From positions 1 to 41,349 of the forward strand of contig JAHQWH010000064.1 in NCBI GenBank assembly GCA_029856105.1: DNA of 41,349 bases. The letters run 5' to 3'. Position numbers and translations under genes: made by a program. The notes below the pieces were generated by a model that ran no database searches, had not been told where the DNA came from, and was given only the letters and a program-made list of their open reading frames with translations. The stretch is from Promethearchaeia archaeon. Its GTDB lineage: Archaea; Asgardarchaeota; Lokiarchaeia; Sigyniarchaeales; SOKP01. Of the stretch, positions 1 to 41,349 are shown piece after piece; positions within the stretch are counted from its first letter, which is position 1, and each line of letters opens with the position of its first letter.

Positions 1-143
1 TAATACTTTCTTCCTATTTTGACTTTAAACTTTTATATAAACAACTATTTAAAAAAAAATTAAAAAAGAAAATAGTATTCTCCTTTTTATATTTAATAGA
101 ATTATATAATTGAAAATAAAAAAAAAAAGATCGCGATATTAAA

Positions 144-1439
144 ATGCCAGGTAAAAAATTTGAAGTACAAGCAATTAACGACGAAATCCTTGCGAAGTTT
201 AGCCTTAAAAATCGATATTCTTTTTTGAATAATAATTTAACGGCTATACTTTCAACAAAGGAATTCAACTTCTTTAAAGAAGTTCAACGATTTTGTATGC
301 GCTTCGAAAAAAAAAACGAAATTACGCACGGACCTGAAGAAGACATTTACGATTGGGTTCCCGCTTTTGGAGAAAAGGGTTATATAACCCGTCAGCACAC
401 ATTCGACGAATGTGATGTTCATTACGACTATTGGGGCTTAGCTGCTGATTTTTTGCGAAATTTAGCAATCGATATGTTTGATCCTCAATTTGCGATGGGA
501 GGAGGTGCAACCGTCCTTGCAATAAATCCCATTTATGAACATCACGAAAATGTTCCTGAACGATTAGAAGCTCTTAAAGATTTGGTTACTGGGGTGTCTC
601 CTGGGGCTATTCTTATTACAGAACCAGAAAGAGGTTCGGATGCCGTACATCAATTAACCACTTGTGACCTACAAGAAGATGGTTCTTTTTTACTTAATGG
701 AGTTAAGATTTTTAACACTAACGCGCCCAAATCTAAGTGGTTAGTAGCTTACGCAACTGCAGAGAAAAACAACGGGAACACGATGGCACAATTCTTAATT
801 AATGCCAATTGGGATGGTGTTCATATTGAACGTGCTGGAGTACCATGGGTTCCAAAGCTCTATCTTGGAAAAGAAACGCTTACGAACGTTCGAGTTCCAA
901 AAGAATATGTCCTCGGGGGCATCGGGAAAGGACGTGAATATATGTTTGAAGGCTTAGTGCCTGAAAGAATTTCTATCGCAATAATGGGTGTTAGTGAATG
1001 CTGGGGAGCATTATCACATGCAATAATTTATGCCAACAATAGACAGCAATTTAATCAAATGATTCTTAAATTCCAAGGAGTCGGTTTTCTTTTGACCGAT
1101 TTATGGGCAAGAACCACTAATCTAACCCTTGGATTGCTCAAATTCTGTGAGTCGTTTGATGAAAAGTACGAAAAATTTCAAGGCAATATTCCAAAAAACA
1201 TTGCCCAAGCAATGGTTGCCTCAGCAAGTCAGTTCAAGTATCACGCTTCGAAACTCGCGAAAAAGGTGTGTTACGAATGCGCAAATAACATGGGTGGAGC
1301 TGGATTGTGTGATAACACTCTTATGCACGATTACATGAATATCTCGAGGATTCAAGAAATAGTTGGCGGTTCGAGACAAATCCAGCAGTACATAATGTCG
1401 ATGTCGTTAAGACAATTGTACAAAATGTCCGTTTCGTAA
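144..1439 (+). CDS. Acyl-CoA dehydrogenase family flavoprotein, paralogue 1
   Basis: A 431-residue protein of the FAD-dependent acyl-CoA dehydrogenase superfamily, expected to introduce an alpha,beta double bond into an acyl-CoA in the cytoplasm. The family signature is clear: ITEPERGSD at 158-166 (normally TEPxAGSD, substrate/FAD contact) and RIQEIVGGSRQIQ at 402-414, the usual YEGTSQIQ helix. The Glu that serves as catalytic base in medium- and short-chain enzymes is Gly408 here. An alternative Glu274 precedes Arg275 in the PERI segment, the position used by isovaleryl-CoA and long-chain dehydrogenases. Two close paralogues lie just downstream on the other strand (1761-3065 and 3260-4564). 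The ATG at 144 aligns with the paralogues' N-termini, so the start is probably right. Substrate is unknown. The family is certain; the shifted base is inferred by motif alignment. Confidence 0.9.
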   Translation: MPGKKFEVQAINDEILAKFSLKNRYSFLNNNLTAILSTKEFNFFKEVQRFCMRFEKKNEITHGPEEDIYDWVPAFGEKGYITRQHTFDECDVHYDYWGLAADFLRNLAIDMFDPQFAMGGGATVLAINPIYEHHENVPERLEALKDLVTGVSPGAILITEPERGSDAVHQLTTCDLQEDGSFLLNGVKIFNTNAPKSKWLVAYATAEKNNGNTMAQFLINANWDGVHIERAGVPWVPKLYLGKETLTNVRVPKEYVLGGIGKGREYMFEGLVPERISIAIMGVSECWGALSHAIIYANNRQQFNQMILKFQGVGFLLTDLWARTTNLTLGLLKFCESFDEKYEKFQGNIPKNIAQAMVASASQFKYHASKLAKKVCYECANNMGGAGLCDNTLMHDYMNISRIQEIVGGSRQIQQYIMSMSLRQLYKMSVS

Positions 1440-1760
1440 AATCCATAAATTAAATAATTCCTTTTTTTTTTTGGATATTTTTTTATATTACAACTTTTTT
1501 GACACCTAACAAAGGAGGTGTTTTTCTCTTCATTATTTAGCGCTCTTATTTATTGGTTGGTTATAGATTTTTGCGTGAGAATTAAGAATTATTGATTAGC
1601 AAAAGGCACGCATTTAACAACCGAATACTGTTATTTGTGTACGAGAGTGCGAAGCTCATTAATCTCTCTTTTCTATTATATTAGAAGAAGGTTGCTTAGT
1701 ATTTTTACCAAAAATAAAAAAAAAATAAAAATTGTAAGAGATTTATATAAATTGGATGTC
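1440..1760. other. Intergenic region between convergent acyl-CoA dehydrogenase genes
   Basis: AT-rich, with T tracts at about 1459-1491 and a terminator-like hairpin at 1502-1525. A short open frame on the plus strand runs into the antisense of the next gene and does not look coding. I see no RNA gene here. Confidence 0.5.
1502..1525 (+). terminator. Hairpin plus T tract after acyl-CoA dehydrogenase 1
   Basis: ACACCT (1502-1507) pairs perfectly with AGGTGT (1516-1521) across an 8-nt loop and runs into five T residues. A long T-rich stretch lies just upstream. It sits 63 bases past the stop codon, so it probably ends this transcript. Confidence 0.45.
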
Positions 1761-3065
1761 TTAGATGCCCGACATCTTGTAGAGCTGTCTCATGGCCATA
1801 GACATAATATAGTTTTGGATTTGTCGGCTCCCTCCAACGATTTCAGCGATTCTAGACATGTTTAATAAATCTTGCATTAGAGTGTTATCGCATAGTCCAG
1901 CGCCGCCCATAAGATTTGCCGCTTCGTAACAAATTTCTGCTGAAAGTTTAGCAGTATGATACTTGAACTGACTAGCAGAAGCTACTAAAGCTTGTGAAAT
2001 GTTTCGGGGAAGTGTTCCTCCAAACTTTTCCATCTTACTGTCATAATTTTTGCAAAACATTAAAAGTCCAAGCGTGACGTTAGTTAATCTTGCCCAGAGA
2101 TCGGTTAAAAGAAAACCCACTCCTTGGAATTTTAGAACCATTTGATTAAATTGCTGTCTATTATTGGCGTATATAGCAGCATGAGCAACTGCGTTCCAAC
2201 ACTGGGCTACGCAATCGATTGCTATTCCTATTCTTTCCGGAACCAAACCTTCAAAAAGATGTTCTCGTCCCTTTCCCACGCCACCTAACACGTAATCCTT
2301 TGGTACTCTAAGGTTATCTAACCTTTCTTTCCCCAACCAGACTTTTGGTACGTATGGTATGAAAACTCGTTCACAGTTCCAACCGTCCCACGAGGTATCG
2401 ATTAGGAACTGAGCCATCGTGTTTCCGTTGTTTTTCTCTGCAGTAGCGTAAGCAACTACGTATCCCGATTTAGGGCCATTAGTACTAAAAATCTTTTCTC
2501 CATTTAAAAGAAAACTACCGTCGTCTTGCTCGTCGCACGTGGTCAACATATGTACTGCGTCCGAGCCCCTTTCTGGTTCGGTGATTAATATTGCTCCTGG
2601 TGTTACCCCCGTCACAAATTTTTTCATAATTTCTAATCGTATGGGCATATTTTCGTGATGTTCGTAAATAGGGTTGATAGCTAGCACGGTTGCACCCCCA
2701 GCTAACGAAAATTGGGGGTCAAAAAAGTCTACGGCTAAACATCTCATTAATTCCGCAGTTGCACCATAATAGTCGTAATTAACATCAATCATTTCGAATT
2801 TGTGAGCTCTGGTTAGGTACCCCGCCTCTCCAAACGCGGGGATCCAATCGTAAACATCTTCGTCAGGACCGTGCGTAATATTGTTTTTCTTTTCGAAACG
2901 CATGCAGAATTTTTGAGCTTTTTTTAGAAAATTAAATTCGTTAGGTTCTAAGATAGCGGTTAAATTCGTGTTTAAAAAAGAATATCTGTTTTTTAGACTT
3001 AACTTTTCAAGGATTTCGTCATTGATAGCTTGAGTCATAAACTTAGTTTTTTTTTCTTCTTCCAT
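1761..3065 (-). CDS. Acyl-CoA dehydrogenase family flavoprotein, paralogue 2
   Basis: 434 residues, nearly collinear with the enzymes at 144-1439 and 3260-4564. It has the same ITEPERGSD motif and the same unusual active-site arrangement: VPERIGIA with Glu277 before the Arg, and VGGSRQIQ with Gly where the common catalytic Glu sits. The start ATG is preceded by TAGGAG about 8 nt upstream, a good archaeal ribosome binding site. The three copies share long identical stretches (for example NNGNTMAQFLI and ERGSDAVH) but differ in the segment around residues 70-105 and in the aromatic/charged residues after TSWDGW. That suggests duplication followed by change in substrate preference. It is transcribed in the same direction as paralogue 3, with about 190 bp between them. 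Confidence 0.9.
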   Translation of the reverse strand: MEEEKKTKFMTQAINDEILEKLSLKNRYSFLNTNLTAILEPNEFNFLKKAQKFCMRFEKKNNITHGPDEDVYDWIPAFGEAGYLTRAHKFEMIDVNYDYYGATAELMRCLAVDFFDPQFSLAGGATVLAINPIYEHHENMPIRLEIMKKFVTGVTPGAILITEPERGSDAVHMLTTCDEQDDGSFLLNGEKIFSTNGPKSGYVVAYATAEKNNGNTMAQFLIDTSWDGWNCERVFIPYVPKVWLGKERLDNLRVPKDYVLGGVGKGREHLFEGLVPERIGIAIDCVAQCWNAVAHAAIYANNRQQFNQMVLKFQGVGFLLTDLWARLTNVTLGLLMFCKNYDSKMEKFGGTLPRNISQALVASASQFKYHTAKLSAEICYEAANLMGGAGLCDNTLMQDLLNMSRIAEIVGGSRQIQNYIMSMAMRQLYKMSGI

Positions 3066-3259
3066 TTTTCTAACTCCTATTTTTTTAATCTATTTGAAAT
3101 TTAAAAGAGAAATAGTATTACTAAGAGAAATATGATTTGTCTTTTTAACTTTTTTTATTGAATATGTATTAGCAATAGAAATATTGATAATTAAGATTAT
3201 TTTCACATCAAAATCAAAAAAAAAAAAAAATTATAAGAAAACATAAACAATTGAACGTC

Positions 3260-4564
3260 CTATATGCCCGACATCTTGTAAGTTTGACGTAACGCCATGC
3301 TAAGAATGTATTGTTGAATTTGCCGGCTGCCACCCACGATCTCTTGAATTCTTGAGATGTTTAGCAGGTCGTGAGTGAGGGTGTTATCACAAAGTCCAGC
3401 ACCTCCCATAAGATTTGCGGCTTCGTAGCAAATTTCTTTCGAAAGAGAGGTTGTATGGTATTTGTATTGACTTGCCCCGGCAACCATAGCTTGAGCAAGA
3501 TTTTTTGGAATTTCTGGTCCATATTGTTCAACTTTCTCGTCGTATTTTTCACAGAACCTCAGCAACCCCTGGGTAACATTTGATAATCTTGCCCAGAGAT
3601 CGGTCAAAAGAAATCCTACGCCTTGGAATTTTAGAACCATTTGATCGAACTGTTTTCTGTTGTTAACATATATGGCCGCATGAGCTATAGCATTCCAAGA
3701 TTGCGATGTAGCATCGAGTGCGATACCTATCCTTTCAGGTACTAACCCTTCAAATAAGTGTTCGCGACCTTTTCCTACGCCGCCTAACACGTAATCTTTA
3801 GGCACTTTAAGATCTGTAAGGTGTTCGTGACCTATCCACACTTTTGGGACCCAAGGGATAAAAACGCGATCGCAACTCCAACCGTCCCACGAAGTATCGA
3901 TTAGAAACTGAGCCATCGTGTTCCCGTTGTTTTTCTCTGCAGTAGCATAAGCAACGACGTATTTCGCTTTAGGGCCATTAGTACTAAAAATCTTTTCTCC
4001 GTTAAGAAGGAAGGATCCGTCAGGTTGCTCGTCGCATGTGGTCAACATATGAACTGCATCGGAGCCTCGCTCAGGTTCGGTGATTAAAATCGCTCCAGGC
4101 GATTCACCGGTGACAAATTTCTTTAAGATTTCTAATCTAATTGGTATATTTTCGTGATGAAAATAGATCGGATTTATGGCTAAAATAGTAGCCCCCCCTG
4201 CCATAGAAAACTGAGGGTCAAAGAAACTTAAGGCTAAACATCTCATTAATTCTATAGCTAATCCGTGTTCTGGAAAATTTAAGTCAATTTCTTCGTAAGG
4301 ATGAGCGCGTGAAATTAACCCTTCTTTTCCAAAATCGGGGATCCAATGGTAAAATTCTTCGTCTGGGGCATGAGTGATGTTATTCTTTTTTTCGTAGCGA
4401 ACACAAAACTTTTCAGCTTTCCTAAGAAAGTTCATTGGCTTTTGGTCTAATATCGTCATTAAATTAGTATTCAAGAAAGCATATCGATTCTTAAGGCTTA
4501 ACTTTTCAAGAATCTCGTCGCTAATGGCTTGGTCCATAAATTTGGTTTTTTTTTCATTTTCCAT
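3260..4564 (-). CDS. Acyl-CoA dehydrogenase family flavoprotein, paralogue 3
   Basis: Third member of the local acyl-CoA dehydrogenase family. An in-frame GTG at 4579 would add five residues, but the ATG at 4564 gives MENEKKTKFM, which matches the MEEEKKTKFM start of paralogue 2 and the same 434-residue length, so I prefer it. It again has ITEPERGSD, a PERIGIA segment carrying the likely catalytic Glu, and VGGSRQIQ in place of the usual Glu-Gly-Thr. Local triplication implies a role in fatty-acid, amino-acid or hydrocarbon-derived acyl-CoA metabolism. No electron-transfer flavoprotein, hydratase or thiolase gene lies nearby to narrow it down. Confidence 0.9.
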   Translation of the reverse strand: MENEKKTKFMDQAISDEILEKLSLKNRYAFLNTNLMTILDQKPMNFLRKAEKFCVRYEKKNNITHAPDEEFYHWIPDFGKEGLISRAHPYEEIDLNFPEHGLAIELMRCLALSFFDPQFSMAGGATILAINPIYFHHENIPIRLEILKKFVTGESPGAILITEPERGSDAVHMLTTCDEQPDGSFLLNGEKIFSTNGPKAKYVVAYATAEKNNGNTMAQFLIDTSWDGWSCDRVFIPWVPKVWIGHEHLTDLKVPKDYVLGGVGKGREHLFEGLVPERIGIALDATSQSWNAIAHAAIYVNNRKQFDQMVLKFQGVGFLLTDLWARLSNVTQGLLRFCEKYDEKVEQYGPEIPKNLAQAMVAGASQYKYHTTSLSKEICYEAANLMGGAGLCDNTLTHDLLNISRIQEIVGGSRQIQQYILSMALRQTYKMSGI

Positions 4565-4661
4565 AATTTTTCCTACCACTTTTTGACAATTTTATGATTT
4601 TACATCAAATATATTCTACTATGAAGAAGGTGATTTAACTTTTTAATTTATTTAGTAGAAT

Positions 4662-5405
4662 TTACATTATTATTTTTTTTAATCTGTTAGAAAATTTCTT
4701 AGAAATTATTAACGCGGTTTCAAAAGGACAGTTCTTCTTGAATTGAATAACGGTAATAAAATTTTCAATCCCCACTAAAGATAAAATCCCGTAATCTTCG
4801 AGAGAAATTAATTCGTGTATTCTAGAATTTCCGATAATAAATCGGCTTTCTAGTAGCCTAATAATTTCAGATAATACGTTAGAATTAAGGTAAGAGACTA
4901 TAACTCTTCCTGTTTGAGTAAGTAATGCAGAAGATATGACGAAAGACGAGAAAGTATGGAGTTCTTTAAAAACTTCAATTAATTCCTTTTGGATTTCTTC
5001 TGAAACTAGCTTTTTGCTTTCGATGATCTCATCAACGTTTTTTTCAAAGTTTTGGTATTCTGAAACTTCGCCATCAAAATCCTCAGTAAGCAGCTGTAAA
5101 TCAAACTTGTTCAGGAATTCGCTTTTAATTTCTCTCAATTGATTCCTTAATTCGACGAGGTTATCGGTTCTATCGCTAAATAAAGCGAACATTAATTCAC
5201 TTGAGTCCGCTTTTTCAACCTCAAAAATAAATCTAAACGGTCCGACCTCTATTTCAGATAGCTCCTTAGTTCTTAGAGTTTGTTTAACAAAAGAGAAAAT
5301 CGCGCTTAAAAAGCTACTTGTCAGTTTAATGTCAAAACTATCTTCATATGTTTTATAAAAGATTAGCTCCCCTGAAGATTTCATAATGAAAATATTTTTT
5401 ATCAT
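4662..5405 (-). CDS. Longin-like plus roadblock-like domain protein
   Basis: 247 residues without a named-family match I can assert. Residues 1-105 have the longin/profilin-like pattern (hydrophobic strand IKNIFIMKSSGELIF, helix around LTSSFLSAIFSFVKQTL, strands FRFIFEVE and ELMFALFSD, then a long helix). They resemble the N-terminus of the protein at 38575-40338 (MIHYVNILTKNGKSLLFREY, then a helix with FLSSFLEF). Residues 145-247 have a roadblock/LC7-like pattern: SSALLTQTGRVIVSYL, a helix, then DYGILSLVGIENFITVIQF and a closing helix. In eukaryotes longin and roadblock domains form scaffolds that bind small GTPases, and Asgard archaea carry many. Two Ras-like GTPases lie 3-5 kb away. The fold assignment is inference from pattern. 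Confidence 0.55.
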   Translation of the reverse strand: MIKNIFIMKSSGELIFYKTYEDSFDIKLTSSFLSAIFSFVKQTLRTKELSEIEVGPFRFIFEVEKADSSELMFALFSDRTDNLVELRNQLREIKSEFLNKFDLQLLTEDFDGEVSEYQNFEKNVDEIIESKKLVSEEIQKELIEVFKELHTFSSFVISSALLTQTGRVIVSYLNSNVLSEIIRLLESRFIIGNSRIHELISLEDYGILSLVGIENFITVIQFKKNCPFETALIISKKFSNRLKKIIM

Positions 5406-5634
5406 GCAAGTTCAAAAAATAAATTTATTTTACTAAATAAAACAGATTTTATACTTTTTTAATAATAGTTTAAGTTTAAAAATTCTTGTATAGTTCGTTC
5501 TTATAACATTAAAGTAATAGAATTACACATTTTTATCAAAAATTTAATTTGATGAAAAAATTAATTTAACAATTTAATTTAATTTTAATAGCCCAAATTA
5601 AGGTTTTTATTTTTTGTTCGAGAAATGAAAAAAA

Positions 5635-6399
5635 TTAGAACCCCTCAAATTTAGCCCATTCGTCGTCGTCGTCGATCTCTTCTTCTTCTTCGAGGTATTC
5701 TTCAGCTTTTTTTGCCTTAGTCCCTTCAGCTGACTCTTCTTCGTACTCATCATAATCGTCGTCAAAACTTATGGCTTTATCTAAGTCTGTAGTTATTTCT
5801 TCCTCGCTAATTTTTATTTCAGGGATTGGTTCTTCTTCGCGCTTTTTCTTTCCAACAAGTTTGAGATAGTCTCCATGAATTTTAATTGTTATTGGTGTTT
5901 CTTCTTGTAGAAGGCGCACTACTACTTCCTCACTACTTGATGTATCGTGCGGCATACGCATTACAATAGCTCTGGAGCCTTCAAATACGCCGCTTATAAT
6001 TTCAACTGTATCTCCCGATTCTAAATATTCGGTAACACTCCTTGGGAGGATTACGTGTTTTAACTCGACTAATTCAATATTTTGAACGATCCTTCCTTTT
6101 ATATGGGGTATACCTTGTACTGCAATTTGGACCGCCCTCTTCTGTGGCGCTTCAAAGAACACATAGCCTGGTAATAAAGGGGATACGAGCATTGCCCTAA
6201 TATCAGGAACAACATCCAAGATTTTAAATCTATAGAAAATTTGTTTTAAAATATTGCTTTCTTGGTTAATTGTTGTTCTTACAGCAAAGAGAGTAGTAGA
6301 AGGTTCTTGAACTTCTTCTTTCTCGATAACAATTAAGTTATCTTCTAAATCTGTCCCTTTCTTCTCACTCTCTTTTACATTATCCTCTTGATCCGCCAT
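5635..6399 (-). CDS. spt5: Transcription elongation factor Spt5 (NusG family) with acidic C-terminal tail
   Basis: 254 residues. The NGN domain occupies about 35-115 (TTLFAVRTTINQESNIL and LLPGYVFFEA are characteristic). A KOW domain follows at about 122-183 (SGDTVEIISGVFEGSRAIV, ending HGDYLKLVG). Spt5 binds the RNA polymerase clamp with Spt4 and supports processive elongation and coupling to translation. Typical archaeal Spt5 ends soon after the KOW. Here about 70 extra residues follow, strongly acidic, ending in a run of Glu/Asp and the sequence EWAKFEGF. The N-terminal 30 residues are acidic too. The gene is not beside secE or ribosomal protein genes as in many archaea. Instead aIF1A lies upstream on the same strand, about 180 bp away. 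Confidence 0.88.
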   Translation of the reverse strand: MADQEDNVKESEKKGTDLEDNLIVIEKEEVQEPSTTLFAVRTTINQESNILKQIFYRFKILDVVPDIRAMLVSPLLPGYVFFEAPQKRAVQIAVQGIPHIKGRIVQNIELVELKHVILPRSVTEYLESGDTVEIISGVFEGSRAIVMRMPHDTSSSEEVVVRLLQEETPITIKIHGDYLKLVGKKKREEEPIPEIKISEEEITTDLDKAISFDDDYDEYEEESAEGTKAKKAEEYLEEEEEIDDDDEWAKFEGF

Positions 6400-6580
6400 A
6401 TTTTTTCACTTTTTCCTTATTTGAATTATCCTTATTTAAGATGTATAAATAACAATTTCTTAGAAAAGAAGTTTATGATCTAAAGGAAATTCTAAATTAA
6501 AAAATTTTGCTTTTTAAAGAGATTTTAAAAATAAGCGTAAAATTCTGCTTGATATGAACAAATAAAGATAATTTAATTTT

Positions 6581-6961
6581 TTAAAAGGGAATATTATTTA
6601 TATCTAATATTTCTGGAATTCTTCTGTTTCGATCAAGCCAAGAAATTTCAGCATTAGTATATCTCCAAGTAATTTCACACTTACCCAACTTACCTTCTAC
6701 TTTCGTTTCCCAATCCCATGGAGATATTACTACCAAATCACCTTTTCTTATCCATACTCTTTTTTTAATTTTACCACGAATTCTACCTATTCTATGATTA
6801 CCGTCTTGACAAAATACACCCATTCGTTCACTACCATATATATCAACAACTCTAGCAAACATTTCTCCAATTCGGGTATTTGGCCATTTTACGCGCGTAA
6901 TTACGGGGGGTATGTAAGGACCTCTAGCCTTCCCTCTCTTTACTTGTTTTTTTTTAGCCAC
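6581..6961 (-). CDS. eif1a: Translation initiation factor aIF1A
   Basis: 126 residues with the S1-like OB fold of eIF1A. Recognisable segments are GEMFARVVDIYGSERMGVFCQDG, split here into the strand FARVVDIYGSERMGVFC and the loop QDGNHRIGRIRGKIKKRVWI, followed by GDLVVISPWDWE. It binds the ribosomal A site and promotes scanning and initiation-complex assembly together with aIF1 and aIF2. The N-terminus is basic (AKKKQVKRGKARG), as in archaeal members. The start is GTG, preceded by AGGT. A cupin gene ends 32 bp upstream on the same strand, but the gap holds a TTTATAAATT-like box, so the two may be separately transcribed. Confidence 0.93.
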   Translation of the reverse strand: MAKKKQVKRGKARGPYIPPVITRVKWPNTRIGEMFARVVDIYGSERMGVFCQDGNHRIGRIRGKIKKRVWIRKGDLVVISPWDWETKVEGKLGKCEITWRYTNAEISWLDRNRRIPEILDINNIPF

Positions 6962-6993
6962 AATCTTTTACCTTTTATTTTCAATTTATAAAA

Positions 6994-7329
6994 TTAAAAC
7001 TTATCTTCAGGTTTATATTCTCCTTTAATAAATACGATTTTTATACTTTTATCAGAACTATTACGAATATTATGCATTTCTTTTGGTTCTATTAAGAATA
7101 CGCTTCCTTCTGGAGCGTCGTATTCTTTATCTTCTATAATCATAATGCCATTACCGTCAACAAAATAGAAAGTTTCGTCGATCAAGTTATGTCCATGAGC
7201 TTTTTCGGCCATAAATTCGCCTGGTTTGAGCAAAATTAACCCCCAATCAATGCTAGGCCCGCGCATTAAATATTTTACGCCAGAATCTCCTTCTCTATAC
7301 TTAAAGTCGTTTTCGTTAACGCGTTTAAT
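6994..7329 (-). CDS. Small cupin protein, probably starting at a non-AUG codon
   Basis: A single-domain cupin: KPGEFMAEKAHGHN carries the metal-binding His pair, followed by ETFYFVDGNG and the second motif GSVFLIEPKEMHNIRN. The function is unknown. Many such proteins are sugar isomerases or ligand sensors. The first ATG (7266) would start inside the first strand at MRGPSIDWG. Upstream in frame the sequence reads KRVNENDFKYREGDSGVKYL, which looks like a genuine cupin N-terminus and continues up to a stop at 7333-7335. No ATG, GTG or TTG exists in that stretch. A GTGAT box (7339-7335) lies 5 nt before an ATT codon at 7329-7327, so I propose ATT initiation (111 residues). The alternative is a 90-residue protein from 7266. 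Confidence 0.65.
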   Translation of the reverse strand: MKRVNENDFKYREGDSGVKYLMRGPSIDWGLILLKPGEFMAEKAHGHNLIDETFYFVDGNGIMIIEDKEYDAPEGSVFLIEPKEMHNIRNSSDKSIKIVFIKGEYKPEDKF

Positions 7330-7334
7330 TTTTT

Positions 7335-7339
7335 ATCAC
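7335..7339 (-). promoter_or_regulatory. Ribosome binding site placing the cupin start at ATT
   Basis: GTGAT matches the 3' half of the archaeal Shine-Dalgarno consensus GGAGGTGAT. Five A residues separate it from ATT (7329-7327), the same spacing seen before TTG starts of other genes in this window. Confidence 0.4.
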
Positions 7340-7410
7340 TTATTCTTTTATTATAAATCAAATTATCAAAATTAAATTAAGTTAAAAATTTTATTATATT
7401 GGTAAATGAA

Positions 7411-8598
7411 ATGGATTTAACTTTTAATTTTACAAGTATCCCTCATATAATTTTTGGTGCCAGAAAGTTAAATGAACTATATAACATAATACCAAAATTT
7501 GGAAAAAATGTTCTTTATGTAATCGGAGGAAAGTCGCTTAAGGAATCTGGTAAATGGGACGAGATTGTGAATGCGATGGATAAGAAATCGATAAATATTT
7601 CGATAATTTCGGTTTATGGAGAACCTACACCTACGCTTATTGACGAAGCTGTAGCGAAGTGTAAAAGTAAAAACATAGATTTAGTCGTAGGAATAGGAGG
7701 GGGGAGCGTTACCGACGCAGGTAAAGCGATTTCAGCAATGATTTCTAAAGAAGATTCAATTATGAACTACCTCGAGGGTGTTGGGAACAAAATACACGAT
7801 GGAAAAAAAATACCGTATATTGCGATCCCTACAACATCGGGTACCGGTAGTGAGGCAACAAAAAATGCGGTTATTTCTGAGGTGGGCCCTGAAGGTTTTA
7901 AGAAATCTCTTCGCCACGATAATTTAATCCCAAATTATGCCATTATAGACCCCGAACTTGTATTATCTAGTCCTCCTTCTGTGTCTGCCGCCTGTGGAAT
8001 GGATGCCTTTACACAACTACTAGAAGCATATGTTTCGCCTCGAGCAAGCCCTATCACTGACGCTTTAGCTTTTTCGGGCATGAGATATGTGAAAGACGCA
8101 ATAATACCTGCTTGTAGTACTCACGCTTTGGATATAGCCGTAAGATCTGCTATGGCGTACGGCTCTTTGATGTCAGGGATTGCCCTTACAAACGCAGGAT
8201 TAGGTATAGTTCACGGATTAGCGTCATCTTTAGGAGGATTATTTGAAATCCCTCACGGTGTAGCGTGTGGAACGCTTCTTGCGGAAAGTACAAAGATGAA
8301 CATAACGCAATTGCAAAAGATTGGCGATGCTGGTAAAAAGGGATTATTAAAATATGCTATAGTTGGGGCTTTACTTGCTGGTAAAAAAGTATTTGAAAAT
8401 GTTGATATTTCTTACTACTGTTCAATATTAATTGATACTCTTGAAAAATGGACATATGATTTAAAAATCGATCGTCTCGGAAAGTATGGTATTAAAATCA
8501 AAGAAATCGATAAAATTGTAGAAAAGGCAGGATTGAAAAACAATCCAGTGCAACTTAGACGAGAAGATATATTGGAGATAGTGCGAAATCGTATCTAA
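7411..8598 (+). CDS. Iron-containing (group III) alcohol dehydrogenase
   Basis: 395 residues from the ATG at 7411; a TTG four codons upstream is a less likely start. It belongs to the Fe-dependent alcohol dehydrogenase family, which interconverts alcohols and aldehydes with NAD(P)H. The nucleotide-binding GIGGGSVTDAGKA, the TTSGTGSEAT segment and metal-ligand regions GMDAFTQLLEAY, GIVHGLASSL and IPHGVACG are all present. In enzymes such as FucO the first region reads DxxxH. Here the Asp is kept but the His is Gln (DAFTQ), a variant that may be common in one subfamily, so metal identity should not be assumed. It is divergent from the cupin at 6994-7329 and convergent with the GTPase at 8619-9143, ending only 20 bp from it. 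Confidence 0.92.
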   Translation: MDLTFNFTSIPHIIFGARKLNELYNIIPKFGKNVLYVIGGKSLKESGKWDEIVNAMDKKSINISIISVYGEPTPTLIDEAVAKCKSKNIDLVVGIGGGSVTDAGKAISAMISKEDSIMNYLEGVGNKIHDGKKIPYIAIPTTSGTGSEATKNAVISEVGPEGFKKSLRHDNLIPNYAIIDPELVLSSPPSVSAACGMDAFTQLLEAYVSPRASPITDALAFSGMRYVKDAIIPACSTHALDIAVRSAMAYGSLMSGIALTNAGLGIVHGLASSLGGLFEIPHGVACGTLLAESTKMNITQLQKIGDAGKKGLLKYAIVGALLAGKKVFENVDISYYCSILIDTLEKWTYDLKIDRLGKYGIKIKEIDKIVEKAGLKNNPVQLRREDILEIVRNRI

Positions 8599-8618
8599 AA
8601 AAGTAACACTATAATATC

Positions 8619-9143
8619 TTAATAAATTTCAGATTTTTCTAATAATTTCTTTGCTAATAATTCGAACGCTAAATCTGTATTTTCTCCCGTTTTACTTGAA
8701 ATTCGCAAGTAATCAAACATCTCGTAATACTCCTTTACTTCCAAAACGTATGTGTCTTTTATTGTTATCAAGTCTGTCAAATCCGCTTTTGAGCCAAGTA
8801 AAAGAATAGGCAAATCAAAATTTTCCGTTCGACAGAGTTTAACCCACTCATCAACACAATTTAAAGAAATAGGCCTTGTTAGATCGAAAAGAAATAGAGC
8901 TCCTTTTGCACCCATTATGTAATTCTTGAGGAGAAATCTAAACCTCTCTTGCCCGCCAAAATCCCATATCTGGAGTAAAATTTTATTACCATCTAAATCA
9001 ATCTCTTTTAGAAAAAATTCAACTCCTAGCGTCATTTTTGTGTCTGCTAAAAATTTTCCCTCCACATAACGATGAAGAAGCGTAGTCTTACCAACGCCCC
9101 CTTCTCCAGTTGTAATAATTTTTAATACTCTAGGTTTAGACAT
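8619..9143 (-). CDS. Ras/Rab-like small GTPase
   Basis: 174 residues, a minimal GTPase. G1 GEGGVGKT at 13-20, switch I Thr38 in TLGVEF, G3 WDFGGQE at 60-66 with the catalytic Gln, G4 SKAD at 118-121 and G5 SSK at 149-151 are all intact, so it should bind and hydrolyse GTP. WDFGGQE blends Rab-like and Arf-like signatures, as is common in Asgard GTPases. No C-terminal cysteine or N-terminal extension suggests lipid anchoring. A close paralogue lies at 9820-10341. Both resemble eukaryotic regulators of trafficking and signalling, but the archaeal partner is unknown. Longin/roadblock proteins in this window are plausible partners by analogy only. Confidence 0.92.
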   Translation of the reverse strand: MSKPRVLKIITTGEGGVGKTTLLHRYVEGKFLADTKMTLGVEFFLKEIDLDGNKILLQIWDFGGQERFRFLLKNYIMGAKGALFLFDLTRPISLNCVDEWVKLCRTENFDLPILLLGSKADLTDLITIKDTYVLEVKEYYEMFDYLRISSKTGENTDLAFELLAKKLLEKSEIY

Positions 9144-9282
9144 CTGATTACCAAATTATTATTTGAGCTTCAAAATTTTAAGCATTTAACTTTAAATGCA
9201 ATAAGATTTGTAAAAAATAACAAAAATAATTAATATTATTGAAATCTTAAAGTGTAATAAAGTTTTATAATTGAAGTGAGAG

Positions 9283-9345
9283 CCCTTTCCTTTAGGTGAG
9301 GGATAAGATTTGCAACAAATCATTAATCCTCATCCATATATGGAT
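9283..9345 (+). repeat. Hairpin cluster resembling an IS200/IS605-type right end
   Basis: Three adjacent structures lie between the PIN and GTPase genes. First, an imperfect hairpin at 9283-9302, CCCTTTCCTTTAGGTGAGGG, whose CCTTTAGG core resembles subterminal hairpins at the right ends of tnpB-carrying IS605-family elements. Second, a perfect 6-bp hairpin GATTTG-CAA-CAAATC (9307-9321), itself enclosed by TGAGG/CCTCA pairing. Third, a perfect 14-bp palindrome ATCCATATATGGAT (9332-9345). No tnpA or tnpB is present, so it could be a scar. A small structured RNA or a transcription terminator for the upstream operon is an alternative. Confidence 0.3.
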
Positions 9346-9364
9346 CTAATTATTTAAACCATCT

Positions 9365-9796
9365 CTAATCGAAAGAAAGATATTTTTTCTGTCGTAAAAA
9401 AATCGTGCGGACTTCCATTTTATTTGCTTTTCTACGCAATTCTGCGTCGTTAGTTGCTAAAAAAACTCTTTTGCTTATACTTTTTAACTCCATACAAGAC
9501 TTTAATAAAAAGTTATCTGTAGTTTCTTCTTTTAATTTTATGTTTTGTTTGTAATCAATATTATATTTTTCGTTATTTTTTTCTAAATATAAAAGTCCAG
9601 CCTTAAAATTCATGTGAAATTTTATAGCTTCTGGTTCTCGAATCTTTTTAGCTTCTAATTCGTCAAGAATTTGCTTATAAACGATAAAAATAGTTTTTCC
9701 GTCTAATTTCGCCTCTATTTCGTATAGATAATCTATTTTAAATTGAAATGGAAGTAAAATAAAGTTAGCATCTATTACGATTAAATTTTCTAACAT
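9365..9796 (-). CDS. PIN-domain nuclease, Fcf1/Utp24-like
   Basis: 143 residues forming a single PIN domain. Acidic residues at the expected places are visible: VIDANFILLP (first Asp), ILDELE, ETTDNFLL and LATNDAELRRKA, giving the metal-binding cluster. The pattern matches the archaeal relatives of Fcf1/Utp24 and FAF1, nucleases implicated in rRNA processing, rather than VapC toxins, and no antitoxin gene is next to it. It begins 23 bp after the GTPase at 9820-10341 and is probably cotranscribed with it. Role in ribosomal RNA maturation is inference from family resemblance. Confidence 0.75.
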   Translation of the reverse strand: MLENLIVIDANFILLPFQFKIDYLYEIEAKLDGKTIFIVYKQILDELEAKKIREPEAIKFHMNFKAGLLYLEKNNEKYNIDYKQNIKLKEETTDNFLLKSCMELKSISKRVFLATNDAELRRKANKMEVRTIFLRQKKYLSFD

Positions 9797-9819
9797 TATT
9801 TGACAAATAGGTTAAAAAT

Positions 9820-10341
9820 TTAATAATTTTGGCGTTCTAATATTTTTTTCGTTAATAATCCAAAAACGTTATTTACATTATCTCCAGATTTGCTCGAAAC
9901 CTTTAAATAATCAAATAAATCGAATGCTTCTTTAAATTCCAAAGCATAATCATCATCAACCATAATATCATCAACCAAATCAGTTTTAGTCCCTAAAAAG
10001 AGAATTGGTAAATCGGGATCGTTCTTTCTGCAAATTTCAACCCATTGTTCTAATTTTTCTAAGGTAATTGGGCGGGTTAGGTCAAAAAGTAATAATGCGC
10101 CCTTAGCGCCTAAAACATAGCTTTCTAATAGAAATCTAAACCGTTGCTGTCCTCCAAAATCCCATAATTGCAGCGTGCAGTGATTACTATTGATTTCTAC
10201 CTCTTTAAGGAAAAATTCAACACCGATAGTCATACGAGTTTCGCCACTGAATTTTCCATCTACAAATCTATGAAGAAGTGTGGTTTTTCCTACGCCACCC
10301 TCGCCAGCAAGGAGGATCTTTAAGATAAACTTTTTAGTCAT
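9820..10341 (-). CDS. Ras/Rab-like small GTPase, paralogue
   Basis: 173 residues, clearly paralogous to the GTPase at 8619-9143 along the full length. G1 GEGGVGKT at 13-20, switch I MTIGVEFFLKE, G3 WDFGGQQ at 60-66, G4 TKTD at 118-121 and G5 SSK are present. The Glu after the catalytic Gln is Gln here (GGQQ instead of GGQE); nucleotide-binding residues are otherwise intact. No lipidation motif is seen. The PIN nuclease gene follows 23 bp downstream, so a GTPase-PIN transcript is likely. The two paralogues flank the PIN gene, pointing to a local duplication. Confidence 0.92.
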   Translation of the reverse strand: MTKKFILKILLAGEGGVGKTTLLHRFVDGKFSGETRMTIGVEFFLKEVEINSNHCTLQLWDFGGQQRFRFLLESYVLGAKGALLLFDLTRPITLEKLEQWVEICRKNDPDLPILFLGTKTDLVDDIMVDDDYALEFKEAFDLFDYLKVSSKSGDNVNNVFGLLTKKILERQNY

Positions 10342-10581
10342 AATATAATCGCATAATCGAATAAAAGTTTTAAATAGAAGCTTAAAAGAACGCCTTAATT
10401 TCTAATCAAATTTTAAGTTTGTAATTTAATATAGATATTATACAAAAATTTTCTTATATAATTCTTTTTAATTACAAAAGAAATCCGAAACACCATTGAA
10501 CAATTAATATTTATTTTAAAATTTCTTATAGTTAATTGCACTTTTCAATCAATTATTAGATTAAAACAAATAGTGTTGAAA

Positions 10582-10860
10582 ATGAAAAAGATAATACCAA
10601 CAGAGGAAGAGTTAACTAAATTACGAGTTAAATCATGGGGCGTTTGGGAAAAAGAGAAGAGTATTTTTGATTGGTCTTACGATAGTACGGAAACTTGTTA
10701 CATGTTAGAAGGAGAAGTCGAAGTAACGGATAATGCAACTGGGGAAAAACTAGAATTTAAAAAAGGGGATTTAGTACAATTTCCTAAAGGGTTAAAATGC
10801 GTTTGGAACGTTAAGAAACCCGTAAAGAAGTATTATAATTTTGGAGATTTAGATATTTAA
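10582..10860 (+). CDS. Cupin protein of the DUF861/EutQ-like type
   Basis: 92 residues from the ATG at 10582; an in-frame GTG nine bases upstream is possible. It matches the small DUF861-type cupins: VKSWGVWEKEKSIFDWSYDS, then ETCYMLEGEVEVT, GEKLEFKKGDLVQFPKGLKCVW and a final KKYYNF. The GDLVxFPxGxxxxW signature is typical. Members are small stand-alone beta barrels whose ligands are mostly unknown. It stands alone with over 170 bp on either side, and is unrelated in sequence to the cupin at 6994-7329 beyond the fold. Confidence 0.82.
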   Translation: MKKIIPTEEELTKLRVKSWGVWEKEKSIFDWSYDSTETCYMLEGEVEVTDNATGEKLEFKKGDLVQFPKGLKCVWNVKKPVKKYYNFGDLDI

Positions 10861-11035
10861 TTTGAATTAATTCAATTTTTTTTCTATCTTATTTTTTAAT
10901 TATTTTTTCGATATTTGGTAAAACTATTATATAATTAACTGACGAATTATTAATCGAGGTTAATATTTGTGAAATTCTATTTCAATAAAATAGATCTAAA
11001 TAAAAATTAAAATTTCTAATAAGGGGCAAATTTTA

Positions 11036-13144
11036 ATGGAGGAATTAGAACGTAAACCATTTCTTCTAGAAAAGAATATTAAAATTTTTTTTGATGGTAT
11101 ACCGATACCGTCTTATGTTTGGCAAGAGAAAAATAACGATTTTATACTAATTGATTATAATAAAGCAGCTGAAAAAGTAACTAACGGAAAAATTAAGGAT
11201 CTTTTACATAAGAAAGCATCTGAAATTCATGAAGATAGAATAGATATTATTGAAGCGTTAAATCAATGTTTTCAAGAGAAAAAAAGTATTTATAAAATAT
11301 CTGAATATACTATGAAAACAACTGGCGAGGAAGTTTATGATTCCCTTAAAATGCATTTTCTACCACCCGATTTGATAATTGTTCATATAAATGATACAAA
11401 GCAATGGAAACTAGCGGAAAAAAAGCTTATGGCTTCTGAAGAAAAATATAGACAATTATTCGAACATTCACCTGAATCAATTGTGCTATTAAAATTAAAC
11501 GGGACAATATTCGATGTTAATGTTGCAACAGAAGTGCAATCTGGTTATAAAAAAGACGATTTACTAAACAAGAATTATTTGAAGTTAGCAGTGTATCCTT
11601 CAAACCTTATTCCATTATTTAAATCAAAAATGACTCGTTTATTAGAGGGAAAACCTATTAACCCTATTGAATTTGAAATATACAAAAAAGACGGAAGTAA
11701 AGCATGGATAAGAAGTCAAATCTCGTTGATAAAGGTCGGTGAAGAGCAATTAATCCAAGCGTTTTTAATCGATATCACTGAGCGTAAAAATTTCGAACAA
11801 AAAATTAGGCGAAAACTTGAAAACGAAAAATTCATTTCTACCATTTCATCAAGGCTTATTGGTAATATTGATATTGATAAGGCAATTAGCGAATCGCTTC
11901 TTGATATGGGAATTCTAATTGGTGCTACACGGGCATATATTTTACTGTTTAACGAAAAGGATTCTCTTGAATTTTATATCCAAGAATGGTGTGCTAAAAG
12001 AATTGAACCCCAAACGATTAACTTAACAACTATAGATTATAAAAAGTTTCCTTGGAGTTCAAAGCAAAGTAGAGAAAAAAATTTTATTTATATTAAAGAT
12101 ATATCAGAATTACCAGAAGAAGCAAGCGCAACAAAAAGAGAATTTGAAAAATTGAAGATTAATTCCTTACTTGTTTTTCCAATTAAAATTAAAAACGAAT
12201 TATATGGGTTCATAGGATTTGATAATATTGAACTGGTAAGTAAATGGGAAGAAGAAGATTTTTATTTACTCAAAACTACATCTGAAATTATTAGTAACGC
12301 TTTAGAACGCAAATGGTCCGAGGAAACATTGAAAGGAAGCCATCAATTACTAGCAGGGGTCCTTTCTTCTTTAACAGACACGATTTATCTTGTAGATAAT
12401 CATTTAAATATTATCTGGGTTAATAATGTAGCAAAACAAACATTTGGAATGCAATTAACTGGTAAAAAATGTTACAACGTTTTAATGCATCGCGGTAAAC
12501 CTTGTAAAGAGTGTATGGTCCTAAAAACCTTTTTAGATGGAAAAATTCACGAGAAAGAAAACGAATACGTCGACATAATTGGGAGCAAAATGGTCTGTTG
12601 GACTACTTCAAGTGCAGCTGGATTAAACCTCGAAGGAGAAACAGAACTGGCGATTGTGATAATACGCGACATTACAGCACGCAAATTAACAGAGGATTCA
12701 TTAATACAATCTGAAATTAGTTTGAAATTATTAAATGAAACCCTAATCCATAAAGTTGAGGAAAAAGCTATAGAATTAAAAGAATCAGAAGAAAATTATA
12801 AAAGAATGCTAAACGATTTAGATGTAGGATTTTATAAAGGAGAGTTCAAGGAAAAGTTATTAATACACAATGCGGCGTTTAATAAGATATTAGGTTTGAG
12901 TGAATCCATATCGCTGGTTGGATCTAAATCTTCCCAATTTTTTGTGGACGCAAATGATCAAAAAACATATTATAAAGATTTATTAGAAAAGGGTTATGTT
13001 AGAAATTTTACTTTTCAAATTAAATCTCCTGATGGGGAGATAATAAATGTCCAATTAAATTCTCATTTAATAAGGGATGATAAAGGTAATCCCAAAGAAG
13101 TCGAAGGTACGATCATTAAATTAACATACAATAATAAAAAGTAA
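11036..13144 (+). CDS. Multi-domain PAS/GAF sensor protein without a visible output domain
   Basis: 702 residues, cytoplasmic, no membrane segment. PAS1 about 14-125, PAS2 134-252 (classic EEKYRQLFEHSPESIVLL start and IDITERKNFE end), GAF 262-425, PAS3 437-555 and, after a coiled coil at 555-590, PAS4 585-697. PAS3 carries a cysteine cluster, C479 then C490-KE-C493, as in PAS domains that may bind metal or heme or sense redox. The protein stops after PAS4: no HisKA/HATPase kinase, receiver or DNA-binding domain follows, and the next gene is convergent. It may signal by protein-protein contact. The ATG follows AAGGGG at a suitable distance. Confidence 0.87.
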   Translation: MEELERKPFLLEKNIKIFFDGIPIPSYVWQEKNNDFILIDYNKAAEKVTNGKIKDLLHKKASEIHEDRIDIIEALNQCFQEKKSIYKISEYTMKTTGEEVYDSLKMHFLPPDLIIVHINDTKQWKLAEKKLMASEEKYRQLFEHSPESIVLLKLNGTIFDVNVATEVQSGYKKDDLLNKNYLKLAVYPSNLIPLFKSKMTRLLEGKPINPIEFEIYKKDGSKAWIRSQISLIKVGEEQLIQAFLIDITERKNFEQKIRRKLENEKFISTISSRLIGNIDIDKAISESLLDMGILIGATRAYILLFNEKDSLEFYIQEWCAKRIEPQTINLTTIDYKKFPWSSKQSREKNFIYIKDISELPEEASATKREFEKLKINSLLVFPIKIKNELYGFIGFDNIELVSKWEEEDFYLLKTTSEIISNALERKWSEETLKGSHQLLAGVLSSLTDTIYLVDNHLNIIWVNNVAKQTFGMQLTGKKCYNVLMHRGKPCKECMVLKTFLDGKIHEKENEYVDIIGSKMVCWTTSSAAGLNLEGETELAIVIIRDITARKLTEDSLIQSEISLKLLNETLIHKVEEKAIELKESEENYKRMLNDLDVGFYKGEFKEKLLIHNAAFNKILGLSESISLVGSKSSQFFVDANDQKTYYKDLLEKGYVRNFTFQIKSPDGEIINVQLNSHLIRDDKGNPKEVEGTIIKLTYNNKK

Positions 13145-13182
13145 TCTAATAGAAAGAAAATAACTAATAAAGTCTATTTAAC

Positions 13183-13725
13183 TCACGAAAACCTTTGTTT
13201 ATCTCGATATTCTTTAACGGAAACTTCTCGCACCTCTAACCTACTATTTTCTATTAAAGTTTCTTCGATAGCTTTAATTTCATCTCTAGTTTTAATATCG
13301 CTTTTTTTAAGTTTCTCAAGAATTTCTTTTTCTCCTAATCCCTTAGTATAATACTCCCTAAATTTTTCAACAGTCTCCTCGTTGTAAAAAATATAGTGTC
13401 TATTCGTAAAAATAATCAACCAATTCTTCTTGTTTTGCTTTTTCGATAAATGGTGCATCTTTTCTTGGATTTGGGGTAAGGGACGTTTAAGCTTTCTAGC
13501 AACCATTTTATCTTCGATTGAGCTACAATCCGATAAAAATTTTTTAAGTTTTTTATTAAAAAATAGAGTTGGAATGTAAGAAAGGGCAAATAGTACTATA
13601 GTAATAACAGTCATTATTATCGCTGCTAGTGGATAAAATATAAAAACGATAAGAATTGCAATAACAAGAAATATAAACCATTTTCTTCCAATTGTCTTTA
13701 GTGTTTTTACGAATTTGCTAGGCAT
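13183..13725 (-). CDS. Small membrane protein of unknown function
   Basis: 180 residues from the ATG at 13725; a TTG four codons upstream is possible. Two closely spaced hydrophobic segments (WFIFLVIAILIVFIFYPL and AAIIMTVITIVLFALSYI) form a likely membrane hairpin. About 130 charged residues follow, rich in Lys and Glu, probably helical and cytoplasmic, with NWLIIFTNRHYIFYN and then EKFREYYTKGLGEKEILEKL. I do not recognise the family. The stop lies 38 bp from the convergent PAS gene. The permuted 5S rRNA gene is immediately upstream on the same strand but has its own promoter and T tract. Confidence 0.6.
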   Translation of the reverse strand: MPSKFVKTLKTIGRKWFIFLVIAILIVFIFYPLAAIIMTVITIVLFALSYIPTLFFNKKLKKFLSDCSSIEDKMVARKLKRPLPQIQEKMHHLSKKQNKKNWLIIFTNRHYIFYNEETVEKFREYYTKGLGEKEILEKLKKSDIKTRDEIKAIEETLIENSRLEVREVSVKEYRDKQRFS

Positions 13726-13776
13726 ACAAATCTTCAAATTATGGTTAATTTGTTCTAATTTTATAATTTATGGGTT

Positions 13777-13782
13777 AAAAAA
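13777..13782 (-). terminator. T6 tract ending the permuted 5S transcript
   Basis: Six T residues on the minus strand lie 8-13 nt past the 3' arm of the inverted repeat that encloses the permuted 5S rRNA. Archaeal RNA polymerase terminates at such tracts, so the primary transcript would be about 220 nt. Confidence 0.5.
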
Positions 13783-13802
13783 TCGGTATAACCATATAAA
13801 TT

Positions 13803-13845
13803 ACCGCATTCTGGGTTCCCGAACCATCTGTTCGGCAGATTGTTT
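13803..13845 (-). other. Structured 3' extension of the permuted 5S transcript
   Basis: 43 nt lie between loop C and the closing inverted repeat. Two abutting hairpins form: ATCTG-CCGAA-CAGAT (13840-13826) and GGTT-CGGG-AACC (13825-13814). The following GGGAACCCAGAAT resembles the 3' side of a canonical loop C/helix III (GAACCCGGAAGU). Its CCAG (13814-13811) could pair perfectly with CTGG at 13860-13857, competing with the CCTGG at 13966-13962. The segment may therefore be an insertion in loop C that stays in the mature RNA. Confidence 0.5.
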
Positions 13846-13966
13846 TTCGGATGTGACCAGGTTTTATCCTGTAATACCATGACCGTAGCCGAAGCTACAG
13901 TTTGCAAGTTCCCATAGACTTTCAACTACAGTACTATTTGCAACGCAAAACAGTTTAACTTCCAGG
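13846..13966 (-). rRNA. rrf: Circularly permuted 5S ribosomal RNA
   Basis: Read 13966 to 13846, the order is 3' half then 5' half of a 5S rRNA. The 3' half has CCTGGAAGTTAAAC (loop C/helix III/loop B), CTGTTTTGC (helix II, 13953-13945), TTGCAA (helix V, 13943-13938), AGTACTGTAG, GAAA, CTATGGGAAC (loop E and helix IV), TTGCAA (helix V, 13907-13902) and ACTGTAGC (helix I, 13901-13894). A TTCG tetraloop (13893-13890) then joins the normal ends. The 5' half follows with GCTACGGT (helix I, 13889-13882), CATG, GTATTACAG (helix II, 13877-13869), CCTGG (helix III, 13861-13857) and TCACATCCGAA (loop C). Helices I, II, IV and V all form, helix II with two U-U pairs. The unit is 121 nt, normal 5S length. 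The break lies in loop C. The segment is visibly richer in G and C than its surroundings. Confidence 0.88.
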
Positions 13967-14022
13967 CGAAAAATTTTTTTTTTAAAAAATTTATATGGTT
14001 TATTTTTTTTTCAACAACCATC

Positions 14023-14029
14023 TTATAAA
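14023..14029 (-). promoter_or_regulatory. TATA box for the permuted 5S rRNA gene
   Basis: TTTATAA (14029-14023), preceded by CGAA as a BRE-like element. Archaeal transcription starts about 25 nt downstream of the box, i.e. near 14001, which is where the enclosing inverted repeat begins (14000). The agreement supports an independent RNA gene. Confidence 0.6.
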
Positions 14030-14157
14030 TTCGGCTATATTATTGTAAAATGCTTTCTTTATATGGTTGCAAGTATATAGAGTAGTAAAGACTAGTAATT
14101 AAACTTTTTCATAATGAATCGTTAAATTTAAAAGGAATAGCACATGACGCTTTAATT

Positions 14158-16305
14158 TCATTCCAATTTTCTACGGTCGTTTTTGTACCTTCTAATTCCA
14201 ACTATTATAATTGTTGACGATATTCCTGCCAAACCTACAATCATAATTGACGCAATAACTAGAACGAAGTCCGTAAATGGTTTAGGTATTGTAAAACTGA
14301 AATTATGCTCGTAATGAACGGTAGTATTATTTGTAAAGTCTCTCGCAATTACGAGGTATGAATATTCTCCAGGCTCCATTTTGTTTAAGGTAATGTTAAA
14401 CTCCCCTTTATTTTCATTGAAATGGTTAGATAATCTATGAGTCGAAAAGTCCGTGAAATTATTCTTTGATATTAGTAAAAATACGCTTTCGATTCCAGAA
14501 TGATTATCACTAGCGTTAATAGAAAACCGAAGATTATCAGATACTGTGGGGTTTATTGGTGCATAACTTACATTAGATACCATGGGATTGTCTGTATCTT
14601 TAAGCGTAGTAAAGTTATGATAGGAAGGAATTATATTATGACCCGTAATAATTGTACTATAATTCTCGTTTGCTCCAATTGGTAATCTAAAATCTACAAA
14701 CCCATTTTTATCAGCATAAACAGTTCGATATTTCCCATCTGTAGTTCTTAAGTTAATTCTTGCTCTCGGAACAATATTACCAAGATTATCTCTAACATGT
14801 AATGAAACGAGCTGACCTTCGTAAAAATTTTCGGTAAATTGATTTGGAACGCTTCTATATATGTCTGTGTATATATCCAGTTCGGGGTCGCCTAGTAAAT
14901 TGTATGTTAGAATATTTTTACGTTGCCACTCTTGCACCATTGAAGCGTCACCTCTTTTGAAGTAATCGCTATTCATATAGGTAACCTTAGAATCGTATAA
15001 CGCCCTTCCTTGTTGGAACTTTTTTTCATCGAAAAACTCTTTCCAAAACAATTTAGCGTTGCCACGATTTAGTTTTTCAAGATTTTCATCAAATTCATAA
15101 TACCAACTTACTCTTATAGCTCCTATGTAGCCCACTGCTCCCGCTAAAGGTCGTTTTATTAAACGCTCTCCTATGCTATAATCGCCTTGATCGTAAGAAG
15201 AAGTTGTACACACATCGGCGTAGAACAACGAAGGCATGTTTATATTGCTGCTTGATAAAGCATTTCCATTATCATAATATATTGTAGGGCTATCATCAGT
15301 AATCTTAGTTGGATCCCCATGACCAGCAATTATCACTGTAGAATAACCTAAATTAAACTCGTCAATAAAACTTGTAGCATTAAGAGGACTAAGCATATTT
15401 GGGCGTTCTGGATCGCTTGGCGTAAAATTGGAAGTAGTTTTTGTTAAATGCGTAAAATTCATTTCTGATACGACATAGTTCTGCCAAATATATTCTGTTA
15501 AGCGAGCCTCGTCTTCAGGTGGCACATATGAAGAAACGCCCCCTGCTAATAGCATTTTATTCATCCAATCTCCCATAAAAGGATCTGTTTCATATTTTAA
15601 AGTTTTGTTGATCATATCAGAGAGCTCTACAATATTATTAGCTGGTAGACGACCAACATAGATTTCTGGTATCCACGATACTTCATCAATATTTCCCGTG
15701 TATTCCGAAGATTCGCCCCATATACTATTGTTATTATCGTCCCACGATCCTGTTAAATCAGCGTAATAAAAATCAGTTGGTTTATAATAATCGTCCCAAT
15801 TCAAATATTCAGATTCACCACCTATTAGCGTTACATCTGGGTTATATACATATCTTATAGGAATTAAATTATCTTCAGCATCGCCGGCGAGAAGAACCCA
15901 TTGAATGTTTTCCTTTTCGTAATACTCTTTTATCATATTTCGAATTTGCTCTGCTTTATCCCTACCTTCATAATCCGAATAGTTGGATAAAACGATGGTT
16001 TTAACCCCTTTCTCGTTTTTCCATTCCATTAAGGGGGTAACAGCATCCAAAAAACTCGTGTCATTTATAATTATAAGCATCTCTATCTTTTGATCGTACC
16101 AAGTGGCGTTTAATGTTTCATAGTCAATTTCTGGCAATTGAGACAAATCAATTTCGGGGACGTTATTGGCTGTTTTCAATTTGTTTAATAGATTCTTATC
16201 ATTTGTAATTGGACTGCTAAATTCTATCATAAGGCTTACAACTGGAATAAGAACCAATATAATTAGTGAAAAAATTGCAAGTTTCTTAAAACCTGTTTTA
16301 GTCAT
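14158..16305 (-). CDS. Membrane-anchored gingipain-like (C25 family) cysteine protease
   Basis: 715 residues with an N-terminal signal/anchor (about 7-27) and a C-terminal membrane segment (about 680-703) followed by a basic tail, so the bulk is extracellular. The middle is a peptidase C25 domain: WVLLAGDAEDNLIPIRY and PEIYVGRLPANN are family hallmarks. His329 in VIIAGHGDPT and Cys366 in FYADVCTTSSYD form the likely catalytic dyad. An Ig-like region follows (about 500-670), with REGULAR-type strands such as GQLVSLHVRDNLGNIV. Many N-glycosylation sequons (NFT, NNT, NYS) fit a surface protein. Gingipain-like proteases are widespread in Asgard archaea and suit peptide-degrading lifestyles. Confidence 0.88.
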   Translation of the reverse strand: MTKTGFKKLAIFSLIILVLIPVVSLMIEFSSPITNDKNLLNKLKTANNVPEIDLSQLPEIDYETLNATWYDQKIEMLIIINDTSFLDAVTPLMEWKNEKGVKTIVLSNYSDYEGRDKAEQIRNMIKEYYEKENIQWVLLAGDAEDNLIPIRYVYNPDVTLIGGESEYLNWDDYYKPTDFYYADLTGSWDDNNNSIWGESSEYTGNIDEVSWIPEIYVGRLPANNIVELSDMINKTLKYETDPFMGDWMNKMLLAGGVSSYVPPEDEARLTEYIWQNYVVSEMNFTHLTKTTSNFTPSDPERPNMLSPLNATSFIDEFNLGYSTVIIAGHGDPTKITDDSPTIYYDNGNALSSSNINMPSLFYADVCTTSSYDQGDYSIGERLIKRPLAGAVGYIGAIRVSWYYEFDENLEKLNRGNAKLFWKEFFDEKKFQQGRALYDSKVTYMNSDYFKRGDASMVQEWQRKNILTYNLLGDPELDIYTDIYRSVPNQFTENFYEGQLVSLHVRDNLGNIVPRARINLRTTDGKYRTVYADKNGFVDFRLPIGANENYSTIITGHNIIPSYHNFTTLKDTDNPMVSNVSYAPINPTVSDNLRFSINASDNHSGIESVFLLISKNNFTDFSTHRLSNHFNENKGEFNITLNKMEPGEYSYLVIARDFTNNTTVHYEHNFSFTIPKPFTDFVLVIASIMIVGLAGISSTIIIVGIRRYKNDRRKLE

Positions 16306-16433
16306 TTAAAATCAATTAAATAAAAAGCGTCTTGTTTTATAATTATTTTTAGAGTAAATAATATGTTTTCAAATATTACAACTAATTAAAAATAAGAACG
16401 TGTATTTTATTTAAATAAAATTGAGAATTTATT

Positions 16434-16661
16434 ATGCCGCTTCGATTTAACACTTGTCCCTTTTGCCACGAGAAAATAGTATTTACCATAGAGATAGAAG
16501 ATATAGATTCATCTCAATATCCCGCTCCGGTGTATATCCTTCATAAAAGCAAATCTTGTGGTAAAACATCTACTTTTTATGTCGATAGCCTTTTAAGAGT
16601 TTCGTATAAAGAACTTGAGAAAAAACCTGGGGCGATTAAAACGTTAGAAACAACCAAGTAA
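16434..16661 (+). CDS. Small zinc-binding protein of unknown function
   Basis: 75 residues. An N-terminal CPFCHEKI (Cys-x-x-Cys) and a later HKSKSCGKTSTFYVD, with a His and a Cys that could complete a zinc site, suggest a single zinc-ribbon-like fold with beta strands around it. I do not recognise the family. It lies 134 bp upstream of the aIF2-gamma gene on the same strand and may be cotranscribed with it, though there is room for a separate promoter. Confidence 0.65.
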   Translation: MPLRFNTCPFCHEKIVFTIEIEDIDSSQYPAPVYILHKSKSCGKTSTFYVDSLLRVSYKELEKKPGAIKTLETTK

Positions 16662-16795
16662 GATTTCTCTTAAGAATTTTATGTAAATCTTATATGTAAC
16701 GATTAATTTAATAGAAATACTGCTTTTTATTTTTGTAGCGAGTTTAGAAGATTTATTTAATTATTACTAACCAAAGTAGAATAGTTTAAGCTGAT

Positions 16796-18367
16796 ATGAC
16801 TAACGATTTAGAAGAGGTTTCAGGAATAGGAAAAGCAACAGCAGACAGGTTGAGAGCGTCTGGCATTGATACAGTTGAAAAATTAGCTTCAACGACTCCA
16901 GAAGAATTAACTAAGTTAAAAATCAAGGGAGTAGGTGAATCTACAGCTTTAAAGTATATTAAGAACGCTCAGAAATTAATTAAAGAAAAACCAAGTGATA
17001 CTAAACCTAAATTAAAGAAAGAAGAAGCTCCACCCAAGCCAGAAAAACATCAAAAACATGAACCAACTAAAAAACAAAAGCCAGTAAAAGGGAGTAATCT
17101 TAAAGAATTAATAAAAAAACAAGCAGAATGTAATATTGGATTAGTGGGTCATGTAGACCACGGTAAGACCACGCTAGTTAAGACCTTAACGGGCGATTGG
17201 ACGGATAGACATTCTGAGGAAATAGAGAGAGGGATTTCGATAAAACTAGGATATTCAAATGCGACTATTCTATACTGCCCTGAATGCGATGAATATCTTA
17301 CATATCATATGGCAGAATCTGCTAGAAAAAAAGGTCAACCAAGATTTGTTTGCCCCAACTGTAAAAAAAATTTAGAGTTTAGAAGAAATATTTCCTTCGT
17401 CGATGCTCCTGGCCACGAAATCTTAATGGCTACTATGTTAAGTGGAGCTTTTTTAATGAATGGCGCGTGTTTACTAATTGCCGCTGACGACGTTTGTCCC
17501 CAGCCACAAACGAGAGAACATTTAGCCGCATTGAATATTGCGGGAATCGAGAATATTATTATCATCCAAAATAAAATTGATGCTGTGTCAAAAGAGCAAG
17601 CGTACGAAAATTATAAGCAAATAAAAGCGTTTGTAAAAAATTCAATTGCTGAAAACGCTCCAATTATACCTATTTCCGCCGTTTTTGGCGTTAATATCGG
17701 TCTGATAGTTCGAGCGTTCGAAGAAATAATACCTTCTCCTAAAATTCGTGAAGATGAAGAATTTCAATTCTTAATTGCTAGATCTTTCGACATAAATCGC
17801 CCAGGCACAGAAATCAGTAAACTACGTGGCGGAGTTATAGGGGGTTCCGTATTAAAAGGTAAAATTAAGGTTGGTGAAGAAATCGAAATTAGACCGGGAC
17901 TTCGAGTTAAGAACGATTTTATACCAATTAAAACTGAAATAGTAAGTATTAGCCAAGGGAATAATCTTTTAGAAGAAGCTAATCTCGGAGGTCTAATTGG
18001 ATTAGGGACTAAATTAGATCCCGCCTTGACAAAGGGAGACTCTCTGATAGGGCATTTGGTTGGCAAAACTAACACATTACCCGAAATTGTTTCTCAAGTA
18101 GAGTTAAAAGTCAACCTTTTAGAAAGAGTAATTGGTTCTGAAATGCAAATAAGGGTTCAACAACTTAAACATAACGAAAAGCTCTTGTTAGTTGTTGGTA
18201 CTGAAAAAACAGCAGGAATTGTTACAAAAATTTTAAAAAATTCATATATTCTAAATTTAAGTCCACCTATTTGCCCTCTTGAGAATTCTATATTTGCGAT
18301 TTCTAGAATTATTAATAGACGTTATCGATTAATAGGATATGGTAAACTTTTTAATCAAAATCAGTGA
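16796..18367 (+). CDS. eif2g: Translation initiation factor aIF2 gamma with N-terminal helix-hairpin-helix extension
   Basis: 523 residues; usual aIF2-gamma is about 410. Residues 112-523 are a complete aIF2-gamma: GHVDHGKT at 118-125, a zinc knuckle C161/C164 and C186/C189 (with a longer loop than usual), DAPGHE at 203-208, NKID, then domain II (FDINRPGTEISKLRGGVIGG) and domain III (LLERVIGSE to RYRLIGYG). It carries Met-tRNAi to the small subunit. Residues 1-62 are an added helix-hairpin-helix domain (LEEVSGIGKATADRLRASG and IKGVGESTALKYI) very like the N-terminal domain of RadA/Rad51. A Lys/Pro-rich linker (63-103) joins the two. The ATG is in frame with no closer alternative, and coding character is continuous, so the fusion looks real. 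Confidence 0.93.
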   Translation: MTNDLEEVSGIGKATADRLRASGIDTVEKLASTTPEELTKLKIKGVGESTALKYIKNAQKLIKEKPSDTKPKLKKEEAPPKPEKHQKHEPTKKQKPVKGSNLKELIKKQAECNIGLVGHVDHGKTTLVKTLTGDWTDRHSEEIERGISIKLGYSNATILYCPECDEYLTYHMAESARKKGQPRFVCPNCKKNLEFRRNISFVDAPGHEILMATMLSGAFLMNGACLLIAADDVCPQPQTREHLAALNIAGIENIIIIQNKIDAVSKEQAYENYKQIKAFVKNSIAENAPIIPISAVFGVNIGLIVRAFEEIIPSPKIREDEEFQFLIARSFDINRPGTEISKLRGGVIGGSVLKGKIKVGEEIEIRPGLRVKNDFIPIKTEIVSISQGNNLLEEANLGGLIGLGTKLDPALTKGDSLIGHLVGKTNTLPEIVSQVELKVNLLERVIGSEMQIRVQQLKHNEKLLLVVGTEKTAGIVTKILKNSYILNLSPPICPLENSIFAISRIINRRYRLIGYGKLFNQNQ

Positions 18368-18388
18368 AAACAATCATCTTTATATTAT

Positions 18389-18718
18389 TTAAGTAGAATA
18401 AGAAAGAAAAATTTCACGAATTTTTCCTTTTATAAATCTTATTGATGTGTCTACATTATCGAATATTTTTTGTAAAGTATCAATTACATTAGAATCATTA
18501 TTAGAATTCATTGGTTTCGTGATAATTTGTTTAGTTTCGTAGAGGATTAATGTGTCCTTAGCTTTAGCAAGAAAGTGAAGAATTATCTCAATCTTAACAT
18601 CTAAAGATAAAACTGTATCGTTTTTAATCTCTTTAAATTCGTAGAAAACCTCATCCATTATTCGCTTGTCTAAAAAGCTTAGGAAATTTTCAATATCATC
18701 AATGAAAATTACAATCAA
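18389..18718 (-). CDS. Short helical protein of unknown function
   Basis: 109 residues, predicted mostly alpha-helical and charged, without cysteines, membrane segments or a motif I recognise. It starts at a TTG only 6 bp after the stop of the surface protein gene (18725-20437), so the two are probably cotranscribed. The TTG has no clear ribosome binding site; translation could be coupled to the upstream stop, or begin at the internal ATG for MDEVFYEF. Confidence 0.5.
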   Translation of the reverse strand: MIVIFIDDIENFLSFLDKRIMDEVFYEFKEIKNDTVLSLDVKIEIILHFLAKAKDTLILYETKQIITKPMNSNNDSNVIDTLQKIFDNVDTSIRFIKGKIREIFLSYST

Positions 18719-18724
18719 TTTGTT

Positions 18725-20437
18725 TTAAGATCGTCTTTTATGATTAAAATAAATGATTAAACCAATAAGGATCAAAGCACCGTTCATACTTCCAAATATA
18801 AGAATCCAAAGTGGGAAATATGGCACATTTGTATTTATATAATTAACTTCGCTAAACGTATTTATTAACGCTTCCATTATTATTACATCATCTTGATAAA
18901 TTTTAACTGTGTAGTTTCCATTAGGAACATTCTCAATTAAAATCTCTCCATTTTCATTCGAATATGCGGGTGCCATAGGTTGATTTAAATCATTTGAGAT
19001 ATAAGTTCCAAATACTTTCCCAAAATAAAGTAATTCTATTCTATAACCAATTAAAGGCATACGTATGTTGTCGGTAATAACAATTTTGAGATCGTTCGAA
19101 GCATCATATTTTATCAAAAACGGGTTTGTTTCACCAACAATGAGATAAGGGATCGTTAATCTCAATCCCTTTCTTTTTACGGCATTTTCAGTAAAGATTA
19201 AGCTATAATCAACGGATGCTTGAGTAATGAACACTATGACGTCATAGTAATTAACAGGTCTATTAAATAAAGAACTATTGCTGATAACTTGATTTAATAT
19301 AATGGTGCTTTCAATTAAAGTTACATTTTCTAAATAAATATGTTCTGGGCCAGATATTAAAGAAGGAAAGTATATTCTTTCCCTTACATTTCTACCTTCG
19401 ATTAATCTATCAATAGCCCAGCTGTATCCAACGGGATCTTCAAATCTAAGAGTAAAATTCGTTTTAAATGTAAAAGAAAATAATTTAGCGTCAGCTGACA
19501 TTGTAACATTTATTAAATTATCTTGTTCTAAAAAGTCGTTAACTACTTGATCGTTGATTTTTAATTGTTGATCGTAAAATAGGTTCTTATCAAGCGGATT
19601 GACGATTATCTCTACAACGAGATTGTCTGCTAGTAAAGGAGGGAGCGTTATATTATCCGACCTCTTTAATCCAATTAGCGTAAAATTATAATAAAATGAA
19701 GGGCTAAAAGTTTGTTCCTGTTGCGTTAATGTTAAAATATTATTTGGTTCTAGAGCTAATTCCCATCCCGCAGGGGTCAATTTATATTCAAAAATGAAAT
19801 AAATAGAAAAATTGTGAAAACTATCCTGGAAGTAGTTTTGATAATCAAAGACTAAATAATCATCAGCATCAAGGGAGTATTCGTCTTCGCTTAATTCTTC
19901 AATGATGGAAGAAGATTCATTTTGTACAAATACTTGTTTGAGAACGAGTGGAAGCAATTTTGGGTTATAAATTAAATAACCTTCCGATCCACCTATAGAA
20001 CTATTATATTGAACGCTAAGCGACTCATTTATCAATACAGTTATTTCATCTGATTCTAGTAAAGACTTATCAAGATTATTGAACTGTGCTATTTCATTAG
20101 TTTGCATATATTGCGTTCCCAGATAGGTAATATTTAACGCTCCAGAAATTAGATCATCGTCGAGGTTAGGGTATCTCTCTGATAGATTAAAAAAACCTTC
20201 TTCATTAAAAGTAAGTTTAGTTATTGTAATATTCCCTAGACCTTGCTCTGGAACATCAAGAATTGGGGTATAATCGTCTTTGGAGAAGTCTTGTATCTTT
20301 GGATCGATGTTTATGTTAATATTTTCACGATCCAAAGAGTTATAATTAAAGAGATCATCCATAAAAATTAATGGAATTATAGAACTTAAGATTACAAAAA
20401 CGACTACGAGATATTTCCTGTAATTGGTGTTCATCAT
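18725..20437 (-). CDS. Secreted, membrane-anchored beta-rich surface protein
   Basis: 570 residues. A hydrophobic N-terminal segment (YLVVVFVILSSIIPLIF) acts as signal or anchor, and a C-terminal membrane helix (about 540-562) ends in the basic stop-transfer KRRS. The region between is beta-strand-rich and has many Asn-X-Ser/Thr sequons. Residues about 455-530 resemble a carboxypeptidase-regulatory-like/SpaA-type beta sandwich (KIVITDNIRMPLIGYRIEL, then NENGEILIENVPNGNYTVKI). The role may be cell-surface structure or adhesion; I cannot name a family for the central part. Type I topology matches the protease at 14158-16305. Confidence 0.7.
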   Translation of the reverse strand: MMNTNYRKYLVVVFVILSSIIPLIFMDDLFNYNSLDRENININIDPKIQDFSKDDYTPILDVPEQGLGNITITKLTFNEEGFFNLSERYPNLDDDLISGALNITYLGTQYMQTNEIAQFNNLDKSLLESDEITVLINESLSVQYNSSIGGSEGYLIYNPKLLPLVLKQVFVQNESSSIIEELSEDEYSLDADDYLVFDYQNYFQDSFHNFSIYFIFEYKLTPAGWELALEPNNILTLTQQEQTFSPSFYYNFTLIGLKRSDNITLPPLLADNLVVEIIVNPLDKNLFYDQQLKINDQVVNDFLEQDNLINVTMSADAKLFSFTFKTNFTLRFEDPVGYSWAIDRLIEGRNVRERIYFPSLISGPEHIYLENVTLIESTIILNQVISNSSLFNRPVNYYDVIVFITQASVDYSLIFTENAVKRKGLRLTIPYLIVGETNPFLIKYDASNDLKIVITDNIRMPLIGYRIELLYFGKVFGTYISNDLNQPMAPAYSNENGEILIENVPNGNYTVKIYQDDVIIMEALINTFSEVNYINTNVPYFPLWILIFGSMNGALILIGLIIYFNHKRRS

Positions 20438-20687
20438 TATTACTTCAAAATCTAATTATATAACAAAAAATTAAATAAATTTAATTAATTTTTCTTAAAT
20501 TTTTAATTTTTTCTTCAATTTCCATGTATGTCTGGATATGATACAAATATATTTATAGAATTTATTTTTACTTATTTATAACATCTTTTAAAGGTATATT
20601 AATACGCCCAATAGGACTATGTTATTTTTTTCCATTCCATATTAGTTTAAGTAATTTTTGATATATATATATTAAAAAATGATATAA

Positions 20688-22073
20688 ATGGTTCGAAAAC
20701 CAGATCGTAAAAATTTTTTGGAAAAGCTTAATACTGCTGTAGATTTTTTTGAAGATAATTCTCGTAACCTTTACAACAATGTCATTGCGATTTCACATAA
20801 TGACGCAGATGGCATTAGTAGCTTACAAATTATTCAAAATCTGCTTCATAAAATGAACTTTAATTACGATTACTTTATTTATAACCGATCTGTGTCATGG
20901 GCAAATTATCTTAGTGGAATTTTGCCTAAAGCTCAAAATAATAAGATGGCATTAATTTTTACAGATATTGGCTCCAATTTAACAGAACTCGTCCCGATCA
21001 TCAAAAAAAGAAAAGAAGATTTTTACATCCTCGACCACCATGAAGTAGATGGCGATATAGATTTTGATATGCTTCCAGATAATTTATTTTTTGTTAATCC
21101 TACGATTTTTGGGTTTGACGGACTTGATCATATATCTGGGGCTACTTTAGCTTATATGTTTGCAAAAAAGATTAATTTTGCTACAATAAAACAAGGCTGG
21201 TTAGCGGTTATTGGAATAGCAGGTGATTCATTAAAGTCAATGGACAAGCTTCAATCGTTCAATAAGGAGATATATCAAGAGTTGGTTGATGAAGAAGTTA
21301 TTTATGATGAAGAAGGATTAATTCTGTTCGGAGGCATGCATGATTCCATAAAAAACGGTTTAAAATATAGTATTTTACCTTTTTTAAATGGATTTGGTGG
21401 CGAGAATAATCAAAAGATTAAATCTTTCCTAAATAAATTGCAAATAAATCCAAGTAAAAGAGTTGTTGATCTAGATAAAACTGAAATTCAAAAAATCGTA
21501 GATAATACTAATTTAAATATCGGACGCTTTGCTTTATTGCCTCAAAAACAAGGTTTATTGAAATTTGCTTTCGAGCATGCTCTACTACTAAATATTTTGT
21601 CCTTTAAAAACATAAGCGCAGCACTTTCAATCATACGGCAAAGAACAATAACACGTTATGCTAAAGAAATCTACTTTGAATATGTTAGTGGTTTAGTTAA
21701 TAATATGAAAATACTATCAAATGATTTACCTCGCTATGAAACGGAAAAAGCAATTTTTGTAGATGTGGGAAATAGTCCAATCCCACCAAGCAATTGGTCC
21801 GATACGGCAAGCTTTACTTCTGTAAACGGGCTGTTAAACCCAGATAAAATGTTGTTTTTAGGGGGTTTTGAAAAAAAGTCTCAAATGGTAAAACTAAGCA
21901 TTAGATGTTCCAGGAAATATTTAGAAAATAATGAAATGGGCGTAAATAAAGTTATTAATGTAATTAAAGGGAATCTTGGAGGGACTGGCGGAGGACATAA
22001 ATTAGCAGGCGGAATTAGATTATCACTCCCATCGTTTAATATACTAAAACAAAGAGTAGATGGGTTCATTTAA
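20688..22073 (+). CDS. DHH-family phosphoesterase, archaeal RecJ/GAN-like
   Basis: 461 residues. The DHH domain holds SHNDADGI (about 36-43), FTDIGS (91-96) and DHHEVDG (116-122), the metal-binding motifs. A C-terminal DHHA1 domain ends in GGTGGGHKLAGGIRL. Archaeal members (GAN, RecJ-like) are single-strand exonucleases that associate with the CMG replicative helicase and GINS and are relatives of Cdc45. The motif Asp and His residues are all present, so it should be active. Start ATG at 20688 follows a long AT-rich leader. A DUF167 gene follows 19 bp downstream on the same strand. Confidence 0.88.
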   Translation: MVRKPDRKNFLEKLNTAVDFFEDNSRNLYNNVIAISHNDADGISSLQIIQNLLHKMNFNYDYFIYNRSVSWANYLSGILPKAQNNKMALIFTDIGSNLTELVPIIKKRKEDFYILDHHEVDGDIDFDMLPDNLFFVNPTIFGFDGLDHISGATLAYMFAKKINFATIKQGWLAVIGIAGDSLKSMDKLQSFNKEIYQELVDEEVIYDEEGLILFGGMHDSIKNGLKYSILPFLNGFGGENNQKIKSFLNKLQINPSKRVVDLDKTEIQKIVDNTNLNIGRFALLPQKQGLLKFAFEHALLLNILSFKNISAALSIIRQRTITRYAKEIYFEYVSGLVNNMKILSNDLPRYETEKAIFVDVGNSPIPPSNWSDTASFTSVNGLLNPDKMLFLGGFEKKSQMVKLSIRCSRKYLENNEMGVNKVINVIKGNLGGTGGGHKLAGGIRLSLPSFNILKQRVDGFI

Positions 22074-22092
22074 ATAAAAAAAGTAAGTTATT

Positions 22093-22398
22093 ATGGATTT
22101 TATTGAAATAAAATCGAATAATTTGTATTTATTGCGAATAAGAGTAAAAACTAATTCTAAAAAACAAGAAATTTTGCGATATTCTGATACCGACTCTAAC
22201 TTGACAATATTACTTCGTTCGAAACCCGTTCAAAACAAAGCTAATAGAGAACTGTTAAATTTATTAAAAAAGAAACTAAAAGTGTCTTCAGATCAGGTTC
22301 AGATAATCGCAGGGTTAAAGAAAGCAGACAAAATATTACAAGTTAGCTTTTCTGAAAACATCGTAGAATCAGATATAATAAAGAGAATTTTCAATTAA
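22093..22398 (+). CDS. DUF167/YggU family protein
   Basis: 101 residues. The family pattern is clear: LLRIRVKTNSKKQEI at the start, then LTILLRSKPVQNKANREL (the conserved PPxxGKAN-like segment) and KVSSDQVQIIAGLKKADKILQV. These small proteins occur in all domains and their function is not established. It probably shares a transcript with the DHH gene, which ends 19 bp upstream. It is convergent with the TFS gene. Confidence 0.88.
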   Translation: MDFIEIKSNNLYLLRIRVKTNSKKQEILRYSDTDSNLTILLRSKPVQNKANRELLNLLKKKLKVSSDQVQIIAGLKKADKILQVSFSENIVESDIIKRIFN

Positions 22399-22435
22399 AT
22401 AACAAAATCAACTTTAAGATATTACTGAAGTTAGC

Positions 22436-22789
22436 TCAGCTTCCAATCTTTATCATCTTACCGCATTTTAGACAAGTAATAAAATGGGTCATTCCCTCAT
22501 CCGCACTCCTAGTCTGACGAGTTTCTAAATGAGCTTTATCGTAACCGCATCTTCGACATTTAAAATTTTTAATAGAGCTTCTTAAATTTACTTCTTTCCA
22601 CTTCATAAATTCGTTGAGATTTGTTACTTCCTCTCTGATAGAATGTTCTATTTTAGTTTTTATTCTATAAGAGTTAGATTTTTCCTCAGTAAAAGGTTTC
22701 GTTGCACCACACTTACACTTAAATACTTTTTTACCGTTCACCGTTGAGGGGAGCATCATACCCCCTCCACATTCATCGCAAAACTCCAA
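22436..22789 (-). CDS. tfs: Transcription elongation factor TFS (TFIIS-like)
   Basis: 117 residues from the TTG at 22789. Two zinc ribbons are present. The N-terminal one is FCDECGGGMMLPS with CKCG. The C-terminal TFIIS-type ribbon is CRRCGYDKAHLETRQTRSADEGMTHFITCLKCG, quoted here in parts: CRRCGYDKAH, QTRSADEGMTHF and CLKCG. The acidic Asp-Glu of RSADE is the catalytic tip that reactivates backtracked RNA polymerase by RNA cleavage. A GTG at 22798 gives three more residues, but that GTG lies inside the GTGAT ribosome binding box, and starting at TTG gives MEFCDECG, the usual family N-terminus. Confidence 0.93.
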   Translation of the reverse strand: MEFCDECGGGMMLPSTVNGKKVFKCKCGATKPFTEEKSNSYRIKTKIEHSIREEVTNLNEFMKWKEVNLRSSIKNFKCRRCGYDKAHLETRQTRSADEGMTHFITCLKCGKMIKIGS

Positions 22790-22832
22790 TATTATCACAC
22801 CTATTAACTTACTTCTCTAATAAGATATTAAC

Positions 22833-23798
22833 TTAAAATTTTAAACCAAATATTAAGACACAAAAAATTACACCCGCTAAAAGATCTGCGGTTGTACCAG
22901 GGTTTAGCTTTCCATTTTGTTTTTGAAGGTTTTTATCAAATTTAATTGTTAGCTTTAATCCTTTTTTAGTAGAAATTCCTCCTTGTGAAATGATTTTTGA
23001 AGCCATTTCTGAAACTTTCACAGCTTCTGGTTCACCTGCTTTACGAATAATTAAGGTATCTAAATGGGTGCTAAGCAGTTTTAAATACGTATTGACAATT
23101 GTGTTATTTATGTCTTTATATTTCTCATAAGTATCAAAAAAATATGGTAAGCCTTCTTTTAATATAATATTGAAACCACTAGCGTACTCGTTGCTTATTA
23201 AATCGTATTCTTTTGATAGCTCAAATATTTTTTTAAGATTTATATTATCCTTAATAATATCCTTACGTGAATTTTCATCGTTTATATCATACTTTTCTAT
23301 GCTACCTAGTCCACCTGGAATACATATTTTTATAGCGTCGTATAAATTCACCGTATCTTTAACTGTAGCATCTTCGATAACCTTTCTAATTATAAATTCG
23401 AAATCTTCTATCTTTTTCATCTTTAATTTTATACAAATTGTAGCTGCAGCTGCTAGTGGAGCTAAGATAAGAATGTGTCCTAGTAAGACGTTACCTCCAG
23501 ACTGCCACTTCATCATTTGATTAGCCGATTCCTTAAAAAAAAGACCTAATTCAATAGAACTAAAACTTTCTTTTTCACTTTCTACAGAGTTATATACCGT
23601 TTCACAAAATCCCTTAAAATTAGGTTGGATTGCTGCTATACCCGCTAAAAAGTGTTCAAACCTTGTATTTGGAAAATTCTTCGTTCTATGGACATTTCCC
23701 GGTTTAGGCCACCCCGATAACTCCAGCAAGCTCGAAAGATTTATACACCTTACTAAATCATTAACTGATTGGGTAACGATTGCTTTTATAGGAGGCAC
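22833..23798 (-). CDS. Triphosphoribosyl-dephospho-CoA synthase (CitG/MdcB) family protein
   Basis: 321 residues of the CitG-like superfamily: LLELSGWPKPGNVHRTKNF, then GGNVLLGHILILAPLAAAA, DATVKDTVNLYDAIKICIPGG and the C-terminal GKLNPGTTADLLAGVIF are characteristic. CitG makes the prosthetic-group precursor of citrate lyase from ATP and dephospho-CoA, but archaeal homologues occur without citrate lyase and their substrate is not settled. None of the citrate or malonate pathway genes is in the window. It starts at GTG; an overlapping ATG two bases upstream is out of frame. Confidence 0.82.
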   Translation of the reverse strand: MPPIKAIVTQSVNDLVRCINLSSLLELSGWPKPGNVHRTKNFPNTRFEHFLAGIAAIQPNFKGFCETVYNSVESEKESFSSIELGLFFKESANQMMKWQSGGNVLLGHILILAPLAAAATICIKLKMKKIEDFEFIIRKVIEDATVKDTVNLYDAIKICIPGGLGSIEKYDINDENSRKDIIKDNINLKKIFELSKEYDLISNEYASGFNIILKEGLPYFFDTYEKYKDINNTIVNTYLKLLSTHLDTLIIRKAGEPEAVKVSEMASKIISQGGISTKKGLKLTIKFDKNLQKQNGKLNPGTTADLLAGVIFCVLIFGLKF

Positions 23799-23857
23799 AT
23801 TTAAGATATTAATTTTAAAAATTAAAATAGTTTTTTAAAAATTTTTATAAAAGTAAA

Positions 23858-24169
23858 TTAATAATAAGTTAGTTCTAGAACCTTTTTCTCCTTAATTCTA
23901 TAGCCCTGGTTATCTGATGTGTTATATGAGATTGGTCTATATTTTTCATGTAGGTTTTTCCGATACAGAAATTTTTTTAGTCTTAATTTAACTGCTCTCT
24001 TTGACAATTTGAGTGGCATTACTATTTCTAATTCGTTTCCATTTCGATTGAGTTCAATTTGCGGCAATTGCTCCTCTAAAAATCTTAATAAATCGTCCAC
24101 ATATTGTTCTTTTTCTATACTCAAATCTTTGATATCAATTATTAATTCTTTAGTATCAACTTCATTCAT
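23858..24169 (-). CDS. rpl22e: Probable ribosomal protein eL22
   Basis: 103 residues. The pattern follows eukaryotic L22e: an N-terminal strand (ELIIDIKDLS), a helix with DLLRFLEEQLPQIEL, strands NELEIVMPLKLSKR (compare human KITVTSEVPFSKR), then the basic helix AVKLRLKKFLYRKNLHEKYR (compare [20 protein letters not shown]) and a final strand ending GYRIKEK (compare SYELRYF). eL22 is absent from most archaea but reported in Asgard genomes. It would bind 23S rRNA near the exit tunnel. Identification rests on pattern comparison from memory; conservation is modest but collinear. Confidence 0.7.
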   Translation of the reverse strand: MNEVDTKELIIDIKDLSIEKEQYVDDLLRFLEEQLPQIELNRNGNELEIVMPLKLSKRAVKLRLKKFLYRKNLHEKYRPISYNTSDNQGYRIKEKKVLELTYY

Positions 24170-24238
24170 ATTCTAATCACTCAATATTATAATTAATGAT
24201 ATTATAAATTTTTTTTTATTTTGACCCTTTCAACAATT

Positions 24239-24249
24239 TTTATAAAAAG
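24239..24249 (+). promoter_or_regulatory. TATA box upstream of the RuBisCO gene
   Basis: TTTATAAAAAG is a good archaeal TATA box. It predicts transcription start near 24268 and a leader of about 38 nt before the TTG start. Confidence 0.4.
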
Positions 24250-24294
24250 ATTTAAATGAACTTTTTCTAATAATTATAAAGTACTTTTGAATAT

Positions 24295-24300
24295 GGTGGA
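24295..24300 (+). promoter_or_regulatory. Ribosome binding site for the TTG start of RuBisCO
   Basis: GGTGGA, 5 nt before TTG at 24306. It decides the start, since no ATG lies near the expected N-terminus. Confidence 0.5.
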
Positions 24301-24305
24301 ATGAT

Positions 24306-25583
24306 TTGGTAGATTATGTAGATTTAAGTTATGAACCGAACGAAAATGATCTTGTTGTCATGTATTTCGTTGAAAAAGCGGTTGATTGTGAAAGTCTGGA
24401 AAAAGCGTGCGAGGAAATCGCTAAAGAAAGTTCAATAGGTACATGGACAGATATTTTGACGATGTCTGCAGATATTGCTGAACGCCTCGAACCATCTGCT
24501 TTTTATATAGATCCACAAAATCAAATTATAAAAATTGCTTATTCTGAAGAATTATTTGAAGCCGATAACATGTCTCAAATTCTTAGCGCTATTGCCGGTA
24601 ATATTTTTGGTATGAAGGTGATTAATAATTTAAGGCTTTTAGATATTACATTTCCTAAATATATAGTCAGCAAATATAAAGGACCTAAGTTTGGTATCAA
24701 TGGTATCAGAAAATTAACTAAAGTAGAAAAGAGACCCTTATTAGGAACAATAGTAAAACCTAAAGTAGGATTAAATGAGATCGAACATGCTAAAGTGTGT
24801 GAAGACGCGTGGATGGGAGGTTTAGACATAGTAAAGGACGATGAGAATTTAACCAGTATGGTCTTTAATAAATTCAATAAAAGAGTTGAAGAAACTTTAA
24901 AAGCCCGAAATAGAGCTGAGATTGAAACTGGTGAAAAGAAAATATATATGCCCAATATTACAGCTAAATTAAGCATTATGAAAGAAAGAGCAAATACAGT
25001 AATAGATAACGGCGGAGAATATATAATGGTTGATATTTTTACAGTAGGAATCTCCGCTTTACAAGACCTTCGAGATTATCTAGAAGATAAAAATGTCGTT
25101 ATTCACGCCCATAGAGCTATGCACGCAGCCTTTACGCGTAACAAAAAACATGGAATAACAATGTTAGCTTTAGCCAAAATAATGCGATTAATAGGAATGG
25201 ATCAATTGCACACGGGTACTATCGTTGGAAAAATGGAGGGTGATAAACATGAAGTTTTAGAGACAAATCAAGTAATAACAGAGTCAAAAATTAAAGGGAA
25301 TCATATAACCATGCTGGACCAAGAATGGGGTAATATTAAATCTACATTACCAGTTGCTTCAGGAGGTTTAAGCCCATTACACATTCCTGATTTAATAAAA
25401 TATTTAGGTAGTGACATGGTGTATCAGTTCGGTGGAGGCTGCCATGGTCATCCTAACGGTACAGAAACAGGGGCAAAAGCGATAAGACAGGCGATAGATG
25501 CTGTATTAGAAGGTTCTTCATTAGAAGAAAAAGCTAAGACCTCACCAGAGTTGAAGGATGCAATTAAAAAATGGAGGAAATAA
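24306..25583 (+). CDS. rbcL: Ribulose-1,5-bisphosphate carboxylase, archaeal form III
   Basis: 425 residues. All catalytic positions can be matched: Glu41 and Thr46 (ESSIGTWT), Asn99 (AGNIFG), Lys151/Lys153 (GTIVKPKVGL), the carbamylation site Lys177 with Asp179/Glu180 (GGLDIVKDDE), His269-Arg270 (HAHRAMHA), His302 (LHTGT), Lys309 (GKMEG), Ser352 (ASGGLSP) and the GGG loop at 375-377. It should therefore be a true carboxylase, not a RuBisCO-like protein. In archaea form III enzymes consume ribulose-1,5-bisphosphate made from AMP-derived ribose-1,5-bisphosphate, giving two 3-phosphoglycerate. The isomerase for the preceding step is at 26780-27715. AMP phosphorylase is not in this window. Confidence 0.95.
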   Translation: MVDYVDLSYEPNENDLVVMYFVEKAVDCESLEKACEEIAKESSIGTWTDILTMSADIAERLEPSAFYIDPQNQIIKIAYSEELFEADNMSQILSAIAGNIFGMKVINNLRLLDITFPKYIVSKYKGPKFGINGIRKLTKVEKRPLLGTIVKPKVGLNEIEHAKVCEDAWMGGLDIVKDDENLTSMVFNKFNKRVEETLKARNRAEIETGEKKIYMPNITAKLSIMKERANTVIDNGGEYIMVDIFTVGISALQDLRDYLEDKNVVIHAHRAMHAAFTRNKKHGITMLALAKIMRLIGMDQLHTGTIVGKMEGDKHEVLETNQVITESKIKGNHITMLDQEWGNIKSTLPVASGGLSPLHIPDLIKYLGSDMVYQFGGGCHGHPNGTETGAKAIRQAIDAVLEGSSLEEKAKTSPELKDAIKKWRK

Positions 25584-25722
25584 TTAATACTAATTTTTTA
25601 AAAAAATAGAAAGTGAATTACTGGAAATGAAATAAATTCCTCCTCGAATTAATTAAAGTTATAGTTTCATATTAAATCCGTAATGAGGTTGTTTTTTAAA
25701 GAATTGTTTCTTTTCATGAGAT

Positions 25723-26658
25723 ATGGATATGAATTTTAGCGATCTCATACTTTCGCAGTTGGTACGAAAAAATATACATGTTGCTTTTTTAAAAGTTGCA
25801 CGTCCATTAGAAATCGCACGATATCAATTTTATTTCGGAGGTGGTTCTGCAGATGCTGTTTTAAAGGAATTATGTTCCTTTCAAAATCATGATGGGGGGT
25901 TCGGACATGGTCTTGAATCGGATTTTCATTTACCCGAATCTACTCCTATGGCAACTTCTGTGGGGTTACGAATTTTGGATACTCTGCCTTCATCAACATT
26001 ACGGGATGAGATGATAGCAAAAGCCCTTCAATACTTAAGAAGTGCATTTTGTTTAGATCGAGTGGGATGGTTTTCAGTGACTCTTGCAGTAAATTCGTTC
26101 CCCCATGCTCCTTGGTGGACTTATGATATTTCCACACAAATGACTCCAATTGATAGGAACTGGGGAAATCCATCTGCTGAACTTTTTGGTTATGCTTATT
26201 CTTATAGAAATTTTATGCCCAATTGGCCTATTGATACATATATTGAACATGCTTTTCAATATTTTAAACAAAAATCAGATTTTCAGAGTGAACATGAACT
26301 ATATTGCTTTCTTCATTTATATCACCATCTCTCATCGGATTTACGTGTTCGTTTAGAAAAGAATTTGCAGAAGGGAATAAATTCATTAATTGTTATAGAT
26401 AAAGAAAAATGGTCTACTTATGTACCACAACCATTGGATTTTCTTATTTTTCCAGAAGATAATTTATGGGGGATATCTGAAGAAAACATAAGGAACAACT
26501 TACAGTTCTATATCTCCCTATTTGAAAAAAATACTTTAATTTACCCAAATTGGGAATGGGCCTCATATCCCTCTCATTGGTCTCTGGCCAAAAAAGAATG
26601 GATTGGGGTTCTAACTTTCAAATATCTCAAAAGACTTCAAGAATTTGGCGTTATTTAA
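25723..26658 (+). CDS. Alpha/alpha-toroid (prenyltransferase/squalene-cyclase repeat-like) protein
   Basis: 311 residues. The segment LCSFQNHDGGFGHGLESDF and PESTPMATSVGLRIL match the QW/DGGFG repeats of terpenoid-cyclase and prenyltransferase toroids. Helical repeats continue with many Trp residues (PHAPWWTYD, NWEWASYPSHW). The catalytic acid motifs of squalene cyclases or the protein-prenyltransferase zinc site are not evident, so the activity is unknown. Similar stand-alone proteins are frequent in Firmicutes. The long Trp-rich sequence and isolated position suggest possible acquisition by transfer. It separates two genes of one pathway (RuBisCO and the R15P isomerase) and is convergent with the latter. 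Confidence 0.72.
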   Translation: MDMNFSDLILSQLVRKNIHVAFLKVARPLEIARYQFYFGGGSADAVLKELCSFQNHDGGFGHGLESDFHLPESTPMATSVGLRILDTLPSSTLRDEMIAKALQYLRSAFCLDRVGWFSVTLAVNSFPHAPWWTYDISTQMTPIDRNWGNPSAELFGYAYSYRNFMPNWPIDTYIEHAFQYFKQKSDFQSEHELYCFLHLYHHLSSDLRVRLEKNLQKGINSLIVIDKEKWSTYVPQPLDFLIFPEDNLWGISEENIRNNLQFYISLFEKNTLIYPNWEWASYPSHWSLAKKEWIGVLTFKYLKRLQEFGVI

Positions 26659-26779
26659 TTAGGAAGAAAAGTGAGTTTTCTCTTTAATTCTCAATGCACA
26701 TTCCAAACTTGATGTGTCTGTGATTCGATTATTTTGATATAGGGTGATTTCATTGATATATCTTGTTTTTTTTTTAATT

Positions 26780-27715
26780 TTATAGCATATCAGGATATAA
26801 TTTTGCAAAGTAATTATGGACGTGAGAACTTGCGAAGATCCCTGCTTCAGTTATAAGTCCATCTATGTATCTTCTACTTACGGTCTCAAAAGCAGGATTT
26901 AGGATAGTTAAACCCTCTGGAGCGTCCTCCCATACTTCTTTCGGGTCTCTCATTTCAATTTTTTCCAAAATACCAAAGGAAGTTTGAGGATTATATTTTA
27001 AAAGAGGGGATGCAACATAGAAGGGTACGTGTTCTTCGTGTGCCACTAATGCCAACAGTCGAGAACCAATTTTGTTAATAATCGTGCCCTCTGAAGTAAT
27101 AGAATCTGCTCCAATAATTATTAAATCTACTTCGTAATGATTAACAACCCAACGCATAGCACTATCAATTACGTGAATAACTTCAATTCCAGCATCAAGT
27201 AATTTTCTGACGGTTTTTTTTCCTTGTAATCTAGGTTGAGTTTCTGTTGCTACGACTTTAAAATGGTCTTTCCCCTGTCTTTTTGCCTCTAATAGGATAG
27301 CATTTACGATGCTTGAATGGCAATGAGTCATTATAATGAAGTTATCGTCCGTACTTACATCAGGAATTCTCCTTGCGCCTATTTCAGCTATTTTCTTTTT
27401 TGAATTTTGCATCAATAATTTATATTCATCCTTACAACTGGCAATTAATTCCAAAATTTCTTTTATTGATAATGAATCTATTTTTTTTTTTAATCGATTT
27501 GTAATATAATTAAGTCCATTTCTCAAGGCAGGCTCAGTCGCCCTCGTCTGGAATAAAATGGTATTAGCTTCTACTAATTTATTAAATAAATCTTCTGATG
27601 TAATGGTTTCACCAATTCTTTGCGCGTAATCGCTTAAGAATTGTATTGCACTAATTGCTACATTTGAAGCTCCCTGAATTTCTAAGGATTTAATCTTTTC
27701 AGCGTCCTTTAACAA
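26780..27715 (-). CDS. e2b2: Ribose-1,5-bisphosphate isomerase (eIF2B-related)
   Basis: 311 residues of the eIF2B alpha/beta/delta - methylthioribose-phosphate isomerase superfamily. The R15P isomerase signature is present: TRATEPALRNGLNYI, IMTHCHSSIV with catalytic Cys132, TETQPRLQGKKTVRKL, and IIIGADSITSEG with Asp204. It converts ribose-1,5-bisphosphate to ribulose-1,5-bisphosphate, the substrate of the RuBisCO at 24306-25583, in the archaeal AMP pathway. Start is uncertain: TTG at 27715 gives MLKDAEK, while a GGTGA box further upstream would place an ATA codon (MQQLLKDAEK) at normal spacing. Confidence 0.9.
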   Translation of the reverse strand: MLKDAEKIKSLEIQGASNVAISAIQFLSDYAQRIGETITSEDLFNKLVEANTILFQTRATEPALRNGLNYITNRLKKKIDSLSIKEILELIASCKDEYKLLMQNSKKKIAEIGARRIPDVSTDDNFIIMTHCHSSIVNAILLEAKRQGKDHFKVVATETQPRLQGKKTVRKLLDAGIEVIHVIDSAMRWVVNHYEVDLIIIGADSITSEGTIINKIGSRLLALVAHEEHVPFYVASPLLKYNPQTSFGILEKIEMRDPKEVWEDAPEGLTILNPAFETVSRRYIDGLITEAGIFASSHVHNYFAKLYPDML

Positions 27716-27785
27716 TTGTTGTATATTTATTCACCAATTTTTTTAATGTTAATATATAGGATATCTATATTTTTAATTTATTATC

Positions 27786-27977
27786 TTACTTTAATTGATC
27801 TTCATTATCTGAATTCTGGGTCAACTCTAAATCCTTCGGATTTATCTCTATATAGAGAGCTCCAACGTAATCACACGAGGTACATTCAAATATGTTTGGT
27901 GTTAACCAACCCGCAACATTAACAGCGGTTTTCAAAGTAGGTTTTTTACACTTAGGACAAATTCTTATGCGTGCCAT
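27786..27977 (-). CDS. Archaeal small zinc-ribbon protein
   Basis: 63 residues from the ATG at 27977, giving MARIRICPKCKKPTL, the usual N-terminus of this archaeal group. A longer reading from 28037 adds 20 residues that do not look coding. Four cysteines (C7, C10, C32, C35) in CPKC and CTSC form one zinc ribbon. It continues with VGALYIEINPKDLEL and an acidic tail. The function is unknown. It is divergent from uvrC and lies about 70 bp upstream of the isomerase gene on the same strand. Confidence 0.72.
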   Translation of the reverse strand: MARIRICPKCKKPTLKTAVNVAGWLTPNIFECTSCDYVGALYIEINPKDLELTQNSDNEDQLK

Positions 27978-28164
27978 TTTGCTTTTAATTAATTTTACTG
28001 TAATTAGAAATGAATAATTCTTATATTTTTTGATCAATATTCAATAATCACAAATAACATTTAGCCTCTATCATTATAAATACATAGATGTTCCTAAAAA
28101 AGTGTTAATATATTTTCTGTGATTTTACAATTTAACTGAAATAATCAACGCTTAACCTACTAAA

Positions 28165-29997
28165 ATGGATGATTTAGAGATAAAACGGAAAAGTATGCCA
28201 CACGAGCCTGGAGTTTACTTTTTTATCAACAAAAAGAGTTCTATTATTTATGTGGGTAAAGCTCTAAACCTTAGAAAGAGAGTAAATCAATATTTCCAAA
28301 AAACAAATTACAACGATCCCTTTTACGAAGAAAAAATTAAGGAGTTAGTTAAAAACATTCATTCTATTGACTTCATCGTTACAGAAAACGAAAAAGAAGC
28401 TAAAATCTTAGAAAATATACAAATTAAGAAACATCAACCTCGTTTTAACGTAATAATGCGCGATTCTAAGACCTATCCATGGGTTGGGATATTTTTTTCA
28501 GAAAAATACCCTAGAATTCGACTTATAAGAGGACCAGAAAAGTATTCTCAAGAAAATTTGTTTTTAGGGCCTTATACTGATAAAAAGGAAATCAGTAGAA
28601 TTTTAAGAGATTTGCGAAAAAATTTCCCTTATTGTTCTTGTAAAAATAAAGTAAAAAAAAAAAAAAGGCCTTGTTTGAATTACCAATTGAAGCTATGTCC
28701 GGGACCATGTATTGAAGCAGTAACTAAAGACGAATATTTAGAAAATATAAAACAAATAGAGCTGTTTTTAAAAGGTCAGACTGAAGAATTAAAGCGTCAG
28801 ATTGAAGATAAGATGAAAAATGCGGCACACTTGCAAGATTTCGAAAGTGCAGCTTTTTGGAGAGATAAACTCAACGCAATAGATAATTCTACAATAACTC
28901 AAAGTGTTTTGTTAGAAAACAAGGAAAATAAAGATATTATCGGTTACTTTAATGACGAGGGACAAAAATACATAGCGATGGTTATGATTCATATACGTGA
29001 AGGAAAGATATCGAATAAAAGTTCCTTTATATTAAATATAAAAGAGAAATTAATTCATAAGGATGAGATTTTCCCTTCAATAATGGAACAGTTTTACCAA
29101 AATGTGTCACACAATTTACCCGACACTATTGTTGTTCCGGAATTTTACGATGGAGTAGGCGTATTTAAAGAGATCCTTAAAGATTTTCGTGCTAATTTAA
29201 AGATTCGAATACCTATGGAAGAAGAATATGGCTTGCTTCGAATTGCGAATAAAAACGCTAAAATTATTGTTGAGCAAGAAATTCAAATGGAGGAAATTAA
29301 AAAGAAAGAGGAAGATCAAATTAAAAAAGCGCTGGAAGAAGCTAAAGAGATTTTTAATTTACCCAAAGCACCTAGAATAATTGAAGGGTTTGATATTTCT
29401 AATATTGAAGGGACAGATGCGACTGGATCTATGGTTTATTTTCTTGAAGGGCACCCTTATAATAAAAATTATCGCCATTTTAAGATTCGTACAAAATCTA
29501 CTCCGGATGATGTCGCTATGATGAAAGAAGTAATTAAAAGGAGATACACCATGATTCTAGAGCGTAATTTAGAGTTACCAGACTTAATCCTCGTTGATGG
29601 CGGAAAGGGTCAATTGAACGCAGGACATTCTGTTTTGAAGGATTTAGGCATTGATGGCATTCCAATTATTGGCTTAGCAAAGAAATTTGAGGAAATTTAT
29701 GTTCCCAACAAAAAGAACCCTATTATTTTGCCTAAAAATTCACAACTTCTTAAAATATTTCAAAGGGTCAGAGATGAGGCTCATCGTTTTGCAGTAAGGC
29801 TTCATAAAAAACAACGAATAAAAAGAGTAAAAAGATCTATTTTGGATGACATAAAAGGTATAGGCCCAGCAACTAGAAATAAATTGCTGACAAAATTTGG
29901 CAGTGTGGATAGTATTAAGGAAGCTTCTCCTGAAGAAATCACTCAAGTAGTTGGAAAAAAGTTGGCTGATACAATATTAAAGAAGTTGAATAGTTGA
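28165..29997 (+). CDS. uvrC: Excinuclease ABC subunit C
   Basis: 610 residues with the complete UvrC layout. A GIY-YIG nuclease domain (GVYFFINKKSSIIYVGKA) comes first, then a cysteine cluster (YCSCKNK to CLNYQLKLCPGPC) typical of the Fe-S/metal site. A UVR motif follows (AAHLQDFESAAFWRDKLNAI), then the RNase H-like second nuclease domain (IEGFDISNIEGTDATGSMV with its Asp, and LPDLILVDGGKGQL) and a C-terminal tandem helix-hairpin-helix (LDDIKGIGPATRNKLLTKFG). It makes both incisions in nucleotide excision repair with UvrA and UvrB, which are not in this window. Bacterial in origin but widespread in mesophilic archaea. Confidence 0.95.
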   Translation: MDDLEIKRKSMPHEPGVYFFINKKSSIIYVGKALNLRKRVNQYFQKTNYNDPFYEEKIKELVKNIHSIDFIVTENEKEAKILENIQIKKHQPRFNVIMRDSKTYPWVGIFFSEKYPRIRLIRGPEKYSQENLFLGPYTDKKEISRILRDLRKNFPYCSCKNKVKKKKRPCLNYQLKLCPGPCIEAVTKDEYLENIKQIELFLKGQTEELKRQIEDKMKNAAHLQDFESAAFWRDKLNAIDNSTITQSVLLENKENKDIIGYFNDEGQKYIAMVMIHIREGKISNKSSFILNIKEKLIHKDEIFPSIMEQFYQNVSHNLPDTIVVPEFYDGVGVFKEILKDFRANLKIRIPMEEEYGLLRIANKNAKIIVEQEIQMEEIKKKEEDQIKKALEEAKEIFNLPKAPRIIEGFDISNIEGTDATGSMVYFLEGHPYNKNYRHFKIRTKSTPDDVAMMKEVIKRRYTMILERNLELPDLILVDGGKGQLNAGHSVLKDLGIDGIPIIGLAKKFEEIYVPNKKNPIILPKNSQLLKIFQRVRDEAHRFAVRLHKKQRIKRVKRSILDDIKGIGPATRNKLLTKFGSVDSIKEASPEEITQVVGKKLADTILKKLNS

Positions 29998-30044
29998 AAA
30001 AATTTAATTAAAAAAAAAATTTTGGATTGTTTATTTACAAACCT

Positions 30045-31301
30045 TTACAGATATTCATTCTTTATTTTTGAAAAGATTGTAAATATAATTATCATTGCAC
30101 CTAATAAAATGAATGTCAACCCTAAATTAACCATAGTTAGATATCCAATTATAGGATAAAGAACTGCTCTTATTAAGCTTGCAATCATATTTATAGCGCT
30201 TAACACTGTTGCTCTATTCTCCGTCTCTATTTGTTTATTTATACCTTCTGTAAAGATAAATCTTCTTGAAAAACCCATACCAATAATTATTAGAATTAAA
30301 GCAATGCCAATAGGTATCAAATTTATCAATGCCATAGAAATGTATGCAATTCCCGGAATTATTGTATATATTTGGAGAAAGATTTTTTTGTTACTGTATC
30401 GTTTTTCTAATCTTGGTATTAAGTTAGTAAATATTATTTGAATTAGAGTCATCGACGCTACTACAAATCCAAAGTATTCCATGTTAAAGTTTAACGCTTC
30501 AAGATATAACTGGTAAGTCCAAATAAGAAAAAATACTAAGGATTCCGTAATAACTTGGTTTAATGCTAATTTCCTTAAGATTCGATTTTTTATTAGTTCC
30601 GATACTCCAGATTTTACGATTTTAAGATATTTCTCAGACTTCTCTTTCACTAAATCGTGATTAGGTTCTTTAAGTGATATTGATATAATTGTTGCGGCGA
30701 TAAATGGGAAGAACATCAAGCTCATAGTGAGCTGTAGAGATATCATACCTCCGATTAGTGATCCTATTGGAGCAGATATTCCAATTCCTAGTAACATGTA
30801 AGTTCTACTTCGCGCCATAGTTTTTGTGATCTCTTGTTCTCTACCTAGTTTTCTTAGAGTATCGTACGTAAATGCCTGATCCGTGCCAGAAATCAGCGAA
30901 TATTCAATTGCAAATAATGTTTCCCCAATTATAAACAGTGTAATACTAGGATAACTCGAGTATATCAAAGCAGCTAAAGCTGCTGAAAGAGTTCCTAATA
31001 TAAGTGATAATTTTCGACTGAAATGATCTGCAATCGCTCCACATGGTATTTCAAAAATTAAAATCACTACAGTGAAATAACTCTGTAAAAACATCACTTC
31101 GACAAATGATATTTTTCCCCACATTAGGAAAAAAGGTAATAAAACTCCTGCAATTAGATGGCAACCCATGAAAAATTGAATTAAATAGGATTTCCATATA
31201 TTTGACTTCCATTTGCTCAAATTTGCCTGCAAATCTTTTATTTCATCTTCTTTAGGAGATTGAAGCGCTCTACCTCCAGTACATTCCTTTAATTTTGACA
31301 A
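30045..31301 (-). CDS. Major facilitator superfamily transporter
   Basis: About 418 residues with roughly twelve hydrophobic segments and the MFS cytoplasmic loop between helices 2 and 3 (CGAIADHFSRKLSLILG, a GxxxDxxxRR/K variant). Substrate cannot be told; the general pattern is that of drug/metabolite efflux MFS proteins. The GTG at 31310 lies within the GGTGA box, and TTG at 31301 follows it at 4-5 nt, so I take TTG (MSKLKECTGG). It converges with uvrC, 47 bp apart. Confidence 0.85.
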   Translation of the reverse strand: MSKLKECTGGRALQSPKEDEIKDLQANLSKWKSNIWKSYLIQFFMGCHLIAGVLLPFFLMWGKISFVEVMFLQSYFTVVILIFEIPCGAIADHFSRKLSLILGTLSAALAALIYSSYPSITLFIIGETLFAIEYSLISGTDQAFTYDTLRKLGREQEITKTMARSRTYMLLGIGISAPIGSLIGGMISLQLTMSLMFFPFIAATIISISLKEPNHDLVKEKSEKYLKIVKSGVSELIKNRILRKLALNQVITESLVFFLIWTYQLYLEALNFNMEYFGFVVASMTLIQIIFTNLIPRLEKRYSNKKIFLQIYTIIPGIAYISMALINLIPIGIALILIIIGMGFSRRFIFTEGINKQIETENRATVLSAINMIASLIRAVLYPIIGYLTMVNLGLTFILLGAMIIIFTIFSKIKNEYL

Positions 31302-31444
31302 TTTTTTCACCTATTTTATTAAAAAATTTATATTTACTTTTCTATAATAAAAAACATGTTCGGGAAATCGTATTTGAAAAGTTTGAAGTAAAAGCTATGA
31401 AGTAGAATAAGAAAATTCTGCAGGAAAGGTTAGAAATACGATAA

Positions 31445-31621
31445 ATTGAGTCTATTAAGAAAAAAATTCAAAGAATCAGAGAAAAAGCGTTGTTATGTCG
31501 TAGTTTTTATGTTTTTTATGGTAAAGTAATAGGATATGTTACCTTACAACCAAAAAACATAATTTTTATGGCTAATGAATTATTCATAGACGGATCGTGG
31601 ACTATCGTAATTCCACAATAA
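31445..31621 (+). pseudogene. Possible remnant of a coding gene
   Basis: A 58-codon open stretch begins right after an in-frame stop and has no start codon. It reads IESIKKKIQRIREKALL, then RSFYVFYGKVIGYVTL and ANELFIDGSWTIVIPQ before a stop. The amino-acid composition looks protein-like, unlike the shadow frames here, but I do not recognise the family. It may be the 3' fragment of a lost gene. Confidence 0.3.
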
Positions 31622-31814
31622 TTCTTTTTCCATCCAGGTACTTTATTAGCCATGACACTTTCAACAAATATGTTTAATATTATACAGATTAATATGACAC
31701 AATAATTTATAAATTTAGCGTTCGGAAATACCCTTTAATTAGATTAGGTGGGAAAACTATGGGAAATTCTCCTTTTCTATAATTCTTATCTAAACTCAAC
31801 CAATAGAAAGAGTC
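31622..31814. other. Intergenic region downstream of the phosphohexomutase gene
   Basis: AT-rich sequence with no open frame, hairpin with T tract or RNA-like segment that I can support. With the remnant at 31445-31621 and 31311-31444 it makes a roughly 500-bp gap without an intact gene. Confidence 0.4.
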
Positions 31815-33257
31815 TCAATTTAAATCTGAAATTACTAGATTGATAAGTTCAGCTGTGGTTTCACAATAAATTCGGGCTAAAGAATCGCTCTTTGCTTCAC
31901 TAATAACTCTAATTATAGGTTCTGTATTTGAAGGGTGAATAAGAACGAACCATTCCTTTTCTTTACCGAATCTAAGGTCGTAACCTATTTGGTTAACTTC
32001 TTCCCCCTCATCCCTCAATTCTTTCTTAATCCTTTCAATTATTAGTTTTACATCCTTGGTAGCGATTTTTATTCTATTTCTATAGGAAAAGAATTTCGGT
32101 AGTTTAGAGACGAGCTTTGATATTTTTTCTCCTGAGTCTACTAGTATCTCAACAATTTTAGCAGCAGCAAAAATTCCATCTCTAGTGTTATTAAAACTTG
32201 GGAACATTACACCCCCACACGACCCTTCACCGCCAAAAATTAAACTGTTTTTCGAAGTTTTACTTTGCTCTTTTATTAAATTGTACATTTTTTCAACTAA
32301 AAAGACCTCTCCTATTGGCGTTTTTATTACTCGTGCTCCGTATTTTTCAGCAATTACATCAAACATTGAAGAAGACGCTAAATTAGTTATAAAAATGACT
32401 TCTTCTGTTTGGTCCTCGTAATTTTTTAATTGGTGTTCCATAATAAGAGCTAAGCCAATATCCTCAGGATAACATATACCATTTTCACCTATAATTGCCA
32501 ATCTATCAGCGTCGCAATCGTGGGCAAATCCAACATCGCATTTACCTTCCCAAACCTCCATAATTAAATCTTTCAGGTTGTTTTGTATAGGTTCAATCGC
32601 TCTTGGAAATTTCTTATTTTTAATTAAATCGTTGTTGATTACCTTAACTTCACACCCCATTCCTTCAAGCATTTGAGGTGTAGCATGTTTGCCCGCTCCT
32701 GCTCCCGTATCTACAACGACTCTAAGATTGTTTTTTATTATTATACTTTCAATATTAAGATATTTAAACAGAGTTTGAATATAATCAGGGACAGGATTGA
32801 ATTTGGAGATGTTTTTCTTTAAATTTCGTTTAGGTGTTTTATAAGATTTCAAATTTATATCTTTTAAGATACGAGCAATCTGTTCTAGATCCTCGTTATG
32901 CAAATAAGTCTTTGAAGATAACAGTTTTAAACCATTCCATTCTTGAGGATTATGAGAGCCTGTAATAACAATTCCCGCAGGAATGTTTAACTTATTTTTT
33001 GCATGAATAATAATTGGTGTTGGACATACTCCAACATTTACCACGTTAAACCCTGTAGATATTAAGCCCTCAACAATACCCTTTTCAAGAGTCTTTCCAC
33101 TTGGTCGCGTATCTCTACCTATTATAATTTTTTTATTATCGCCATTAAACCATTCACCAAAAGCGATAGCAATCTTTTTTGATGTTTTAAAATTCAAATC
33201 TTTACCTGTAATTCCCCGAATACCACTAAAAGTAAAAATTAAATTATTTATTTCCAT
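31815..33257 (-). CDS. Phosphohexomutase (phosphoglucomutase/phosphomannomutase/GlmM-like)
   Basis: 480 residues with the four-domain alpha-D-phosphohexomutase layout. The phosphoserine loop is VITGSHNPQEWNG with Ser101, the Mg-binding loop is AHDCDADRLAI, the sugar-binding loop is GGEGSCGGVMFP, and the phosphate-binding loop is HPSNTEPIIR (usually RPSGTEP). It interconverts hexose-1- and -6-phosphates for glycan and nucleotide-sugar synthesis; the exact sugar is not decidable. It starts 24 bp after the ROK kinase gene, and kinase plus mutase make a sensible hexose to hexose-1-phosphate module. Confidence 0.9.
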   Translation of the reverse strand: MEINNLIFTFSGIRGITGKDLNFKTSKKIAIAFGEWFNGDNKKIIIGRDTRPSGKTLEKGIVEGLISTGFNVVNVGVCPTPIIIHAKNKLNIPAGIVITGSHNPQEWNGLKLLSSKTYLHNEDLEQIARILKDINLKSYKTPKRNLKKNISKFNPVPDYIQTLFKYLNIESIIIKNNLRVVVDTGAGAGKHATPQMLEGMGCEVKVINNDLIKNKKFPRAIEPIQNNLKDLIMEVWEGKCDVGFAHDCDADRLAIIGENGICYPEDIGLALIMEHQLKNYEDQTEEVIFITNLASSSMFDVIAEKYGARVIKTPIGEVFLVEKMYNLIKEQSKTSKNSLIFGGEGSCGGVMFPSFNNTRDGIFAAAKIVEILVDSGEKISKLVSKLPKFFSYRNRIKIATKDVKLIIERIKKELRDEGEEVNQIGYDLRFGKEKEWFVLIHPSNTEPIIRVISEAKSDSLARIYCETTAELINLVISDLN

Positions 33258-33281
33258 AATAAATCGTTTGTAAAGAGAAAA

Positions 33282-34295
33282 TTAGGGTAATATTGGATTT
33301 CCTTCTAACTTATACTTCACGAGAGCTAACGCTCCCATTACGCCAATCGTATCCAAAAATTTTGTTACTTTTAATCTTGGAGGGTGATTTATCGTAAATA
33401 ATACGGGGTCGGTGTTGAGTTGTTCAATAACGGGAGGTAGAATTAAATCGTAATCTTTCATCATAGCTCCGCCGAAATATATTGAAGTACAATCGTAATA
33501 ATTGTTTACGAGTCCAACTCCCACTTTAATATAAAATATACACTGCCCTACAATGCTCTTAGAAAATTTATCGCCTCCTTTTGCTGCTTGGAAAATTTCC
33601 TTCGCCGTAATCTTAGACTCGTCGTTATCAATCATGAACATCAAAATTTTAGAGCTTAACTTAGTTGTTTTTATCGCGTCTAATGCTAGGTTTTTAACTC
33701 CCGTTCCTGAACTGTATACTTCCCAACACCCGAAAGCACCACAATTGCACTGATAATTACTCTGTCGATTAACATTTCCATGTCCGATTTCTGCAGCATT
33801 CCCATCCTTACCGAGCAATAAATGTCCGTTACAAATAACTCCACCACCAATCCCAGTTGATATTGTAATATAAACTAGATTATCTTTTTCATCGTCACTT
33901 GCCTCAAAATAATGTACGCCTAAAACCGACGCGTTACCATCGTTAATTAAATGGATTGGTACTCCTGGAAATCTTTCTTGAATTGGTTTTTTTAGGGGTA
34001 TTTCTTTAAAACCTAAGTTAGCATTATTGAAAACTTCGCCAGTTTCTGCATCTAAAGGACCGGCTGATGCTAGACCAATCCCTAAAACTTGTTCTTTATC
34101 AATATTGTTTTCAACTAACAATTGCGTTATTAAGGAAATTACGGTATTGCTAATTGAAAACTCGTTATCTTTCGGTGTTTGGGCAACTTTAATTATTATA
34201 TTTTCTTCCTTTAAATCAGAGGTACACAGAGCGACTCGAATCCGTGTGCCTCCAATATCTGCCCCAACGATAAATTCCTTTATTATTATCACCAA
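33282..34295 (-). CDS. ROK-family sugar kinase (glucokinase-like)
   Basis: 337 residues. ATP-binding GADIGGTRIRVAL at the N-terminus, LINDGNASVLG, TISTGIGGGVICNG, EIGHGNV with the conserved His, and the ROK zinc motif CNCGAFGCWE are all present, so it should phosphorylate glucose or an N-acetylhexosamine. The start is ambiguous: GTG at 34295 (MIIIKEFIVGAD) overlaps a GGTGAT box, and 4 nt after that box comes ATA at 34286, which would give MKEFIVGADIGGT, a more usual N-terminus. It lies between the radical SAM gene (17 bp upstream) and the phosphohexomutase (24 bp downstream), probably one operon. Confidence 0.9.
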   Translation of the reverse strand: MVIIIKEFIVGADIGGTRIRVALCTSDLKEENIIIKVAQTPKDNEFSISNTVISLITQLLVENNIDKEQVLGIGLASAGPLDAETGEVFNNANLGFKEIPLKKPIQERFPGVPIHLINDGNASVLGVHYFEASDDEKDNLVYITISTGIGGGVICNGHLLLGKDGNAAEIGHGNVNRQSNYQCNCGAFGCWEVYSSGTGVKNLALDAIKTTKLSSKILMFMIDNDESKITAKEIFQAAKGGDKFSKSIVGQCIFYIKVGVGLVNNYYDCTSIYFGGAMMKDYDLILPPVIEQLNTDPVLFTINHPPRLKVTKFLDTIGVMGALALVKYKLEGNPILP

Positions 34296-34312
34296 TTATA
34301 TTTATTCAAAAC

Positions 34313-35113
34313 TTAATAATAATTTATCTCTATTAAATCGTTATTAATTATTTCTCTAAAAATCTTTACGATCTCTTTTTTTCTTTTTTCGTCAATTGCG
34401 TATACAAAGTATTCTGAAGGTATTCTTGCGATTGAATAGAGTTGGACAATATCCGGTTTAATTTTTTTTATAGCATAAGCTAATTGCTTAATATTTTCGT
34501 TATTATCATTAGAAATAAAATCTTCTCTGTATGAATTATAAATTAAACATTGAATAGCTAATTTCTTATTTTGCATATCTTTTCTCAATTTAACAAGCGA
34601 TTCAACAATGATATTAATGTCGCGACAATCTTCATGTGGTCTATTAGTGCTTATCAAGTCGTTTTCAGTAGCGGCGTCTAATTTTGCCAACACAAGATCA
34701 AAATGCTTTACTATTTCTCTAACTTCGCTCGAATAAAGAGTACTAGAATTAGTAAAAAGCGTAATAAGGGGAGGTTCGTTGGTCCATTTCAACTCACTTC
34801 TAACATCTAAAGTGATTGTGTAAAAATCTAATAAGTTTTCATTGAGCGTAGGCTCTCCTTGATATCCTGTAAAACTTAAACTTTTTAAATGGGGGACATA
34901 TTTTAATATTGAATTTAGTTCATTTCTAAAGTCTGATGTTGGAGGTAGTTTAATTCTAAATTTTGGGGAAACTAAGTTTTCTTTATTTGTTGCGCCGATC
35001 TCACAATAGACACAATCATAAGAACAAACTTTATAATTTAACAGTATATTTATTCCCAAAGAGAGACCTAAGCGTCTTGACTGGAAAGGTCCATAGGTAT
35101 ATTTTCTAGGCAT
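34313..35113 (-). CDS. Radical SAM protein (COG0731-like)
   Basis: 266 residues. The N-terminus YGPFQSRRLGLSLGINIL and the cluster-binding CSYDCVYCEIG (Cys-x3-Cys-x2-Cys) identify a radical S-adenosylmethionine enzyme of the group often annotated as related to wyosine synthesis. SFTGYQGEPTLN and LFTNSSTL are further family segments. True TYW1 enzymes carry extra N-terminal cysteines that are not seen here, so the substrate is unknown. It is the first gene of a tight three-gene cluster with the ROK kinase and phosphohexomutase, a link that may be only transcriptional. Confidence 0.85.
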   Translation of the reverse strand: MPRKYTYGPFQSRRLGLSLGINILLNYKVCSYDCVYCEIGATNKENLVSPKFRIKLPPTSDFRNELNSILKYVPHLKSLSFTGYQGEPTLNENLLDFYTITLDVRSELKWTNEPPLITLFTNSSTLYSSEVREIVKHFDLVLAKLDAATENDLISTNRPHEDCRDINIIVESLVKLRKDMQNKKLAIQCLIYNSYREDFISNDNNENIKQLAYAIKKIKPDIVQLYSIARIPSEYFVYAIDEKRKKEIVKIFREIINNDLIEINYY

Positions 35114-35176
35114 GGGATACGGATCTGTGAAATACTATTAACTAGATCAAATTATTTATCATAATCTATTTATCCT

Positions 35177-35201
35177 AAAAAATATTGCTTGTAGGCAATA
35201 T
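35177..35201 (-). terminator. Terminator after the GIY-YIG gene
   Basis: On the minus strand ATATTGC-CTACAA-GCAATAT is a perfect 7-bp hairpin followed by five T residues, beginning 22 bp past the stop of the gene at 35223-37892. It fits a factor-independent terminator. Confidence 0.6.
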
Positions 35202-35222
35202 GAACTTAGCTTTTTATATAAC

Positions 35223-37892
35223 TCATCCATTTTCCGCCAAATACTGTTTTTTAAAAACGTAATATGTTTCAATCTCGAAGTGATCTTCTAAAAATTGTCG
35301 AACTTGCGATGAATTCATGCCGAAAAAGAGTCTTTGACTAGTTCTATTATGGTTATGAGCTGTAGACTTGCTCCAGCCATACTTATGATAAATGGAGCTA
35401 AAGGTTTCATCACATTTTATTTCTTTAATTATAAGTGGTAGGACTAATTCTTTACGAGCTTCTTCCCATGTCGAAAAACCTAATTGATTAAAAATTTGTC
35501 TTTTTAAGGCATATCGGTAATAAGATCTTTCATATTCATGTAAATATTTTTCAACCCTTAAATCCTTAAGGGCGTCGTTTTGCTTAAGGTACTGAAAAAT
35601 TAATTGCTTTAGAAGACTTGCTGGAATCCGTAACTTAGTTATACCTTCCCATCCATCAAGTTTTCCTATAACTGGTAAATTAAGAATGTTTTCTGTATCA
35701 ACAAGATATTTTAATTTTTGATATGATTTACCACCAAACAATGTTTCAATATATTTTCGAGTGAAACGATTAAAAACATTATTTATTTCATGAAGTTCAA
35801 AATGATTTTTTAATAAAAGATAAAAGACAGGTCTTAAAAATTTTATTTGAGCTTCTTCAAATGATCCCCAAAATTGATTAATTCTCCTTCTAACTGTAGT
35901 CACACTACATACTATACCAAGTTTTTTTAGTTTTCTTTGAATTTCAGTTTCCATATCGCCTAATGCTATATAGTAAGCAATAGCTACCATTGTTAGGTTC
36001 ATTTTATACCCTCCTCCTCCTCCTGTATTTGTATTAAGACCAGAACTTATCAGATTATGTTCTGAAATGTAATCAATTTCTCCAGATCTTAAAGAATTTG
36101 AGGAAAAATGGATTTCTACAGGTGTTCTTGTAAATCTTGAATTTATTATACCAAAAATTAATCTCCAATTATAATTTTCATTGACTTTAAGATTCTCAAA
36201 ACCAACTTGATTTAATATGTTATAAATTAATCTATGGAGTTTCCCTCCTTCACCATGCTCAAAAACAGCTTTATAAACATAAGACATCCATCGAGTATTC
36301 ATCGTATCTGTTGTAAATCCCGCAATGGTTTCACCCTTAGATTTGTCAGATTTTATTTCAGTTATCTCATATACTAAACCATACCATAGATATTTCCCTC
36401 TTGAATTAACAATTCTTTCGAATTTGGAAATATCTTCAAAATCAGATCTTTTAAAACTAAACTCTCCGCTCAAGCGTAGTTGCTTAGGATTAAATCCTAA
36501 TTCCTTGAATGCCCTTAGAATCTCTTTTTTATAGCTCTCAGAAGTGATTTTTGCATATTTTTTAAGAAATTGTTTTCCAAATTTAAATTTTTCATATTTT
36601 CGAGATAATTTCTTAATGAATTTAGATTGGGCATTTTTAATCTGAGTAGAATCCCAATCAAGGTGTTTTTTACAGTAGGCTTTAAACCCACGGATTTCCA
36701 CATATAATTTTAAGTTTAAAGGAGTTATAATTTTAAGTTTTTCGATGTTATTTTTAAATTCTACTTTTTCTTTTTTTGTCATCTCTTCTTTTTTGTACTT
36801 TTTGTAGAACTCCATAAATTTCTCTTCCAATTTTTCATATTTGCTGTTATCTTCAATGAGTTTTTCTATCATAACTTTAAATTCACTACTAATTTCGTTT
36901 TCTGTGGATTTTTCAATCTTTTGTCTATGGGGTGAATTACTATCTTTTCCTTCTCTGGTTAACTTTTTCATATTTCGCATCGAACTTCTATATTTTTGCG
37001 AGAGATGGGTAAAAAATTTGCTACGCACTCGATTAGCAAAAAACCTGTTCATAAGTTGCCACAAATTATTATTAAAATATAATTTAAAAGCCCGAATATT
37101 TTCTAATAATTCTAATTGGATCGGACCTAAACCCTGTATTCTTTCTGTTAAGGATTTTAATCTATTCTTTTCTATTTCAGTAAGTTTTTCGCGTTGAGAC
37201 TTTTCGTATAATTCCAAAAACTTTCGAGTCAAATCCTCGAACTCGTTATAACTCTCAAGGGCTCTTTTTAACGCGATTTTAAGCTCAGCGTTGCATTCTT
37301 CCTCGGAAGCCTCTTTTATCCATCGTTTAAGGATTGTTTTCCAACCCTCTTCTTTTTTCTGCTCTTCTTTTACTTCTTTCTTCTGTTTCGCTTTCTCTTT
37401 TTCTTCCGATTTTTTTTTCTGTTCTAACCACTGTTTAAATCCTTGTGTTTCCTTATTCGCATAAATTGGTCTTTTCCCAGTCTGTTGTTTATAGAGCCTT
37501 TTAGCTCTCTCGTAGTTTTTTTCTATGGTTTTATCCAAATCTTCTTCTTCCTGTTCGATTTTTCTAACTTGTTCGAGGATTTCTTCTAATTCTTGTCGAT
37601 GATCTTTGCTTTCCTCTATTTCTAATTGCTCTACCACGCCCTCATCTGGAGAAGTAAGTTCTTGCTCTAGTCCTCCTTCTTGACTATTGTTTTCTACTTC
37701 GGTCTCGTCAGCGTTTATTTCTTGGGGTATGTCGAGTTCGCGCATAATTTGAGCTACTTGCTGTTCTGTGGAGATCTCTTCTTGTTCTTCGTTCTCTTCG
37801 CGTTCTTCTTTTTCTTCATTTTGCTTATTTGCTAGCTCTTCTATGAATTCGTAAAAAAGTTCGGCTTCGAGTTGTTTCTCAGGTTTTTCCAT
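35223..37892 (-). CDS. Large GIY-YIG nuclease-like protein with coiled-coil and duplicated domain
   Basis: 889 residues. 1-200 is very charged (Glu-rich, then Lys/Glu coiled coil). 200-310 and 335-445 are two copies of an unrecognised helical domain: IALKRALESYNEFEDLTRKF matches VMIEKLIEDNSKYEKLEEKF, and later LLENIRAFKLYFNNNL matches LYVEIRGFKAYCKKHL. About 500-628 is a GIY-YIG-type nuclease domain: YGLVYEIT, GFTTDTMNTRW with Arg534, catalytic-type Glu605 (GEIDYISEHN), Asn620 and a GGGGG run. The YIG half reads IAG, so its Tyr is missing. The C-terminal 260 residues hold HTH-like segments (TTVRRRINQFWGSFEEAQ and YHKYGWSKSTAHNHNRTS). It resembles homing-type or self-propagating nucleases; target unknown. 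The gene lies in an accessory region. Confidence 0.7.
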   Translation of the reverse strand: MEKPEKQLEAELFYEFIEELANKQNEEKEEREENEEQEEISTEQQVAQIMRELDIPQEINADETEVENNSQEGGLEQELTSPDEGVVEQLEIEESKDHRQELEEILEQVRKIEQEEEDLDKTIEKNYERAKRLYKQQTGKRPIYANKETQGFKQWLEQKKKSEEKEKAKQKKEVKEEQKKEEGWKTILKRWIKEASEEECNAELKIALKRALESYNEFEDLTRKFLELYEKSQREKLTEIEKNRLKSLTERIQGLGPIQLELLENIRAFKLYFNNNLWQLMNRFFANRVRSKFFTHLSQKYRSSMRNMKKLTREGKDSNSPHRQKIEKSTENEISSEFKVMIEKLIEDNSKYEKLEEKFMEFYKKYKKEEMTKKEKVEFKNNIEKLKIITPLNLKLYVEIRGFKAYCKKHLDWDSTQIKNAQSKFIKKLSRKYEKFKFGKQFLKKYAKITSESYKKEILRAFKELGFNPKQLRLSGEFSFKRSDFEDISKFERIVNSRGKYLWYGLVYEITEIKSDKSKGETIAGFTTDTMNTRWMSYVYKAVFEHGEGGKLHRLIYNILNQVGFENLKVNENYNWRLIFGIINSRFTRTPVEIHFSSNSLRSGEIDYISEHNLISSGLNTNTGGGGGYKMNLTMVAIAYYIALGDMETEIQRKLKKLGIVCSVTTVRRRINQFWGSFEEAQIKFLRPVFYLLLKNHFELHEINNVFNRFTRKYIETLFGGKSYQKLKYLVDTENILNLPVIGKLDGWEGITKLRIPASLLKQLIFQYLKQNDALKDLRVEKYLHEYERSYYRYALKRQIFNQLGFSTWEEARKELVLPLIIKEIKCDETFSSIYHKYGWSKSTAHNHNRTSQRLFFGMNSSQVRQFLEDHFEIETYYVFKKQYLAENG

Positions 37893-38120
37893 TTTGTTTT
37901 TTTATCAGTTTTTTTCATTTTTTATCAGTTTTTTGTTTTATTTTTTTATTTTTTTATTTTTACTATATTTTTTAAATTGTTTTTTGGTAGATTTCAAATA
38001 AAATCGTACTGATCTAAATCTAAACGAATTAAACGAGTACTCGTGATATAATAGCTTTTTGTAAAATTTCTGGAATCGATTTGATTTTCTCTTTTATCTT
38101 AACCATCATTTTTTGTTCTT
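37893..38120. other. Low-complexity leader upstream of the GIY-YIG gene
   Basis: Very T-rich on the plus strand (A-rich on the coding strand), with a direct repeat of TTTTTTATCAGTTTTTT around 37907-37938 and a 12-bp palindrome ACGAGTACTCGT at 38033-38044, possibly a protein-binding site. No gene is seen. Confidence 0.4.
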
Positions 38121-38480
38121 TTTAGAATTTCAGGTCTTAACTTCGCAAGATCGCTCTAAACCACATCTTATGAGGTATAAGGTTACTAACAATAGCATTA
38201 CAGAGCTGAGATCCTTAGAAATTCTAATTTTAATTAATCCTAACAATACTGATTAAATAGAGCAAATTACTATTTAAATTTTGCCCAAAATACGCAATCA
38301 AAAGGTTACATGAAATAAGATGGTTGCAAGAGTAATAAAGTCGCCTAAATCGTATTAAGGATGATTTTAATGATCTGTACTATAAATAGAAATGATAGTT
38401 AAAAGAAATTAGAGTTTTAAAACGCAATTCATAAAAAGGCGTTCTTATTGCTATAATTTTCAATAAAATCTCTGCTTGAT
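38121..38480. repeat. Long direct repeat, copy A, including the 3' remnant of a winged-helix gene
   Basis: About 360 bp closely matching 40570-40961, with indels. The best conserved parts are CGCAAGATCGCTCTAAACCA and the bases after it (about 38143-38180), ACAATAGCATTACAGAGCTG, and the last 40 bp. On the minus strand, 38480-38429 still encodes SSRDFIENYSNKNAFL and a stop, matching the C-terminus of the gene at 40910-41314 (SSRDFIENYSNKNALL). Similarity stops abruptly after that, so copy A carries only the tail of the gene. It lies between the GIY-YIG gene and the longin/pseudo-GTPase gene. Confidence 0.85.
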
Positions 38481-38574
38481 AATATAGATGAGATAAATAC
38501 TGCAATTTTAATTCGTGGACATAAATACTGGAATTAAGAATTCTTTTTTTAAGAGCTAATACTCACTTTTATTA

Positions 38575-40338
38575 TTAAAACACATAACCACATCGTTTAC
38601 ATATGTGTTTTTTAGCATAAATAGGTACAATAGAAATATAAGACGAAATTTTTGACTTGTCCTCGACTAGTTTAAAGTTTTTTTTACCAATCGTTCCGCA
38701 CATTGGACACCAAATCTCCTGTTTCAGTTTTAATTTCCAACGAGAACTAACTCTCAGTTGAGAATTTTTTGAGGAAATATACCTTCTCTTCTCAAGAAGA
38801 TAAGACAGATTCTCTCTAAGAAAGTCGAAATCTCCGTTTTCGATATACGTAATATTAAAGTCGATAAAATTACGGATTTGGTTCTTAGCTGATTTATCTA
38901 TTTTATCAATGTTAATATCATAAATGGAAAATAAATTTTTAATAAAAGACGCTATTTTTTTCAAGAGCAAATTTGAATTTGATAATACCCCGATAATAAT
39001 ATAAGTTAGATCGCCTTTTTCTAATGAGAAGCATTTGGGAAGTGAAAGTGCTTGCTCCCATCTTCTGGGAAAATTGCATTTTTCAATATATGGGGGATAG
39101 ATATCTAAAATTTTATGATCAAGGTTTCCTGAAAAAAAGCTTTCAGCAATATAATCTACCTTGTTTTCTACTTCTAAATATGCAAGGTCAATGTTTGAAT
39201 ATACTTGTTCTTTCCCTTTAAAAATTATTCCGAAATAATCAATCCATTGCTTCTTAAATCGTTTGTTGAGTTTCGGATCTTTTCGATTTAGACCATGTGA
39301 TGTTATTAGTGGATTAAAAGTTCTAATATTTATACAATCTTCGTAGTGAATATAACGTAACGGAAAATTACACTCTGAACAATAAAAAAGATCTTTTACT
39401 CTCGTTTTGGTTTGCTTTAATATCTTGAAAAAATCACGGGTAAATGTATTTCCACACTGGTTACATGTTACATCTTCTTTTCCGTTGGAAATTTTTAGTA
39501 TAGCATTTGTTAAAATTGCGACTATCTTCTCTCGATAAACAGGATTAGACGCATCAATACCGTAAAATTCTATGCCTTTATCCCAAATAAGCTTTTCGCA
39601 AAATTCGGGAGTGAACCTATTAGGCATATCTTGACAGTTTGCGATCCCTATCACAGACTTATTTTTATAGTTTTTATCCAATATTTCATTTAGAATTTCG
39701 TTATAATGATACCTACTCATATTTTCAAAAGTTGAATCCGTTACTATTAATACTATATCCGAGGCCTCTAACACCTTTTCCCATGAAGATCGAAAGATTT
39801 CTGTTCCCGCAAAATTCCACAACATAATTGAACGGGTTACCCCATTGTATAACGTTATGTCAACGATGGTCATGGGAACATATTTAGACTTAATATCGTT
39901 TCCACAAATTAATTGTAATAAAGCAATCCCTCCAAATCCAATTATTGAAACCTTAATACTACCTAAAATTATATCATCAATGATTTTTTTAAAATCATCG
40001 AATGTTGCTCGATTTTCTCCCACATTCTCATCATAGATAGTTTGATCATACTTTTCAATAAATTTTGTTCTTATACTCAAAATTTTCGAATTAATATTAG
40101 AATCATCATCATCTAAATCCGAACAAACAATAATAATAATCCTATTAATTACACTATAGAAATATTTAAACTTCTCTGTTTGCGTATATTTAATCTCGCT
40201 TTGGCTAATTTTTTCCTTGAACTCTAAAAATGAACTTAAAAAATGAGTTAATAAGTCTCTATCTACATCAGTAGTTCCATATTCTCTAAAAAGTAATGAT
40301 TTTCCATTTTTGGTAAGAATATTTACGTAATGAATCAA
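38575..40338 (-). CDS. Longin - degenerate small GTPase - zinc-finger fusion protein
   Basis: 587 residues. 1-105 is a longin-like domain similar in pattern to the N-terminus of the protein at 4662-5405. 127-285 is an Arf/Ras/Rag-like G domain with key residues lost: the P-loop reads GFGGIALL (134-141), lacking the GK[ST] Gly-Lys; G3 is WNFAGTE (174-180) with Asn for Asp; G4 is NCQD (234-237) with Cys for Lys. A zinc site follows (C292/C295 and C320/C323), then about 200 unassigned residues and a C-terminal zinc ribbon (C544/C547, C580/C583). It is likely a pseudo-GTPase scaffold that does not bind nucleotide normally. Start is TTG after AAGTGTAAAAG. Function unknown. Direct repeats flank it. 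Confidence 0.65.
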   Translation of the reverse strand: MIHYVNILTKNGKSLLFREYGTTDVDRDLLTHFLSSFLEFKEKISQSEIKYTQTEKFKYFYSVINRIIIIVCSDLDDDDSNINSKILSIRTKFIEKYDQTIYDENVGENRATFDDFKKIIDDIILGSIKVSIIGFGGIALLQLICGNDIKSKYVPMTIVDITLYNGVTRSIMLWNFAGTEIFRSSWEKVLEASDIVLIVTDSTFENMSRYHYNEILNEILDKNYKNKSVIGIANCQDMPNRFTPEFCEKLIWDKGIEFYGIDASNPVYREKIVAILTNAILKISNGKEDVTCNQCGNTFTRDFFKILKQTKTRVKDLFYCSECNFPLRYIHYEDCINIRTFNPLITSHGLNRKDPKLNKRFKKQWIDYFGIIFKGKEQVYSNIDLAYLEVENKVDYIAESFFSGNLDHKILDIYPPYIEKCNFPRRWEQALSLPKCFSLEKGDLTYIIIGVLSNSNLLLKKIASFIKNLFSIYDINIDKIDKSAKNQIRNFIDFNITYIENGDFDFLRENLSYLLEKRRYISSKNSQLRVSSRWKLKLKQEIWCPMCGTIGKKNFKLVEDKSKISSYISIVPIYAKKHICKRCGYVF

Positions 40339-40569
40339 CTTTTACACTTACAAAAGTTTTTTTAATATAAGTATCAATTTTTAAAAAACCACTCTCAATA
40401 TTAAATATGTTTATTTTTGTTGATGAAAAGAAATGTGAAACATAAAAATTCCAGATGTAATATTAAAAACTACACTTCAAACAAGGTTTTTCATAAAAGA
40501 TAAAATAATTCTAAAATTCAGCTATGCTTTAATTTAATGTGATTTTTAATTAAAACAACTAATGTAAAG

Positions 40570-40961
40570 TTTTTAATTTCAGGCCTTAACCCCGCAAGAT
40601 CGCTCTAAACCACATCTTATGAGGTATAAAGTTAATAACAATAGCATTACAGAGCTGAAATCCTTAAAAATTTTAATTTTAATTTATTCTAACAATACTG
40701 ATTAAGTAGGGTAAAATACTATTTAGATTTTGCCCAAAATATGCAACCAAATAATTTTCGGTAAATATTCTCCGTAATCAAATGGTTATATGAAAATAGA
40801 TGGTTGCAAGAATAATAAAATCGCCTAGATCGGAATATAATCAAGTTTTATGATCCGTACTATAAATATAAATGTCGATTATAAAGAAAATAGAGTTCTA
40901 AAACGCAATTCATAATAAGGCGTTCTTATTGCTATAATTTTCAATAAAATCTCTGCTTGAT
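40570..40961. repeat. Long direct repeat, copy B, overlapping the 3' end of a winged-helix gene
   Basis: About 390 bp matching 38121-38480, with an extra segment of about 30 bp near 40750-40785. The minus-strand portion from 40961 to 40910 is the coding end of the winged-helix gene and the rest is its downstream region. The 3' boundary with copy A is at CTCTGCTTGAT in both. Confidence 0.85.
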
Positions 40962-41314
40962 TCAAGTTGGATTTGGCGAATTCTCTCGCAAATGTTCTCC
41001 AAGCAAGATTCTGGAACTTTTTCTCTCCCAAATTCGCGTAAAATAGCTTCCTTGATAGGATCGTCTTGATTCAGAACCATGCTCTGGATAAACTCAGAGA
41101 TGATTAGCGATATTGTTCCAAATGAAGCTTTCATTTTTCCCTCTCTTCTCAATTTCTTAATCCACATCTGTTCGAGCTCGGAAAGGTAAGAACACGCTAA
41201 GGTGTATATAAAATCCACTCCCTTTGCGGTAATATCGATAGCTCGTTTTCCCTCATCCCAATGACTTTCTATCAGTTGTGTGTTTTCCAACTTATCTAAA
41301 TACTTTGAGACGAC
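40910..41314 (-). CDS. Winged-helix protein with missing or broken 5' end
   Basis: The open frame reads VVSKYLDKLENTQLIESHW, then EGKRAIDITAKGVDFIYT. This is the recognition-helix end and wing of a winged-helix transcription regulator (compare SKYLxxLExxGLIESxxxEGKxxxxLTxKG). About 95 helical residues follow. The only start candidate in frame is TTG at 41290, inside the winged helix, so it would not give a whole domain. Upstream the frame is closed by TAA at 41317-41315, and an in-frame ATG lies only nine codons before that stop. The gene is either interrupted by a frameshift or stop, or is a 5'-truncated copy. Its last 16 codons are duplicated at 38429-38480. Confidence 0.55.
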   Translation of the reverse strand, partial: VVSKYLDKLENTQLIESHWDEGKRAIDITAKGVDFIYTLACSYLSELEQMWIKKLRREGKMKASFGTISLIISEFIQSMVLNQDDPIKEAILREFGREKVPESCLENICERIRQIQLESSRDFIENYSNKNALL

Positions 41315-41349
41315 TTAGTGTTTTTTGTAATTAAAGTGATCCATAATGT

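Follow-up and report, generated by a model that had tools for sequence, protein, structure and literature searches.

A circularly permuted 5S rRNA gene widespread in Asgard archaea, with a flanking splice-like stem and a predicted circular product

Permuted and circular RNAs have been described from archaea, organelles and engineered bacteria. The SRP RNA of Thermoproteus tenax is encoded by a permuted gene and is circularised at a tRNA-splicing endonuclease site (PMC4731332). Archaeal 16S and 23S rRNA genes have the normal order, and their transcripts are processed at bulge-helix-bulge (BHB) motifs by EndA and RtcB to give circular rRNA (PMC12918454, PMC7714728); circular 23S is reported inside archaeal ribosomes (PMC12918454). 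Permuted tRNA genes also have exchanged halves and a circular precursor, and exchanged 5S halves are known from permuted mitochondrial 5S (Valach et al. 2014; both cited in PMC10085705). The 5S circRNAs of Halobacterium, detected and checked by RT-PCR and including one that spans the whole 5S, and some in Sulfolobus come from ordinary linear genes and have variable ends; they are discussed as possible degradation products, and no permuted gene is involved (PMC12558985). In addition, E. coli cells are viable when their 23S incorporates a circularly permuted 5S, showing that a permuted 5S can work in a ribosome, although this hybrid is artificial, joined to 23S and burdened with assembly defects, unlike the Asgard gene (PMC7283268).

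Here we describe a 5S rRNA gene with exchanged halves on the minus strand, positions 13959–13809, of the window (the whole stretch of 41,349 nt that was analysed, from a Lokiarchaeia genome), identified by sequence reading and covariance models. As in Thermoproteus tenax, an essential non-coding RNA gene of an archaeon is permuted, with its termini near a functional loop and the canonical gene "missing" from the genome, and circularisation at an endonuclease site is predicted; the permuted order, the fused ends and the genes for endonuclease and ligase are all found. Unlike that case, the RNA is an rRNA, the permuted order extends over most of a phylum, and the circle, established there by RNA-seq, is here predicted (PMC4731332). 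A first-pass annotation of the window had known of no permuted 5S in a cellular archaeal genome, and we likewise found no permuted 5S gene outside organelles in the openly licensed literature, which excludes bioRxiv and holds few subscription papers; the phrases "permuted 5S" and "circular 5S rRNA" returned no paper there.

Along the minus strand, the 5S landmarks run GAAGTTAAACTG, AGTACTG and TGGGAAC, then the fused natural ends, then TCATGG, ACAGG, AACCTGG and ACATCCGAA. The swapped landmarks and the TTCG that joins the natural 3′ and 5′ ends (ACTGTAGC-TTCG-GCTACGGT, 13901–13882) lie where the first-pass annotation had placed them. Its unit of 121 nt at 13966–13846 is replaced by a predicted unit of 151 nt at 13959–13809. 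The predicted 3′ boundary moves from 13846 to 13809, since the supposed trailer contains CCAG (13814–13811), which is the 3′ strand of helix III, and since loop C holds a hairpin of about 30 nt; the 5′ boundary is put at 13959, the upstream CCTGG being part of a splice stem and not of helix III. The features are as follows (covariance models R1 and R2 are defined below).

14021..14030, minus strand: TATA-like element ATTTATAAGA upstream of the gene, a putative promoter (from the letters)
13988..14000, minus strand: 5′ arm of the 13-bp outer helix, AACCATATAAATT, a perfect complement of 13802–13790, in the precursor MFE fold
13966..13969, minus strand: 5′ strand UCGC of outer helix H of the splice stem, pairing with 13807–13804 (three Watson-Crick pairs and one G-U), in MFE folds
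13962..13965, minus strand: 5′ strand CUGG of central helix h of the splice stem, in the leader, with four of four pairs to 13814–13811
13959..13961, minus strand: bulge 1, AA^G, 3′ of the 5′ strand of h, with a cut predicted at 13960/13959 from BHB rules
13809..13959, minus strand: permuted 5S rRNA unit, a predicted circle of 151 nt (R1 50.1 bits, R2 38.6 bits; circular MFE fold is the 5S three-way fold)
13882..13901, minus strand: helix I hairpin, natural 3′ and 5′ ends fused by UUCG (from the letters; helix I aligned to R1)
13857..13861, minus strand: 5′ strand CCUGG of helix III, pairing with CCAG at 13814–13811 in the predicted circle
13817..13851, minus strand: loop C hairpin extension (UCCGAA...UUCGGGA with AUCUG/CAGAU) in the circular fold, the insertion being also in G160, G054, G174 and G176
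13811..13814, minus strand: CCAG, 3′ strand of central helix h and of helix III, partner of the leader CUGG in the precursor and of 13860–13857 in the predicted circle
13808..13810, minus strand: bulge 2, AA^U, 3 nt in the stem search and precursor fold, with a cut predicted at 13809/13808
13804..13807, minus strand: 3′ strand GCGG of outer helix H of the splice stem (stem search and precursor fold)
13790..13802, minus strand: 3′ arm of the 13-bp outer helix, AATTTATATGGTT (from the letters and the precursor fold)
13777..13782, minus strand: T6 tract, a probable termination signal (from the letters)

Four genomes of the same genus (G160, G054, G174 and G176) carry a CTTAT(A/G)AGA-like stretch at the position of the TATA-like element; the T6 stretch is kept in three of them and interrupted in G054. 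Because all four also carry the loop C hairpin, this hairpin is not decay, and we rejected the idea that the window copy is a decayed one. The 13-bp inverted repeat, read at first pass as one mark of an independent gene, does exist, and its role is reassigned to the outer arm of the splice stem. Among neighbouring genes in the window, the 5S gene adjoins a gene for a 715-aa protein with a Peptidase_C25 domain (14158–16305, minus strand). A GTPase gene at 16796–18367 (plus strand) combines EF-Tu GTP-binding and eIF2-gamma C-terminal domains with an N-terminal helix-hairpin-helix. A RuBisCO large-chain gene (24306–25583, plus strand) lies near an IF-2B-family gene (26780–27715, minus strand); in archaea, genes of these two kinds usually go together in the AMP/ribose bisphosphate pathway.

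Models of linear 5S do not recognise this locus, as the first-pass annotation foresaw. Rfam at gathering thresholds gave no match in the window, and RF00001 or any other 5S family gave none at E ≤ 10 in region 13700–14100 searched with 4227 families. The same search gave no match to permuted mitochondrial 5S (Rfam mtPerm-5S), a family presumably among the 4227. R1 is a covariance model from 18 aligned permuted genes, none of them from the window's family, f1. It matches 13959–13826 with 50.1 bits (E = 1.7e-9), aligned over model positions 1–123, with helix III aligned only in part owing to the loop C insert, and nothing else in the 3.66 Mb genome matches it at E ≤ 10. The 5S helices emerge from an RNAalifold analysis of the 18 genes, and 29 of the 36 predicted pairs have changed on both sides, the covariation in relatives that the permuted reading had called for.

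A second comparison used 12 of 15 canonical Asgard 5S sequences (families f2, f7, f12, f14 and f18; L011, L014 and L030 left out), rotated in silico at the predicted junction (R2) or left unrotated (R3). R2 matches the window over its full length with 38.6 bits, whereas R3 gives 18.9 bits for positions 49–105 and 10.7 bits for a second piece, in agreement with a circularly permuted 5S and with the expected two weak halves. All 33 further permuted loci have full-length R2 matches (30.1–95.7 bits) and reach at most 44.9 bits with R3; three canonical loci show the reverse behaviour, and all three are in the training set, so they are no independent controls.

The permuted order is not confined to this genome. 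A permuted model and a search of other Asgard genomes had been proposed at first pass, and among 195 genomes of the phylum we find the permuted form in 115, canonical order only in 57 and neither in 23; it is thus the commoner state in the sampled phylum and no single-genome oddity. RF00001 exceeds its cut-off in only 61 of the 195, while many genomes have two weak RF00001 matches adjacent on one strand, which is the mark of a permuted 5S; loci with such paired matches were fetched, and permuted genes were recognised by eye in many families. R1 at E ≤ 5e-6 (at least 42.5 bits) identifies 108 of the 195 genomes, its best half-match to a canonical gene being 41.6 bits (G095). Seven more (G116, G134, G165, G193, G080, G001 and G092) are permuted by sequence, with scores of 38.7–50.4 bits in the fetched loci. 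The permuted count includes ten genomes whose loci were not fetched (G066, G076, G091, G097, G100, G124, G133, G136, G186 and G188), and the canonical class rests on inspected letters for 16 of 30 loci (L001–L030) and on the RF00001 score alone for the remaining genomes.

By family label, the permuted order occurs in 20 (f1, f4–f6, f8–f11, f16, f17 and f19–f28) and the canonical order in five (f2, f7, f12, f14 and f18), with f3, f13 and f15 assigned to neither. Family f2 belongs to the same order as f1 and is canonical, whereas the permuted families f4–f6 share only its class. The fused ends were also turned into an exact pattern which, run over 84,980 species genomes, found 34 stretches: 31 in Lokiarchaeota/Lokiarchaeia, one in Odinarchaeia and two in bacteria; the pattern is limited to hairpins that have UUCG and four variable pairs (27 of 161 loci), and by a rough estimate one or two chance matches are expected. 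Several of the Lokiarchaeia permuted genes (L054, L106–L113 and L117) are about 30 nt longer; by sequence, L054 has the extra part near helix IV, whereas L106, L108 and L117 have it in loop C.

Chance similarity, or an assembly artefact, has a negligible probability. Wrong cutting of a tandem array or of a circle can give a permuted order, and we found no support for this here. Both ideas are refuted by the spread of one order over 115 genomes and 20 family labels, with gene-specific flanks where fetched, and by the E-value of R1, which excludes chance similarity because this independent model was trained without the window's family.

Copy number and arrangement vary among the genomes. G050 (3,326,783 bases, one contig) has two permuted copies, and G192 has two different permuted copies in tandem, starting 157 bases apart (L146). 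Family f26 (G073 and G121; L199–L203, L141) shows several near-identical permuted copies, most at contig ends, and seems to have dispersed multicopy permuted 5S genes. Three tandem canonical 5S genes about 375 bases apart are found in G095, a single-contig genome of f2 and hence of the same order as the window's family (L115/L026). A tandem array such as that in G192 might allow a gene to pass from one order to the other. On family labels alone, we put forward as tentative, and rather doubtful, the wider view that most lineages of Asgard archaea, the phylum closest to eukaryotes, use a covalently closed circular 5S made by tRNA-splicing enzymes, that this state is ancestral, and that f2, f7, f12, f14 and f18 regained the canonical order, for instance via tandem duplication.

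Within its own genome, the locus is the only detectable 5S rRNA gene. When a conventional 5S was sought elsewhere, as the first-pass annotation had advised, RF00001 matched nowhere in the 3.66 Mb at E ≤ 10, whereas the same model matches in 12 of 14 control genomes; the genome is a draft, 92% complete, which leaves a small chance that a linear 5S was missed. A complete 23S gene lies at G000:C34 (a full 23S match was obtained in three of six genomes examined), and its fetched flanks hold neither a canonical nor a permuted 5S. The genome also encodes the enzymes of tRNA splicing: two genes with the endonuclease domain PF01974, on C107 and C12 (98.5 and 72.3 bits), and one with the RtcB domain PF01139, on C191 (558.8 bits). 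The two PF01974 genes would correspond to the heterodimeric endonuclease type, which accepts BHBs with various bulge lengths (PMC7714728).

The incompleteness of the draft bears on the idea that the locus is a non-functional relic and that a normal 5S was missed, and metagenome-assembled genomes (MAGs) often lose rRNA genes. We consider this explanation highly improbable. The window form is retained in the four genomes of the same genus, and seven single-contig genomes, 70–98% complete (G003, G050, G150, G165, G168, G170 and G177), are permuted and have no RF00001 match above the cut-off. Such matches occur in four of the 115 permuted genomes. The one in G073 was rejected as a canonical 5S, since it covers one half of a permuted gene close to the end of a contig, and those in G089 and G128 (f1) and G167 (f25) were rejected because their letters look like those of bacterial contaminants. 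Bacterial-looking 5S genes in Asgard MAGs (L003/L070 in G089, L069 in G128, L005 in G167) could pass as a "5S present" quality mark. The permuted order would explain missing 5S genes in some Asgard archaea: 5S genes were reportedly not predictable in the genomes of one study (PMC8813620). On the other hand, a 5S gene is listed for two Asgard MAGs in PMC9723677.

The leader and trailer form a bulge-helix-bulge-like splice stem, which is absent from the first-pass annotation. In the window, it consists of the 13 bp (14000–13988/13802–13790), an asymmetric loop, UCGC/GCGG, the bulge AAU, CUGG/CCAG and the leader AAG; only three Watson-Crick pairs and one G-U make up H, a short helix that the asymmetric loop interrupts. 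The stem is found in the unconstrained precursor fold (z −3.1; 2 of 200 shuffles fold as well) and in a further MFE fold. G003 (single contig, 1,418,269 bases) has a stronger stem, GGTAGTATCG-CGTG-AAA / CACG-GAA-CGATACTACC, and outer helices reach 14 to 16 bp in f9 and f17.

As a control, leaders and trailers were compared within loci and swapped between families, with equal freedom of cut site. An outer helix of at least 4 bp is found in 72 of 87 distinct loci (from 19 families, related to one another and not independent) and in 1004 of 6100 swapped pairs. For at least 6 bp the counts are 55/87 and 144/6100, for at least 8 bp 37/87 and 30/6100, and for at least 10 bp 33/87 and 6/6100. The stem search took 111 entries, namely 108 permuted copies in 105 genomes and three canonical G095 copies, and was restricted by position, since an unrestricted search took unrelated helices in many f1 loci; G023 and G156 have no position-restricted stem because their contigs end there. 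The outer-helix control used 93 of 109 rows (87 distinct), leaving out 12 of f22, three of G095 and G130 (contig end), and it retained the loci that are cut on the opposite side, a choice that works against the stem reading.

All four pairs of h form in 60 of 74 distinct loci and in 1186 of 4584 swapped pairs, in a control that favoured real pairs, as cut sites had been chosen on them. The sequences of h include CGTG/CACG, CCGG/CCGG, CTGG/CCAG, CCGA/TCGG, CCAG/CTGG, CGGG/CCCG, CAAG/CTTG and CGAG/CTCG. Helix h is so conserved that swapped pairs also form it, so h alone says little and the outer helix is the better evidence.

A complete BHB has a 4-bp helix flanked by two 3-nt bulges (PMC7714728). 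Measured against a BHB closed by helices on both sides, the window has the outer side (UCGC/GCGG, AAU, CUGG/CCAG), whereas the inner side has fewer than three pairs in 72 of 84 copies. Only 12 of 84 copies have an inner helix of at least three pairs right behind a 3-nt bulge 1, a share no higher than among swapped pairs (792/5788); the window has none there, although GUU/AAC could pair behind a 2-nt bulge AA. The stem is thus not a textbook BHB, its inner helix being weak or absent. No good stem was found at the expected place in f4, f24 and some f20 loci. In f22, the best stem places cut 1 about 32 nt further upstream (L126, L128, L133, L137, L139, L140, L159 and L160), and ligation there would put an extra hairpin at the conserved helix III bulge, a known site of 5S expansion segments.

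Joining the ends at the predicted cuts restores the canonical 5S junction at the level of sequence. With a matrix from 15 distinct canonical Asgard segments (24 loci), the ligated junction outscores both unligated flanks in 78 of 84 copies and is not best in the other six; the test covered 84 of 109 rows, leaving out 12 of f22, 12 listed exclusions and G130. Mean scores are 20.5 bits for ligated junctions, 4.8 for leaders and −1.4 for trailers, compared with 25.1 for canonical sequences. In the window, the junction GAACCCAGAA^GTTAAACT scores 23.0 bits, the leader 5.5 and the trailer −7.6.

The position of the stem is not the same in all relatives. In five f1 genomes (G098, G116, G134, G165 and G193) it lies on the 5′ side of loop C, as CTGG-AAC with CCGG-TCA and an outer helix of 3 or 4 bp, and their ligation product ATACCCGGTC^CCATCCGAACCCGGAAGTTAAACTT has the same 35 letters as that of G064, G168, G181 and G187, where the stem is on the 3′ side; a third arrangement is found in G131. 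This comparison applied the same stem rule at the other side with no base gained or lost at the joint, and it retained only candidate sites whose product matched the loop C pattern. Both arrangements complete one continuous loop C, which would be hard to explain unless the ends are joined.

Folded without constraints, the 151-nt circle of the window gives the 5S three-way junction with helix III across the joint and loop C drawn into a hairpin. Among 19 circles, one per family, helix III crosses the joint in eight (f16 in part). In f9, f17, f19, f21 and f23 the helix III part folds otherwise, and f4, f5, f6, f20, f24 and f27 give no clean 5S fold (the f6 example comes from a doubtful cut). In bacterial 5S, loop C positions and the helix III bulge are the least obstructed insertion sites (PMC7812874). 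The predicted joints appear to fall in the corresponding parts.

Taken together, we think it likely that this sole detectable 5S gene, with its halves exchanged, gives a transcript that is cut at the BHB-like stem by the tRNA-splicing endonuclease and probably ligated by RtcB into a closed circular 5S. The TATA-like and T-tract signals suggest independent transcription. The leader would then pair with the trailer (13-bp outer helix, UCGC/GCGG, AAU bulge, CUGG/CCAG), a pairing that both the letters and the unconstrained fold display and that most families share with different bases. The endonuclease would cut after AA on both sides and RtcB would join ...CCCAGAA to GUUAAAC..., both kinds of gene being present. 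The joint is predicted to restore helix III (CUGG/CCAG), the conserved AA bulge and a continuous loop C, giving a circle with the normal 5S fold and a closed helix I. Since no other 5S is detected, the circle would serve as the 5S rRNA of the large subunit. The mature RNA probably lacks the loop C termini that the first-pass annotation had expected: both the splice-like stem around the gene and the return of a canonical junction argue for ligation into a circle.

The same cuts are compatible with a permuted 5S that stays linear, its ends meeting in helix III and loop C, as assumed for mitochondrial permuted 5S. That RNA is organellar, and to our knowledge neither a BHB nor circularisation is associated with it. 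Cleavage alone would yield the right pieces, the stem is without a textbook BHB inner helix, and permuted organellar 5S has been described (Valach 2014, cited in PMC10085705). For pure cultures of other archaea, it is reported that 5S, unlike 16S and 23S, is not excised and circularised (PMC12918454), which counts against a circle. Nevertheless, cutting by archaeal EndA at 16S and 23S BHBs is followed by RtcB ligation (PMC12918454), RtcB is present here, and cuts on either side of loop C lead to a joint with canonical letters. We therefore regard a linear product as unlikely.

Alternatively, the circle could be an intermediate, with a later cut in the helix I loop producing a 5S with ordinary ends. 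Permuted tRNA precursors mature in this way, their circles being recut to the standard form (PMC10085705), and Pyrococcus 23S is circularised and then re-linearised (PMC12918454). In the permuted 5S, no intervening segment separates the natural ends, which are fused by a closed UUCG tetraloop in the window, while the 18 aligned copies have short loops at this place, and reopening is accordingly quite improbable. A circle that stays closed remains the reading we prefer.

Few genes are as conserved as that for 5S rRNA, and in cellular genomes its order had been taken as fixed. The permuted Asgard genes offer a testable case of an RNA permutation arising, moving (two loop C sites within Lokiarchaeia) and apparently reverting or recurring (canonical f2 beside f1). 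In practice, an Asgard MAG can fail a 5S-based completeness check for a technical reason. Should the mature form be the circle, these ribosomes would contain a 5S rRNA without ends, and the tRNA-splicing system would gain an essential task in large-subunit assembly.
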